NCBI RefSeq assembly: GCF_004116385.1
Contig: NZ_PEIB01000009.1
Location: forward strand, 62,001-126,000
Length of the DNA: 64,000 nucleotides
Source: Veronia nyctiphanis
Lineage (GTDB): Bacteria; Pseudomonadota; Gammaproteobacteria; Enterobacterales; Vibrionaceae
Reading direction: 5' to 3'
The notes beneath the pieces were generated by a model, which saw only the letters and a list, made by a program, of their open reading frames with translations, made no database searches and was not told the DNA's origin. How positions within the stretch are numbered: the stretch's first letter is position 1; each line of letters begins with the position of its first letter. The position numbers and the translations under genes are program-made. This document shows, in pieces, positions 1 to 64,000 of the stretch.

Positions 1-2426
1 TACGTGTATGTAAAACCAGACTTACCTGATGTGGCAACGCTGAAAGATGTCAAATTACAGACGCCGATGCAGGTGTACAGTGCTGATGGCAAGTTACTGT
101 CGCAGTTTGGTGAAAAACGACGTATTCCTGCTCGTATCGATGAAATGCCAAAGTATTTAATTGAAGCGCTGCTGGCTACTGAAGACTCGCGCTTTTATGA
201 CCACCCAGGAATAGACCCGATTGGTATTGTTCGTGCCGCTATTGTTGTTGCCACTTCCGGTGAAGCGAAACAAGGTGCCAGTACCATTACTCAACAGCTC
301 GCTCGAAATTTCTTCCTCACCAATGAGAAGAAAGTCATGCGAAAAATCAAAGAGATTTTTATTGCGATCCATATCGAGCAGTTGCTAACGAAAGACGAAA
401 TCCTCGAGCTCTACCTGAATAAGATACCTCTCGGCTATCGCTCATTTGGGGTGGGTGCAGCCGCGCAGGTGTATTTTGGAAAGAACCTCGATCAGCTGAC
501 GTTGAGTGAAATGGCCGTGATCGCCGGTTTACCCAAGGCGCCGTCGACATTGAATCCCATCCGCTCGGTAGAGCGTGCGACCAATCGTCGTAATGTTGTG
601 TTAAGCCGTATGCTTGATGAGGGCTATATCTCCCGTTCAGAATATGAGCAGGCGAAGAACGAACCTGTGATGTCCAAGTATCATGGTGCAAAAATCGAAC
701 TTTATGCGCCGTATGTTGCTGAGATGGCAAGAGCATGGATGGTGAAAAAATACGGTGAAGATGTTTATGAGTCAGGCCGTAAGGTATACCTGACTGTTGA
801 CTCTCGCCTTCAGCTTAGCGCGCAGAATGCTGCAGTTAACAACTTGCTTGATTATGATCTTCGCCACGGCTATCGCGGTGCGGTGAAAACCCTTTGGCAG
901 GAAGGTGCTACACCGTGGACACAAGAAGAAATAAAGCAACACCTGAAAAGCCAGCCGACCTACGGCCAATTGGTGCCAGCCATTGTCACTGCTGTGCAAG
1001 GCAAAACAGCCACAGTCTTCAACAAATACGGTGACAGTGTTGAGTTACCGTGGGGTGGCATCAAGTGGGCAAGACGCTACAAGACAGACTCCCGTCAAGG
1101 CGCAGCACCCACACAAGCATCCGATATTTTGGCTACCGGGCAACAAATCTGGACACGCAAACTCGGTGAAAACTGGGCCCTCAGCCAAGTGCCAGATGCC
1201 AACACCGCCTTTGTCGCTGTGTCTCCTGAAAATGGCGCCATTAAAGCACTGGTCGGTGGATTTAACTACGTCCACAGTAAGTTCAACCGCGCAACGCAGT
1301 CGGTACGTCAGGTGGGCTCAAGTATCAAACCATTCATCTACTCGGCGGCACTGGACAAAGGAATGACCTTGGCGACGCTCGTTAACGATGCGCCAATCAA
1401 CCATTGGGATCAAAGCCAAGGTACAGCGTGGAGACCGAAAAACTCACCGCCAACCTACAGCGGTTTGACCCGTTTGAAAATTGGCTTTGCCAAATCAAAG
1501 AACGTGATGGCTGTTCGCCTTCTCAGAAGAATTGGTTTAGATGACACTATCGACTTTCTGACCCGCTTTGGTTTCAAGCACGACGAACTCCCTCGTGCCG
1601 AAGCTCTCGCGCTCGGAGCAGGTAGCCTGACGCCACTGCAAATGGCACAAGGCTATAGTGTTTTTGCCAATGGTGGTTACTACCTTAACTCTTTTATAGT
1701 CGACAAGGTGACAGACTCATTTGGCGACGTCGTTTATACATCGACTCCCGATTATATCTGCCGCAGTAATTGCCCCGTTGAGGAGACTGCGAACGCAGAC
1801 GTCGCAAATGGAGAGGGCAGCTCAGAGAATGATGTCACGGTTGGTGAGGTAGAAACTGACCTGTCAGAAGTGATTAAGCCAAAGCAAGCACCACATGTGA
1901 TCAGTGAACAGAATGCGTTTCTTGTCCGTGAAATGATGGAAGCGAACATCTGGGGTGAAGCGGGTTGGAGTGGCACAGGGTGGCGTGCTAAAACGCTAAA
2001 TCGCCGCGATATAGGTGGAAAGACGGGCACAACCAATGACGTTAAAGATACCTGGTATGTCGGTTTTGCGCCGGGGCTGGTTGCATCCGTATGGGTTGGT
2101 TTTGACGATCCGAGCAGAAAGCTTGGCAGAACATCCCGCAATAAGAACCTCGGTAACGATCAGGTCAGCGGCGGCGAAGCGGGGCAAAAACGGCGCAGAT
2201 GGCATGGGTTAATTTCATGAAAGAAGCCCTCACTGATACGCCGAAGCAACGTAAGAACTTACCGTCTGACATTGTTCGCGTACGAATCGATAAAGCAACG
2301 GGGCTGCTTACCCGTAGAAACGACAAATCGACCATGTTTGAATACTTCGTTAACGGCACAGAGCCGAAGGAGTATATGGCAAGCTCGCCCATTACCTCCG
2401 GTGAGCAGGAAGAAGAGCTGTTCTAA
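1..2426 (+). CDS. mrcA: Penicillin-binding protein 1A (5' end cut, one frameshift)
   Basis: Bifunctional murein polymerase of the inner membrane: glycosyltransferase (GT51) plus transpeptidase. The reading frame is already open at base 1, so the cytoplasmic tail, membrane anchor and about 30 residues are missing. Visible motifs are the GT51 EDSRFYDH block (about residue 61 of this fragment), [12 protein letters not shown], the transpeptidase SSIK serine motif near base 1318, SKN near 1495 and KTGTTND near 2022. The frame breaks at the GGGG run at 2181-2184; one extra G gives [13 protein letters not shown] and joins the last part, which ends at 2426 with the typical EEELF tail. It lies apart from and convergent with oxyR. 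The match to PBP1A over the whole length is clear; the break is probably a sequencing error. Confidence 0.95.
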
Positions 2427-2429
2427 TCG

Positions 2430-2455
2430 AAAAAGGCGCCAACGGCGCCTTTTTT
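2430..2455. terminator. Terminator between mrcA and oxyR
   Basis: AAAAAGGCGCC-aac-GGCGCCTTTTTT hairpin with a T run on the plus strand and an A run on the other side, so it can serve both convergent genes. Confidence 0.85.
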
Positions 2456-2470
2456 CTCGCTCTTATTCTC

Positions 2471-3367
2471 TCAGCTCAAGGTATCATTTACGCACTGGCT
2501 GATAACGGTTGCCAACTTCTGGTATCTCGCTTTTAACGGCGATCCAGGTCGGTGGCTCAAGCTTATTTCTCTGCTCGGGACAGGATCCGTGGCTTTGAGA
2601 TAGTGCACGCCAGCTTCTTGTCGGCTTTTCGGTATCGCAAGCTCAGGGATCAAGGTGATGCCATTACCCGCAGCAACCATATTTCTGACCGTTTCAAGGC
2701 TTGTTGCTTTGAAACGCGTATCATCACTAGCCCCTGCAGCAAAACAAAAACCAAGTGCCTGATCACGAAGACAATGACCATCGGCCAACATCAACAGCGA
2801 TAAACCATTCAGTTCAAGCATTGGCACTTCTTCTTTCGCTGACCACGGGTGAGCATCAGGAACAGCAAGCCACATTGGCTCATGGTAAACCTCAATTTCA
2901 ACCAGATGAGAGGTCTCACGTACCGATGCCATGACAGCGCAATCTATCTTGCCTTCTTCAAGGCGTTGAACCAAATCATGGGTCTGCGCTTCATATAAAA
3001 ACAATTCCAGTTCGGGAAACTGGCTTTTAATCTCACGCACAATAAGCGGCAAAAGGTATGGCCCCACAGTAGGAATAAAACCAATATGGAGAGGACCAGA
3101 CATGCTCTCACCGTGATCACTGGCCATCTCTTTTAACACTTTCACTTCCAGCAACACATTCTGCGCTTGCTTGACTAACCGCATTCCGGCGTCCGTAAAT
3201 AAGACACGGCGACTATTTCTTTCTAGTAGCGGTACCCCAAGCGAATCTTCCAGTTTCCGGATTTGGCCACTCAGTGTAGGCTGACTGACGAAACACGCTT
3301 CTGCCGCTTTTCTGAAATGCTGGTGTTCCGCCAGAGCGACCAGATATTCAAGGTCACGGATGTTCAT
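2471..3367 (-). CDS. oxyR: Hydrogen peroxide sensor OxyR
   Basis: LysR-family regulator, 298 residues, close to the E. coli length. N-terminal winged HTH (MNIRDLEYLVALAE, then SQPTLSGQIRKLE), C-terminal sensor domain. The two redox cysteines are present in DGHCLRDQALGFCF, at about residues 199 and 208, so peroxide sensing by disulfide formation is expected. Divergent from a peroxiredoxin-glutaredoxin gene with an OxyR-type operator between them, which suggests autoregulation and control of the neighbour. No sign of damage. Confidence 0.95.
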   Translation of the reverse strand: MNIRDLEYLVALAEHQHFRKAAEACFVSQPTLSGQIRKLEDSLGVPLLERNSRRVLFTDAGMRLVKQAQNVLLEVKVLKEMASDHGESMSGPLHIGFIPTVGPYLLPLIVREIKSQFPELELFLYEAQTHDLVQRLEEGKIDCAVMASVRETSHLVEIEVYHEPMWLAVPDAHPWSAKEEVPMLELNGLSLLMLADGHCLRDQALGFCFAAGASDDTRFKATSLETVRNMVAAGNGITLIPELAIPKSRQEAGVHYLKATDPVPSREISLSHRPGSPLKARYQKLATVISQCVNDTLS

Positions 3368-3380
3368 TGACTCACCTTTG

Positions 3381-3417
3381 ATAGTTTTTACCTATTGAAA
3401 GTATGCATTACAACGAT
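3381..3417. promoter_or_regulatory. OxyR operator
   Basis: Four tetranucleotides at exact 7-base spacing: ATAG (3381), CTAT (3392), ATGC (3403), CGAT (3414). The known OxyR pattern is ATAG-N7-CTAT-N7-ATAG-N7-CTAT; the first two are perfect and the last has one mismatch. It lies 14 bases upstream of the oxyR start and 87 upstream of the peroxiredoxin start, so it could serve both. Confidence 0.8.
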
Positions 3418-3503
3418 TAGAGCTATCAAGTCGATTTCGACATAATGACCTCAGTTCTTCGGGAACACCGAATTAAAACAACACTTAATCGAGGTCATTA
3501 AGC

Positions 3504-4235
3504 ATGAATCTGCAATCCAAAGAAGGTCAACGTATCCCTAACGTCACATTCCCTGTTCGTGACGGCGACAGCTGGAAAAACCTGAGCACTGACGCGTTGT
3601 TCGCAGGCAAAACAGTGATCGTATTCAGTCTTCCGGGTGCATTTACCCCGACCTGCTCATCGACGCACCTACCTCGCTACAACGAACTGCAGCCTGTTTT
3701 CAAACAGCACGGTGTCGACGACATTCTCTGTGTTTCGGTTAACGATACGTTCGTCATGAACGCTTGGAAAGCCGATCAGGAAGCAGAAAACATTACTTTC
3801 ATCCCAGACGGCAACGGTGATTTCACCCGGGGTATGGGCATGGCAGTGGCCAAAGACGACATCGGTTTTGGTGAACGTTCATGGCGCTACAGCATGTTGG
3901 TCCGTGATGGTGTGATTGAGAAAATGTTCATTGAGCCAAACGAGCCGGGCGACCCGTTCAAAGTCTCAGATGCTGATACCATGTTAAAACACATCGCGCC
4001 TGAGCATGAGTTACAAGAGTCAATTACCGTTTTCAGCAAACCGGGCTGCCCATTCTGTAGCAAAGCCAAACAAGCACTGATTGATAAAGGCCTGCAGTAT
4101 GAAGAAGTCATTCTGGGCAAAGATGCAACCACTGTCAGCTTACGCGCCATTACAGGTCGTGCAACCGTGCCGCAAGTCTTCATCGGCGGAAAACACATCG
4201 GTGGTAGCGAAGAGCTTGATGCCTACCTCGCGTAA
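3504..4235 (+). CDS. Peroxiredoxin-glutaredoxin hybrid (Prx5 type)
   Basis: Thiol peroxidase that reduces hydrogen peroxide and alkyl hydroperoxides with glutathione through its own glutaredoxin domain, as in the Haemophilus influenzae hybrid. Residues 1-165 form the Prx5 domain with the peroxidatic Cys in [11 protein letters not shown] (about residue 50); residues 170-243 form a glutaredoxin with the GCPFCSKAK redox centre, and TVPQVFIGG before the C-terminus. 243 residues, full length. Start ATG 3504 follows a GAGGT Shine-Dalgarno. Next to oxyR and its operator, so induction by peroxide is likely. Confidence 0.93.
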
Positions 4236-4265
4236 TTCGTGATAGCAACTCCTTACCTAAATCAC

Positions 4266-4292
4266 AAAAAAGTGCCTGTTATCAGGCACTTT
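4266..4292. terminator. Terminator after the peroxiredoxin gene
   Basis: AAAGTGCCTG-ttat-CAGGCACTTT hairpin, only 24 bases before the next start codon. It may attenuate read-through into the downstream flavoprotein gene. Confidence 0.7.
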
Positions 4293-4315
4293 CTCCCTCT
4301 GTCAGGAAAAATAAA

Positions 4316-5767
4316 ATGAAAAAATTAGTCACCGATGTTGCCGTTATCGGCGGCGGTACAGCAGGTCTTGGTGCCTACCGTGCAGCAAAAGCGCATACCG
4401 ACAGTGTCGTGATGATTGAGGGCGGCCCTTACGGCACAACCTGTGCTAGTGTCGGCTGTATGCCATCGAAATTACTTATTGCTGCTGCAGAAGCCGTTCA
4501 TGCCATTGAGCGCGCACCGGGGTTTGGTGTTCACCCTAAGGCTGACACTCACATCAATGGTCGTGAAGTCATGGCAAGAGTGAAAAGTGAAAGAGACCGC
4601 TTTGTCGGCTTTGTTGTTGAAGGCGTCGAGGAGATCCCGACAGAAGACAAGATCGTTGGCTATGCCAAATTTGTTGATGCCAATACCTTGACCGTTGACG
4701 GTCACACCGAAATTACCGCAAAACGCATTGTTATCGCCACAGGATCGCGTCCAAGCTGGCCAGCTATCTGGCACTCTCTCGGTGATCGTCTAATTATCAA
4801 TGACGATGTCTTTGAGTGGGATGACCTGCCTGAATCTGTTGCGGTATTCGGTCCCGGCGTCATTGGGCTGGAGCTTGGGCAAGCCCTGCACCGCCTCGGG
4901 GTAGACGTACTGATGTTTGGCGTTGGTGGTCAGGTTGGCCCGCTAACTGATCCCGCAGTCATGGCTTATGCCAACAACGCATTCAACGATGAATTTTACC
5001 TTGATGCAGATGCAGAGGTGGAAGAGATGGTCAGAGAAGGTAACAGCGTTTATATCCGCTACAAAGACAAAGATGGATGCCCTCAACACCGCGTTGTCGA
5101 TTACGTACTCGCGGCAACAGGCCGCAGACCAAACGTCGATAAACTGGATATCGAAAACACAGGCATGACGCTTGACCCACGTGGTGTGCCTGTCGCTGAT
5201 GCGTTTACCATGCAAACCAGCGTTGAACATATTTTTATCGCCGGTGACGCGAGTAATCAAATCCCGCTTTTGCATGAAGCGGCGGATCAAGGACGTATTG
5301 CGGGTGATAATGCGGGCCGTGCACCAGACATTCGCGCAGGCTTACGCAAAAGTAAAATTGCTGCCGTATTTTCTGACCCGCAAATTGCGATGGTTGGAGA
5401 AAGCTACAAAGAGATAACCGCAAGGCTTGGCACATGTGCCTGCTTTGAAACCGGGCAAGTGTCTTTTGAAGGTCAGGGCCGCTCGCGCGTCATGCTGGTC
5501 AACAAAGGCCTACTGCATGTTTATGGCGAGCAGGGAACCGGACGTTTTCTGGGTGCGGAAATGATTGGGCCAAATGCCGAGCATCTCGCTCACTTGTTGG
5601 CTTGGGCACACCAAAGCAAAATGACCGTCGCACAGATGCTTGAGATGCCTTTCTACCATCCAGTGATTGAGGAAGGTGTACGTACGGCACTTCGCGATCT
5701 CAATGCCAAGCTGCACCTTGGTCCGGAAATGATCAAGCATTGCCTTGATTGTGGCCCTGGTTGCTAA
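4316..5767 (+). CDS. Dihydrolipoamide-dehydrogenase-like disulfide oxidoreductase
   Basis: 483-residue FAD/NAD(P) flavoprotein of the pyridine nucleotide-disulfide class. FAD fold at the N-terminus (VIGGGTAGLGAYRA), redox-active CASVGCMPSK near residues 43-52, NAD(P) fold at about 180-200, FAD-binding IAGDAS near 310 and a dimerisation domain with the FYHPVIEEG His-Glu pair. It is not linked to 2-oxo-acid dehydrogenase genes; it lies behind the peroxiredoxin-glutaredoxin gene and oxyR, the same arrangement as in other Vibrionaceae, so a role in thiol redox balance is inferred. The last residues, CLDCGPGC, form an extra Cys cluster that classical Lpd lacks. Substrate unknown. Confidence 0.85.
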   Translation: MKKLVTDVAVIGGGTAGLGAYRAAKAHTDSVVMIEGGPYGTTCASVGCMPSKLLIAAAEAVHAIERAPGFGVHPKADTHINGREVMARVKSERDRFVGFVVEGVEEIPTEDKIVGYAKFVDANTLTVDGHTEITAKRIVIATGSRPSWPAIWHSLGDRLIINDDVFEWDDLPESVAVFGPGVIGLELGQALHRLGVDVLMFGVGGQVGPLTDPAVMAYANNAFNDEFYLDADAEVEEMVREGNSVYIRYKDKDGCPQHRVVDYVLAATGRRPNVDKLDIENTGMTLDPRGVPVADAFTMQTSVEHIFIAGDASNQIPLLHEAADQGRIAGDNAGRAPDIRAGLRKSKIAAVFSDPQIAMVGESYKEITARLGTCACFETGQVSFEGQGRSRVMLVNKGLLHVYGEQGTGRFLGAEMIGPNAEHLAHLLAWAHQSKMTVAQMLEMPFYHPVIEEGVRTALRDLNAKLHLGPEMIKHCLDCGPGC

Positions 5768-5806
5768 AAGCAGTACATGAATAAGAGAACAAGCATTAAC
5801 GGAAAC

Positions 5807-5839
5807 AAAAAAGCCTCCAAATTTGGGAGGCTTTTTTTT
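5807..5839. terminator. Strong bidirectional-looking terminator
   Basis: AAAAAAGCCTCC-aaattt-GGGAGGCTTTTTTTT, perfect stem with a long T run directly after the flavoprotein gene. Confidence 0.9.
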
Positions 5840-5873
5840 GATCAACCAGATGTACGTGGTTTAGAGTAAGGGA

Positions 5874-6149
5874 ATGACTTGCCAATACTGTGACCGACGC
5901 TTCGGTTCATTTTCTGACAAAATCGGACGCTGCACCCGCTGCATGATGCAACTGGCGTTGATGAACGCCCTGCTGTGGCCACTGTGGTGGTGGTTTTTTC
6001 GCGACAGCCCGAAAACCGTCGAATCTATCGCCTTACTGTTTGCCTGCGTGGGAAGTGTAGGGTTGCTACTGTTACATCTCCTGCTCTTCCCCTTTCGCCG
6101 AAAAGGTAAAAGCAAAGTCAGTGACAGAAGCAACCCAACAGGAACCTAA
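5874..6149 (+). CDS. DUF3624 membrane protein with two CxxC pairs
   Basis: 91-residue protein of the DUF3624 type found in Vibrionaceae; function unknown. The N-terminus (MTCQYCDRRFG then GRCTRC) has two CxxC pairs that could bind zinc or form disulfides, followed by two hydrophobic segments (about residues 24-42 and 50-73) and a basic tail. Convergent with argH(A), whose stop codon abuts this one. Confidence 0.75.
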   Translation: MTCQYCDRRFGSFSDKIGRCTRCMMQLALMNALLWPLWWWFFRDSPKTVESIALLFACVGSVGLLLLHLLLFPFRRKGKSKVSDRSNPTGT

Positions 6150-8026
6150 TTAGGCAACACCCTCAGTCGCAATTAACTTGTCTTGCTCGAAAACGAACTC
6201 CAGTGCCACCTCATCACAAGCATGCAGTCGGGGGCAATATTCGCAATCTTTCATTACCTTCTCAGGCAACATCGATTTAGATGTGGCTACAAAACCCAAC
6301 CGTGAGAAAAAGTCCGGTACACGAGTCAACACAAACACACGCTTAATGGCCATGCGATCGGCTTTCTTCAGCAAGTACTCGACCATAGCACTACCCTGCC
6401 CCTGATTCTGCCAACCCTTTTCAATGCCCAAAGAGCGCACTTCAGCAAGGCCTGAGTCATAGACGTATAAGGAACCGCAGCCAGTTACTTCACCTTGATG
6501 TTCAGAGACCGCGAACAAGCCGATATTTCGCACCAGCTCATTACGCTCACGGGGTAGGTTTTCACCCTGATTGGCCCAGTAAGCACCATACCTTCAATGG
6601 CATCGACATCAGTCAGGCGGGCATTTCTCACCTTGATTTGTGGCGAGTAACGGCCCTCAAGACGCTTCTCCGCCTCACCGATAGCATATGACACCTGTTC
6701 AGACGCAACACCACCCAGCGCACACCGTTTCTCAAGGCAAGATTCGATAGTCAGAATAGGATAGACGTCATCTTCGATGACGTCGGAAAACGCCTTCATC
6801 TCGTCGAGTGATAGCTCTTCCAACGCACAGCCTTTGTTGATGGCTGTCACGACCGCAACACCAACTATATGGTGCGCTTCACGGAAAGGAATGCCTTTAG
6901 CGACCAGATAGTCAGCCAGCTCAGTGGCGTTAGAGTAGCCCTGCATCGCCGCTTCTAGCGTACGCTGCGCGTTGATCGTGATACCTTCAAAGCACAGGGT
7001 GGCCATCTCAAGGCAGTCATGCCATGTATCCAGCGCATCAAACAGGCCTTCTTTATCTTCCTGCATGTCCTTGTTGTAGGCCAATGGCAGTGCTTTCACT
7101 GTCATCATCATGCTGGCCATCGCACCATAGACACGCCCGGTTTTACCACGGATAAGCTCGAGCGCATCCGGATTTTTCTTCTGCGGCATCAAAGACGAAC
7201 CAGAAGTCACTGTGTCTGCAAGCTCGATGAAGTTGGACTCACCCGAGTTATAGAAAATCAGGTCTTCCGCCATCCGCGATAAGTGCAGCATAGACACAGA
7301 TGCAACAGACATCAGCTCCATCACGTGATCACGGTCAGAAACAGAGTCAAGGCTGTTACGGGTAGCACGCTGGAAGCCAAGGCTGTGTGCCAGCGCTTCA
7401 CGGTCAATCGGATACGCAGTCCCCGCCAATGCACCTGAACCTAATGGGCAAGAATCAAAACGACTCATTGCGTCAGCAAGACGCGAATAGTCACGCTCAA
7501 ACATCTCTACGTAAGCCAGACACCAGTGCGCAAAGGTGACAGGTTGTGCACGTTGCAAGTGGGTGTAACCCGGCAAGACGGTTGACTGGTTTTCAGACGC
7601 GACAGTTACCAGTTGCACCTGAAGTCTGTCGAGTGCCAACAATAGCTGTTGGCCTTGTTGACGACACCAGAGTTTGAGGTCTGTGGCAACCTGATCGTTT
7701 CTTGAACGACCGGTGTGGAGCTTTTTCCCCAAGTCACCGACACGATCAATCAACTGCTGTTCAACCCAGCTGTGAATGTCTTCCGCGTCTGATTTAAGGA
7801 TCTGCTCCGGGTCTTCCATCACCGAAAGTTTGAGCTCATTGAGCGCCAGCTCCAGCTTCTGCTGCTCTGCTTCCGTCAATACACCGACTGAACGCAATGC
7901 TTTTGACCAGGCAACAGAGCCAATAATGTCCTGCTCCGCCAGGCGATAATCAAACCGCAAGGAGTCGTTGAACTCTTTAAATCTGGTGTCCGCTGCTTGC
8001 GTGAATCGTCCGCCCCACAAAGCCAT
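6150..8026 (-). CDS. argH: Argininosuccinate lyase fused to an N-acetylglutamate synthase-type GNAT domain (frameshifted)
   Basis: Last step of arginine synthesis: argininosuccinate to arginine and fumarate. Residues 1-460 are the lyase, with the signature [12 protein letters not shown]. The C-terminal 160 residues are a GNAT acyltransferase ([32 protein letters not shown] for acetyl-CoA). This ArgH(A) fusion is known from Vibrio, Moritella and relatives, where the added domain supplies N-acetylglutamate synthase activity. The frame breaks inside the GNAT domain; one C added at 6584 (plus strand) restores [21 protein letters not shown] and joins the two pieces, giving about 625 residues. Last gene of argCBGH. 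The break is likely a sequencing error. Confidence 0.92.
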
Positions 8027-8073
8027 ATTTACCTCTCTTACCTGTATCCAACATTGCTCTATTTATTATTATC

Positions 8074-9285
8074 TTATTTTTGCTTTTGGTTGTTCATTGC
8101 TCTGATACGGCTAGACAGTGAGTAAAGGCGAATAAACCCTTCTGCGTGGCTGTGGTCATAGACATCGTCTTCACCAAAGGTAGCGAACTCTTCAGAGTAC
8201 AGGCTGTTCAGTGAACGCTTCTGCACGACCGTAGCCTGACCTTTGTAAAGCTTAACGACCACTTCACCGCTTACCATCTGTGCCAACGAATCGGCTGCAG
8301 AGATGATTGACTGGCACAGTGGCGTGAACCAACGGCCATCATAAATTAAGTGAGAGGCTTTCAGGCCCAGCTCTTCACGGAATTCAAATGAATCTTTATC
8401 CAACACCAGTTGCTCAACAGCACGCAGCGCTTCCATCATGATGGTGCCGCCCGGCGTTTCATAGCAGCCACGAGATTTCATGCCCACCAAACGGTTTTCG
8501 ACGATATCGATACGACCAACACCGTGACGCGAACCTTTCTCGTTGAGGTAAGTCAGCGCTTGATACGGGGTCATTGCTTCACCATTAACGGCTACCACTT
8601 CACCTTTCTCAACAGTCAGGCTAATCGTTTCAGACTGGTCAGGTGCCTGCTCAGGATCAACGGTCCACACCCAGCAAAGCTCATTCGGAGCATTCCAGGT
8701 ATCTTCCAGCACGCCACCTTCAGTAGAGATGTGCCATGCGTTCGCATCACGGCTATAGATTTTTTCCAGACTTGCCGTGGTAGGGATTTCACGCTCAGCA
8801 AGATAATCAAGCAGGGCTTCACGGCTACGCAAATCCCACTCACGCCAAGGCGCAATCACTTTCAGCTGAGGAGCAAGTGCAGCAAAGGCACTTTCAAAAC
8901 GCACCTGATCATTACCTTTACCGGTACACCCGTGGCAAAGCGCGTCAGCACCCACTTCCAGTGCGCACTCAACCTGCGCTTTGGCTATGATCGGACGTGC
9001 CATTGATGTGCCTAACAGGTATTTACCTTCGTACATTGCACCTGTTTTCAGGCTTGGGTAAATATAGTCGGCGACCATTTCGTCTTTTAGGTCCGCAACG
9101 AAACACTGAGAGGCACCGGATGCCAGCGCTTTCTCTTCGATGCCTTCGAGCTCCTCTTCGCCCTGACCAACATCAGCCACGAATGCAACCACTTCACAGT
9201 CATAGTTTTCTTTCAACCATGGGATAATCGCTGAGGTGTCTAGACCGCCCGAGTATGCCAGTACAACTTTTTTGATATCACTCAT
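8074..9285 (-). CDS. argG: Argininosuccinate synthase
   Basis: ATP-dependent condensation of citrulline and aspartate. 403 residues from ATG 9285 ([18 protein letters not shown]); the open frame runs 51 codons further upstream, but that stretch crosses into argB and does not resemble the family. The PP-loop AYSGGLDTS binds ATP and [14 protein letters not shown] lies near residue 117. Third gene of argCBGH, 58 bases after argB. Confidence 0.96.
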
Positions 9286-9343
9286 TTTACTTCTCCATGT
9301 ATCCGCGCGACGGTCTGACCGGGCGGTGCAAAATTTTTTATTT

Positions 9344-10126
9344 TTAAACGTTAAAACGGGTTCCAATACTGACGCCACCGAATAAATCAGACAGTTTTTC
9401 CGGATAGCGCCAGCTGGCAATTTCAATAGAGCGGCCAAGTGCCTGCGCAGCTTCGAACGCTGCAGCGACCTTCACCAGCATGCCGTCGGTGATCACACCG
9501 TGATGAATAAGCTCGTCAGCCTGTTCCTGATTCAGGGAAGGAAGGAGTTTCCCTTTACCATCCAGCACGCCGCTGACATCGGATAACAGCACCAGCTCAG
9601 CATCTAACGCAGCAGCAATCGCTACCGCAGCCTGATCGGCATTGACGTTCATTAATCCGCCCTGATCATCAAGGCCAATTGAACTGATAATCGGCACACA
9701 GCCGGTAGCGAGAATGGCTTGTAACAGCGCAGAATCACCCGGTGACGCTTTACCCACGCAACCTAACTCCGGGTCGATTTCGGTAAGCTTACAAAGTCCG
9801 CCATCCGCAAGGCTCAGCCCGACAGCCTGAATGCCTGCTTTCACTGCCTGACCTTGCAACAACTTATTGGCTGTGCCTGCCAGTGCGCCTGCCACATAGT
9901 TAATTTCATCTTTAGGCGTCACGCGAAGACCATCTTTTTTCTGCACCTTGATATCCAGTGCTGACATCAGGTCATCCACCAGATAACCGCCACCATGTAC
10001 CACCACCAACGCGCGATCAGCATGGCTTTCTTTATAGTCTTTGATCGCAGAGAACAGTTTGTCGAGCGTCTCTGTGCAACTTAACGCTGCACCACCAAGC
10101 TTGACGACCAATGGGTGTAAACTCAT
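9344..10126 (-). CDS. argB: Acetylglutamate kinase
   Basis: Phosphorylates N-acetylglutamate, second step of arginine synthesis. 260 residues, typical for the E. coli type, which lacks the N-terminal helix of arginine-inhibited forms. Begins [15 protein letters not shown] with the nucleotide-binding [13 protein letters not shown] near residue 42 and the VNADQAA substrate block near residue 158. Eleven bases after argC, so translationally close and co-transcribed. Confidence 0.96.
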
Positions 10127-10137
10127 GTTTCAGTCTC

Positions 10138-11145
10138 CTAAACGATGGCAGTTAACGGCGAAAAGCCGAAGCGAATGTTTATGCATTGCATGGCCTGACT
10201 GGCGGCACCTTTGAGCAGGTTATCGATTGCCGAAGTCAGGATCACGTGTTGTCCTTGTACTGACCAGCCGATGTCGCAGTACCCCGTTTGCTGCACAGAT
10301 TGCAGCTTGGCACTTTGGTTTACGCCCAAGGCGCGAACAAGAGGAGTATCGCCATATGCGTTCTCAAGCGCCTCAGAAACCTGCGCTTCTGTCACACCAT
10401 CAGCTAGCTTAGCGGTGATCGTGGCAAGGATCCCGCGTTTGAAATTGCCAAGGTGCGGGGTAAAAATAACGTCTTGCCCTAAATGCGCACTGATTTCAGG
10501 CTGGTGTCTGTGGCTGAAAATACCGTAAGCGTTGAGGCTGACCTCGCAAAAGCTATTCGCCATTGAGGCTTTACGTCCCGCACCAGACACACCGCTTACC
10601 GCGTTAATGACTGGCCATTGCTTACCGTCGAGCAAACCTGCTTCAATCAAAGGCTTTAATGCAAGCTGAGAGGCAGTCGGATAACATCCTGGTACAGCAA
10701 CCAAATCAGCCTGAGCAATCTCAGCTTCATTCCACTCGGCGAGGCCATATACCGCTTTATCTAACCACTCACCATGCTGATGCTCAAAGCCGTAGTAATC
10801 AGGATAAAAGTTGTCGCCTTTAACCCGGAATGCACCCGATAAGTCCATGACTGTGCATTGCTGCTCAAGAAACAGCGGCGCAATATCGTGACTGACTTCG
10901 TGCGCGGTCGCGAGCAATACCACATCCGCTTTTTTTCCTACCTCGGAGACATCTTTCAACGGCTGAAGAGGCGCATCCACCTGCCCTTTTAGCCAACCGT
11001 GTAAATCACTGATGGGCTTACCTGCGTCCGCGCTGTTGGCAGAGACATAAAGCCCCACGAGCTCAAGGCTGGGATGTTGGTGAACCATTCTGGTCAATTC
11101 TGCGCCTGTGTAACCACTGGCTCCGACGATTACTGTTTTCAGCAT
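10138..11145 (-). CDS. argC: N-acetyl-gamma-glutamyl-phosphate reductase
   Basis: NADPH-dependent reduction of acetylglutamyl phosphate, third step of arginine synthesis. 335 residues; Rossmann motif [11 protein letters not shown] at the start and catalytic Cys in [10 protein letters not shown] near residue 155. First structural gene of argCBGH(A). The usual divergent partner argE is not here: the 476 bases upstream lead straight to ppc. The mRNA leader is about 190 bases and carries ArgR boxes and a possible leader peptide (separate entries). Confidence 0.96.
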
Positions 11146-11236
11146 GTGAAATCCGTTTTCTGTTTTTATTGCTTTGATTTTAAGGACGTTACAGCTCGCT
11201 CAGCTGCAGAGGGGCAGGACGCCCGACACCAAAATG

Positions 11237-11287
11237 TTATCGGCGTCGTCGCAAAGAAGTGGTTCGTTGCAGGCTGTTTAGGGTCAT
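11237..11287 (-). CDS. Candidate arginine-codon leader peptide of argCBGH
   Basis: A 16-codon ORF in the argC leader encodes MTLNSLQRTTSLRRRR and stops: four consecutive Arg codons (CGA CGA CGC CGA) end the peptide. It lies between the predicted promoter/ArgR boxes and argC. The Arg-codon stretch GACGCCGA can pair with TCGGGCGTC just downstream (one bulged G), and that segment can instead fold as GGGC-gtcct-GCCC, so two structures compete. AAGGA directly abuts the ATG, which is too close for a good ribosome site; a GAGAG about 9 bases upstream is an alternative. No T run follows the hairpins. Seen in sequence; function is inference. Confidence 0.4.
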   Translation of the reverse strand: MTLNSLQRTTSLRRRR

Positions 11288-11304
11288 TCCTTGGGCTCTC
11301 TCAG

Positions 11305-11343
11305 CTTCACTAATTATTCATTAAATATGAATTAATATTTATT
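11305..11343. promoter_or_regulatory. Tandem ArgR boxes
   Basis: Two 18-base ARG boxes separated by the canonical 3 bases. The box at 11326-11343 (TATGAATTAATATTTATT) matches the E. coli pattern WNTGAATWWWWATTCANW at all but one position; the box at 11305-11322 is conserved mainly in its right half (ATTCA). They overlap the start point of the predicted argC promoter, so ArgR would block initiation. Confidence 0.85.
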
Positions 11344-11369
11344 CTCGCTAGAAAGGCAGTTAATGTCAA
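11341..11369 (-). promoter_or_regulatory. argCBGH promoter
   Basis: On the minus strand, TTGACA (11369-11364), 17-base spacer, GAGAAT (11346-11341). Consensus -35 and a moderate -10, ending right at the ArgR boxes. Predicted start near 11334. Confidence 0.7.
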
Positions 11370-11621
11370 TACAATCGCTTAAAAGAATTACAATTCATCA
11401 ACATTTTCTACGTGCATATTTAGTCGTATCTACTTTCATCAATTTCTCAGCACACGCAATGTAATTTTTTTTCATCTTTCTATCGTGTCACTAAATTTTT
11501 AGATCAATTCGAGATAATGAGGACAAATGACGACAAATATTGACCTTTAGAGCATATTTTCGCTAGATTGATGTATCAGGAATGCAACGAGCATGTAACT
11601 TAGTTACAAAATGGATGCCTT
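11370..11621. other. AT-rich region upstream of ppc
   Basis: About 250 bases with no gene I can support. It must hold the ppc promoter; I could not single out one pair of hexamers. No argE-like coding sequence is present on either strand. Confidence 0.5.
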
Positions 11622-14251
11622 ATGAATGACAAGTACAATGCCCTCAGAAGTAACGTCAGCACACTCGGACACTTGCTGGGAAACACCATCAAAGCCGCTC
11701 ACGGCGAGGATTTACTCGATAAAGTAGAGGAAATTCGCCAGCTGTCTAAGTCTGCAGCTGCAGGAAACAGCGATGACAGAGAAAAGCTCATTGATGTTTT
11801 ACAACAACTGCCAAATGATCAACTACTTCCGGTTGCCCGCGCGTTCAGTCAATTTCTTAACCTGACAAACATTGCCGAACAGTTTCATACTGTCTCTCGT
11901 CATTGCGATACGCAGGTATGTAACCCAGACGAAGTCGACGCCCTGTTCGAACGCTTAAAAAGTTCGGATGTTTCCGACGCAGAAACTGACAAAGCGATAG
12001 AAGATTTGAAAATCGAGTTGGTGCTCACCGCTCACCCAACAGAAATCGCGCGCCGCACAACCATCCACAAACTGGTACAAATCAATAAATGCCTGTCTGA
12101 ACTTGAACTGAGTGACATTACTCCTTCGGAGCGCAGTCAAGCAGAGCTCAGACTAGAACAACTGATTGCCCAGTCATGGCACTCAGATGAAATTCGCCAG
12201 CAACGCCCTACCCCTGTTGACGAAGCACGCTGGGGCTATGCGGTGATCGAAAACAGTCTGTGGCAAGCTGTTCCCGATTTTATTCGCCAGTTTGACCAGA
12301 AGCTTCAGCAGCATCGTGGCCGCAAATTGCCTATTGATGCCTCACCGGTGCAAATCTCTTCATGGATGGGCGGAGACCGAGACGGTAACCCATTTGTGAC
12401 TCACGCAATCACCCGAGAAGTGCTGCTGCTGGCGCGTTGGAAAGCGGCAGATTTGTATCTGCAGGATATACAGACGCTGATCAGTGAGCTGTCGATGGTG
12501 AAAGCTAATGACGAAGTTCGCGAACTGGCAGGACACGCACACGAACCTTACCGTGAAATTCTCCGTGGTCTTCGTGAACTGCTTGGGAACACCCTTGATG
12601 TTCTTCATGCCCAGTTAAATGACCAACCAGTTCCGTCATTACCTATCCTGAATGACACTGAGCAACTTTGGGTGCCGCTGCACGCAATCTATCAATCTCT
12701 GCATGAAAATGGCATGGGAATCATCGCTGATGGTTGTCTGCTTGATACGCTCCGTCGTGTCCAATGTTTTGGCGCTCACCTTATTAAGTTGGATATTCGA
12801 CAGGAAAGTACCCGTCACGCCGATGCGCTGTCGGAGATCACCCGCTACCTTGGCATGGGTGACTATTCGCAGTGGAGTGAACAGGACAAGCAATCTTTCC
12901 TTATCAGAGAGCTCAGCTCACAGCGCCCTCTTCTGCCACTTAAGTGGACACCAAGCGACAATGTTCAGGAAGTCCTCGACACTTGCCGCACGGTGGCAGA
13001 ACAGCCGCGCGAAGCGCTGGGCGCTTATGTCATTTCAATGGCAAGAACGGCATCGGATGTCCTCGCCGTCCACCTTCTATTAAAAGAAGCAGGCTGCCCG
13101 TTCCGCCTCGATGTATGCCCACTCTTTGAGACACTTGATGACCTCAACAATGCAGAATCAGTCATCAAGCAACTGCTGAGTATCGACTGGTACCGAGGCT
13201 TTATCCAAAACTTCCAGATGGTCATGATTGGTTACTCCGATTCAGCCAAAGATGCAGGCGTGATGTCAGCAGGCTGGGCGCAATATCAGGCGATGGAAGC
13301 GCTGGTATCTGTGTGCGAAGACGCAGGCGTTGACCTGGTGCTGTTCCACGGCCGTGGCGGTACGATTGGCCGCGGTGGCGCACCAGCGCATGCTGCACTG
13401 CTTTCTCAGCCACCGAAGAGTCTGAAGGGTGGGTTACGCGTTACCGAGCAGGGCGAGATGATCCGCTTCAAGCTGGGTCTCCCTCCTGTCGCCGTAAACA
13501 GCTTAAACCTTTATACCAGCGCAATTCTGGAAGCAAATCTGCTGCCACCACCAGAGCCCAAGCAACACTGGCGTGAGCAGATGGATCTCCTGAGCCAGGT
13601 TTCCTGTGAAAGCTACCGTGGCATCGTTCGTGGCCACAAGGATTTTGTTCCGTATTTCCGCGCGGCAACCCCTGAGCTTGAGCTCGGTAAACTACCTTTG
13701 GGATCGCGCCCAGCGAAGCGAAACCCGAAAGGCGGTGTAGAAAGTCTTCGCGCTATCCCTTGGATTTTTGCATGGAGTCAGAACCGATTGCTGCTGCCTG
13801 CATGGTTAGGCGCAGGTCAAGCAATACAACACTCTATCGATAACGGACATTTGGCTCAGCTCGAAGAAATGTGTAGAGAATGGCCGTTCTTCTCAACCCG
13901 TCTTGGTATGCTGGAAATGGTGTACACCAAGACGAGTTTGTCGACGTCGAAGTACTACGACGAGAAGCTGGTCGATCCTGATCTCTGGTTCCTTGGTGAA
14001 GAGCTCCGGGATCGTCTGAGTAAAGACATCAAAGCAGTTCTGATGGTCGAAAACAGCGATCACTTGATGGAACAAGACCCTTGGGGGGCAGAAGCTATTC
14101 GCCTGCGAAACATTTATGTTGAGCGTTGAGTATGCTTCAGGCTGAGCTTTTGAGCCGTACCCGGGCAGAGGAAAATGCCTCTCCAGAGCTGGATAACACG
14201 CTAATGGTGACCATTGCGGGTATTGCTGCGGGACTGCGAAACACAGGGTAG
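11622..14251 (+). CDS. ppc: Phosphoenolpyruvate carboxylase (one frameshift)
   Basis: Carboxylates phosphoenolpyruvate to oxaloacetate to refill the citrate cycle. Motifs in order: LTAHPTE with the catalytic His (about residue 138), [21 protein letters not shown] and [14 protein letters not shown]. The open frame stops early at 14129 after RNIYVER; adding one C at 14124 gives [18 protein letters not shown] and continues to [11 protein letters not shown] and a stop at 14251, the normal C-terminus. About 876 residues after repair, as in E. coli (883). The C-terminal Gly is part of the active site, so the short form would be inactive; the break is probably an error. Confidence 0.95.
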
Positions 14252-14379
14252 TGAGATATTGATTCATTGTTAAGAATAGTGACTCATTTTATATATTCCA
14301 AACATGATTGACGTATTTAGGGTGATGGGACCGAACTGATAGTGTTATTACTATAAATGAGAAGACAGTCAACCCTGTC

Positions 14380-14443
14380 GGTATTTGGCAAGGTCAGATA
14401 TGCAAACAGCATTCTGTGCAGAGAGACTCTCTTGCCAAATACC
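14380..14443. repeat. 13-base perfect inverted repeat upstream of aphA
   Basis: GGTATTTGGCAAG (14380-14392) pairs perfectly with CTTGCCAAATACC (14431-14443), with 38 bases between. A short inner hairpin (ATGC-aaaca-GCAT, about 14400-14412) and a neighbouring GACAG-tcaacc-CTGTC hairpin add structure. It lies 190-250 bases before the aphA start and would fold in a long aphA leader mRNA. No T run follows, so it is not a plain terminator. The rest of 14252-14630 holds no gene I can support. Confidence 0.6.
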
Positions 14444-14630
14444 CATACGAAACAGTGGTCAGAAAGTCGGTGTTATAGCGCAGCTGACGTGCAACCTGAG
14501 TACAAAGGATTTGCTCAAAGAACGCACAACCCGAGAACTGGTCGGTCCGCTTTGTGTTTACGATTGGAAAATCAAGCCGCCAAAAGAGCAGCTGTAAACG
14601 CAGGCAAATTTTATTTTGGAAAGATAAAAG

Positions 14631-15212
14631 ATGTCACTACCACATGTAATTTTAACGGTGCTGAGTCACCGAGATGCAACAGGATACGATATCACCAAGG
14701 AGTTCACCCGTTCCGTTGGTTTTTTCTGGAAAGCGAGCCACCAACAAGTGTATCGTGAGTTAGGAAAACTCGCCGATCAAGCAGCTGTTAGCTGCAAACT
14801 TGAGCCGCAAGACGGAAAGCCTGACAGAAAAGTGTACTCGATAACCGCAGCCGGCAAAGCAGCCTTATATCAGTGGTTTCAACAACCGACAAAGCAGACA
14901 ACATACAGAGACGAACTGTCTGCCAAGTTGCTCACTTGCGCCGTGTTTGATACCAAACCAATGATTGAGCACCTGAATGATATGGTTGATGATGTGCGTT
15001 CTTCACTGAGCCAGCTCAGAGATATTGAAAATACCAGATACTCAAACCCAGCAATGTTGTCGCGTGAAGCGAGACTCGAAAGGCTGACTCTGAGACGCGG
15101 AATTTTCAACCGAGAAGCGTGGTTGGGTTGGTCTCAAGAAGTACTGGAAGAATTACATCAAATGAATCAGCAAGAAACAGAGTCAAATGTGTTCGCAGTG
15201 AATCACAGCTGA
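14631..15212 (+). CDS. aphA: AphA, PadR-family low-cell-density regulator
   Basis: Winged-helix transcription factor. In Vibrio it is the master regulator of the low-cell-density state and, in V. cholerae, activates tcpPH. N-terminal PadR wHTH (MSLPHVILTVLSHRDATGYD, FWKASHQQVYRELGKL, GKPDRKVYSIT) and C-terminal helical dimer domain ending RLTLRRGIFNREAWLGW. 193 residues, about 14 longer than V. cholerae AphA because of an extra polar tail. Same place next to ppc as in Vibrio. The 380-base upstream region is structured; in Vibrio aphA is controlled by HapR/LuxR and Qrr small RNAs, which I could not confirm here. Confidence 0.93.
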   Translation: MSLPHVILTVLSHRDATGYDITKEFTRSVGFFWKASHQQVYRELGKLADQAAVSCKLEPQDGKPDRKVYSITAAGKAALYQWFQQPTKQTTYRDELSAKLLTCAVFDTKPMIEHLNDMVDDVRSSLSQLRDIENTRYSNPAMLSREARLERLTLRRGIFNREAWLGWSQEVLEELHQMNQQETESNVFAVNHS

Positions 15213-15248
15213 ATCATTGTCTATACAGACTTGAAGACTCCATTTAGT

Positions 15249-15275
15249 AAAAAACCGCCTGAAGGCGGTTTTTTT
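15249..15275. terminator. Bidirectional terminator aphA / metL
   Basis: AAAAAACCGCC-tgaa-GGCGGTTTTTTT between convergent aphA and metL. Confidence 0.9.
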
Positions 15276-15316
15276 GATTTTGGTCGTTACCGAGCGGGTA
15301 TTTCAGTGTGTAGGTA

Positions 15317-17755
15317 TTACAGCATACTGGTGAGGCGGTTAATATCCGACAGTATCGCACCGGCAGTGACATCTCGCCCTGCACCAGGACCACGAATAAC
15401 CAATGGATTCTCTCGGTACCACTTGCTCTCAATCGCAAAGATATTGTCACAGGGCAGCAAATTAGCCATAGGGTCATCTTGCGGCAGCACTTCAATACCC
15501 ACACGTGCCTTACCATCTTTACCGAGACGGGCAACGTAGCGCAACACACCTTGCTCTATTTCCGCTTTTTCAAGCCATGGCGCCAGATATTCATCTAATG
15601 CCTTCGATTGCTCGAAGAAGCTGTCCAAATCTGTTGTTGCCAGCGACTCAGGCACTAAAGACTGTACCTGAACATCTTCAGGCTCAATCGCCAGTCCTGC
15701 CTCACGGGTCAAGATAACCAGCTTACGCATCACATCTGCGCCACTGAGATCTTCACGCGGGTCAGGCTCGGTAAGCCCTTGTAGCCAAGCCTGCTCCAAA
15801 AGTGCAGAGAAACTCTCACCCTGCTTGTATTGTTGGAACAACCACGACAAAGTGCCAGAGAAAATACCCGACAAAGACAGCACGTCATCGCCGCTTTCCT
15901 GCAAATCACGGATAGCGTAATTGACGGGTAACCCTGCCCCCACAGTCGCATTATATAGCCAACGGCGTCCAGTCTTGGCAAAAGCATCCTGAACACGGTA
16001 GTAATGCTCTGAGACCGCAGAGCCTGCGTATTTGTTTGCCGAAATCAGGTGGAAGCCGTGTTCTGCCATCATGGGATACAAGTCAGAAAGGCCTGCATTC
16101 GCGGTAACATCAAGGATAATGATATCGTCGAACGGGTTTTGCATTAAACGATTGAGCCACTCTGTGCCTTCATATGCCTGCGCCTTTTCATCAAACGCGT
16201 TGACTGCATCTGACGCATTGATACCCTCAAGGTCAAGCCACTGCTTCTTGCTGTCTTGAATAGCGATCAGGGTAAAGCTCATACCATGACGTCGTTCCAA
16301 TGCCGTTTTCTGCTCTGAGAACAGCTCAAGCCAGCGACTGCCAATATTGCCTTTACCGAGCAACACCAAGCCAATCTTTCTTTGCGCATGAAAAAGAGAC
16401 TGGTGAATACTGGCCACCAGCGCTGCCGTGTCGACCTTACGTAAAATCGCGGCGATACTGACACCTGCAGGTGACTCAGCAATAAACTCAATAGGCTGCC
16501 CTTTCAGCTGCTGATAAAAGCCGTGGCAATGTACCGGATTACCGGTCACGCCAGCTCCCACAGCGGCGACCATACAATGATCTTCACGCACACTGATCTC
16601 AGCCTGAATATTTGCCGCCTTGAGTTTGGCCAGCACATCACCTGCCACTTCAGCAGTAAAGGCCAATTGAATACGATGTTGGTCATCACTGGCACTTTGC
16701 GCCAGAGCTTGAAGTTTGATGCTGTTCAGCAGACTATCCACCTGCTCTTTAACATGCTTAAAATCATGAGATGCAGGCACATCAAGTTGAACAAGGCATA
16801 CGTTATCCAGAGAGGTGATGATTTTGGCACCTCGGCCGGACGCAAGAACACGCTCAATGCGTGTTGAGCCTGAATCCGGTTCATAGCTACAACGAAGCGT
16901 CAGGTCGATCGCGCTTTGTGAGACCGGTTGAAGCGTGCGACTGTGCAGAACAGGCGCCGCCAAACGAGCAAGTTCCGCAGCCTCATCAAGACGAAGCAGT
17001 GACAACAGGCAAGCATCATCGACGATGCGTGGGTCAGCACTGCATACGCCCGCAACATCGCTCCATATCGTCACGCGCGACACGTCTGCGAGCGCACCGA
17101 TAACCGTGGCTGAGTAGTCTGAGCCATTACGGCCAAGCAGAACGGTATCACCCGCCTGCCCCTGCGCCATAAAACCTGTAATAACCACACGTTTGCTCTG
17201 ATACTGTGCGAGCTGTTCATTAATCAGTGGCCATGAGCGTGCGCGATCGACTTCAGGTTGCGCAGAGCGTTCAGCGCGGAGGAACGTCCTCGAATCAAGG
17301 TTTACTGCAGGCAGTCCAAGTTGATTCAAAAGTCCGGCGAGTACCCGCGTAGACCAGACTTCACCAAAGCCCTGGGCCCAGGCTTTTTGTTTTTCATCGA
17401 GTGCCGCTTCACCGGCTTTTGCCAACTGGCTGAAATCGTCAAACAGCGCATCAACCAGTTGCTGCTTGTGGTCACCCTCAATCAGATTCTCAATCAAGTC
17501 TTGCTGAAACTTACGAAGAGACTGCAGTGCTTCATGCGCCTGACGGCCATCTTTGTCTAGCAGAGAAATCCATTCAATCAGGCGATTTGTCGTCTTGCCC
17601 GCAGCGGAAACAACAATTAAATCTTCGTCACCGCTGTATTTTTTTAAAATGCTCGCAACCCGGCGGAAACATTCAGGATCAGCTAAGCTGCTGCCACCGA
17701 ATTTATGAAGATGTCTCACTTTTCCCTGTGATTGCGTGCCATCAGGCCGTGTCAT
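15317..17755 (-). CDS. metL: Bifunctional aspartokinase II - homoserine dehydrogenase II
   Basis: Two steps of the aspartate pathway toward methionine. 812 residues, the size of E. coli MetL (810). The N-terminal kinase shows HKFGGSSLADPECF and NGSDYSAT; a reduced ACT region follows near 300-450; the C-terminal dehydrogenase has LLGKGNIGSRWLELF for NADPH and a GLTEPDPREDLSGADV block. Its ATG overlaps the metB stop (TCATGA), so metB-metL are translationally coupled. Expected to be repressed by MetJ with metB and not feedback inhibited by methionine. Confidence 0.95.
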   Translation of the reverse strand: MTRPDGTQSQGKVRHLHKFGGSSLADPECFRRVASILKKYSGDEDLIVVSAAGKTTNRLIEWISLLDKDGRQAHEALQSLRKFQQDLIENLIEGDHKQQLVDALFDDFSQLAKAGEAALDEKQKAWAQGFGEVWSTRVLAGLLNQLGLPAVNLDSRTFLRAERSAQPEVDRARSWPLINEQLAQYQSKRVVITGFMAQGQAGDTVLLGRNGSDYSATVIGALADVSRVTIWSDVAGVCSADPRIVDDACLLSLLRLDEAAELARLAAPVLHSRTLQPVSQSAIDLTLRCSYEPDSGSTRIERVLASGRGAKIITSLDNVCLVQLDVPASHDFKHVKEQVDSLLNSIKLQALAQSASDDQHRIQLAFTAEVAGDVLAKLKAANIQAEISVREDHCMVAAVGAGVTGNPVHCHGFYQQLKGQPIEFIAESPAGVSIAAILRKVDTAALVASIHQSLFHAQRKIGLVLLGKGNIGSRWLELFSEQKTALERRHGMSFTLIAIQDSKKQWLDLEGINASDAVNAFDEKAQAYEGTEWLNRLMQNPFDDIIILDVTANAGLSDLYPMMAEHGFHLISANKYAGSAVSEHYYRVQDAFAKTGRRWLYNATVGAGLPVNYAIRDLQESGDDVLSLSGIFSGTLSWLFQQYKQGESFSALLEQAWLQGLTEPDPREDLSGADVMRKLVILTREAGLAIEPEDVQVQSLVPESLATTDLDSFFEQSKALDEYLAPWLEKAEIEQGVLRYVARLGKDGKARVGIEVLPQDDPMANLLPCDNIFAIESKWYRENPLVIRGPGAGRDVTAGAILSDINRLTSML

Positions 17756-18918
17756 GATGTCGCCTCTTCTAAGGTTCTGAATGCGTGCTGAAGGTCAGCA
17801 ACCAGATCCTGCGGGTCTTCCAGTCCCACAGATAAACGTAACAATGTCGGGGCAAGGCCAGCCTCGGCCTGCGCCTCATCACTCATTGCACGGTGTGTCA
17901 TTGAGCCCGGATGTGTCACTAAACTTTCTACGCCGCCCAGTGACTCTGCCAGTGAGAACAGCTTGAGTGCGCCAAGGAAGGTTTTAAGACCTTCCAGATC
18001 CGCATCCAATTCGAAGCTCAGCATTCCACCGAAGCCTGCTTGCTGTTTCAACGCAATTTCGTGGCCTGGATGCTCTTTGAGTGATGGGTGAAATATCTTG
18101 CGTACTGCAGATTCTGTTAACAGATATTCCAGTACTTGCGCAGCACTTTGCTCATGCTGGCGCATTCTGGCACCGAGAGTTCTGAGGCCGCGCAAGGTCA
18201 TATAGCTGTCAAAGGCATTACCAGTTGCACCAATACAGTTGCCCCACCAGGCAAGATTCTCAGCAAGTTCTGCATCTCTAGCAATCACAGCGCCACCGAC
18301 AGAGTCTGAGTGACCATTGATGTATTTGGTGGTTGAATGAATGACAAAATCAGCACCCAAAGCGAGCGGCTGCTGGAGCACTGGTGACAGGAAGGTATTA
18401 TCAACGGCAACCCATGCGCCGACTTTGTGTGCCTTCTCGCAAATATCAGCAATGTCCACTACGCGGAGAAGCGGGTTTGAAGGCGTTTCAATCAAGATAA
18501 GTTTGGGTTTTCTTGCCAGTGCTGTAGACAGAGCATCAGCGTCTGACTGGTCGATAAACTCAACCGAGAATGCGCCCTTTTTGGCACGGGAGTCAAACAG
18601 GCGATAAGTCCCGCCATAGCAGTCATGCGGCGCAATGATGAGGTCATCGCTATCGAGCAAGGATACCAACAGATTAATGGCTGACATGCCACAGCTGGTG
18701 ACAACAGCCCCCGCACCGCCTTCCATTTCAGCCAGCGCGGTTTCAAGATGAGTTCGGGTTGGATTACCACCACGCGCATAATCATATTTTGGCACTGAGC
18801 CAAATTCTGGGAACGTGTAATTGGTGGAGAGATATAGTGGTGGTACAACGGCCTGATGTTGTGTATCTGTCGCGATACCTGTTCTTACTGCAATTGTATC
18901 GCGCTTGCTGTCGCTCAT
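17752..18918 (-). CDS. metB: Cystathionine gamma-synthase
   Basis: PLP enzyme that joins O-succinylhomoserine and cysteine. 388 residues from ATG 18918 (MSDSKRDTIAVRTG); the frame continues 12 codons upstream but without family resemblance. PLP lysine in HSTTKYINGHSD (about residue 197) and phosphate-binding GMSAINLL. First gene of metBL, divergent from metJ with MET boxes in between. Confidence 0.95.
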   Translation of the reverse strand: MSDSKRDTIAVRTGIATDTQHQAVVPPLYLSTNYTFPEFGSVPKYDYARGGNPTRTHLETALAEMEGGAGAVVTSCGMSAINLLVSLLDSDDLIIAPHDCYGGTYRLFDSRAKKGAFSVEFIDQSDADALSTALARKPKLILIETPSNPLLRVVDIADICEKAHKVGAWVAVDNTFLSPVLQQPLALGADFVIHSTTKYINGHSDSVGGAVIARDAELAENLAWWGNCIGATGNAFDSYMTLRGLRTLGARMRQHEQSAAQVLEYLLTESAVRKIFHPSLKEHPGHEIALKQQAGFGGMLSFELDADLEGLKTFLGALKLFSLAESLGGVESLVTHPGSMTHRAMSDEAQAEAGLAPTLLRLSVGLEDPQDLVADLQHAFRTLEEATS

Positions 18919-18986
18919 TGTGCGTCCTTCCCTGTGCCGTGAAAATCTGTTCAAGCTTGATTACCCACCTTACCGAACACACAACA

Positions 18987-19018
18987 AGACGTCAATACTT
19001 CTAGACGTCTAAATGTCT
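18987..19018. promoter_or_regulatory. Four tandem MET boxes
   Basis: Four adjoining 8-base units: AGACGTCA, ATACTTCT, AGACGTCT, AAATGTCT. Consensus is AGACGTCT; unit 3 is perfect, unit 1 has one mismatch. Located 69 bases from the metB start and 110 from metJ, so MetJ with S-adenosylmethionine can repress both. Confidence 0.93.
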
Positions 19019-19127
19019 TTACTTATGGCGGTTAATCTGGCTAAAATTTAACTTCATCGAACCTGGTCGTATAGAGCCGGGGCAGACTAGATAAATAATG
19101 CAAAAGTAACCACTGAGAAGGTGATTG

Positions 19128-19445
19128 ATGGCAGACTGGAATGGAGAATATATTAACCCTTATGCCGAGCACGGTAAAAAGAAAGAGCAGGTAAAAAAAA
19201 TTACCGTCTCTATTCCGCTCAAAGTGCTCAAGGTGCTGACGGATGAGCGTACCCGGCGTCAGGTTAATAACCTTCGACACGCGACGAACAGTGAACTCCT
19301 GTGTGAAGCCTTTCTTCATGCCTACACAGGGCAGCCATTGCCGACTGATGACGATATCCGCAAAGATAAAAACGACAGCGTGCCTGCAGAAGTGAAGCGC
19401 ATCATGCAAGAGCGCGGTATCGAATTTGACGAAGAAGAATATTAA
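19128..19445 (+). CDS. metJ: Methionine repressor MetJ
   Basis: Ribbon-helix-helix repressor with S-adenosylmethionine as corepressor. 105 residues starting [18 protein letters not shown] at ATG 19128 with an AGAAGGT ribosome site; beta-strand [15 protein letters not shown] and helix [20 protein letters not shown] as in E. coli. Divergent from metBL with its operators in between. Confidence 0.97.
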
Positions 19446-19449
19446 GACA

Positions 19450-19482
19450 TAAAAAAACCAGCCGGCCGGGCTGGTTTTTTTT
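19450..19482. terminator. Bidirectional terminator metJ / maeB
   Basis: AAAAAACCAGCC-ggccg-GGCTGGTTTTTTTT between convergent genes. Confidence 0.9.
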
Positions 19483-19516
19483 ATGTCTTCAATCGGTTGC
19501 GCCAACAACTCAACGT

Positions 19517-20760
19517 TCAGGCCATGTAACCTGACGGCATATCAATTCGGGCAACCCCCGAATCAACAGCTGCTTGAGCGACCGCTTTCGCGACTCTAGG
19601 CAGCAAACGAGGATCCATTGGCTTCGGAATGATATAATCAGGGCCAAAGGACAGTGCTTCAGAGCCGGACGCTTTCACCACTTCCTCCGGCACAGGCTCT
19701 TTTGCCAATGCTCGAATCGCATCTACTGCGGCCAGTTTCATTTCATCATTGATCTGGCTGGCACGAACATCCAGCGCACCACGGAAAATGAACGGGAAAC
19801 ACAGTACATTGTTGACCTGATTCGGATAATCCGAACGCCCGGTGCCCATGATGAGATCATCACGCACTTTATGGGCCACTTCTGGCTTAATTTCCGGGTC
19901 CGGGTTTGAACAAGCAAATACGATAGGCTTATCAGCCATCAACTTTAACGCTTCAGGTGACAGCAAATCAGGCCCCGATACACCGACGAAGATATCTGCC
20001 CCTTCAATCACATCTTCCAACGAACGCTTATCTGTGTTGTTCGCGAAAAGTTGTTTGTATTGGTTGATATCGTCGCGACGGGTGTGAATGACACCTTTGC
20101 GATCCAGCATGTAGATTTTCTCGCGTTGCGCACCACACTTGATCAAAAGCTCCATGCAGGCAACCGCTGCTGCACCTGCACCAAGACAGACAATGACGCA
20201 TCGCCAATTTCTTTACCTTGAAGCTCAAGCGCATTAAGCATGCCAGCAGCAGTAACAATGGCAGTGCCGTGCTGATCATCGTGGAAAACAGGTACGTTAC
20301 AACGTTCGATTAATTGCTGTTCAATTTCAAAGCAATCAGGTGCTTTGATATCTTCGAGGTTAATACCACCAAATGTGTCGGCAATATTGGCAACAGTATC
20401 CACAAATTCATCAATCGTACGATGCTTAACCTCAATATCGATTGAATCCAGATTCGCAAAACGTTTAAACAGTAACGCTTTACCTTCCATTACTGGCTTT
20501 GACGCCAACGGACCCAGATTACCAAGTCCAAGAATCGCGGTGCCATTGGAAATTACAGCAACCATGTTGCCTTTTGCTGTGTATTTGTAGACATTATCTG
20601 CGTCCTGAGCGATTTCCCTCACAGGCTCAGCGACACCCGGGCTATATGCCAGGGCCAAGTCTTCAACAGTGTTTGCCGGTTTTGTAAGTTCTACAGAGAT
20701 TTTGCCAGGCACCGGATTCGCATGATAATCCAGAGCCATTTGGCGTCTATCTTCAGACAT
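19517..20760 (-). CDS. maeB: NAD(P)-dependent malic enzyme, short form (one frameshift)
   Basis: Oxidative decarboxylation of malate to pyruvate. About 414 residues: the catalytic domain of the MaeB type without the C-terminal phosphotransacetylase-like domain of E. coli MaeB. Motifs [25 protein letters not shown] and, across the break, the NAD(P) site. The frame breaks at 20191; one C on the plus strand restores [20 protein letters not shown]. Between metJ and rpmE, the same neighbours as in V. cholerae. Cofactor choice cannot be told from the sequence. Confidence 0.9.
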
Positions 20761-20936
20761 TTATTTTAATCCTAACTATTAGTCTTTAAAGCTTACCTTG
20801 TTTTTCAAGTTTGCAAGCGAAAATACACAAGGTGAGCACTATGGGTAGATAATACGCGCCAACCCTAGATGGTATATCAGTGTCGGGATTAGTGCCAGTG
20901 GGGGATAATGTGGCAGAAGGATATGTCTGAAAGGTG

Positions 20937-20967
20937 AAAAAAAAGGTGCCATAGGCACCTTTTTTTG
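20937..20967. terminator. rpmE terminator
   Basis: AGGTGCC-ata-GGCACCT stem flanked by eight A and seven T, just past the rpmE stop codon; symmetrical enough to act on both strands. Confidence 0.88.
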
Positions 20968-20978
20968 TAGAGTCAGTC

Positions 20979-21191
20979 TTATTTGCTGCTCAGTACGCCG
21001 AAACGCTTCTTGAAGCGGTCAACGCGGCCACCGGTGTCAACGATACGTTGCTTACCAGTGTAGAATGGGTGGCACTTATCACATACGTCCAGGTTGATGT
21101 CTTTACCCAGAGTCGTTTGGAATTCAAAAGTGTTGCCGCAAGAACATTTTGCGCTTGCTGCTTTGTATTCTGGATGGATACCAGCTTTCAT
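20979..21191 (-). CDS. rpmE: Ribosomal protein L31, zinc form
   Basis: 70-residue L31 of the large subunit, starting MKAGIHPEY at 21191; the open frame extends further but without similarity. CSC near residue 16-18 and CDKC near 37-40 form the zinc site of the C+ form, which doubles as a zinc store and is replaced by a C- paralogue under zinc starvation in many bacteria. Divergent from priA. Confidence 0.97.
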
Positions 21192-21455
21192 AGGGATTAC
21201 CTCTAATAAAGGCCGTGTCGCTCTCCCGATCCAAAGCCGGGCACCACACGTCGTTAACAACAAATTGTAAGGCGCGAAATTCTAATCAAGCCCGACCAAG
21301 ATAGCAACTTTTTTGTTCAACCGATTCAAATTCAATGTTCGATATAGTCAACCTCGAACCAAATCAACGGATTGACAGGATTAACGTTGCACCCTTCATC
21401 GCCAGCGTTACACTGTGAATAGATATCCAGATTGATCCGAGACTCTTTTTTCAAC

Positions 21456-23652
21456 ATGACTGCGCACATTGCACGGGTTGCCCTTCCGGTCCCACTATAT
21501 AAGACATTCGATTATGTCATTACACCCGAGCAAAGACCGACTGTTGGTGGCCGAGTTAAAGTACCATTTGGTCGTCAGAGCAAAATCGGCATTGTCGTTG
21601 AGCTGACAGAGCAGTCTGATTTCCCTCTTGAGCAGCTTAAACCGATTCAGGAAGTCCTCGATGAACAGCCACTCTGGCCGCAAACATTGTATCGCCTTCT
21701 TGAATGGGCCAGTCGCTACTATCAGTACCCGCTCGGCGAAGCCTCGCAACCATCATGCCAACCGCACTCAGAAAGGGAAAAGCAGCATCACATGCTGAAA
21801 CCAAATATTGGCAGCTATCCAGCTAGGTGAAGATCTGCCAGCAGGTGCACTTAGCCGAGCCCCCAAACAGGAACAGCTAGTGACAGCGCTGAAAACAGGC
21901 TCTATGGAACATAGCGTATTGAGCGAAGCTGGCTTCACATCGCCAGTCATCAAAGCCGTCAATGAAAAAGGGTTTATCGAGCCTTGTGCTCCGCCGCCGC
22001 CGAAACCTTGGGTAAAGGGCTTTGAGATAACGGAAGAAAAGCCAAAACTGAATCATGAACAGGCAATGGCTGTGGCAACGATAAATGCCAATAGCGAATT
22101 TGGCTGTTATTTGGTCGAAGGGGTAACAGGTTCAGGTAAAACTGAGGTGTATTTAAACCTACTAGAACCCGTTCTTGCTCGCGGCCAACAGGCATTAATT
22201 CTTGTGCCGGAAATAGGCCTCACCCCCCAGACAATCAGTCGTTTTGCAAGACGATTTAGTGTCCCAATTGCTGTCATGCACTCAGGTCTGAACGAAACAG
22301 AGCGTCTTACTGCATGGCTTGATGCACGGGATAATCGCGCCGCCATCATTATTGGTACTCGTTCAGCCTTGTTTTCACCCACCAAGCAAACGGGAATCAT
22401 CATTATCGATGAAGAACATGATGGCTCTTATAAACAGCAAGACAGTTTCCGTTATCACGCCAGAGACTTAGCAGTTTTGCGTGCACGTGAAGAAAACATT
22501 CCCATTGTTTTGGGCTCTGCCACGCCGTCATTGGAAACCCTCCACAACGCACAATCTGGTAAGTACCATTATCTAACACTCTCACATCGTGCGGGTAATG
22601 CCGTAAAAGCAAAACACGGCATATTAGATATCCGAGGTTTACATCTTGAGGCAGGGTTATCCGCGCCTCTACTAGCAGAAATGCGCAATCAACTTTCGCA
22701 GGGTAATCAGGTCATGTTGTTCCTGAACCGTCGTGGGTATTCCCCGGCTCTGATATGCCATGAATGCGGTTGGCTGGCAGAATGCAAACGCTGCGATGCC
22801 TACTTTACGCTGTATCAAAACTATCAGGAGCTTCGCTGCCATCATTGCACAGCACAAAAACCTGTGCCGCATCAATGCGAGCAATGCGGGTCAACACAAC
22901 TAATGAGTGTCGGTGTCGGTACCGAGCAACTTGAACAACAGCTAGAAACACTCTTTCCTGAATACAAAACTATCCGTATCGACAGGGACAATACCCGTCG
23001 CAAAGGCGCACTGGAAAACTACCTGCAAGCAATTCACAACAACGAGTATCAGATTTTAATCGGAACGCAGATGCTGGCGAAGGGGCACCATTTCCCGAAT
23101 GTCACGCTGGTTGCGCTCGTTGACGTAGACAGCTCGCTATTCAGCAACGACTTTCGTGCACCAGAGCGACTGGCCCAGCTATTTGTGCAGGTGGCCGGGC
23201 GTGCAGGACGTGCCAGCAAGCCAGGGCTGGTTTTGTTGCAAACTCACCACCCGGAGCACGCATTGCTTCAAGCCTTGGTTCAAAAAGGCTATCAAGACTT
23301 TTCCGTCAATGCTCTCACAGAACGCAAGCAAGCTATGCTTCCCCCCTACAGCTACTTCGCCCTTCTACGCGCGGAGGGGTTTGATAATGAACAGGTTGAG
23401 CAATTTCTCTATCAAGCTAGAACGGTGCTAGATGCTTCACCATTTGATGATGATGAATGCGCGACATTGGGCCCTGCACCTGCACCATTAGCCCGAAGAG
23501 CGGGAAAATTCCGTTGGCAGCTGATTTTTCAGGCACCTAACAGACGATTATTGCAACAGAGATTGACGATTGCACTGCCAGCTTTGTTACAATTGCCGCT
23601 TGCTAAAAAGGTTCGATGGTCATTGGATGTCGAGCCTCAGGACATGAACTGA
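21456..23652 (+). CDS. priA: Primosomal helicase PriA (two frameshifts)
   Basis: 3'-5' DNA helicase that restarts stalled replication forks. Starts MTAHIARVALPVPLYKTFDY at 21456. Walker A VTGSGKTEVYL, Walker B IIIDEEHD, and eight zinc cysteines within the stretch from CHECGW to CEQCGS. Two breaks lie close together: one C added at 21742-21743 gives GEALATIMPTALRKGKAASH, and one C at 21819-21820 gives YWQLSQLGEDLPAGAL. About 732 residues after repair, the normal size. Two independent single-base losses within 80 bases of a gene this important argue for sequencing error. Confidence 0.93.
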
Positions 23653-23822
23653 TTAAAATTTATTCTCCTAAGCCGGATCTACTTCACATTTCATGTGTAA
23701 TTAGTGTTACCGTAAGCATGTTTCGCTCGGTGCCTAATCGGTACAATGTAAGTGGAGTGTTAATTATTATTTAATTTATGTTCACCCATTAAGGGACTAA
23801 TAAGAACAAGAGGAACTTATTT

Positions 23823-24827
23823 ATGGCGACAATGAAGGACGTTGCCCAGCTAGCCGGTGTTTCAACGGCTACTGTCTCTCGAGCGCTGATGAACCCGGAG
23901 AAGGTATCAGCCTCGACAAGAAAGAAAGTTGAGCAGGCTGTAATGGAAGCAGGATATAGCCCCAACTCGCTGGCACGTAATTTAAGAAGGAATGAGTCTA
24001 AAACCATCGTGGCCATTGTGCCGGATATCTGTGACCCGTATTTTTCAGAGATCATCCGCGGCATCGAAGAAGCTGCAATGGAGCATGGTTACTTGGTACT
24101 GCTTGGGGATAGCGGCCAACAGGAAAGCCGTGAGAGCTCGTTTGTGAACTTGGTTTTCACCAAACAAGCTGACGGTATGCTCCTTCTCGGCACAGATTTA
24201 CCGTTCGATGTCAGTAAACCAGAGCAGAAAAACCTTCCGCCAATGGTTATGGCTTGTGAATATGCACCGGAGCTAGAGCTTCCAACCGTGCACATTGACA
24301 ACCTCACGGCTGCATTCGAAGCCGTCAATTACCTGACTCAGGTAGGTCATAAGCGCATTGCACAAATTACTGGTCGTCCGGATGCCGCGCTGACGCAATT
24401 CCGAATTCAAGGCTACCAGCAAGCACTCCGTCGATGCGGTGTACCGCTTAATCCTGCATACAGTGTTGAGGGAGACTTCACCTTTGCCGCAGGCGCTCGT
24501 GCGATGACCACACTACTGTCTTTACCGCAACCTCCAACAGCAGTCTTCTGCCACAGTGATGTGATGGCGATTGGTGCTATGCAGCAAGCTAAACGCCTCG
24601 GGTTCCGTGTACCTCATGATATTTCTATCGTCGGCTTCGACGACATCCAGTTTGCTGAGTACTGCGATCCTGCGTTAACAACAGTCTCTCAGCCCCGCTA
24701 TGACATCGGGCGTCAGGCTATGTTGATGCTGCTTAAGCTAATGAAAGGTACTGACATTCAAGCTGGCTCACACCTGCTTGACTCAAAACTGGTGATCCGC
24801 GAGAGCGTTGCACCACCTTCACGCTAA
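23823..24827 (+). CDS. cytR: CytR, LacI-family nucleoside-catabolism repressor
   Basis: 334 residues. LacI-type HTH MATMKDVAQLAGVSTATVSR, hinge, and periplasmic-binding-like core with CHSDVMAIGAMQ and VGFDDIQFAEY. In E. coli and V. cholerae CytR represses nucleoside uptake and catabolism genes together with CRP and is relieved by cytidine. Between priA and ftsN as in E. coli. GAGGAAC ribosome site before ATG 23823. Confidence 0.93.
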   Translation: MATMKDVAQLAGVSTATVSRALMNPEKVSASTRKKVEQAVMEAGYSPNSLARNLRRNESKTIVAIVPDICDPYFSEIIRGIEEAAMEHGYLVLLGDSGQQESRESSFVNLVFTKQADGMLLLGTDLPFDVSKPEQKNLPPMVMACEYAPELELPTVHIDNLTAAFEAVNYLTQVGHKRIAQITGRPDAALTQFRIQGYQQALRRCGVPLNPAYSVEGDFTFAAGARAMTTLLSLPQPPTAVFCHSDVMAIGAMQQAKRLGFRVPHDISIVGFDDIQFAEYCDPALTTVSQPRYDIGRQAMLMLLKLMKGTDIQAGSHLLDSKLVIRESVAPPSR

Positions 24828-24904
24828 GCCTCTCATGTGCTGGCAACCGCCAGCACAACCCTTTACCATATCGGTTCTTTTCCCTCTGACAGAATGTACG
24901 TAAA

Positions 24905-25450
24905 GTGGCACCTAAAGATTACGTGAAGCGCAGTACGCCTCCGCGCAGAAAACCAAAAACTGCCAAAAAGCCAGTGCCTTCTGGCCGTGGTTTCCCAAAG
25001 ATGCTTGCACTCGTTGCGTTGGTCATGACGGGTCTGTTTGCTTACGGACTTTATTACTTGTCAGTCAGCACACCTCCAGCCCCGGAAAAAAAGGCTGTCA
25101 GCAAGCCTCAACTTCAGAAAAAAGAGGCAACGCTTCCGCCAAAACCGAAAGAGTCCTGGAGCTATGTTGAAGAGCTTGAAAATAAGGAAGTAAAGGTTGA
25201 AGCCAAGGAGCAAAAACTCTCTTCTCGCCCTTACCTAATGCAATGCGGCGCGTATAAATTACAAAGCCAGGCCAGCGAGCGAAAAGCAATGATCGCCTTT
25301 CAAGGGATTGAAAGTCAGATACGCCATCAAGGCAGTTGGTACAAAGTGGTTTTAGGCCCCTACCCTCAAAAGCGGAAAGCTGAACGAGACCGTAACCTGC
25401 TCCGAAAAGCGGGTATAGAACCCTGCGCAATCTGGTATTGGACCGATTAG
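24905..25450 (+). CDS. ftsN: Cell division protein FtsN
   Basis: 181-residue divisome activator, starting at GTG 24905 (VAPKDYVKRSTPPRRKPK). Short basic cytoplasmic tail, one membrane segment at about residues 33-52, a proline/lysine-rich periplasmic linker, and a C-terminal SPOR domain beginning YLMQCGAYKLQ that binds denuded glycan. Two cysteines (MQCGAY, EPCAIW) sit where the SPOR disulfide of E. coli FtsN lies. Shorter than E. coli FtsN (319) because the linker is reduced. Confidence 0.88.
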   Translation: MAPKDYVKRSTPPRRKPKTAKKPVPSGRGFPKMLALVALVMTGLFAYGLYYLSVSTPPAPEKKAVSKPQLQKKEATLPPKPKESWSYVEELENKEVKVEAKEQKLSSRPYLMQCGAYKLQSQASERKAMIAFQGIESQIRHQGSWYKVVLGPYPQKRKAERDRNLLRKAGIEPCAIWYWTD

Positions 25451-25568
25451 TTCACTGAAATGCAGGGAATCTTCTCCCTGCATCACCTTGAAAAACAGTT
25501 CTCCTATCCCCATCTCCTCGTTAACAACCAAATCTGGTAACGCCAGATAAGACAAATAGAGGTTTGAC

Positions 25569-26096
25569 GTGACTACTATCGTATCCGTGCGCCGCAATGG
25601 CAAAGTAGTTATTGCAGGTGATGGCCAGGTATCTCTTGGCAACACTGTAATGAAAGGTAATGCCAAAAAAGTTCGCCGTTTATATAACAATCAGGTACTG
25701 GCTGGATTCGCTGGCGGTACAGCAGATGCATTTACACTTTTCGAGCGCTTCGAGCGCAAATTAGAAATGCACCAGGGCCACCTGACCAAAGCTGCGGTTG
25801 AGCTCGCAAAAGATTGGCGCACCGATCGCGCACTACGTCGTCTTGAGGCTTTGTTGGCCGTTGCTGATGAAACAGCATCGCTGATCATCACTGGTAATGG
25901 CGACGTAGTTCAACCAGAGCACGATCTTATCGCTATCGGCTCAGGCGGTAACTTTGCCCAAGCAGCAGCCACAGCGCTGCTCGAAAACACGGACCTTGGC
26001 GCACGTGAGATCGCCGAAAAAGCATTGAATATTGCTGGGGACATTTGTGTGTTCACCAACCAGCACCATACAATTGAAGAATTAGAGACCAAATAG
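25569..26096 (+). CDS. hslV: HslV protease subunit of HslUV
   Basis: Proteasome-like threonine peptidase, 175 residues, start GTG 25569. After Met removal the nucleophile is the Thr of [19 protein letters not shown]. Nine bases upstream of hslU, same operon, as in E. coli. Heat-shock induced in relatives; I did not identify a sigma-32 promoter with certainty. Confidence 0.97.
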
Positions 26097-26105
26097 GAAC
26101 CCCGC

Positions 26106-27440
26106 ATGTCTGATATGACTCCTCGCGAAATTGTTCATGAGCTTGACCGCCACATCATCGGTCAGGACAAAGCAAAACGAGCCGTGGCTATCGCACTGCG
26201 TAACCGCTGGCGTCGTATGCAGCTGGCGGAAGAACTGCGGGCTGAAGTGACACCTAAAAACATTCTGATGATTGGTCCAACGGGTGTGGGTAAAACTGAA
26301 ATTGCCCGCCGTCTGGCCAAATTAGCCAATGCGCCGTTCATAAAAGTCGAAGCAACAAAATTCACTGAAGTGGGTTACGTCGGTAAGGAAGTTGAAACCA
26401 TCATCCGCGACCTGACTGATGTAGCGATAAAAATGACCCACCAGCAAGCGACTGAGAAGGTGCGCTTCCGTGCCGAGGAGCTCGCTGAAGAGCGTATCCT
26501 TGACGTTCTTCTGCCTCCAGCTCGTGATTCTTGGGGCCAGAACGAGGAGAAAACAGAAGACTCCACAACACGTCAAAGTTTCCGTAAGAAGATCCGCGAA
26601 GGCAAGCTGGACGACAAAGAGATCGAAATGGATCTTGCTGCGCCACAGATGACCATGGAGATCATGGCACCTCCGGGTATGGAAGAAATGACAAACCAGC
26701 TACAAGGTATGTTCCAAAACCTTGGCGGCGGCGGTGCGACGAAAAAGCGTAAGCTCAAACTAAAAGATGCACTAAAAGCAGCAACCGAAGAAGAAGCGGC
26801 AAAGCTGGTTAATCAAGACGAGCTAAAAGAGCGTGCGATTCACTCCGTTGAAAACAACGGTATCGTCTTTATCGATGAAATCGACAAAATCTGTAAACGC
26901 GGTGAAAGCTCAGGCCCAGACGTTTCTCGTGAAGGCGTGCAGCGAGACCTCCTTCCATTGGTTGAAGGCTCTACCGTCTCAACGAAGCACGGCATGGTAA
27001 AAACAGACCATATCCTGTTTATTGCCTCAGGCGCATTTCAGGTTGCACGCCCATCAGATCTAATCCCTGAATTGCAAGGTCGGCTGCCAATTCGTGTTGA
27101 ACTTGAAGCGCTATCGTCTTCAGACTTTAAACGTATTCTGACAGAGCCTAACGCATCTTTGACCGAGCAATACAGCGCATTGATGGCCACGGAAAGTGTT
27201 GAATTGTCATTCACCGAAGATGGCATCGAAGAAATTGCCAACGCCGCATGGCGAGTCAACGAAAAAACAGAAAATATTGGTGCCCGTCGACTGCACACAG
27301 TGATGGAAAGGCTGATGGACGAAATCTCTTACGACGCCAGTGAAAAAGGTGGGGAGAAGACGGAGATCGATGCCAATTATGTTCGCAAATACCTAGGCGA
27401 TCTGGTGGAAGACGAAGATCTCAGCCGCTTTATTCTGTAA
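26106..27440 (+). CDS. hslU: HslU ATPase subunit of HslUV
   Basis: AAA+ unfoldase, 444 residues. Walker [15 protein letters not shown] (about residue 57), Walker [13 protein letters not shown], intermediate domain around 110-240, sensor region [20 protein letters not shown], and the C-terminal LSRFIL tail that docks into HslV. In E. coli menA follows hslU; here the accessory island begins instead. Confidence 0.97.
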
Positions 27441-27463
27441 TTTGTGCTTTATAAACGAATGTT

Positions 27464-27487
27464 AGGCAGCCAGTGGCTGCCTTTTTT
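27464..27487 (+). terminator. hslVU terminator
   Basis: AGGCAGCC-agt-GGCTGCCT followed by T6. Confidence 0.9.
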
Positions 27488-27683
27488 ATTTCCATTTCAC
27501 GTTCACCAGTTCTACCGCATTGCTAGTACTCACACAAAAACAGCACATCTCAGATAGACCTGTCAGATCAACCAGTGTCTCGCTCGACGCGCAGCAGCAA
27601 TAATGAAGCGCAAGTTGGACTGATATCAAGGGCATGCTCTCAATAATATAAACGTTGCCAACCCTGCCCTTCTTCCAACACAT
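27486..27683 (-). CDS. Cys-rich short ORF, possible peptide precursor (uncertain)
   Basis: 65 codons on the minus strand, divergent from the HExxH gene 80 bases away. AGGG lies five bases before the ATG, an acceptable ribosome site; an inner ATG would give a 49-residue product (MPLISVQLALHYCCC...). The C-terminal half contains CCC, then CCFC, then an acidic/hydrophobic tail ending VNVKWK. I do not recognise it. Because it sits beside a peptide-modifying enzyme it could be the substrate, but a random ORF overlapping the hslU terminator is equally possible. Nothing else is visible in 27488-27762. Confidence 0.25.
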   Translation of the reverse strand: MCWKKGRVGNVYIIESMPLISVQLALHYCCCASSETLVDLTGLSEMCCFCVSTSNAVELVNVKWK

Positions 27684-27762
27684 TCCTGCCCTGACACATC
27701 TGGGTAACGCAAATTCTCTATAAATGTTAACGCTTAAAAGCTAAAAATAATTAGGAAAACGC

Positions 27763-28779
27763 ATGGATACATCATGGATAAAGATGTTTAGCTGGAAGCC
27801 ACAACGCGCTATTCAAGAAAACGTTGATCAATATTTCCATTTTTTGATGGCCACCGAGTCATCTCGGTTTTGGCAAACTCTTTCAACTGTCGATCCATTA
27901 AAAAGCGGAGAACTCGCCTCAACACTGAAAGGAACCCCTTCTCTCCGCTGGACTCCCTTTTGGCATTCACCAGCAGTCTATCAACTCATTATTCAATGGG
28001 TTCGTCATCGACAGTTTGATCAAGAAGCGGCTGTTTTAATGCTGTGCGAAGGATTACTGACATTAATTGATAGACGCAAAGAAGAGAAAGGTCGCCTCGA
28101 TTACTCCAGTGGTCTTGTAGTCGATATGAATAGCCACTTTGCACTTACGGACTACATAGTTGGCGACAAAGCTTCCGCATATAAAGGGCAGGAAAAGAAA
28201 ACGGTTCTGAACAAGCTCAAGAAAGCATCCCAAACCATTCTCGATATTAACCCTGTAATCTGGGAGTTCATTACGGCTAATTGCAGCCTTCTAGTCTTGC
28301 GTGAAACCCATGACCAAACAGCAAAATCATTTTCGCATGCTGAATGCTTGGGAGCCGTTACTTTTGAAAACTATCATTTAACTGAAGTAACCTCATCCCA
28401 AATGCAAGCAGATTTGCTGCATGAAGCCATTCATAATTTCCTAAATAAAGTTGAACTCAAGGGAGTATTGCTGAATGACCATAATGTACTTAAAGACGAA
28501 CTTTTCTCTCCTTGGACAGGCGAATTAACCAGCTTACATAGCCTTATTCATCATTGCTTCGTATGGGGGGGCGTACATCGTTATCTATCAGAGGTAACAA
28601 GGAGTGTTCATTCGACGGAAATCACCCATAAGCTGCTGGAATTTATTGAGAAAGGCTTTCTAGACAAAAAGTTGTTACTGGCAGTAAACAGCTATCGAGA
28701 CAGTCTCCCACCTTACATATTTAACCACATTGTGGGGCTTACCCACTCTTTTCAGAATAAACAGTTGGTTTGTCACTAA
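27763..28779 (+). CDS. HExxH protein of the alpha-ketoglutarate peptide beta-hydroxylase type
   Basis: 338 residues, cytoplasmic, no signal peptide or membrane segment. It resembles the family annotated as 'HEXXH motif domain / aKG-HExxH-type peptide beta-hydroxylase', found in peptide-modification (RiPP) clusters: DLLHEAIHNFLNKVE holds the metal motif HEAIH at residues 220-224, followed 25 residues later by SPWTGELTSLHSLIHHCFVWG (SPW at 249-251), the two conserved blocks of that family. N-terminal third is unassigned. Family members hydroxylate side chains of a precursor peptide using iron and 2-oxoglutarate; substrate here unknown. Convergent with the M3-like gene. Family call by motif reading only, not by search. 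Confidence 0.65.
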   Translation: MDTSWIKMFSWKPQRAIQENVDQYFHFLMATESSRFWQTLSTVDPLKSGELASTLKGTPSLRWTPFWHSPAVYQLIIQWVRHRQFDQEAAVLMLCEGLLTLIDRRKEEKGRLDYSSGLVVDMNSHFALTDYIVGDKASAYKGQEKKTVLNKLKKASQTILDINPVIWEFITANCSLLVLRETHDQTAKSFSHAECLGAVTFENYHLTEVTSSQMQADLLHEAIHNFLNKVELKGVLLNDHNVLKDELFSPWTGELTSLHSLIHHCFVWGGVHRYLSEVTRSVHSTEITHKLLEFIEKGFLDKKLLLAVNSYRDSLPPYIFNHIVGLTHSFQNKQLVCH

Positions 28780-28783
28780 GTAC

Positions 28784-28815
28784 AAAAGGACGATACATAA
28801 CCGTATCGTCCTTTT
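28784..28815. terminator. Bidirectional terminator in the island
   Basis: AAAAGGACGATAC-ataacc-GTATCGTCCTTTT, a 13-base perfect stem between the convergent HExxH and M3-like genes. Confidence 0.92.
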
Positions 28816-28835
28816 AGTCACTTGGATGAAAATGA

Positions 28836-29881
28836 TTAAACGTAATAAGGCGTTGTCTTCAAGTATTTGACGGAATTAGTGACAACAATCAACTCCTCAG
28901 TCGAAAGGTTCTTTCCTCTTTGCATCAAAGACATCACATCGTTTTTGCTCAATGTCTGTTGCAAAACTTGAAGCGCTAACTTCTCGCCCAGTTGTCTTGC
29001 CAGTGGGTAAAATAAAGCTGGTTTCGCTTTTTGTTCCTTTTTCAACCTCAGTGCCTCTTCCCATTGATGGTAAGAGCGAAGAGAATAACTACGCTGCAGC
29101 ATATCCTGAGTCTGTTCATCAGCAATTGCACACAGATAAGCCAAACCGAGGGCTTCCCAGAAAAAGCCAAACGTTTCTTTGACAATATTTATCGGCATAA
29201 AGCGATAAAACGGCTGGCTGTCCATCGACAAGTTGTAATGCATCACATGACCAAATTGGTGTGCAATAGTCAGCAAATCACAGACGCGGTTAGTCTGACG
29301 CCACAGCACATTGGGTTGCAATTGATATCCAGTAAGGCAAGTCAGTGAGTGCCTGTGCTATTTTGTAAAAAGACCGAACAGCGAAGGTGATGACGCACAT
29401 GAGGCCAACTATGCTGCGCCAACAACGCTGAATAACTCGATAGCGGATGCGCGCCGAATGTCCGGAGCAACGTGTTGTAGTCAGTTGGCTTAATCAGGTG
29501 TGATGTTGATTTTGGTGCAAATCGCTTCAGCGATGACAGAAAAAGCTTAGTGTCGGGTGGATAATTCAGAGTGCTATGTGCTCTCTCAAGCTCTTTCTTA
29601 TCCGCAAGGCCTCTTGATGCTTTAAGCCTTTGTACAGCCTGCTGATAACTTGATGGCACATTGTTAAGCTTCTCTGAGAACGTCGCAAGCTGCCTGAACT
29701 TTTCATCATGCTTGTGACCGAGATGTTGTAGTTCCCAATTGAATTCACTACAGCATTGAAACAGCAACTCATCTGCTTTTTGGTAGACAGTGAGATACTT
29801 ATCAACATTTACATCATCAAGCTCAGCAAGTTCTTTAATCGCTCTGGCTAACAATACCTCTTTAGACGGCCTCATGCTCAC
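28836..29881 (-). CDS. M3-peptidase-like protein with HQFGH in place of HExGH (one frameshift)
   Basis: After adding one G at 29345 (plus strand) two ORFs join as STGTHLTCLTGYQLQPNV into one 348-residue protein. Residues 208-250 align without gaps to the active site of M3 oligopeptidases (PepF): HQFGHVMHY, then SQPFY, then VKETFGFFWEALGLAYL. The zinc ligands (H208, H212, and the Glu near 236) are kept but the catalytic Glu is Gln (CAA, not GAA). The protein is also much shorter than PepF (about 600). It may be a binding protein or pseudo-protease. The E-to-Q change is a substitution, unlike the base-loss errors elsewhere. Function unknown. Confidence 0.65.
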
Positions 29882-29910
29882 CTCTGAATTTCACGTTTTG
29901 TTTACATTCA

Positions 29911-30060
29911 ATGAGAGTAAGCGAAATGAAAATTCAGGGTATTACCCGAGTGGGTAGTTTTATTGTCAGAGATCTCAATTATCGGCTAATGAGTTATATA
30001 GACGAGAAAAATACTGAAATTATGATGTTAAAGATTATGTCAACAAGTGCTTTCTCATAA
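29911..30060 (+). pseudogene. Short ORF resembling the start of a CadC-type wHTH, possible relic
   Basis: 49 codons (44 if the ATG at 29926, which has GAGAG 8 bases upstream, is used). ITRVGSFIVRDLNYRL resembles the opening strands of OmpR/CadC winged-helix domains (G-x-F-x-V...), as in the neighbouring regulator (ELGDFVVCEKDRTL), but the recognition helix is missing and the frame ends. May be a truncated regulator or chance. The rest of 29882-30222 is AT-rich and shows nothing I can support. Confidence 0.25.
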
Positions 30061-30222
30061 GAAAGTTTGTTGTTTCTCTCAATTTTTCAATGTGTTCACA
30101 CCACGCAGTGAATTATTTGCTTATCTTGTAGAATAAACGTAAGTACCTGTCAGGTCATACAGGTTTCTTTTTATGATAAATTTACTGTATATTCTATTAA
30201 CTAACTATTCGAGGATACTAAT

Positions 30223-30402
30223 ATGAAGAAAAATATACTAACCTTTTTTATCTCAACATTTTTAATGCTTAGCTCTAGCGCTTGTATCGCAGAAGAAACT
30301 ACTAACAGTAATTTACTTGTAATAGAATCACCTTCTGATCAAGATATTACCCCAGAAAGAACATGTTTAATGTTCAATCAAGTAGTTATACATTGCTTTT
30401 AG
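30223..30402 (+). CDS. Small exported peptide, 59 residues
   Basis: ATG 30223 is preceded by GAGGA at good spacing. Residues 1-23 (MKKNILTFFISTFLMLSSSACIA) are a textbook signal peptide: basic start, hydrophobic core, small residues before the cut. Predicted mature part is 36 residues, begins EETTNSNLLVIES, and ends in RTCLMFNQVVIHCF with two Cys nine residues apart, so a disulfide loop near the C-terminus is possible. A lipobox reading of the early Cys (SSAC) is also conceivable. I do not recognise it. It is convergent with the CadC-like regulator and 340 bases downstream of the divergent M3-like gene. Base composition is very AT-rich like its neighbours. Confidence 0.6.
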   Translation: MKKNILTFFISTFLMLSSSACIAEETTNSNLLVIESPSDQDITPERTCLMFNQVVIHCF

Positions 30403-30435
30403 TTGAATTTCATTAAAAGTCGGAGCTTTATAATA

Positions 30436-32368
30436 TTAAACTTTGACTTTTAATATTTCTTTTCCATCTTCTGAAAGATGATAAATAAAAGCATCATTAT
30501 CAGTATCAAAGTATTTTATTTCAGTTGAAGATTCATGAATAAGTTTAACTTCGTTATTAGTTAACTCAATAAAGTTAAATTTATTCCCGTCAATCATATT
30601 TAAGAATAATCTATTATCTTTTTCATAAATACCAATAACCATTCCGTACTTCCAATTTAACTTAGCAGCGGGCTTAGCCAACCTCAGCATATTGTTATTT
30701 TCTAAAGGGTGCCTTTTGAAATTTATATCTCTAAGATCAAGAGATTTAAATTCATTTGGTGACTTAGAATTAGGCATATCAAACTTTGATAGTTTTATTT
30801 TATTCCCTAAAAACGAAATAACCTTCAAGTCGCTAAGCTTGTTATCATACGTAGTGATTAGTTTACTTCCGATGCTTACTTCATCAATAATGTTATTTTT
30901 TGCCAGATCAAAGAACCCAATGCTATCTTTATACTGAAATATCATCAGTTTGTTATTTTCATCAATTTTAGAGATAAAGATACTATCATCCTTCCGTAAG
31001 ATTTCTTTGTCACTCTTAATATGAAGTATTCTATCCTCATGGCTAGAATTGAATCTATTGTTAAAATCAAATATATTACCTGATGCATATAGATTGGAAA
31101 AGCTATCACCCACAACACTAGAAAAATTCGCAAGCATAGAAAAACCAAGATTACTCTCACCGGGAGGAATAGAAAATACTTTCATTTGCTTTTGAGATGT
31201 ATGTTGAGTCAGATAAAATGCCTCATTATCATTTAAATAAAAGTCATCTGAATAGTCAATTTTCATCTTGTTAAAATAGATAAAACTTAAATCACCTAAA
31301 TTTACTGATAATACCTCCCCATCAACGAGAATATAAAATGAATTATCAATATATTTTACTTGCTTTGCTCTTCCTTTAAATACTCTCTCAGATGTCTCTT
31401 TATCTTTTCCTTTTTTTACTCGTGCAATATATGAATAATTTAGCCCCGGGATTATGTATATAAGTTCATCTTTTATCGAATCATAAGCTGATTTCAATGA
31501 TGGGTATGCGATATCTAGCTTAAATATTTCTTCTTGGCGCTCAGTCTCTACTATGTAACGTTTTACTATTGAATAATTATTATATATCATTGATACAATG
31601 ATACTTTTCTCATCATTTGAAGAGCTTAAATGCGTGATTTTTTCACAATTATAGAGTTTTACATCATTAACAATCTTTGTTATTAAGTTATACTTTAATA
31701 GCGAGCAGGGTTTACTTTCATCTTTACTTGCAAATATATAATTACCTGCACTAACTAAGTTAGAGATAGGATGAGAAACTTCGACTAAGTCAGAAAAAGT
31801 TAAATTATTCATTTCAGAAATATAATAATTCTCATTATCACTCCTGATAGTTAGCTGATTATTCCACCCCAAGTTAACTATACCTTCACTAAGGCCATCT
31901 ACGCCCGTAACACCAAATGTAACCAATTGTAACTTTGGGTAAACATATGCTAGAAGGAACAAGAAAGTTACAGTTGATATAAGAAAGCCTTTGGATTTAA
32001 AAAGATTAAAGCGGCTGTTTTTCCTATGTTTTTTTTAACTCTATATTTATATATTTAATACTACAAACTAACCTATAACCTTTTCTCGGAACAGATTTTA
32101 TATACTGAGGGCTTTCAGAATCGTCGCCTAATACCTTCCTTAACTTTGCAATACTCTGTCTAACTGCTGAATCTGATACAACCCGACCACTCCAGACATT
32201 CTCATGTAACTCCTCAAGAGTGACGAATTTGTCTTTGTTGGCTATCAGGTAAAGAAGGACGGCAAGCGATTTATCTTCAATCGATACCTCATCACCGCTT
32301 TTGTCATTTAGCGTTCTGTCTTTTTCGCAGACTACAAAATCGCCTAACTCAATCATCAAAGTGCTCAC
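30436..32368 (-). CDS. CadC/ToxR-like membrane regulator (frame interrupted at an A8 run)
   Basis: Two ORFs form one protein of about 643 residues. Residues 1-105 are an OmpR-type winged helix (AVLLYLIANKDKFVTLEELH, VSDSAVRQSIAKLRKVLGDD, YIKSVPRKGYRLVC). Then a basic linker, one membrane segment (GFLISTVTFLFLLAYVY, about residues 127-143) and a 500-residue periplasmic part of repeated beta-strand blocks, probably a beta-propeller. The frame breaks between DNA-binding and membrane parts at a run of eight A (plus-strand T8, 32029-32036); seven or ten A restore it. As written, the DNA-binding half alone is made (114 residues). Strongly AT-rich, so likely acquired. Signal and targets unknown. Confidence 0.7.
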
Positions 32369-32699
32369 TAACAGTTACAGTATGCAAAAGTAAATGCCTA
32401 AGTTATCACTCATTGATGTCGCTAAAAGCGTCTACTCAACTGTTTGCGATGTGATTCAACGTTTTTTTGACAATTTTGACGCATTATTACTAAAACTATC
32501 ATTAATCTAACCGATATCACTAACCAGCGTAAGTAATTGATTTTTATTGCTATATAGTTATCACTTTTCTATCACCCCTTGTGTGATGCCCGTGTTACTG
32601 ACGTAACACTTACAAAATCAACGGTTAATTGTCGAAGTAACAGGCGATTTGAGAGATACAAGAGTCAATCAACTTTATTGAGTCTTAGGTAGGTACGAA
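32369..32699. other. Divergent control region between two regulators
   Basis: AT-rich, no gene seen. It carries the promoters of the CadC-like and LuxR-like genes, and the inverted repeat listed separately. Confidence 0.5.
32592..32609. promoter_or_regulatory. Palindromic operator candidate
   Basis: GTGTTAC-tgac-GTAACAC, a perfect 7-base inverted repeat 90 bases before the LuxR-like start codon. A second weaker repeat, ATCAC-cccttgt-GTGAT, lies just upstream (about 32571-32587). The binding protein is unknown; the neighbouring regulators are candidates. Confidence 0.4.
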
Positions 32700-33275
32700 A
32701 TGGACTTTCGATTGACAACACAGCAAGTAATAAACTCAGCGACTAAAGAGAAAATGGCTGTATTGGGGTTTGAGTGTTTTTCTATCTCAGTCGTCAGCGC
32801 TCTCTCGTTGAATCGTTATCATCGTTTTGCTCTGGAACACGGTATAGATAGTCAAATTTTGGACGTAAAAGAAATGGTCCAACATTGCCAAAAGAACATC
32901 ACTCCGAAGAGGATTCAAACCCAATTAGGCGAGAAGCTGACGATAATTCCTTTTCACTTTCCTGGTTTTTGGTTTGCGTCAATGACAGTTAAAACGACAG
33001 AGTTTGTCGTATCGGGGAGTTCTGATATCAGCGCTCTACAAACAATCATCTATTCGTTGTTCGAATCGATTAAAGCTGATCATCAACACATAAGACTAAG
33101 CAAGAGAGAACAAGAATGCGTTGAATGGCTATCTGAAGGAAAAACAACACCTGAAATCGCAGTTATTCTTAATATTTCTGAGAGAACAGCCTCTTTTCAT
33201 GTGAATAACATTATTCATAAAACGCAGAGCCTTAATCGACATCAAGCGCTGACTAAAGTGATTATGTCATCGTAA
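32700..33275 (+). CDS. LuxR-family regulator with a short, unusual sensor domain
   Basis: 191 residues. The C-terminal GerE helix-turn-helix (LSKREQECVEWLSEGKTTPE, EIAVILNISERTASFHVNN) is of the acyl-homoserine-lactone LuxR type, including the conserved E-G-K-T and F-H-V-N-N. The N-terminal 125 residues keep a start like that of signal-binding LuxR proteins (LGFECFSISVV) but lack the conserved W-Y-D-P core and are about 50 residues short, so it probably does not bind an acyl-homoserine lactone in the usual way. No luxI is present in the window. A near-perfect lux box lies 357 bases downstream, before the neighbouring HTH gene, and is its likely target. Confidence 0.75.
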   Translation: MDFRLTTQQVINSATKEKMAVLGFECFSISVVSALSLNRYHRFALEHGIDSQILDVKEMVQHCQKNITPKRIQTQLGEKLTIIPFHFPGFWFASMTVKTTEFVVSGSSDISALQTIIYSLFESIKADHQHIRLSKREQECVEWLSEGKTTPEIAVILNISERTASFHVNNIIHKTQSLNRHQALTKVIMSS

Positions 33276-33331
33276 CAGGTAGATATCTGTTTTCTTTCGC
33301 ATACACCAAGCGGCTCTTTTTTACACCTTTA

Positions 33332-33571
33332 TTAGTTAATCATATTTCTAATGCTGAAATGATTTATGATGATATCGACTCTGCTCTTAACGTTAAGGCG
33401 TTCAAATAATAATTTGCAGTGATACTTTACCGTATTCTCTGATATGAAGAGTGCTCTTGAGATTTCTTTATTGGTTTTGCCTTCAATAATAAGATGAACG
33501 ATTTGTTCTTGCCTTTCGGTCAGAGTAATCGGCATCGCTTGAGAGCGTGGAGTCATATTATTCATCATCAT
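33332..33571 (-). CDS. Stand-alone GerE/LuxR helix-turn-helix protein
   Basis: 79 residues, almost entirely one GerE domain: TERQEQIVHLIIEGKTNKEI, ALFISENTVKYHCKLLFERL. No receiver or ligand domain. Convergent with the LuxR-like gene. A lux box is centred about 70 bases upstream of its start, with a TATAGA -10 candidate at 33607-33602 (minus strand), so it is likely activated by a LuxR-type protein. Several Met codons at the N-terminus leave the exact start open (33571 or up to five codons later). Confidence 0.75.
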   Translation of the reverse strand: MMMNNMTPRSQAMPITLTERQEQIVHLIIEGKTNKEISRALFISENTVKYHCKLLFERLNVKSRVDIIINHFSIRNMIN

Positions 33572-33631
33572 GCGAGATGTACCTTTTCGGCTTGTTATGT
33601 TTCTATACTGACTTATCTCGCCTTATCGCTG

Positions 33632-33651
33632 TACTGTACGATCGTACAGTT
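33632..33651. promoter_or_regulatory. lux box
   Basis: TACTGTACGATCGTACAGTT: its central 18 bases (33633-33650) are a perfect palindrome, and it matches the Vibrio fischeri luxI lux box (ACCTGTAGGATCGTACAGGT) at 16 of 20 positions. Centre lies about 45 bases before the predicted start of the minus-strand HTH gene, the position where LuxR activates. It also lies 207 bases upstream of rraA. Confidence 0.8.
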
Positions 33652-33857
33652 TGCCCCCCGTCACCAGCCAACAGAGATGCCTCTTCACACCTCAACAACG
33701 TCATTGATATGTATGTTTATTGATACTCTTGTTTGCTTTGTAAGCACAATCATTGCAAAGCCCTTTTCAACCGTTATACTTTCTGGAAAATAACGGCAAA
33801 TTTGGGTTTATTAACCTCATATCTCTGCCTCACCTGAAGATAAGAAGACATAAACCT

Positions 33858-34343
33858 ATGGAATACAACACTTCAGAACTGTGTGACACATTTCCGGATC
33901 AGATCGATGTTCTGGAACCCATGTTCAGCTCTTACGGCGGACGTAACTCGTTTGGTGGTCAAATCAGAACAATCAAATGCTTCGAGGACAGCGGACTTAT
34001 CCGCTCCACGGTGGCTGAGGATGGTGAAGGCAAGATCTTACTGATTGACGGTGGTGGCTCATTACGCAGAGCGTTGGTTGATGTAGATATCGCTTCTTTG
34101 GCAGCAGAAAATGGCTGGGAAGGAATTATCGTCTACGGATGTGTAAGAGATGTTGATGCCATCGATGAAATCGACATTGGTATTCAGGCCTTGGCGTCAA
34201 TCCCTGTTGGTGCTGATGATAACAGCATTGGGGAGCTCGATATTCCAGTTAACTTTGGCGGTGTGACATTCCTGCCTGAAGACCACGTCTATGCTGATAC
34301 GACAGGGGTCATCCTGTCGCAAGAGCCAATTGACGTCGAGTAG
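33858..34343 (+). CDS. rraA: RraA, regulator of ribonuclease E activity
   Basis: 161 residues, the E. coli length, from ATG 33858 ([20 protein letters not shown]); the open frame continues 35 codons upstream without similarity. Trimeric fold with the [25 protein letters not shown] and [20 protein letters not shown] blocks. Binds RNase E and lowers mRNA decay. First core gene after the accessory island. Confidence 0.96.
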
Positions 34344-34364
34344 GAAATTGACTGTTCAAAAATG

Positions 34365-34391
34365 AAACAGAGCCGGATGGCTCTGTTTTTT
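34365..34391. terminator. Terminator rraA / zapB
   Basis: AAACAGAGCC-ggat-GGCTCTGTTTTTT between convergent genes. Confidence 0.9.
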
Positions 34392-34632
34392 ATTCCACTT
34401 CTTCAATCTTGCCGAGCAAGTTGCGAATGCGATTCTGCCACGCTTCCTGATCCTGACGCAGTTTACTGTTTTCCTGCTCAAGCGCTTCATGACTTTCGCG
34501 CGCGTTTGCAGACGCCTGACTTAACTCATCATTCTTTTCTTTTAGCTCTTCAATTTCCATTTGCAGCAAAGAGATAGTATCAACAGCCATCTGCACTTTG
34601 GCTTCTAACTGCTCTAAAATTTCCAATGACAT
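34390..34632 (-). CDS. zapB: Cell division protein ZapB
   Basis: 80-residue coiled-coil protein from [14 protein letters not shown] (ATG 34632; three more codons are open upstream). Almost wholly coiled coil ([20 protein letters not shown]). Links the Z-ring to the chromosome terminus through MatP and ZapA. Its place next to rraA is conserved. Confidence 0.94.
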
Positions 34633-34859
34633 CAAGGCCACCTATCATTATTTACACTAACATCGCGCCCAAGGCGCTCCATCACCAGACCAACAGGCGT
34701 CTGGTTACCCTACTGCTATTCTATCCCTGCATGGCAGCGCTGGCACCTGTCTAAATCGCATTTAATTAACGATTGAACAAATTTGCGCCAAATTTGCAAA
34801 AAAAACAGGCATCTTTTGAAGATAAGAGCCTCTTGGAAACTTCGTTGCAATGAAATTTC

Positions 34860-34989
34860 AAAATGAGATCTCTCTCAATAATCCATACATTAGACCGTGA
34901 TAACGTAGACACCGATCGTATCTCTCTTGGATTATCCAAGAACTGCCAGAATTGGCCCGACTGGCACACCCTTGTGCCAGTCTGTTTTT
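34860..34989 (+). ncRNA. Candidate small RNA ending in an orphan terminator
   Basis: The 505 bases between zapB (minus) and glpX (plus) hold no convincing protein gene, yet contain a strong plus-strand terminator at 34959-34989 whose upstream transcript is otherwise unexplained. The body would include the palindrome TCTTGGATTATCCAAGA (34925-34941). The 5' end is a guess. In E. coli glpF and glpK lie between zapB and glpX. Confidence 0.35.
34959..34989 (+). terminator. Orphan intrinsic terminator
   Basis: GACTGGCACA-ccct-TGTGCCAGTC, a perfect 10-base stem, followed by TGTTTTT. No T run on the other strand, so direction is plus. Confidence 0.85.
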
Positions 34990-35137
34990 CTGTTGAAGCG
35001 CTATCCATGTGAAGCCTGCCGCCACATTCCTGAACCCCAAACAGTAAAAATGTCTTTTTTATGTGTGTTAAACTCGCCGCAAATTATTTGGTGCATTTTT
35101 GGTGTCATTAATCACTCATCTTTAAGTGGGAGCTGGA

Positions 35138-36145
35138 ATGAAACGCGATTTGGCAATGGCTTTTTCACGTGTCACAGAAGGGGCTGCATTAGCAGGGTAC
35201 AAATGGCTTGGTCGTGGCGATAAAAACGTTGCCGACGGTGCTGCGGTTGAAGTGATGCGACTGCTTCTAAATCAAACTGACATCGATGGAGAAATTGTCA
35301 TCGGAGAGGGTGAGATTGATGATGCGCCCATGCTCTACATCGGTGAGAAAGTAGGCCTAGGCGGTGATGCAGTGGATATTGCTGTAGACCCGATTGAAGG
35401 CACTCGTATGACCGCAATGGGACAGCCTAATGCTTTGGCAGTACTCGCAGCCGCCGAAAAAGGCTGCTTTTTAAAAGCGCCCGACATGTACATGGAAAAA
35501 CTGGTCGTTGGCCCAGACGCCAAAGGCTCCATCGATCTTAACCTCCCACTCAAAGAAAACTTAGAAAATATTGCCCAAGCAAAAGGCAAAGGACTGTCAG
35601 AGCTTGTCGTGATCACACTCGCCAAGCCCCGCCATGATGACATTATCCAAGAGATGCACCAGTTGGGCGTGAAAGTATTTGCTATTCCTGACGGCGATGT
35701 CGCAGCTTCAATTCTTACCTGCATGCCAGACAGTGAAGTGGATGTGATGTATTGCGTTGGCGGTGCGCCAGAGGGCGTAGTATCAGCCGCAGTTATAAGG
35801 GCGTTAGATGGCGACATGCATGGCCGCCTAATTCCTCGTCATGAAGTAAAAGGAAATACAGAAGAAAACCGTCGCCTCGGTGAAATTGAAATCCAACGCT
35901 GCCAGGAAATGGGTATAAACGTTGGCCAAAAGCTGGAGATTGGCGACATGGCAAGAAGCGACAACGTCATATTCTCGGGGACGGGTATCACCAAAGGCGA
36001 TCTGCTTGATGGTGTAAACCGACAAGGAAACATTGCGACGACAGAAACCTTGTTAATACGCGGAAAGTGTCGAACAATTCGTCGTATCCAATCAATACAC
36101 TATCTCGATAAAAAAGATGAAGATGTAAAGCGCGTCATTCTGTAA
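35138..36145 (+). CDS. glpX: Fructose-1,6-bisphosphatase class II
   Basis: 335 residues from ATG 35138 (MKRDLAMAFSRVTEGAALAG) after GGGAG; the frame is open four codons more. Lithium-sensitive phosphatase motif DPIEGT (about residue 86) and GEGEIDDAPM. Gluconeogenesis: hydrolyses fructose 1,6-bisphosphate. Lies alone here without glpFK. Confidence 0.95.
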   Translation: MKRDLAMAFSRVTEGAALAGYKWLGRGDKNVADGAAVEVMRLLLNQTDIDGEIVIGEGEIDDAPMLYIGEKVGLGGDAVDIAVDPIEGTRMTAMGQPNALAVLAAAEKGCFLKAPDMYMEKLVVGPDAKGSIDLNLPLKENLENIAQAKGKGLSELVVITLAKPRHDDIIQEMHQLGVKVFAIPDGDVAASILTCMPDSEVDVMYCVGGAPEGVVSAAVIRALDGDMHGRLIPRHEVKGNTEENRRLGEIEIQRCQEMGINVGQKLEIGDMARSDNVIFSGTGITKGDLLDGVNRQGNIATTETLLIRGKCRTIRRIQSIHYLDKKDEDVKRVIL

Positions 36146-36160
36146 GAATGACAAGCATTG

Positions 36161-36199
36161 AAAAGCAGCGCCCGGTATGCCGCCAGACGCTGCTTTTTT
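36161..36199 (+). terminator. glpX terminator
   Basis: AAAAGCAGCG ... CGCTGCTTTTTT with a 17-base loop. Confidence 0.8.
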
Positions 36200-36299
36200 A
36201 TCTGTGTCATGAAAATCATCAGTCATTTATCAACAGATTGCTTTATTTAGCCAGCTGAATACATAATGGTTCGCGAGACAGAAAACGCTTAGGTTGCAA

Positions 36300-36920
36300 A
36301 TGAAAACAGTCGAAAAAATCCTCAACATAATTAAGCGAGAAGGCTCGGTCAGTGCCCGTGCTCTTGCTGATGAGCTTGGTTTGACTACGATGGGTGTCAG
36401 ACAACATTTGCAGGCAATGGAAGATGACGGCCTACTTTCTTTCAGTGATGTGCGCGTGAAAGTCGGCCGCCCAACACGCCATTGGGCGCTGACCACAGAA
36501 GGGCATAAACAATTTGCAGACAGCCACGGTGATTTGGCTGTTGCTCTTATCGATTCGATAAAAAATGTATTTGGTCATCAGGGCTTAGAGCAGGTTATCC
36601 GCCAGCGGGAAGAAAATACGCTGGCCCAATATCGGGACGCGATCAAAGATTGCCTTAATTTGCAGGCCAAACTTGAAACCTTGACTTATCTTAGAGAGAG
36701 CGAAGGTTATATGGCCGAATTGACAAAAGATGGGGACAGTTTCTTACTGATAGAGAATCACTGCCCAATCTGCCATGCAGCTGAGCAATGTCCAGCCTTG
36801 TGTCAGTCCGAGAAAAATATCTTTCAAACTTTATTGTCGGATGATTATCAGGTTGTCAGAGAAGAGCATATTATTAAAGGGCAGCGACGCTGTACCTACA
36901 GGGTGACAGCACAACCCTGA
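36300..36920 (+). CDS. COG2345-type HTH regulator with a Cys cluster
   Basis: 206 residues from ATG 36300 (MKTVEKILNIIKREGSVSAR). Winged HTH (LADELGLTTMGVRQHLQAME), then RPTRHWALTTEGHKQF, a helical middle, and a C-terminal cluster CPICHAAEQCPALC with Cys at 155, 158, 164 and 168 (CX2CX5CX3C). Related SufR-like proteins hold an iron-sulfur cluster with C-terminal Cys, so a redox or iron sensor is likely. It is 20 bases upstream of fpr on the same strand, so it probably shares a transcript with the ferredoxin-NADP reductase. Ligand and targets unknown. Confidence 0.75.
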   Translation: MKTVEKILNIIKREGSVSARALADELGLTTMGVRQHLQAMEDDGLLSFSDVRVKVGRPTRHWALTTEGHKQFADSHGDLAVALIDSIKNVFGHQGLEQVIRQREENTLAQYRDAIKDCLNLQAKLETLTYLRESEGYMAELTKDGDSFLLIENHCPICHAAEQCPALCQSEKNIFQTLLSDDYQVVREEHIIKGQRRCTYRVTAQP

Positions 36921-36940
36921 GACAAAAAGGAGAATGCATT

Positions 36941-37684
36941 ATGGCAAAATGGATCAAAGCGGAAGTTATCGAAAACCGGCGCTGGAACCGGAATCTATTT
37001 AGCCTAGTACTCTCCGCAGAGATTGAACCGTTTATCGCAGGCCAGTTTACCAAACTGGGGATGGAGATAGATGGAAAGTTAATTCAACGCGCCTATTCTC
37101 TTGTGAATCCTCCCGGCACCAAATATCAAGAAGTTTATGCGACCCGAGTTGCCGACGGCCTACTCTCTCCGCATCTACATGCCCTTGAAGCAGGTGATAG
37201 CCTCATGATCACTGAGAATGCATCGGGCTTCTTTACATTAGACGAGTTGCCGGAGGCCGAAAACCTTTGGCTATTGTCTTCTGGTACTGCGCTAGGCCCT
37301 TATCTATCCATGCTGCATGGCCCTGAGATATGGCAGCGCTTTCGCAAAATTGTGCTTATTCACGCCGTGCGCTTCAGCGCAGACCTCAGTTACCAAGGTG
37401 AAATCAATAGCCTGAAAAAACAACACAGCGATCAACTGGTGGTTCAGCCGTTTGTTAGTCGAGAACCCAAAGAAGGTGCACTATCAGGGCGAATCACACA
37501 TGCATTGGAAGATGGCCTCCTCGAGCGTGTTGTCGGTGTACCGCTTAACCCCGACCAAAGCCAAATTATGATATGTGGTAATCCGGATATGGTGAAAGAC
37601 GTGAAAACAATCCTAGAAGGACGGGGATTTGAGAAAAATTTACGCCGCAAACCGGGGCATATTACTGTCGAGCAATACTGGTAG
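36941..37684 (+). CDS. fpr: Ferredoxin/flavodoxin-NADP+ reductase
   Basis: 247 residues. FAD motif RAYSLVNPPG near residue 50, NADP fold with SSGTALGPYLSML near 112, C-terminal ...KPGHITVEQYW with the aromatic end typical of bacterial Fpr. Moves electrons between NADPH and ferredoxin or flavodoxin, supporting iron-sulfur repair and oxidative-stress response. AAGGAG ribosome site. Neighbour of glpX as in E. coli. Confidence 0.94.
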   Translation: MAKWIKAEVIENRRWNRNLFSLVLSAEIEPFIAGQFTKLGMEIDGKLIQRAYSLVNPPGTKYQEVYATRVADGLLSPHLHALEAGDSLMITENASGFFTLDELPEAENLWLLSSGTALGPYLSMLHGPEIWQRFRKIVLIHAVRFSADLSYQGEINSLKKQHSDQLVVQPFVSREPKEGALSGRITHALEDGLLERVVGVPLNPDQSQIMICGNPDMVKDVKTILEGRGFEKNLRRKPGHITVEQYW

Positions 37685-37774
37685 TGGTTGCGCTAGTCTC
37701 GTTCAAATACGTGACGGCACCGAAAGTAGCCGCAAGATTGGACATATACGACAGATAACCGTCACCTCAAGAGA

Positions 37775-37804
37775 AACGTCACCATTTGGTGCCGTTTTTT
37801 TTTT
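37775..37804 (+). terminator. fpr terminator
   Basis: AACGtCACC-attt-GGTGcCGTT stem with one mismatch followed by ten T. Confidence 0.8.
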
Positions 37805-37963
37805 CGTATGAATTCAGATAATTAATTACCGACCACCGCGCCACTTACGACACCCACCCCTTCCAGTCTCACTAATGAAACATTAAGGCAATTGTTTGGC
37901 ACAGGTCACACTGTAATAGTCAATCCACGACGTAAGGACACATATGTAGTTGGAGGATTGGCT

Positions 37964-38305
37964 ATGCAGAAGTTACCACCGTTTGATGAGCTCAAAGAGT
38001 TAGCTGAGAAAGACCCGGCAGCCCTTGAAGCTTTGCGTATCAAAATGAGTGAAGACATGATTTCAGAAGCTTCAGAGGCGATGCAGCCCAAGCTTCGTGC
38101 CCAACTTAGTCACATCAATCAAGTTATTGCTCATGGAAAGAACCCTCATCACATCAATACGCTGCTGATGAAAGAACTAATGAAGCAATTCGAGCGCTTC
38201 TCTATCTCCTTAAATAACCCATCAGCGCTCACTGAACATACTGCAACGGTGACGACACTTGTCCCTCGCCGACAGCAAGATGATGAAGTAGCGGTTGAGC
38301 GGTAG
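37964..38305 (+). CDS. DUF3135 protein
   Basis: 113 residues from MQKLPPFDELKELAEKDPAA at ATG 37964, preceded by GGAGG; an open stretch of 24 codons upstream is not supported. Helical, soluble, DUF3135 type of marine gammaproteobacteria; function unknown. Between fpr and tpiA, separated from fpr by a terminator, so its own transcript. Confidence 0.75.
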   Translation: MQKLPPFDELKELAEKDPAALEALRIKMSEDMISEASEAMQPKLRAQLSHINQVIAHGKNPHHINTLLMKELMKQFERFSISLNNPSALTEHTATVTTLVPRRQQDDEVAVER

Positions 38306-38649
38306 CCGCTACCTTTTCTGCGGCGACTTGATGCCAAGCGGCATCTTTCGCCTGCAGATTACAACGGCAAAGACGCTCTGCTCACCTGCCTAAAGTTCCC
38401 CATCACTAGCCGAAAGAAACTTTCCTCTTTGTAACTCCCCTTTCATATTTACCCATTTCTCTCACATAAATCACGGTCTCGTGCTCATATGGAAAATAAA
38501 TAACGAAATTTTCCTACTAAGCGGTTCACATTTCGTCTTAAAACAAGTACAAACATCAACAATCATGCACTCAGACAGGAAAACGCACCCCTTGTGCTGG
38601 TATCTTCTCTGATGCTTTCTAAATAGTTTTGGATTACGGAGGAACTCCT
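38306..38649. other. Intergenic region upstream of tpiA
   Basis: 344 bases with no gene. A GATGCC-aagc-GGCATC hairpin (38330-38345) with a short TTT may end the DUF3135 transcript. The rest is AT-rich and should hold the tpiA promoter. Confidence 0.5.
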
Positions 38650-39419
38650 ATGCGCCGTCCATTGGTTATGGGTAACTGGAAACTGAACGGTAACAAAACC
38701 ATGGTCTCTGAGCTGATCAAAGGCCTGGATAATGCACTGACAGGTGTTGAAGGTGTAGACGTTGCCATTGCACCACCAGTCATGTATTTGGACTTGGCTG
38801 AGCAGCTTCTGGGCAAAGCACAAAACAAAATTATTCTGGGCTCTCAGAATGTCGACGTAAATGCCAGCGGTGCTTTTACTGGTGATATTTCTCCTGAAAT
38901 GCTGAAAGATTTTGGCGCAACGCATGCATCATTGGTCACTCTGAGCGCCGTGAATATCACGCAGAGTCCGACGAATTTGTTGCCCAGAAATTCGCATTCC
39001 TGAAAGAACAAGGTGTCACCCCTGTTCTGTGTATCGGTGAGTCTGAAGCGCAAAACGAAGCAGGCGAGACGGTTGCTGTCTGCGCACGTCAGCTTGATGC
39101 CGTGATCAAATCTCAAGGCGTTGAAGCATTACTGGGCGCTGTCATTGCTTATGAGCCAATCTGGGCAATCGGCACGGGTAAAGCAGCAACCGCTGAGCAA
39201 GCACAAGAAATACATGCCGCTATTCGTGCTCACATCGCTGGGTACAGCGAAAACGTAGCACAACAGGTTGTTATTCAATACGGTGGTTCAGTCAAAGCAG
39301 CAAACGCGCCTGAGTTGTTTGCAATGCCTGATATCGACGGTGCACTGGTTGGTGGTGCAGCATTGGACGCTGAAGGTTTTGCTGCCATTGCTAAAGCAGC
39401 AGCAAACGCGAAACGCTAA
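38650..39419 (+). CDS. tpiA: Triosephosphate isomerase (one frameshift)
   Basis: Interconverts glyceraldehyde 3-phosphate and dihydroxyacetone phosphate. Starts [17 protein letters not shown] with the substrate Lys; catalytic Glu in [11 protein letters not shown]. The frame breaks exactly at the catalytic-His motif: one G added at 38934-38935 gives [18 protein letters not shown] and joins the halves. About 256 residues after repair, normal. A real loss would disable glycolysis, so an error is the simplest reading. GGAGG lies before the start. Confidence 0.95.
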
Positions 39420-39444
39420 GCCCACATGATGTGAAGTTATGAAG

Positions 39445-39470
39445 AAAAGGAGGCCTTAGCCTCCTTTTTT
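39445..39470 (+). terminator. tpiA terminator
   Basis: AAAAGGAGGC-ctta-GCCTCCTTTTTT. Confidence 0.9.
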
Positions 39471-39545
39471 ATTTGTTGCCCACCGCTTGCGAAAATAATT
39501 TTATCACCGCTATACTTCGTGTCTGTTTTTCACATCGGATTTATC

Positions 39546-40009
39546 ATGTTCCACATTGTCTTGCACGAACCTCAAATCGCACCCAATACCGGAAACATTA
39601 TTCGTCTTGCGGCCAATACCGGTTGCAGCTTCATCTTATCGAACCTCTTGGTTTCGACTTTGAAGAGAAAAAGCTTCGACGCGCGGGTCTCGACTATCAC
39701 GATTTGGCCAATGTGAAAACACATAAAAATTATCAAGCATTTTTGGATACGGTGTCTCCAAAGCGTGCCTTCGCCTGCACAACCAAGGGCAGCCGTCCCC
39801 ACACTGATTTGACCTATGAAGACGGTGACGCACTGGTTTTCGGTTCAGAAACATCCGGACTGCCAGATCATGTCATGAACACATTCAGCCAAGACGAAAG
39901 GTTACGGGTCCCGATGATGCCGGGCAGCAGGAGTATAAACCTTGCCAATACTGTCGCGATTGTGACCTACGAAGCGTGGCGACAACGTGGTTTCATCGGC
40001 GGCTGTTAA
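39546..40009 (+). CDS. trmL: tRNA (cytidine/uridine-34-2'-O-)-methyltransferase TrmL (one frameshift)
   Basis: SPOUT methyltransferase that methylates the wobble base of leucine tRNAs. Starts [20 protein letters not shown]. One C added at 39626 restores [20 protein letters not shown]. Knot motifs GSETSGLP and [19 protein letters not shown] at the end bind S-adenosylmethionine. About 154 residues after repair. Confidence 0.93.
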
Positions 40010-40026
40010 CTTACTCAGGCAAAAAT

Positions 40027-40052
40027 AAAGGCTGGTAAAAACCAGCCTTTTT
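40027..40052. terminator. Bidirectional terminator trmL / chemoreceptor
   Basis: AAAGGCTGG-taaaaa-CCAGCCTTTTT. Confidence 0.88.
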
Positions 40053-40071
40053 AATACATCGTGTTGTGATG

Positions 40072-41729
40072 TTAGGTTCCAGTGCGACCTGTCGCCTTCA
40101 TCAGGTTGTCCGATACATGACAAAGTTGCTCAACAGCATGAATAAGCTCTTTGACTTGTTCACTGCTTTCTTCGGCTTTGTCGTTGATGCGATTCACGTT
40201 GACATTCATTTCTTCGACAACAGTACTTTGCTGAGTAGCGGCACTCGCGACTTCTAGGTTCATCTCATTGACCTTGCCTATCGAGCCGTTGCTGGTATTG
40301 AGAAGATCACTTGCCTGTTTAGCCAGCTGTATTGTCTTATCACCAAGCTCACAACTTTCCTGCATGGTATCAACCGCATCTTTGGTCACACCGTCGAATT
40401 GAGAAATCATAGTTTCAATTTCTGAGGTCGAATCATGTGTCCTCTTGGCAAGGTTTCGCACCTCATCAGCAACCACGGCAAAACCACGTCCCTGATCACC
40501 AGCCTCGCGGCCTCAATCGCGGCATTCAACGCCAACAGGTTCGTCTGCTCGGCAATGCCTTTGATAACATCAAGTACGGTTGTGATGTTATGACTATTCT
40601 CTTCCAACTTGCCGAGCGCCTCACTACTTTGGCTCAGACTATCGACCAGAAGGCCAATCTGTTTCACTACTTCATTATTCAAATGAAGACTTTCGTTCGC
40701 CTGAGACAAGACGTCTTCTGTCGTGTCGTGGGTGCTGTTGGCGTTACCTGCAATTTGCGTGGCTGATGATGCCAACTCGTTTGTCGATGTAACAACCTGC
40801 ATGATCTCGCGGCTTTGTACATCGACAATCCCTTGTACCTCGCGGCTCACGGAACTGAGAGAGTTAGAGCTGTCTACCACCTCGTCGGCAATCCCGGCTA
40901 ACATTTTATTAATGCTCAGCCGAGTTTTCTCGGTATTGTCTTGGAGTTTACCCAGCATACCGGGCAAATTGACTTTACAGGGAACACTAAAATCACCGTT
41001 CGCCATAATACTCAATGACTGGAAGACCTTATCAAGCGAACTCACGAGGAAACTAATGATAATCGACGACAAAATCAGCGCCATTATAATTGAAACTACC
41101 GTCGCACCAATAACAACGTATTCGAGTGTGGTTGCCTGTTTCTCGATGTTAACGACGGCTTTCTCTGTCATCTTCTCGACAGTGAAATACAGGACCTCTG
41201 ACATCTTGGCAATTTTATCTGCTTCCACGTCAGTCTGTATGCTCAGTGCATCGGCAGTTTTAATATCACCAGCATCAAGTGCATCAAAGATCTCGTGAAC
41301 GTGTTTTTGCCAAAGTATGTGCTGGTCAACAAGTGATACAAATTCTTGACTTGCCGTCTGGAAGCCCTCAGCTTCGAACCCTGATGAGTGAGATATCCCC
41401 TCGTCAATCAACACTCTAATTTTCTCGAAGTCCTCAGAAACAGCAACTTCGAGCTTGTCGAATTTCTTCTTCAAGTCGGCATACTTTTCTTGATGATTTT
41501 CAATACTGTGCCTGAAGGCCTCGTTGTAGGTAACTTGCTGTTTAAACACGTGCTCGCTCGCGCTGTAGAGAGACGCAAGCACTGGCATGTCGGTATGGGC
41601 AACCCCATGCAGCTGCTTTTCAGTCGAAGCCAGCTGAACAAACACCAGTAGGGCAACAAGAGCTTGGATCCCGCATACAAACGCGATAAACCAACGCAGT
41701 CGCTGTTTAAGTGTCATCTGACTGAACAT
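40072..41729 (-). CDS. Methyl-accepting chemotaxis protein (one frameshift)
   Basis: About 552 residues after repair. Membrane segments at about residues 10-30 and 205-230 frame a periplasmic helical ligand domain of roughly 170 residues; the second is followed by a weak HAMP-like stretch and a coiled-coil signalling domain with the CheA/CheW tip [20 protein letters not shown]. The frame breaks just after the tip: one C on the plus strand at 40503-40504 restores AARAGDQGRGFAVVADEVRN. Ligand unknown. Not part of the conserved block; inserted between trmL and cpxA. Confidence 0.9.
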
Positions 41730-41882
41730 GAAACCTCCAAAAAAAGGAGCCTTGCTATTTGCACAGGCTAACTAGATGTTATGGCGAAAATTTGATCACC
41801 ATCAATCAAAGCGTAGCAAATAAGTTCAGTTTTTATACATATGCTTCAAAAATGAGATTAAAAATTACACAGTATTGCGCTG

Positions 41883-43271
41883 TTATGGCTTGTGGAGCGG
41901 TATCACGAGCGTAACCGATAGGCCGCTTCCGGGAACATTTTTCGCAAAACAACGACCGTTATGCTGACGGATAGCATTATCCGTGATAGCCAAACCAAGA
42001 CCAGTTCCCCCAGTACGACGGGTGCGAGAGCTAGAAACGCGATAAAAAGGCCTGAAAATATCTTCCAGCTCCCCCTCAGGGATCCCACCACCATCATCAG
42101 TGACTTCAATCGTCAGCTCTTCACTTGACGTAGAAAATTTTACATCGACCGCTTTATCACCGTACCGAATAGCATTTCTGACGACATTTTCTAGCGCACT
42201 GCAAAGCATTGGTCCATAGGCCTCAATCTGGACATCAGGCAGCGTAGATACTGTCGCCGATTTTTGACTCTGTTCAGCTTCAAACCGGGCATCGTCAAGC
42301 ATTTCTCCCCAGAGTTCTTCTGGGGTAAAGACACTGTGAGATACATGACTATCCATTTGCATGCGTGAGAGGCTTAGTAAATCAGAGATCATGCCTTCAA
42401 GCCTTTCCGCCTCTGTGTCAATTCGCTGAAGCTCAGAGCTTTGTCCTTGTTTCCTCATTGCGACGGCATTCGCCATTCTTAACCTTGTTAGGGGCGAGCG
42501 TAACTCATGGGATATGTCTGACAGGAGCCTCTGTTGACTGCTCATCATGCCATTGATTGCTTTCACCATTTGGTTGAAGCTCGCACCCGCTTCGCGAAAT
42601 TCTTGCGTACCTTTTTCGAGGTCCGGATCACCATCAAAGTGACCATCAGCAACTCGCTTGGCCGCTTTTTGCAGTTTACGCGCAGGTTTACTCAGCGCCC
42701 AAGCCAGCCAGATGAGAAAAGGAGTGCTGATTGCCATGGCAGCCAGCAAGAATTGCATCGGGCTGTCTAAAATACTGACGATCAGATTTTCAGTTTGATT
42801 TCCACCTTGGCCTAGGTAGAGCCAGATTGGCACATTATCCTGCGGAGACTCAATAATATAAGGCCCTGACAACAACCATGGTCCATAAGGCTTTTGTAAG
42901 GGTTTTAAAGGGTCATCAGCGATGGTGATGAAATTCCGAACAGCGCGGTTGAATGGACGTGGCTGCTGTTTGTGGTGTATCAGCTCGCTTTCCCCTCGCA
43001 CGAAAAATAACTGACGATCATTTTTTATGCCGTAACGCCCAGAAAATTGTTGCAGGCGCTGCTTTACAGGCATCGGGCCACGTTTTTCAAGTCGATCCGT
43101 TACCAGCTTGGCAAGCTCTTTGGCTTCTCTCTGAGTGCTGGCCGGTGCATCTTGCGTATTTCTCGGGTCGCTGTGCTTAATAAAAAGTACAGAAATCAAT
43201 ACTAAGCAAAGTGTCAGCCAGAAGATGGCAAAAATCCGGCCATACAGGCTTCGAAAGAAGGGAAGACGCAT
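41883..43271 (-). CDS. cpxA: Envelope-stress sensor kinase CpxA
   Basis: 462 residues. Two membrane segments (about 10-29 and 160-185) enclose the periplasmic sensor, then HAMP, H-box SDISHELRSPLTRLR with the phospho-His, N-box ENVVRNAIRYGD, and ATP lid GTGLGLAITDNAIR. Four bases after cpxR, same operon. Senses misfolded envelope protein with CpxP as inhibitor. Confidence 0.94.
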   Translation of the reverse strand: MRLPFFRSLYGRIFAIFWLTLCLVLISVLFIKHSDPRNTQDAPASTQREAKELAKLVTDRLEKRGPMPVKQRLQQFSGRYGIKNDRQLFFVRGESELIHHKQQPRPFNRAVRNFITIADDPLKPLQKPYGPWLLSGPYIIESPQDNVPIWLYLGQGGNQTENLIVSILDSPMQFLLAAMAISTPFLIWLAWALSKPARKLQKAAKRVADGHFDGDPDLEKGTQEFREAGASFNQMVKAINGMMSSQQRLLSDISHELRSPLTRLRMANAVAMRKQGQSSELQRIDTEAERLEGMISDLLSLSRMQMDSHVSHSVFTPEELWGEMLDDARFEAEQSQKSATVSTLPDVQIEAYGPMLCSALENVVRNAIRYGDKAVDVKFSTSSEELTIEVTDDGGGIPEGELEDIFRPFYRVSSSRTRRTGGTGLGLAITDNAIRQHNGRCFAKNVPGSGLSVTLVIPLHKP

Positions 43272-43275
43272 ACGT

Positions 43276-43974
43276 TTATTGCTCCACCAACAGATAACCT
43301 TTACCCCTGAGGGTCTTTATTCTTGCCCTGCCTCCCGAGAGGATGGGTAGCTTCTTACGAATGTTAGATATGTGCATATCAATGGCACGGTCGAAAGGAG
43401 CCAGCCTCTTACCGAGCACATCTTCACTCAATTGAGTTTTGGGCACGACCTGACCGGCGTGGCGGACCAAACAAATCAGCATTTCAGTTTCAGTACCCGT
43501 TAAGGCGATGAGCTTATCGCCACAATAAACTTCAAGACGCTTAGGGTAGATGGTCAAATCCTGATAATGAATCACGTCCTGCTCCGGAGAGCTTTCCGTA
43601 TCCGTCGATTTCGGCTGCGACGTGCGTCGTAAGATGGCGCGAATGCGCGCTAAGAGTTCGCGGTCACTGAAGGGCTTAGGCAGATAATCGTCTGCCCCAA
43701 GCTCCAACCCCATGACTCGGTCTATTTCTTCACCTTTCGCTGTCAACATAAGGACTGGCGTCTGCCGCTGTTCCCGCAAACGACGCAAGGTTTCCATCCC
43801 ATTGAGGACAGGCATCATTACGTCCAGCAAAATAAGGTCGATATCATCAGAAACCAGCTCGAGACCCTGTTGACCATTACTGGCGGTATTTACATGAAAA
43901 CCCTCGAGTTCCAACAACTCTGACAGAAGTGATGTGAGTTCGGTATCGTCATCAATTAAAAGCAGATTTGGCAT
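43276..43974 (-). CDS. cpxR: Envelope-stress response regulator CpxR
   Basis: 232 residues. Receiver domain with phospho-Asp in DLILLDVMMPVLNG and Lys in MLTAKGEE; OmpR-type winged helix at the C-terminus (ISNIRKKLPILSGG, IKTLRGKGYLLV). Divergent from cpxP with three phased CpxR boxes in the gap, so autoregulation is likely. Confidence 0.95.
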   Translation of the reverse strand: MPNLLLIDDDTELTSLLSELLELEGFHVNTASNGQQGLELVSDDIDLILLDVMMPVLNGMETLRRLREQRQTPVLMLTAKGEEIDRVMGLELGADDYLPKPFSDRELLARIRAILRRTSQPKSTDTESSPEQDVIHYQDLTIYPKRLEVYCGDKLIALTGTETEMLICLVRHAGQVVPKTQLSEDVLGKRLAPFDRAIDMHISNIRKKLPILSGGRARIKTLRGKGYLLVEQ

Positions 43975-44048
43975 AGCACTTCCACACGCTCAAGTATTTG
44001 AGCCAGTATCTTGCAATCTTTTCGCAATTACCAACCCCAGACAGTGAC

Positions 44049-44073
44049 TTTACCTGCCTTTACACTCTTTTAC
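44049..44073. promoter_or_regulatory. Three phased CpxR boxes
   Basis: On the minus strand, GTAAA at 44073, 44063 and 44053, each separated by five bases: two overlapping copies of the CpxR pattern GTAAA-N5-GTAAA. A fourth TTTAC lies at 44090-44094. Between divergent cpxR and cpxP. Confidence 0.88.
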
Positions 44074-44152
44074 CCGCAGCAAACAGCGTTTTACTCTCCA
44101 GCAAGTAGATTTAGTGCAGCAACACACAACAATCGAAAATGGAGAGATACAG

Positions 44153-44635
44153 ATGAAATTAAGAAAACGACTCATCGCTGCATTTGCGGCATCAACCTTG
44201 CTGCTCTCAACAGGCTCAGCGTTTGCCTTTGGTGGTGATCATCATGGTAAAGGGCACCATGATGGCAAGTCCTTTAAACGCCTGCTTCGCGGTGTCGATT
44301 TAACCGACGAACAAAAAGAACAGCTTAAAACATTAAAAATGGAGCAAAAAGAAGCCCGTAAAAATAATGTTATCGGCGGGCGCGAAAACATGCTTTCGCA
44401 GCGTGAACAAGTCAAGCAGCTGTTGCTCGCTGATGCCTTTGACGAGCAGTCAGTTCGACTACTTGCCGAGGAGATGGTGAACCAGCAGACAGAAAGACGT
44501 GTGGCAATGCTGAAATCACAACACGCGATGTTGTCAGTTCTCACCCCGGAGCAAAAACAGCAAGTCTCTGAGAACATGACAAAAATGCAAAAGCGGATGG
44601 AAGAAAAATTAAATAAACGCCTCCGCAACAACTAA
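44153..44635 (+). CDS. cpxP: Periplasmic Cpx inhibitor CpxP
   Basis: 160 residues from ATG 44153 (MKLRKRLIAAFAAST) after GGAGA; the upstream 13 codons are not supported. Signal peptide cut near AFAFGG, His-rich stretch DHHGKGHHDGK, and two LTxxQ motifs (LTDEQKEQ, LTPEQKQQ) of the CpxP/Spy fold. Binds CpxA and misfolded proteins. Divergent from cpxR with shared CpxR boxes. Confidence 0.93.
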   Translation: MKLRKRLIAAFAASTLLLSTGSAFAFGGDHHGKGHHDGKSFKRLLRGVDLTDEQKEQLKTLKMEQKEARKNNVIGGRENMLSQREQVKQLLLADAFDEQSVRLLAEEMVNQQTERRVAMLKSQHAMLSVLTPEQKQQVSENMTKMQKRMEEKLNKRLRNN

Positions 44636-44667
44636 AAAACGGTTTCACCTTCCTTGCTGAGTAAATG

Positions 44668-44702
44668 ATCCGTCAGAGGTAGTCGATACCTTTGACGGAT
44701 AC
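44668..44702. terminator. Hairpin after cpxP
   Basis: ATCCGTCAgAGGTA-gtcga-TACCTtTGACGGAT, a 14-pair stem with one mismatch, then a second small hairpin CCACT-gttttt-AGTGG. No clear T run, so a weak or partial terminator before fieF. Confidence 0.5.
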
Positions 44703-44778
44703 CACTGTTTTTAGTGGATTAACGTGCCATTAAAAAGCACTATAATAAGTTTTCATACACACCGAACGTATCCTTGTT

Positions 44779-45687
44779 ATGTCAACGACTTATTCCCGCC
44801 TCGTTCAGTCTGCTGCATGGGCTGCGACTGTTATCGCAACACTTTTAATGATTGCCAAGCTGTTTACTTGGTGGCATACCGAAGCAGTGAGTCTGCTTGC
44901 TTCACTGGTGGACTCTCTCTTGGATATTCTGGCGTCGGTGACCAACTTACTGGTGATTCGATATTCGCTTCAACCGGCTGATGATGAGCACAGCTTCGGG
45001 CACGGTAAAGCGGAATCACTGGCTGCACTGGCACAGTCTGCATTTGTTGTTGGTTCCGCATGCTTCCTGTTACTCAACGGTATCGAGCGTTTCTTCCGCC
45101 CTTCCCCACTGAACGAGCCCGAGCTCGGCATTTACGTGTCGATTTTTGCAACCATATTGACTGGCGCTTTGGTTATTTTTCAAAAGTGGGTAGTGAGACA
45201 AACGGGTAGTCAGGCAATTGCTGCTGACTCGCTACATTACCAGAGTGACTTGTTGATGAATGTTGCGATTATTATTGCGCTAGGCTTGTCCCTGTTTGAT
45301 ATCACTCAAGCAGATGCAGGCTTCGCGATTGCCATCGGTGTCGTGATTATGCTGAATGCCTTTAAAATGGCCAATAATGCCATTCAGTCATTACTTGATC
45401 ATCGGTTGCCAGAAGATGAGCAAATACAAATTATGAATATTGCCACATCAACCCCGGGTGTAGACGGCGTCCATGAGCTGAGAACCAGACAATCCGGACA
45501 AACCAAGTTCATTCAACTTCACCTGGAGATCGACGGTAACCTGCGTCTCATTGAATCCCACAGCATTGCCGATGACGTTGAACAACAATTGTTATCTGTT
45601 TTCAATGGTGCTGACATAATTATCCATCAAGATCCAGTTTCGTCGACGGCAAAGTCTGAAAACACAGACGACAAGTCGGCAAATTGA
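44779..45687 (+). CDS. fieF: Ferrous iron/zinc efflux pump FieF
   Basis: 302-residue cation diffusion facilitator. Six membrane segments; metal site DSLLDILAS in segment 2 and ADSLHYQSD in segment 5; cytoplasmic metal-binding domain at the C-terminus (TPGVDGVHELRTRQSG). Between cpxP and pfkA as in E. coli. Confidence 0.93.
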   Translation: MSTTYSRLVQSAAWAATVIATLLMIAKLFTWWHTEAVSLLASLVDSLLDILASVTNLLVIRYSLQPADDEHSFGHGKAESLAALAQSAFVVGSACFLLLNGIERFFRPSPLNEPELGIYVSIFATILTGALVIFQKWVVRQTGSQAIAADSLHYQSDLLMNVAIIIALGLSLFDITQADAGFAIAIGVVIMLNAFKMANNAIQSLLDHRLPEDEQIQIMNIATSTPGVDGVHELRTRQSGQTKFIQLHLEIDGNLRLIESHSIADDVEQQLLSVFNGADIIIHQDPVSSTAKSENTDDKSAN

Positions 45688-45748
45688 TTTATTCTCCGTC
45701 GGGTTTTCTGATTTTTATCAACAAAATATGCTAATTAATTTGTAATAG

Positions 45749-46860
<1,112 letters not shown>

Positions 46861-46877
46861 CTAAACGCTAGAAAGCA

Positions 46878-46906
46878 AAAAACGGAGCCCTTGAGCTCCG
46901 TTTTTC
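46878..46906. terminator. Bidirectional terminator pfkA / cysE
   Basis: AAAACGGAGC-ccttga-GCTCCGTTTTT between convergent genes. Confidence 0.88.
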
Positions 46907-46925
46907 TTTTGGGGCGGCGTTGAAG

Positions 46926-47744
46926 TCAAATACCGTCACCGCCAGAAAACAGATTATCGTTGCTCAAATCCTGACACATATCGAGCGATGGCTTATCTGA
47001 TTGTGGCTTACCGACAACTTTTGCTGGCACACCCGCAACTGTAGTATGAGCAGGAACGTGGTCAAGTACCACAGAGCCAGAGCCTATCTTAGCGCCTTCA
47101 CCCACCTCAATGTTACCAAGGATCTTGGCACCAGCACCGACCATCACACCCGTGCGAATTTTAGGGTGGCGATCGCCGGACTCTTTACCTGTGCCGCCCA
47201 GTGTTACATCCTGCAGTATCGACACATCGTCTTCAATCACAGCCGTTTCACCAACGACAATCCCAGTGGCATGGTCAAACATGATCCCGCGACCAATTGT
47301 TGCAGCGGGATGAACATCTACCTGACAGGCAACGGAAATCTGATTCTGTAAGTAAACGGCAAGCTCTCTGCGCTCTTGGAACCAAAGCCAGTTAGCAACT
47401 CGGAAACCTTGTAGTGCGTGATAGCCTTTCAGGTAAAGTAACGGTGTAGAGTAAAGCTCAACCGCAGGGTCACGCTGAACCACTGCACAGATATCACAGG
47501 CAGCAGAGTCTACGACACGTCTGTCTTTATCGTAGGCTTCCTCTATCACTTCACGCACAGCCATGGCTGGCATTGTCGGTGTCGCTAGCTTGTTGGCGAG
47601 GATATAACTGAGCGCCGACCCAAGCGAGTCGTGTTTGATGATGGTTGAATGAAAAAAGCTGGCCAGCATTGGTTCACGTTCAGATTGATCTTTCGCCTCA
47701 CGCTTGATGGCTTCCCAGACTTTTTGTCGCTCACATTTTTTCAT
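46926..47744 (-). CDS. cysE: Serine O-acetyltransferase
   Basis: 272 residues, E. coli length. N-terminal helical domain and C-terminal left-handed beta-helix (HPAATIGRGIMFDHATGIVV, VGAGAKILGNIEVGEGAKIG), catalytic His in FDHATG. Makes O-acetylserine for cysteine. A strong terminator separates it from gpsA, so it should have its own promoter. Confidence 0.95.
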   Translation of the reverse strand: MKKCERQKVWEAIKREAKDQSEREPMLASFFHSTIIKHDSLGSALSYILANKLATPTMPAMAVREVIEEAYDKDRRVVDSAACDICAVVQRDPAVELYSTPLLYLKGYHALQGFRVANWLWFQERRELAVYLQNQISVACQVDVHPAATIGRGIMFDHATGIVVGETAVIEDDVSILQDVTLGGTGKESGDRHPKIRTGVMVGAGAKILGNIEVGEGAKIGSGSVVLDHVPAHTTVAGVPAKVVGKPQSDKPSLDMCQDLSNDNLFSGGDGI

Positions 47745-47917
47745 TGGCTTACTACCAGACTCCGCTGTTTTCTTTTCACTCTAGACCGGATCCGTCTCTC
47801 TGTCTGATCCAGTGACGAGAATTTCCTTTTGTATCATTACTTACCTAACAGGCGAGTACTTGCTTCTATACCTGCCTGCGCAGTGTAAAACGAATAAATT
47901 GTTTTGACTATTTAATC

Positions 47918-47955
47918 AAAAAAAAACAACGCGGGACAAGCCCGCGTTGTTTTTA
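47918..47955. terminator. gpsA terminator
   Basis: AACAACGCGGG-acaag-CCCGCGTTGTT, an 11-base perfect stem with A and T runs at the sides. Confidence 0.92.
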
Positions 47956-47968
47956 ATAATCTGTCTGT

Positions 47969-48984
47969 TTACTCTGAAGTTTTGGCTCTGGCCAACAAAT
48001 CCTGCGCTGCGATTCTGGCATCTTTGCTTCGTAAAGGACCTTGAAAAGTTGCTCAGCAATCGGCATCTCGACACCCGCACGTTTGGAGAGAGCCCAAACC
48101 TCTCGGGTATTCCGATAGCCTTCGACAACCTGACCAATCTCATCTTGAGCCTGTTGCACACCTTTTCCAGCGCCTAACGCTAAACCAAAACGGCGATTAC
48201 GGGATTGGTTATCAGTACATGTCAGCACCAAATCACCCAAACCAGCCATTCCCATAAAGGTCTCACGCTCTGCGCCCAATGCGACACCGAGACGCGTCAT
48301 TTCAGCAAGACCCCGAGTGATCAACGCGGTTCTGGCATTCGCGCCATAACCAATACCATCAGACATACCTGCGCCGATCGCGATGACATTTTTCACCGCG
48401 CCGCCAAGCTGCATACCGATAAAGTCTGCATTACCGTAAACGCGTAATGTTTTGCTGCAATGCACTTTTTCCTGAAGGTCAGCGAGAAACTCAGCATCTG
48501 TCGACGCCACTGAGATAGCCGTTGGCATGCCCGCAGCAAGTTCTTTTGCAAACGTCGGGCCAGACAGCACCGCCAGTGAAATTTCATCACCAACAATATC
48601 ATGCGCAACATCCTGAAGAAGTCGCCCTGTCTCTGGCTCAAGGCCTTTCGTCGCCCAGCAGATACGACTATCCGGCCGTAAAAACGGCTTCACATTCGCC
48701 AACACTTCGGCAAACACATGGCTCGGAACCACAACCAAAATATCACGGCTTGCCTGCACAGCCTGCTCAAGATCCGCGCATACAATCAGCGAATCAGGAA
48801 AGGCACTTCCCGGTAAGAAGGCGTCGTTAGCTCTGTCGGTCTCTAACGTCGCCATGTGAACAGGGTTATGCCCCCAAAGCGCGACCGTTTGACCATTTCT
48901 CGCAAGAGAAATAGCCAAGGAGGTGCCATAAGAACCAGCACCCAATACTGTCATCGCTGCGTTTGCAGTGTTCATTGCATTCAT
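47969..48984 (-). CDS. gpsA: Glycerol-3-phosphate dehydrogenase NAD(P)+ (one frameshift near the end)
   Basis: Makes sn-glycerol 3-phosphate for phospholipids. NAD fold [19 protein letters not shown] near residue 13, catalytic Lys in [17 protein letters not shown]. As written the frame runs into an aberrant tail; one C on the plus strand at 48023 restores [20 protein letters not shown] and a stop at 47969, the normal end. About 338 residues. Start taken as 48984, 21 bases after secB; the second Met (48975) is equally possible. Confidence 0.93.
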
Positions 48985-49005
48985 TCAGAGTACCTTGAAG
49001 TCAGC

Positions 49006-49469
49006 TTATGCTTCTTCAGACTCTTCCTTCATTTGGCTCTGAAGGTAGTTCATGAACAGCGCATCAAAGTTGACAGGCGCAAGGTTCAGCTGAGGGAATG
49101 TACCTTAACCACCAAGCCAGAAATGGTTTCGCGCGCATATGGGAAAAGGATGTTAGGGCAGAATGCACCCAGGCAGTGTGCCAGTTGAGGTGCTTCCATA
49201 CCTTCAACACTGAAGATACCACCTTGCTGGATTTCACACAGGAACGCGTTCTCTTCGCCGTTTTTCACAGTCACAGTCAAACGCAGAACGACTTCGTAGA
49301 CGTTCTCAGCCAGTTCACGGCTTTGTGTATCCAGGTCCAGATTAACGTCAGGGTTCCACTCGTTTTGGAAAACTTCTGGAGAGTTAGGAGCCTCAAAAGA
49401 CAGGTCTTTCAGGAAAATGCGCTGGATAGAGAAATTCTGGTCAGCTTGCTGGGTTGCTGTTTCAGCCAT
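49006..49469 (-). CDS. secB: Protein-export chaperone SecB (one frameshift)
   Basis: Tetrameric chaperone for SecA-dependent export. Starts [20 protein letters not shown] at 49469. One C on the plus strand at 49103-49104 restores [20 protein letters not shown] and the C-terminal SecA-binding tail QMKEESEEA. About 154 residues after repair. Upstream of gpsA as in E. coli. Confidence 0.94.
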
Positions 49470-49543
49470 GTTTGGAATCCTTTTAAATGTTCTTAGTCTG
49501 TGATTGTGCCCGTTCCGGGACACTTAAGTCAGTATAGAGCTGG

Positions 49544-49984
49544 TTACTTCTTTTTCTTCTTTCGAACCAACGGAAGGTTAGCTTCATTCCATGAAATCAA
49601 ACCGTCTTTGAGGATACTGACTTTCTCAAAGCCCGCTTTCACCAGCAAGTTGGCATATTCAGGGGTTGTTTGCCCTGACTTGCACACCAATACAATGGGG
49701 TTTTGCTTAAATTTTTCAAGCTCACCAAAGTTATTTGCCTTGATCTCTGACGGCAAAATGTGAAGTGAACCAGTAATATGACCATTCTTGTAGTCGTCAC
49801 GAGAACGAATATCTAAAAACGTCCCGTCTTCGTGGTTGATCAACGCAGTCGCCTGGTTAGGTGACAAAACATTGTACGCGGCTGTTTTTTGTTTGATGGT
49901 TAGCGCGATAAGGGCAACGAACAAACCAACCCAAACCGTTGACATGATCATATTGTTAGATAGAAACTCAATAAATGGCTGCAT
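49544..49984 (-). CDS. Membrane-anchored rhodanese-like protein (YibN type)
   Basis: 146 residues. N-terminal membrane segment (about 13-30), rhodanese domain with the active-site Cys in VLVCKSGQT and FLDIRSRDDYKNGHI, lysine-rich end. Upstream of secB-gpsA as yibN is in E. coli. Sulfurtransferase activity is likely; substrate unknown. Confidence 0.88.
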   Translation of the reverse strand: MQPFIEFLSNNMIMSTVWVGLFVALIALTIKQKTAAYNVLSPNQATALINHEDGTFLDIRSRDDYKNGHITGSLHILPSEIKANNFGELEKFKQNPIVLVCKSGQTTPEYANLLVKAGFEKVSILKDGLISWNEANLPLVRKKKKK

Positions 49985-50344
49985 AATTCACTTCTAAATG
50001 TTGTCGACAGATTAAAATCGCCCCGAGTATAGCGTGCGCCTTTTGGAAGTGCACCCCGAACAATCAAAATCCCTAGCAGGCTCACTCCACGTCAATACTG
50101 GCAAGGTCTAAGGGTATTTGTGGTAGTTAGGAGAAGTAAGATTATTGGTCTTTGATGTAAGATTTGTTGCTCTCAGGCTCGACTTTCAGATAGACGTCAG
50201 GAAAACAGATGTAATCCGTATCGTCGATAGAGAGACACAGTATGAAATTTTGTTCCAATTTTGCCTACTGATCGACCAACGAAGTGTAGTAAAGTTACGT
50301 TATTAAATTAATAACCGCATTGACAAATACACAGAGGACACCAC
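49985..50344. other. Intergenic region upstream of gpmI
   Basis: 360 bases between divergent genes, no coding sequence or clear hairpin seen. Presumably promoters of both. Confidence 0.5.
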
Positions 50345-51882
50345 ATGTCTGCCAAAAAGCCACTGGCTCTTGTTATTCTGGATGGCTGGGGATATCGCGA
50401 GGATAGCGCTGACAATGCCATTTCCAACGCAAACACTCCAGTTCTTGATGCCCTGATCAAAAACAACAGCACCCTGATTTCCGCATCTGGTATGGATGTA
50501 GGCTTACCTGACGGTCAAATGGGTAACTCTGAAGTTGGCCACGTCAACATCGGCGCCGGTCGTATTGTTTATCAGGACCTGACTCGTATTACGAAATCTA
50601 TCGCCGATGGCGAGTTTGCACATAACCCTGTGCTAACTGCCGCAGTAGATAAAGCAGCCAGTGCCGATAAAGCCGTGCACATTATGGGCCTGATGTCTCC
50701 GGGCGGTGTTCACAGCATGAAGACCATATCGCTGCAGCCATCGAGATGGCAGCAGTCCGAGGTGCCGAGCAAATCTATTTGCACTGTTTCCTGGATGGAC
50801 GCGACACACCACCTCGCAGTGCCAAGGCGTCACTTGAACGCTTTGATGCCCTGTTTGCAAAGCTGGGTAAAGGCCGCGTAGCGTCATTAGTGGGTCGTTA
50901 CTATGCAATGGACCGTGATAACAACTGGGATCGTGTTGAGCTAGCATACAATCTGTTGACTGAAGCAAACGCAGACTTCTCGTTTGCATCTGCTGTGGAA
51001 GGTCTGGATGCAGCATACAGCCGTGACGAAAACGATGAGTTCGTAAAAGCCACCGAGCTTCGCGCTGAAGGCCAGCAGGTGGCGACCATCAATGATGGCG
51101 ATGCACTTATTTTCATGAACTTCCGTGCTGACCGTGCGCGTCAGATCACCCGCGCATTCTTGCCAAGCTTCGATGGCTTTAGCCGAAACAAAGTGGCGGA
51201 ACTGTCTGAGTTCGTCATGCTGACTGAATACGCAGCAGATATCGATACACCATGTGCCTTCCCGTCAGAGAACCTATCAAACACCTTGGGTGAATGGTTA
51301 TCGAAAGAAGGCAAAACACAGCTTCGCATCTCTGAAACGGAAAAGTACGCGCACGTAACCTTCTTTTTTAACGGTGGCGTTGAAGAGGTATTTACTGGCG
51401 AAGAGCGCGCACTGGTGGCCTCTCCAAAAGTGGCAACCTACGACCTACAGCCTGAAATGAGCTCAGAAGAGCTGACTGACAAACTGGTCGATGCAATTAA
51501 GAGCGGTAAGTTCGACACCATCATCTGTAACTACCCGAATGGCGACATGGTTGGTCATACCGGCGTTTATGATGCAGCAGTGAAAGCCTGCGAAGCGGTA
51601 GACAGTTGTATTGCTCGCGTGGTTGAAGCTATCCGTGAAGTAGATGGCCAGCTTTTGATCACTGCTGACCACGGTAATGCTGAAATGATGATCGACCCGA
51701 ACACTGGCGGCGTTCACACCGCGCATACTAACCTGCCAGTGCCACTGGTTTATGTCGGCAGCACAGATTTAGAGCTGGCATCTGATGGTAAACTGTCGGA
51801 TCTTGCTCCGACCATGCTGTCTCTGATGAATGTAGAAAAGCCAGCAGAGATGACTGGTAAGGTGCTGTTCAATCTGAAATAA
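50345..51882 (+). CDS. gpmI: Cofactor-independent phosphoglycerate mutase (one frameshift)
   Basis: Interconverts 3- and 2-phosphoglycerate with two Mn ions. [12 protein letters not shown] at the start, phospho-Ser in [15 protein letters not shown], metal-binding ADHGNAEMM and [10 protein letters not shown] near the end. One C added at 50716 restores [20 protein letters not shown]. About 512 residues after repair. GAGGAC before the ATG. envC follows after 8 bases, as in E. coli. Confidence 0.95.
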
Positions 51883-51890
51883 TCTTTCCT

Positions 51891-53033
51891 ATGAAAGGAA
51901 AGTATTTGCGCCTTCAAGCACGCCAATACGCCAGTGTCCTGTACACTGGCGTTTTCTTGTGCGTGACACTTTCTTCTCCTGCTGTTGCAGAAAGTGAGCA
52001 ACTATCAGGAGTAAAAAACGAAATATCCCGTCAGGAAAAACAACTCTCTACCAGTAATCAGCGACTCAACCAGCTGCAAAGTAGCCTCAAAAAGCAAGAA
52101 CAAGCCATTGGAGGCCTTGCCCGTCAAATAAGACAACTGACTCTTTCGACCCAGTCTCTTCAAAAACAAATTGCCAGCTTGCAAAAAGAGCAACGCCACC
52201 TTGAACAGGAAAAAATTGGTCAGACGGAAATGCTCAAAGACCTTTTAGATACCTATTACCGGCAAGGACATAAAAGCCAGTTGCAAACCCTACTCAGTGG
52301 TGAGGGAAGTGCTAAGCAGGACAGAATGACGGTTTATGCTGAAGCGTTGGCTAAAGCCAGACAAGAAGCCATAGACGCGCTAAGCGAGACCAACCGATTA
52401 TTAGCTGAGAAACGCTCAGCGATTGCCCGCCAGAAGCAGGAAAAAGAGTCAAAGCTTGCAAAACTCAAGCGTAAATCAGACCAGATAAGCAAAGAGCAGA
52501 AGGCGAAGAAAAAGACGGTCTCTGCGATCACCCAAAGAATAAGAAACGACAAAACGTACCTCTCTGAGCTCAAGAATAATCAGCAACGACTAGAAAAAGA
52601 GATTAAAGCCGTCGCCGAGCGCCTCAAGGTAAAAATGGACGGACTCTCACCCTACAAAGGCAAACTCAGCTGGCCAGTAAGAGGCCGCGTACAGCACACA
52701 TTTGGCAGTCAGCAAAGCGCTGAGCTTCGCTGGAAAGGCATGGTAATTGGTGCCAAAGCAGGTACAGAAGTCAACGCAGCGCATGACGGCACGATTGTAC
52801 TTTCTGACTGGCTCAGAGGTTATGGCTTAATGGTAGTGGTTGACCATGGGCATGGCGATATGAGTTTCTATGGTTACAATCAGGCGCTGCTAAAACAAGT
52901 GGGTGACAAAGTAAAAAGCGGCGAGGCCATAGCTCTGGTCGGAAACAGTGGCGGACAAAAATCTGACGGGCTCTACTTTGAGATACGCCGTAAGGGTAAG
53001 CCCATCAACCCACAAAGTTGGTTAACTCGATAG
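51891..53033 (+). CDS. envC: Amidase activator EnvC (degenerate M23 peptidase)
   Basis: 380 residues. Signal peptide (about 1-32, ending PAVAE), two long coiled coils (35-110, 160-245) and a C-terminal LytM domain. The LytM metal ligands are missing (NAAHDGT and LYFEIRRKG in place of the HxxxD and HxH motifs), as in E. coli EnvC, which activates AmiA/AmiB at the septum instead of cutting. Eight bases after gpmI, same operon. Confidence 0.92.
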   Translation: MKGKYLRLQARQYASVLYTGVFLCVTLSSPAVAESEQLSGVKNEISRQEKQLSTSNQRLNQLQSSLKKQEQAIGGLARQIRQLTLSTQSLQKQIASLQKEQRHLEQEKIGQTEMLKDLLDTYYRQGHKSQLQTLLSGEGSAKQDRMTVYAEALAKARQEAIDALSETNRLLAEKRSAIARQKQEKESKLAKLKRKSDQISKEQKAKKKTVSAITQRIRNDKTYLSELKNNQQRLEKEIKAVAERLKVKMDGLSPYKGKLSWPVRGRVQHTFGSQQSAELRWKGMVIGAKAGTEVNAAHDGTIVLSDWLRGYGLMVVVDHGHGDMSFYGYNQALLKQVGDKVKSGEAIALVGNSGGQKSDGLYFEIRRKGKPINPQSWLTR

Positions 53034-53082
53034 GACCATCATTCACACTGACTTCACGCCGCATAGTGCGCAAACAACCCTA

Positions 53083-53113
53083 AAAAAGCCCGCGATTTAG
53101 CGGGCTTTTTTTT
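53083..53113. terminator. Bidirectional terminator envC / tdh
   Basis: AAAAAAGCCCGC-gattta-GCGGGCTTTTTTTT. Confidence 0.92.
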
Positions 53114-53123
53114 CGAGTTTAGA

Positions 53124-54151
53124 TTACGCTTCCCAATCCAGAATTACCTTTCCAGATAACCCTGATCGCATGGTATCAAAGCCTTGTTGGAACTCATCTA
53201 TCGGGAAGTGGTGAGTGATAATGGGTGTCAGATCCAGACCCGACTGAATAAGGCTCGCCATCTTGTACCAAGTCTCAAACATCTCACGGCCATAAATACC
53301 TTTAATGACCAACCCTTTGAAAATCACCTGATTCCAGTCAATACCCATGTTGGACGGTGGAATACCCAGCAGCGCAATCTTGCCACCATGATTCATGCTT
53401 TCCAGCATGGCATTAAACGCAGCAGGCACACCGGACATTTCCAGGCCAACATCAAAACCTTCGGTCATATCAAGCTCTGCCATCACATCGTCCAACGAGT
53501 TTTTGGCCACATTCACCGCACGGGTAACGCCCATTTGTCTCGCAAGATCAAGTCGATACTCGTTGATATCAGTGATAACAACATGACGGGCCCCAACATG
53601 CTTGCAACCGCGGCAGCCATAATACCAATAGGTCCAGCACCCGTGATAAGGACATCCTCACCCACGAGATCAAAAGACAGCGCAGTGTGCACAGCATTGC
53701 CGAATGGGTCAAAAATAGAGGCCAAATCGTCAGAAATCTCATCGGGGATCTTAAACGCATTGAATGCGGGAATGACCAGATATTCTGCAAAAGCCCCTTC
53801 ACGGTTAACTCCGACGCCTGTGGTATTACGGCAAAGATGCGTGCGCCCGCCGCGACAGTTACGGCAGTGCCCGCAAGTGATGTGACCTTCACCAGAAACA
53901 CGGTCTCCGACCGCAAAGCCACGCACTTCTTGACCGAGGGCAATGACTTCACCCACATATTCATGCCCCACGACCATTGGCACTGGGATCGTCTTCTGAG
54001 ACCACTCATCCCAGTTATATATATGGACATCGGTACCGCAAATAGCGGTCTTACGAATTTTAATCAGCAGATCGTTATGGCCCAATTCAGGCTTCTCTAC
54101 CTCGGTCATCCAAATACCGGGCTCAGCCTTAAGTTTCGCCAACGCTTTCAT
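53124..54151 (-). CDS. tdh: L-threonine 3-dehydrogenase (one frameshift)
   Basis: Oxidises threonine to 2-amino-3-ketobutyrate. Catalytic zinc site [12 protein letters not shown] and GHEYVGE, structural zinc [18 protein letters not shown] fold [17 protein letters not shown]. The frame breaks at a G run (plus CCCC, 53591-53594); one more base restores [20 protein letters not shown]. From ATG 54151 ([14 protein letters not shown]) the repaired protein has 342 residues against 341 in E. coli; GTG 54166 and ATG 54163 are also in frame. Seventeen bases after kbl. Confidence 0.94.
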
Positions 54152-54168
54152 TGAATTACTCATCACGA

Positions 54169-55364
54169 TTACCCAATCAATTCCATATCACGTCCCACTT
54201 TGATAAAGGCATCAATGGCTTTATCAAGTTGCTCTCGGCTGTGTGCCGCAGACATTTGGGTGCGAATTCTGGCTTGTCCTTTTGGTACTACAGGGAAAGA
54301 GAAACCAATCACGTAGATACCTTCTGCCATCATACGCTCAGCAAATTCAGCCGCGACTTTTGCATCACCCAGCATCACAGGAATAATGGCATGGTCTGCA
54401 CCTGCCAAGGTGAAACCCGCTTCGCTCATGCGTGCACGGAAGTGCGTAGCGTTTGCCCAAAGCTGGTCACGCAGGTCGCCACTTTCAGCCAAAAGGTCAA
54501 TCACGCGGATAGATGCCGCAACAATAGCGGGGGCGAGGGAGTTAGAGAACAGATAAGGACGAGAGCGCTGACGAAGCCACTCAACCACTTCCTTTTTACC
54601 CGACGTATAACCGCCGGATGCGCCACCCATGCTTTGCCCAAGGTTCCTGTGATGATATCAATGCGATCAATCACATCATGATACTCGTGGGTACCGCGGC
54701 CGTTTTGACCCATAAAGCCCACTGCGTGAGAGTCGTCGACCATCACCAGTGCGCCAAATTCATCTGCCAAATCGCAGACGGCAGGGAGGTTTGCGACAAC
54801 GCCATCCATCGAGAAAACACCGTCAGTCACAATTAGCGTGTGTCTTACGCCTGCTGCTTTGGCTTCTTCAAGGCGGGCTCTCAGCTCACCCATGTCGTTG
54901 TTGGCATAACGGAAACGTTTCGCTTTACAAAGACGCACACCATCGATGATAGAGGCATGGTTGAGTGCATCAGAAATAATCGCATCTTCAGGGCCGAGAA
55001 TGGTTTCAAACAACCCGGCATTAGCATCAAAGCATGAGCTATAAAGAATAGTGTCTTCCATATCAAGAAAATCAGAAAGTTTCTGTTCCAGCGCTTTGTG
55101 CGCATCTTGCGTACCACAGATAAAACGTACAGACGCCATACCAAAACCCTGCTCGTCCATACCTTGCTGAGCTGCACTGATAAGGGCGGGATGGTTGGCA
55201 AGACCTAGGTAGTTGTTGGCACAGAAGTTCAGAACCTCTTTTCCTGAACTGACAGAGATATTGGCTTGCTGCGCAGAGGTAATTTCGCGCTCGTGTTTAT
55301 AAAGGCCTTCAGCTTTGACTTCTTCAATTTGCTGACGAATTTGCTGGTAAAAAGCAGCAGTCAT
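54169..55364 (-). CDS. kbl: 2-amino-3-ketobutyrate CoA ligase (one frameshift)
   Basis: PLP enzyme that splits 2-amino-3-ketobutyrate to glycine and acetyl-CoA, the step after Tdh. [13 protein letters not shown] near residue 50, [12 protein letters not shown], and the PLP Lys in GTLGKA, directly at the break. One T on the plus strand at 54630 restores [20 protein letters not shown]; this is the only repair in the window needing A/T. 398 residues after repair, the E. coli length. First gene of kbl-tdh. Confidence 0.94.
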
Positions 55365-55586
55365 TTCCTACTCCCTCGTTCTGGACGGGTTCTGAACAGA
55401 ATATTACTTCGCCTGATAATCAGGCTATGCGATAGAATCATCACAACGCACCCTATTTTGGCACGCAGACATCTCCATAGTTATTACTATATACAGAATG
55501 TCTATGATGTTTCGGTGCTAGATAGTAGTTTTCTGTTCTTATCGCCGTCCAGATAAGAAGTAGATCTTATTGCAGTGGATCACGAA

Positions 55587-56231
55587 TCATTCTTGATCAA
55601 TCTGCGCCTTGTAGTGTTCAATTAATCCCAGCACCACTTGTTTACCAATCGGGGTAGTAAGAGGCGATACAATTTTTAAAATTTTGACCACCCCCTGATA
55701 GATAACACCTTTGGTCACTTGGGTCGCAGGTGCATGTACTGACTGGTAAAAAATCCAGCTCGATGCCACCAGCTTTAGGGTATCCCCTAATCCGTCCAAG
55801 TCATCGTCATCCAGATTTAAAAATCCGGTATCGCGGAACTGCGCCATCATGGCCACTAAATCACGCTGGAGAGAGTGTTGTGCAGTGATATATTTTTCCT
55901 GCAAAACAGCATCGCGACGAAGTATGTCAGGCAAGTTGGCATAAAAGAAACGATAGCGCCACATCAGTTGGAATGCCGCATCGAGGTAAGTCAACAGCTT
56001 CTGCTGATCAAGCATATCCGTCTCAGGATTAGGCAAAAAGGCGGTACCCAGATCAATAGCGTATTGATCAAAAATACAGTGTATAATCTCTTCCTTATTA
56101 CGGAAGTGGTAGTAGAGGTTGCCCGGGCTTATCCCGAGGTCGGCAGCAATATGATTGGTGGTGACATTCGGTTCACCCTGCTCATTGAAAAGTGCCAGTG
56201 CTGACTGAATTATGCGTTCGCGGGTCTTCAT
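55587..56231 (-). CDS. TetR-family regulator
   Basis: 214 residues from [20 protein letters not shown] (56231). N-terminal [23 protein letters not shown], then a helical ligand domain rich in aromatic residues ([15 protein letters not shown]). Divergent from hldD. Close relatives are found beside hldD in Vibrio; the effector is unknown. An upstream 22-codon extension is not supported. Confidence 0.85.
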
Positions 56232-56334
56232 GGTCTTAGTAACGTCCTCTCTCCCTGACGGAATCCGGAATAGTAACACAGTAATAACACTCTGCATGGG
56301 CGAGTGTTCTCATTGTATGATAATAGGTGAAAGT

Positions 56335-57279
56335 ATGATTATAGTAACTGGTGGCGCTGGCATGATTGGCAGTAATCTGGTTAAAGCGCTTAACGAGCAG
56401 GGCTACAATGACATTCTGGTTGTCGACAACCTAAAAGACGGCACCAAGTTTGTTAATCTGGTCGACCTCGATATCACCGATTACATGGACAAAGAGGACT
56501 TCCTGACCCAGATCATGGCAGGCGATGATTTCGGTCCAATCGAGGCTGTCTTTCATGAAGGTGCTTGCTCTGCCACCACGGAGTGGGATGGCAAATATAT
56601 GATGCTCAACAACTATGAGTATTCTAAAGAGCTGCTTCATTATTGCCTTGAGCGTGAAATTCCATTCTTGTACGCCTCGTCGGCGGCAACCTATGGTGGC
56701 CGTGATCGTGACTTCATTGAGGAGCGCGAGTACGAGGGTGCATTGAATGTTTACGGCTATTCAAAGCAGCAGTTTGATAACTACGTTCGTCGCCTATGGC
56801 TTGATGCGGAAGAGCATGGTGAAACGCTATCTCAAGTAACCGGTTTCCGTTACTTCAATGTATATGGTCCACGTGAACAGCACAAAGGCAGCATGGCCTC
56901 TGTCGCTTTCCACTTAAATAGCCAAATTAAAGAAGGCAACAAAGCGAAGCTCTTTGAAGGCAGTGACCAATTCAAGCGTGATTTCGTTTACGTGGGTGAT
57001 GTTTGTAAGATGAACATTTGGTTCTGGCAAAACGGCAAGTCTGGCATCTTCAACTGTGGAACAGGCAGTGCTGAACCTTTCCAAGAAGTCGCCAACGCAG
57101 TTTTGAAACACCACGGTAAGGGTGAAGTTGAAATTATTCCTTTCCCTGAGCACCTAAAAGGTCGCTACCAGACTTTTACGGAAGCTGACCTGACCAAAGT
57201 CCGTGCTGCTGGCTATCAAGACGATTTCAAAAACGTCGCTGACGGCGTGGCTGAATACCTGTCAATTATCAATAAATAA
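56335..57279 (+). CDS. hldD: ADP-L-glycero-D-manno-heptose 6-epimerase
   Basis: 314 residues from [19 protein letters not shown] at 56335; the frame is open further upstream but overlaps the TetR gene. Short-chain dehydrogenase fold with SSAATYGG and YGYSKQQFD (Tyr-Lys pair). Makes the heptose donor for the LPS inner core, used by WaaF encoded downstream. Confidence 0.95.
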
Positions 57280-57338
57280 CCTTTTCCTGTGCGGGTGAAC
57301 ACCCGCACTCTCACAACCTAGCCTATTACTGCTTATCT

Positions 57339-58277
57339 ATGAGTCATTCGACACCATCAGAGTATTCGCCGAAGTTCGAGTGGTCTTTTCTGCACCCCAA
57401 ATACTGGGGGAGCTGGATAGGGATTGCCCTTGCCGCCTTAATGGCGTTTGTCCCCTTCCGTATCCGGGACAAAATCGCAATGTTATTAGCAAAACAGTTG
57501 GTCAAGCTAAATAACAGCGCCAAACGCCGCGCGGTCATTAACCTTGCGCAATGTTTTCCAGAAAAATCGGAACAAGAACGCCATCATATTCTCGAACAAA
57601 GCTACATGAATGCTGGCTGCATTTTGTTTGGGTTTGCGACCATTCTGGTACGAAGCAAAGCTTATCTGGCCAGACGAACCGTATTTCACGGTGACCAAAT
57701 CCTCACCGAATTGGCTGAAAACGGTGAGAAGATAATTCTGCTCGTCCCTCATACCTGGTCTATCGATTATCCAGCGGTTCAGCTGGCTTCACGCGGCTTA
57801 CCCATTGTTGGACTGGTAAAAAAACAATCCAACCCACTCAATGATTGGCTGATGAATGTTCAGCGTCTCAAGTATGGTGGTTGTATTCACGAAAGATCGA
57901 CAGGAATAAAACCGTTTCTCAAGTCGATCCGCGAAGGCTTTTTGGGTTATTATTTGCCCGATCAGGACCACGGACGTGAAAACAGTGTCTTCGTTCCCTT
58001 CCTTGGCGCAGAAAAAGCCACGCTGGCAGGCCTTGGCAAACTGGCACGATTAGGCAAAGCCAAAGTGGTGCCACTGATGTCTGCCTACAATCGCGAAACA
58101 GGCAACTTTGAAGTCATTGTTAAACCACCATTGGAAAACTTCCCTACCGGGGACGATGAGCAGGATGCACGGATCATGAACAGTCATCTGGAGGCATTCA
58201 TTACCTCGGCACCGGAACAGTACATGTGGATTATCAATTTGCTTCGGACCCGACCCGACGGTAGCGAACTTTATTAA
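57339..58277 (+). CDS. lpxM: Lipid A acyltransferase of the LpxL/LpxM family
   Basis: 312 residues. One N-terminal membrane segment (about 25-43), catalytic HTWSID (HX4D) near residue 138, and YYLPDQDHGRENSVFVPFLG typical of late acyltransferases. Adds a secondary acyl chain to lipid A. LpxM is the best guess from sequence; LpxL or the Vibrio LpxN cannot be excluded. Follows hldD. Confidence 0.8.
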   Translation: MSHSTPSEYSPKFEWSFLHPKYWGSWIGIALAALMAFVPFRIRDKIAMLLAKQLVKLNNSAKRRAVINLAQCFPEKSEQERHHILEQSYMNAGCILFGFATILVRSKAYLARRTVFHGDQILTELAENGEKIILLVPHTWSIDYPAVQLASRGLPIVGLVKKQSNPLNDWLMNVQRLKYGGCIHERSTGIKPFLKSIREGFLGYYLPDQDHGRENSVFVPFLGAEKATLAGLGKLARLGKAKVVPLMSAYNRETGNFEVIVKPPLENFPTGDDEQDARIMNSHLEAFITSAPEQYMWIINLLRTRPDGSELY

Positions 58278-58291
58278 ATGGTATCTCACCC

Positions 58292-60076
58292 ATGAATATT
58301 TTAATGGCGTTGTCACAGCGTGAAGTGACCGGGGCAGAAGTCTATGCCACCACTGTCGGCGATGCATTAACCGAACGCGGACACAACGTCTTTTATGTGT
58401 CAGATACGCTGACCAAACCCCACAAAGGGCCGTTTTTTTCACTGCGATTTAACAAACGCAGTGTGCCACGTCGTTTCTGGCACGTCGGCTATCTGATTTA
58501 CCTGATTAAGAAGCATAAGATACAACTGGTACACGCCCACTCACGTGCTTCAAGCTGGAGCTGTCACGTCGCCTGTAAGCTCACAGGCACCCCAATGGTC
58601 ACAACAGTGCATGGCAGGCAGCCTGTCCATCGTTCACGTAAAAAATTCCATGCCATGGGTAACCGTGCATTACCTGTATGTGAAGCGATTTATACGCAGT
58701 TACTTGAGGATTTGGATGTGCCTCCTGACACCATGACGGTCAGTCGAAATGGCATCAGTACAGATCGTTACCAGTGGACAGACGCGCCTGAAAATACCAA
58801 AAAGGTCATTTCGATTATTGGCAGGCTCAGCGGCCCAAAAGGCGATCTTTGCTTCCGTCTTTTGGATGAATGCCTGGATCTGGAAAAATACGACGTTAAG
58901 ATTGTGACAGGTACGCAACCCACAGAGCGTTTTGATAGATTCAAAACCAAAGCTGATTTTGTTGGCTACGTCGAGGATGTACCGGGCATGATGGCGAAAT
59001 CTGATCTCGTGATTGGGGCCGGACGTGTTGCCATGGAGTCACTTCTTTGCGGAAGACCGACCTTTGCGATTGGAGAAGCTATCTCTATCGGCCCCGTCAC
59101 CGAAGAAACCATTGAACATGCAATGGCCACCAACTTTGGCGATATTGGTCCAAAAGACTTAGACATTGATTTTTCAATGATCGCTCAGCAAATCGAACAA
59201 GCGCTTTCTTCTCCTCACTGTGAAAAGACGGTCACTGAGAAGGTCAAAGATAATTACGACCTCGATAATATCGTCACTCAACTCGAAGACATTTACCAAA
59301 CGGTGTATGTCCGAACACGTAGACGTGAAATACCCGTATTGATGTATCACAGGTTCTCAGACAGCGAAGAGAGCCGCAGTGACATGGCGCCTTATATCGA
59401 CATTGCAATGTTTGAAAAGCACCTCAAGCTGCTAAAAAAACTGGGCTTTGAAACACTGACATTTGCAGATATCCAGAAGAACGGATTGATATCTCGCCTT
59501 GAAGAAGGCAAACGCTACTGCATGATCACAGTGGATGACGGTTTCAAGGACAACTTGACTCTGATGCTTCCACTGCTCAAGAAGTATAACTTCAAGGCAG
59601 TTGTCTATGCAGTGACAGGTATCGACTACAACAAGTGGGATGTCGAACACCCCGATACACCAGAAAAGCGCTTTGACTTGATGAATCCAGCTGAACTGAA
59701 GGAACTTTCAGATTCCGGCCATGTCGAAATTGGCGGTCATACATTGACGCACCCACATCTGGATAGACTTCCTAGAGAAAAACAACATGCAGAAATCACG
59801 GAAAATAAAAATCAGTTAGAAGAGCTATTGGGCTACCCACTTGTCTCTTTCGCGTATCCATACGGTGATTGGAACGATGACAGTCAATCATTGGCAAAAG
59901 AGGCGGGATACCAATTTGCCGTCGCAACAAACAGTGGCCCATTGGCCTTTCATGAAGAACCCTTTTTAATCCGTCGCATAGGTATCTACCCGGGTACTGA
60001 TGTGTTTGGATTGTTTAGGAAAGTAATTGGCAATTACCTGTTCAGAAAAGTAAAAGATGAGACGTACCATGGCTGA
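58292..60076 (+). CDS. Glycosyltransferase (GT4) - polysaccharide deacetylase fusion
   Basis: 594 residues in two parts. Residues 1-345: GT-B glycosyltransferase with HAHSRASSWS, SRNGISTDRY, IIGRLSGPKG and a nucleotide-sugar region GAGRVAMESLLCGRP. Residues 350-594: NodB-type deacetylase with VLMYHRF, metal motif ITVDDGFKDN, GGHTLTHPHLD and SFAYPYGDWND. No signal peptide, so both act in the cytoplasm. A fusion suggests that a transferred N-acetyl sugar is de-N-acetylated, probably in the LPS core or O-chain. The next gene overlaps by 8 bases. Confidence 0.85.
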   Translation: MNILMALSQREVTGAEVYATTVGDALTERGHNVFYVSDTLTKPHKGPFFSLRFNKRSVPRRFWHVGYLIYLIKKHKIQLVHAHSRASSWSCHVACKLTGTPMVTTVHGRQPVHRSRKKFHAMGNRALPVCEAIYTQLLEDLDVPPDTMTVSRNGISTDRYQWTDAPENTKKVISIIGRLSGPKGDLCFRLLDECLDLEKYDVKIVTGTQPTERFDRFKTKADFVGYVEDVPGMMAKSDLVIGAGRVAMESLLCGRPTFAIGEAISIGPVTEETIEHAMATNFGDIGPKDLDIDFSMIAQQIEQALSSPHCEKTVTEKVKDNYDLDNIVTQLEDIYQTVYVRTRRREIPVLMYHRFSDSEESRSDMAPYIDIAMFEKHLKLLKKLGFETLTFADIQKNGLISRLEEGKRYCMITVDDGFKDNLTLMLPLLKKYNFKAVVYAVTGIDYNKWDVEHPDTPEKRFDLMNPAELKELSDSGHVEIGGHTLTHPHLDRLPREKQHAEITENKNQLEELLGYPLVSFAYPYGDWNDDSQSLAKEAGYQFAVATNSGPLAFHEEPFLIRRIGIYPGTDVFGLFRKVIGNYLFRKVKDETYHG

Positions 60077-60635
60077 TTTCATGACTCTCCTATCCTTCAA
60101 GCTAAGGAATAGAGTGCGCATTGATAGTGGTAATACAGTCCACTTTGGAAATAACAATCGGATTCGAAAGTGTATAGTCGATATTCATGGCGCAGGAAAC
60201 ACTTTGATTTTCAAAGATGGCGCCAACCTTAGAGGTGTGCACTTAGAGTTGATAGGCAATAACTGTACTCTAACGATAGGTAAAAACTGTGTAATCGGTG
60301 AAGAGTGCTACTTTTCATGCCGAGAAAAAGGAACGAACCTCACTATTGGGGACAACTGTATGTTCTCACGTAATGTGAAGTTGATGACTAGTGACGGCCA
60401 TGACGTTAGTCAAAATGGTATCCGTATAAATCCGGCTGAGAATATTGAGATTGGCAGTCGCGTTTGGCTCGCTGACAATGTCACTGTGCTAAAAGGTTGC
60501 TGTATTGCTTCGGGAAGCATTGTAGGTATAAATTCCATTGTCACAAAAAATATCCCCTCAAACTCGGTTGCTGTTGGTTGCCCAGCAAAAGTCGTAAAGT
60601 CTGAAATCTCTTGGGACGAAAAGCTAACTTTTTGA
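60069..60635 (+). CDS. Hexapeptide-repeat acyltransferase
   Basis: 188 residues from ATG 60069 (MADFMTLLSFKLRNRV), overlapping the previous stop. Left-handed beta-helix repeats (LTIGKNCVIGEECYF, IEIGSRVWLADNVTVLKG), SDGHDVS His motif and CPAKVV end, as in sugar O-acetyltransferases of LPS and capsule loci. Acceptor unknown. More AT-rich than its neighbours. Confidence 0.85.
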   Translation: MADFMTLLSFKLRNRVRIDSGNTVHFGNNNRIRKCIVDIHGAGNTLIFKDGANLRGVHLELIGNNCTLTIGKNCVIGEECYFSCREKGTNLTIGDNCMFSRNVKLMTSDGHDVSQNGIRINPAENIEIGSRVWLADNVTVLKGCCIASGSIVGINSIVTKNIPSNSVAVGCPAKVVKSEISWDEKLTF

Positions 60636-60664
60636 AGCCAGCGTCAACATAGAGAGTATTAACA

Positions 60665-61705
60665 ATGAAGACAAAAATATTAATTATCGGACCATCTTGG
60701 GTTGGCGATATGGTGATGTCGCAGAGTCTGTACATCACCCTTCGAGAACTAAACCCTAACTGCTTGATTGACGTTTTGGCGCCAGCTTGGTGTCGACCTG
60801 TGCTTGAGCGGATGCCTGAAGTCAACGAAGCGCTGGAAATGCCTTTTGGTCACGGAGAGTTCAACTTATCCGGCCGCTGGAAACTGGGAAAAAGTCTCAA
60901 AAGCAACGACTACACACATGCGTTTGTCCTACCTCGTTCAGCTAAGTCTGCCTTCATTCCATTTTTTGCTGGCGTGCCAAACCGAACTGGGTGGAAGGGA
61001 GAGATGCGTTATGGCCTGTTAAATGACATACGCGCTGATAGGACTGTTTTTCAGTACATGGTAGAACGCTATGTTGGGCTGGCCTATCCCAAAGAAGTCA
61101 TGATGGACAAGACAGAATTCCGTACCATCAAGCACCCTTCACTTCGAGTTGACGAAGACAACCAAACCGATTGTCTAAAACGCTTCAATATTTCAGACAC
61201 CCCTATCGTCGGCATTTGCCCCGGTGCTGAGTTTGGGCCGGCTAAGCGTTGGCCTGAAGCACATTATACAAAAGTGGCAGAAACACTTATCCGCGAGGGT
61301 AATCAGGTTTTGTTGTTCGGTGGTCCCAAAGACAACGATGTTGCACAGTTGATCAAAGGTGCGTTGCCAGAAGAGCTTAAAGAGAGGTGTTTCAACTTGG
61401 CGGGTGAAACAAGCTTGGTCGACGCAGTGGATTTACTCGCAGCATGTCATACCGTGTTCTCTAATGACTCAGGTCTTATGCACGTTGCGGCGGCTGTCGG
61501 CGCTAACATTGTCGCAATTTATGGTTCCAGCTCCCCCAAGTACACGCCACCACTTTCTGAAAATGTGCAAATGGTGAATACGGATATCGCGTGCAGACCT
61601 TGCTTCAAACGAGAGTGTCCGCTTAATCATCTCAAATGCCTGACCGAATTATCTGTCGAGCATGTCATCAAAGCTTACCGAGATCTGCCGCAATTAGGAC
61701 ATTGA
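60665..61705 (+). CDS. waaF: ADP-heptose:LPS heptosyltransferase II
   Basis: 346-residue GT9 enzyme: IIGPSWVGDMVMSQSLY at the start, GICPGAEFGPAKRWP and SNDSGLMHVAAAVG in the donor domain. Transfers the second heptose of the inner core. Uses the product of hldD upstream. Confidence 0.94.
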   Translation: MKTKILIIGPSWVGDMVMSQSLYITLRELNPNCLIDVLAPAWCRPVLERMPEVNEALEMPFGHGEFNLSGRWKLGKSLKSNDYTHAFVLPRSAKSAFIPFFAGVPNRTGWKGEMRYGLLNDIRADRTVFQYMVERYVGLAYPKEVMMDKTEFRTIKHPSLRVDEDNQTDCLKRFNISDTPIVGICPGAEFGPAKRWPEAHYTKVAETLIREGNQVLLFGGPKDNDVAQLIKGALPEELKERCFNLAGETSLVDAVDLLAACHTVFSNDSGLMHVAAAVGANIVAIYGSSSPKYTPPLSENVQMVNTDIACRPCFKRECPLNHLKCLTELSVEHVIKAYRDLPQLGH

Positions 61706-61821
61706 TCTGCGTAACATTACGTAATCACTCGGCGAAAATTACCATCTAAATCGGTATACTCACCCTCAGCCCATTTACTAGCCAGAGTGATACGTCATCA
61801 CTCAGTGTCACGGAGAAGAAC

Positions 61822-62772
61822 ATGAGCCAGGCTCCTGTCATTTCGATTGTATGTCCTTGTTTTAATGAACAGGAAGTTCTTGAAACGTTCACCTCAAAAA
61901 TAACGGATATTCTCTCGACTACCGGGTACACCTACGAGCTACTTTTCATCAACGATGGCAGTAAAGACAATACCTTTTCAGTGCTCAAGAAACTTCAAGG
62001 TGAGAATCGCCATATCCGTATTATCAATTTATCGAGAAACTTCGGTAAGGAAGCGGCGATGACCGCAGGACTGGATCAAGCCCTCGGTGAAGTCATTATT
62101 CCGATCGATGCCGATCTGCAAGATCCTCCTGAACTCATCCATGATTTTCTGCTTGAATGGAAAAATGGCTACGATGTTGTTGTCGCCAGACGAAAAGACA
62201 GAAGTAGCGACTCTCTGGCAAAAAAGATTACTGCCAGTCTTTTTTATAAGTTCCACAACTCGATAGCTCAGGTGGAAATCCCCGATAACGTCGGTGACTT
62301 TAGGTTGATCACCAGAAAGGTTGTGACGGCAATTCAACTGCTTCCTGAAAACCAGCGTTTTATGAAAGGCATCTTTTCTTGGGTTGGCTTTAACACCAAA
62401 GTGGTGGAGTATACGCGTGCACCCCGCGCAGCCGGTGAGACCAGTTTCAATGGTTGGCGGCTTTGGAATTTTGCTCTCGATGGCATTACCAGTTTCAGTA
62501 CAGTCCCGCTTCGAATCTGGCTTTATATTGGACTGTTCATTTCATTCGCATCATTCATATACGGCAGCATTATCATCCTAAAGACATTGATAATGGGCCA
62601 TGATGTTCCCGGTTACCCTTCACTGATAGCCGTTGTCCTCTTTCTAGGTGGCATCCAATTGGTTGGGCTAGGTGTCATGGGTGAATACATTGGCAGGCTG
62701 TATATAGAATCAAAGCGAAGACCCACTTACATCCTTGAGAAAGATACCAGCAATGAAAAAGACGCTGAATAA
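61822..62772 (+). CDS. GtrB-like polyprenyl-phosphate glycosyltransferase
   Basis: 316 residues. GT2 domain with NDGSKDNT and metal motif DADLQDPPE, then two C-terminal membrane segments (about 233-255 and 270-292). Loads a sugar, often glucose, onto undecaprenyl phosphate. Overlaps the gtrA-like gene by 20 bases. Start ATG 61822 follows GGAGAA. Confidence 0.9.
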   Translation: MSQAPVISIVCPCFNEQEVLETFTSKITDILSTTGYTYELLFINDGSKDNTFSVLKKLQGENRHIRIINLSRNFGKEAAMTAGLDQALGEVIIPIDADLQDPPELIHDFLLEWKNGYDVVVARRKDRSSDSLAKKITASLFYKFHNSIAQVEIPDNVGDFRLITRKVVTAIQLLPENQRFMKGIFSWVGFNTKVVEYTRAPRAAGETSFNGWRLWNFALDGITSFSTVPLRIWLYIGLFISFASFIYGSIIILKTLIMGHDVPGYPSLIAVVLFLGGIQLVGLGVMGEYIGRLYIESKRRPTYILEKDTSNEKDAE

Positions 62773-63160
62773 ACTGCTCGAAATCAGAGTCATCAGGTAC
62801 GGTTTAACAGGTGGGTTAGCCACCTTCACCCATGTTGCTATCGCCTTTTCAATGCTGCACTTCTTCACCCCTTCGGTCTTTCTCGCCAATGTGGTGGGGT
62901 TTTGCTGCGCGTTTATTCTCTCTTACCTGATGCAGTCTCTGTTTGTCTTTCAACATGCGTTAACCTTGAAAAACGCACAGCGCTTTTTCATCGTCCAATT
63001 CGCCGCATTACTGACAGCGCAACTGATCAGCGAATTATTCAGAGACACTAACAGCTACCTGAGGGTACTTCTGGTGGTTTTACTCTTGCCAGCAATCACT
63101 TACCTCATCCATAGATTCTGGACTTATCGTCAGGACACTGGCTCACCCATTTCCAAATGA
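62753..63160 (+). CDS. GtrA-like flippase
   Basis: 135 residues from ATG 62753 (MKKTLNKLLEIRVIRYG). Four membrane segments, RYGLTGGLATFTHV and FWTYR end typical of the GtrA family, which flips the lipid-linked sugar to the periplasmic side. Overlap with gtrB implies one operon. Confidence 0.88.
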   Translation: MKKTLNKLLEIRVIRYGLTGGLATFTHVAIAFSMLHFFTPSVFLANVVGFCCAFILSYLMQSLFVFQHALTLKNAQRFFIVQFAALLTAQLISELFRDTNSYLRVLLVVLLLPAITYLIHRFWTYRQDTGSPISK

Positions 63161-63185
63161 CTTATCGACTCGGAACTGCCTAATC

Positions 63186-64000
63186 ATGAATCAGGACCAC
63201 TTCCTAAACCGTTATTTTACGCCGTTTTACATGGGCGCACTGCTGATTGGCACGCTGCTGGCAGTTATCTATGCCAACAATCAAATACTAACTGGCGATC
63301 AGACACAAATGCTGGACAAAGGCTACCTCGGCGCATATCAAGGTATCTGGCAGGCGTTTGGCAATGCTGCAAGTGCCGTTGGTAATGTGCCTGGCTCTTT
63401 ATCGGCTGTGATTGTCGGCGGGCCTCTGGTCCTGTGGGACAGCCCATGGGCTCCAATGGCCCTGTTAATTGCATTGAGCTAGTCTCGTTTCTGCTGTTTG
63501 ATGCGGTTATCAAATGCATCTTCTCTCAGCCCGTCAGACTGGCATTTATGGTGCTGTATTGGTTAAACCCATGGCTGCTCTACGACAGCCTGATGTACAA
63601 CCCGTCCTACCTTTGTTTCTTTACCGCTTTGCATTTTTGGTCGGCGTTTAAGATGCGGCATCAGGCCTCATTCATCTATAGCTTTTTGCATGTCGTCGCA
63701 ATTGGTGGAACCATGCAACTGCACTACTCTTGGCCAGTTCTTGCTGTGATGTCGATGTACCTTTTTTACCGCAGAATGATACATATTTCGTGGGTTGGAG
63801 CAATTTCAGGCGGGCTGGCAATTGTGGCGTCGTTAATTCCTTATCTACAAGAATACATGGCCAACGACAGCATCAGCCGTGAGAGTGACCGCTATATTGG
63901 CTACGGCGCTGTGCATGTATACCCGGTACTGAAAGCTGTGCTCTACTGGCTTCGCTACGGTTCAACGCTCTTTTCTAACCGTATCATTACTGATGCGTCG
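63186..64000 (+). CDS. Polytopic GT-C-type glycosyltransferase, GtrC-like (partial, one frameshift)
   Basis: Begins MNQDHFLNRYFTPFYMG, membrane segment at 14-30, and continues past the window end. As written it stops at 63482; one C added at 63479 gives LLIALSLVSFLLFDAVIKC and an open frame to base 64000 with at least five further hydrophobic segments. Third gene of a gtrB-gtrA-gtrC arrangement, whose last member is the variable enzyme that moves the sugar to O-antigen or another periplasmic acceptor. Acceptor unknown. Confidence 0.75.

Follow-up and report, generated by a model that had tools for sequence, protein, structure and literature searches.

The gene and its islet

The window analysed here, that is, the whole stretch of 64,000 nucleotides taken from Veronia nyctiphanis (contig NZ_PEIB01000009.1), carries a gene that reads as a single ATG open reading frame of 338 amino acids and is open throughout (Table 1). 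The gene lies in an islet of ∼6.3 kb between hslU and rraA, with a GC content of 0.37 compared with 0.49 and 0.47 in the flanks. The upstream genes were read by eye and are taken by us to be priA, cytR, ftsN, hslV and hslU; those downstream, also read by eye, are presumably rraA, zapB and glpX. Counterparts of hslU, rraA, zapB and glpX were found in relatives. In one same-genus genome, rraA starts ∼0.25 kb past hslU and the islet is absent. Of six further relatives, five showed an hslU–rraA gap of ∼1.1–1.2 kb, and no rraA match was obtained in the sixth (G003). When the islet genes were compared by tblastn with the hslU–rraA stretches of the seven relatives, no match was found for any gene.

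The HExxH gene is convergent with an M3-peptidase-like gene that is split over two frames, and a terminator-like inverted repeat was seen between the two. The C-terminal piece has HQFGH at the position where M3 peptidases carry HExGH. Neither half had a match among plasmids, and the C half had none among 147 relatives besides its own genome. Being broken and convergent, this neighbour was rejected as an operon partner. Elsewhere in the islet, a CadC-like regulator is also read in two frames (DNA-binding part at 32024–32368, long C-terminal part at 30436–31962), and its frame break adjoins an A run, so that the break may be genuine or may stem from a sequencing error. Near rraA, the islet also has two genes whose products carry LuxR-type DNA-binding domains (32700–33275 and 33332–33571). 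The islet also contains a 59-aa ORF at 30223–30402 with a Sec-signal-like start as judged by eye.

Table 1. Coordinates of the features in the window and, where a locus number precedes them, in homologous loci
Feature	Position	Strand	Basis or remark
HExxH oxygenase-like gene, 338 aa	27763..28779	+	open frame; TIGR04267 19.6 bits; ChlH-like fold
HEAIH codons, residues 220–224	28420..28434	+	H220, E221 and H224 constant across alignments A1, A2 and A4
SPWTG codons, residues 249–253	28507..28521	+	arginine-less loop form; ChlH has SPWREDLRP
Codon of His 263, a probable third ligand of the metal	28549..28551	+	invariant in A1
Terminator-like inverted repeat between two convergent genes	28784..28815	.	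seen by eye; not listed by a scan
C-terminal piece of broken M3-peptidase-like gene, other frame	28836..29321	-	HQFGH; two NCBIfam matches well short of their cut-offs (M3_fam_3 E 7e-5, pepF E 3e-4)
N-terminal piece of broken M3-peptidase-like gene	29342..29881	-	no family match of weight for the piece alone
Islet between hslU and rraA, GC 0.37, ends approximate	27441..33800	.	absent from one same-genus genome; GC contrast
Short peptide ORFs	L049:5582-5659, L050:5318-5395, L051:5133-5210, L052:6765-6851, L087:3809-3883, L094:4491-4562		ahead of HExxH and MFS genes
ENRSMMGGWTI-repeat ORFs, 71 and 74 aa	L053:8034-8249, L088:5310-5534		next to HExxH and MFS genes

Reading of the 338-aa frame bore out an earlier, sequence-only reading of this DNA, which had placed HEAIH at residues 220–224 and SPW at residues 249–251. 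In the five-row alignment A1, residues H220, E221, H224, E231, S249–G253, H263, V267 and W268 did not vary. By analogy with ChlH-type enzymes, the two His of HEAIH are probably metal ligands. The spacing between H263 and SPW is fixed, and Glu replaces H263 in one Sphingomonas protein, as would fit a third metal ligand. A single-sequence search of the protein's own genome revealed no second copy at E 1.

Sequence relatives and family assignment

An NCBIfam scan of the window protein gave one match, to TIGR04267 (mod_HExxH, aKG-HExxH-type peptide beta-hydroxylase), with E 7e-4 over residues 205–283, and the score of 19.6 bits was below the curated cut-off of 40 bits. The Pfam scan returned nothing at E up to 10. 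The whole genome, a draft of 127 contigs with 95% completeness, showed no match at E 0.001 when searched with the TIGR04267 model.

By tblastn against 72,556 plasmid records, three matches were found, all in Rhizobium (E 2e-10, 8e-8 and 2e-6), two of which were annotated as ‘HEXXH motif-containing putative peptide modification protein’. A pattern scan of genome contigs with the three-row alignment A2 confirmed three relatives among 397 pattern stretches. The Leptolyngbya relative shares 42% identity with the window protein over residues 183–271, the Sphingomonas relative 43% over residues 189–268, and the Filimonas relative 28% over residues 176–323. TIGR04267 was matched by all 10 homologues scanned, and its cut-off was exceeded by eight, the other two being G045 (32.5 bits) and the Filimonas protein (36.2 bits). 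Short-pattern scans, which can miss relatives, yielded no close relatives of the window protein alone in genome contigs, viral contigs or phages, and none of profile A2 in viral contigs. Among 329 genomes of the family, profile A1 gave matches in 7, own genome included, and among the other six the SPWTG loop was present only in G045. The window protein alone matched 4 of 369 genomes of the class, again counting its own; the match in G326 was set aside because it covered only residues 12–64. In a FastTree tree of the core, the window protein stood beside a Leptolyngbya protein with weak support (0.71).

The profiles led by sequence to a solved structure, that of ChlH, which Morishita et al. 2024 are said to have described as the HExxH domain of ChlB-HExxH (PDB 8s5f). 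ChlH was reached by profile A1 with E 3e-12 and by profile A4 with E 1.6e-7, much of the signal being carried by rows other than the window protein, and both alignments placed HExxH on HExxH and SPW on SPW. Searched alone against solved structures by sequence, the window protein did not find ChlH. Together with the predicted fold described below, these matches make the window protein a homologue, though a divergent one, of the aKG-HExxH peptide hydroxylases. It was not filed under TIGR04267, because the cut-off was not reached, and is described instead as a homologue that shares fold and motif.

Predicted fold

AlphaFold2 was run without templates on alignment A4, whose four rows begin with the window protein. 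The mean pLDDT was 62 and the pTM 0.64; pLDDT was <50 at residues 1–118 and 123–139, and most of the rest lay at 70–90. The top rows of the Foldseek search were four ChlH chains (8s5f; E 7e-8 to 6e-7, TM about 0.52–0.57), followed by SjiH (22ob) with E 9e-6, and the row after that had E 0.22. VIA-align was applied as a second look at Foldseek's rows. Against ChlH it gave a Z of 18.7 over 265 residues with an rmsd of 4.2 and 13% identity across the aligned fold, and against SjiH a Z of 14.5 over 271 residues with an rmsd of 5.1. The third row, an M32 carboxypeptidase, had a Z of 7.2 over 81 residues, so that the predicted model belongs with the ChlH fold (Z 18.7, and 7.2 for the first row after SjiH). 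The motif residues also agree with those of ChlH-like enzymes: HExxH, S249–W251 and a third His (H263) at the same fixed distance. SjiH was compared by fold alone, and a literature search for SjiH returned unrelated papers only.

The sequence-only reading had assigned the protein to the aKG-HExxH-type peptide beta-hydroxylases and proposed the TIGR04267 model and a structure prediction as checks. The predicted ChlH-like fold, the motif and the homology uphold that assignment, whereas the family model, although it matched, scored under its curated cut-off.

Neighbourhoods of the relatives

The neighbours of 22 homologous loci were read (L003–L006, L018–L020, L049–L053 and L086–L095), a sample that leans to Vibrionaceae; loci for which only short flanks were taken, L007, L008 and L054–L074 among them, do not enter the counts. 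A radical SAM gene was identified by annotation or Pfam in six loci (L004, L005, L006, L019, L020 and L086), and an MFS transporter in ten (L049–L053, L087, L088 and L091 by Pfam; L093 and L094 by annotation). Neither was present in the remaining six (L003, L018, L089, L090, L092 and L095), whose other ORFs were judged by eye or annotation. The premise of the earlier reading, that members mostly stand beside radical SAM or similar genes, thus did not hold in this Vibrionaceae-leaning sample (6 of 22 loci with radical SAM). Several homologues sit in RiPP-like loci. In the three Rhizobium plasmid loci, a radical SAM gene is followed directly by the HExxH gene, and L092 contains YcaO and ThiF genes. 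In L091 the HExxH protein is reduced to a fragment, and in L052 it is in two frames. TIGR04267 was found above cut-off in 10 of 177 genomes of the genus of G590, presumably Vibrio.

In six MFS loci, a 23–28-residue ORF was observed ahead of the operon, with 25 aa each in G590, G748 and G071, 28 aa in G645, 24 aa in G730 and 23 aa in a Pantoea agglomerans plasmid (Table 1). No radical SAM gene was seen in these six loci, and a CMD-family gene is also present in L052 and L087. When the upstream sequence was shuffled 500 times for each locus, such a short ORF arose 28 to 61 times, and for this reason one short ORF alone means little. Between G590 and G748, 13 nucleotide differences in the peptide ORF lie in codons whose residue is unchanged and 5 in codons whose residue differs; counting the stop, 23 of 26 codons have the same meaning, and the preceding 40 bases differ at 23. 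Comparisons with G071 were less clean (11 and 22; 9 and 19). Loci with a short peptide, an HExxH gene and an MFS gene are possibly minimal RiPP loci. In G685 and G741, an ORF of 71–74 aa with two ENRSMMGGWTI repeats lies ahead of the HExxH and MFS genes, and these ORFs look like precursors with two cores. No paper on HExxH enzymes with precursor peptides in Vibrio was found in the literature from 2022 on.

Several other arrangements were observed. In two genomes of one genus, a 73-aa ORF, an HExxH gene and a JmjC_2 gene stand in a row (L089:5440-7353 and L090:5238-7151; Pfam was run on L089 only). After the G045 homologue there is an ORF (L003:9613-10596) that appeared ParB-like by eye, has a Cys/His-rich tail and gave no Pfam match. 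In Filimonas, an ORF with repeated FDRCFNK (L020:5161-5496), probably a precursor peptide, lies ahead of the radical SAM gene.

Partners of the window gene

The islet ORFs gave no RiPP-like gene in Pfam or NCBIfam, and the surroundings of the window gene yielded neither a radical SAM gene nor a transporter nor any convincing candidate for a precursor peptide. Neither a short peptide ORF nor an ENRSMMGGWTI-repeat ORF with an MFS gene, as in the relatives' loci, accompanies it. The 350 bases upstream contained no ATG ORF of 18–40 aa with a ribosome-site-like stretch. TIGR04085 (SPASM radical SAM) had no match in the own draft genome at E 0.01, and 10 of 14 control genomes matched. The gene is thus outside a recognised RiPP cluster, as the sequence-only reading had held: within the islet no precursor peptide, partner enzyme or exporter adjoins it.

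That reading had also put forward two candidate peptides, and both were set aside as substrates. The one at 27486–27683 is on the other strand and runs away from the gene, and its codon score was equalled by 228 of 1744 islet stretches; the one at 30223–30402 lies beyond the broken gene, with 261 of 1750 stretches scoring as high. This codon score takes the core genes of the window as reference, which handicaps foreign genes and makes it weak for them.

Interpretation

On balance, we consider it fairly probable that the window gene encodes an iron-dependent peptide oxygenase of the ChlH-type fold which was acquired with the islet and is now without cluster partners. The product would be a soluble enzyme in which Fe(II) is held by the two His of HEAIH, probably together with H263. 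O2, probably with 2-oxoglutarate, would oxidise a peptide side chain by beta-hydroxylation, or the backbone. The gene would have arrived between hslU and rraA by horizontal transfer. Its original partners (a precursor peptide, an exporter and any second modifying enzyme) do not adjoin it, and so the enzyme would act on a peptide encoded elsewhere or may now be idle. The peptide substrate is argued from the relatives only, because no peptide, partner or exporter was found nearby.

According to the available text of PMC13060819, characterised relatives hydroxylate His, Asp, Phe, Gln and Pro, and that of PMC12636437 states that PflC and PosC also cut the peptide backbone oxidatively. PflC/PosC, PesO and BipH/BpmH, the RiPP aKG-HExxH hydroxylases that the papers place in the same enzyme family and that we likened by description only, occur in RiPP clusters with a precursor peptide, unlike the window gene. 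ChlH resembles the window protein in fold, in HExxH and SPW, and in a third His at equal distance, but it forms one protein with a radical SAM enzyme, as far as the available text of PMC12636437 goes, and has loop arginines, neither of which applies to the window gene. Closer in the loop are the proteins of Rhizobium (L004–L006), Sphingomonas (L019), Filimonas (L020) and Leptolyngbya (L018), with an arginine-less SPW[TS]G or SPWSD form; a radical SAM gene is present at five of the six, whereas the window locus has none. The Leptolyngbya locus also differs in having a second HExxH gene and a gene of the metallo-beta-lactamase fold. Several observations count against a peptide oxygenase: the TIGR04267 score under cut-off, the missing loop arginines, the low model confidence at residues 1–139, and hydrolysis by PflC.

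The loop arginines bear on the co-substrate. The loop reads SPWTGELTS in the window protein and SPWREDLRP in ChlH, T252 and T256 replacing the two Arg. The protein thus lacks the arginine pair of ChlH. Among 26 distinct sequences that fit the motif pattern, both Arg were present in 16, neither in 10 (window protein included) and a single one in none; HExxH proteins whose loops differ fall outside the pattern (L016/L053, the first HExxH proteins of L018 and L019, L056/L057 with one Arg, L063, L066–L068, and those of L086 and L088–L092), and ChlH itself is outside the 26. The arginine pattern holds for these 26 sequences. One reading, which we regard as rather unlikely, is that the window protein has the ChlH fold but belongs to an arginine-less branch in which 2-oxoglutarate is not anchored as in ChlH, being bound at another place or replaced by a different co-substrate. 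This would be consistent with the all-or-none distribution among the 26, and with the available text of PMC12614342, by which positively charged residues bind 2-oxoglutarate in HExxH enzymes of this type, and PolE, whose metal motif is related, works with a pterin. However, four relatives without the arginine pair exceed the TIGR04267 cut-off (L004, L005, L018b and L019b), and a lone Arg does occur in at least one protein that the pattern does not cover (L056, in G859). It is a similarly doubtful proposal that the ChlH-fold HExxH oxygenases form two branches, keeping or lacking the arginine pair as a unit, and that the window branch handles the co-substrate differently or uses another, and so carries out a different reaction, on a peptide encoded elsewhere.

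HExxH is also the zinc peptidase motif, and the protein might be a metallopeptidase whose zincin-like site hydrolyses peptides without oxidation. Zincin-like proteases did occur among the fold rows, with low Z (3e11 5.2, 1g12 4.4), and PflC cuts leaderless or truncated substrates hydrolytically in the available text of PMC12636437. Nevertheless, ChlH and SjiH were far better fold matches than any peptidase, the zincin peptidase fold was rejected, and no Pfam peptidase match was obtained, which makes hydrolysis alone quite improbable. It is hardly likely, too, that the gene is a decaying, functionless remnant like the rest of the islet, as the M3-like neighbour with its HQFGH and the CadC-like gene, both in two frames, the lack of partner genes and the same-genus genome without a homologue might suggest, since the HExxH gene is open throughout, has kept its motif residues and scores like coding sequence by codons (a rough measure, and weak for foreign genes, reached by only 2 of 1510 same-length islet stretches), whereas the neighbours' frame breaks may be errors of sequencing, the genome being a draft of 127 contigs.

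The favoured reading, an iron-dependent peptide oxygenase left without its cluster partners, touches on a young enzyme class, whose characterised members all come from RiPP clusters in the available text of the papers cited. An orphan of the arginine-less branch would be a clear test of the need of that branch for 2-oxoglutarate. The loci of relatives in which a peptide ORF, an HExxH gene and an MFS gene occur without radical SAM would be small systems with a candidate substrate beside the enzyme.
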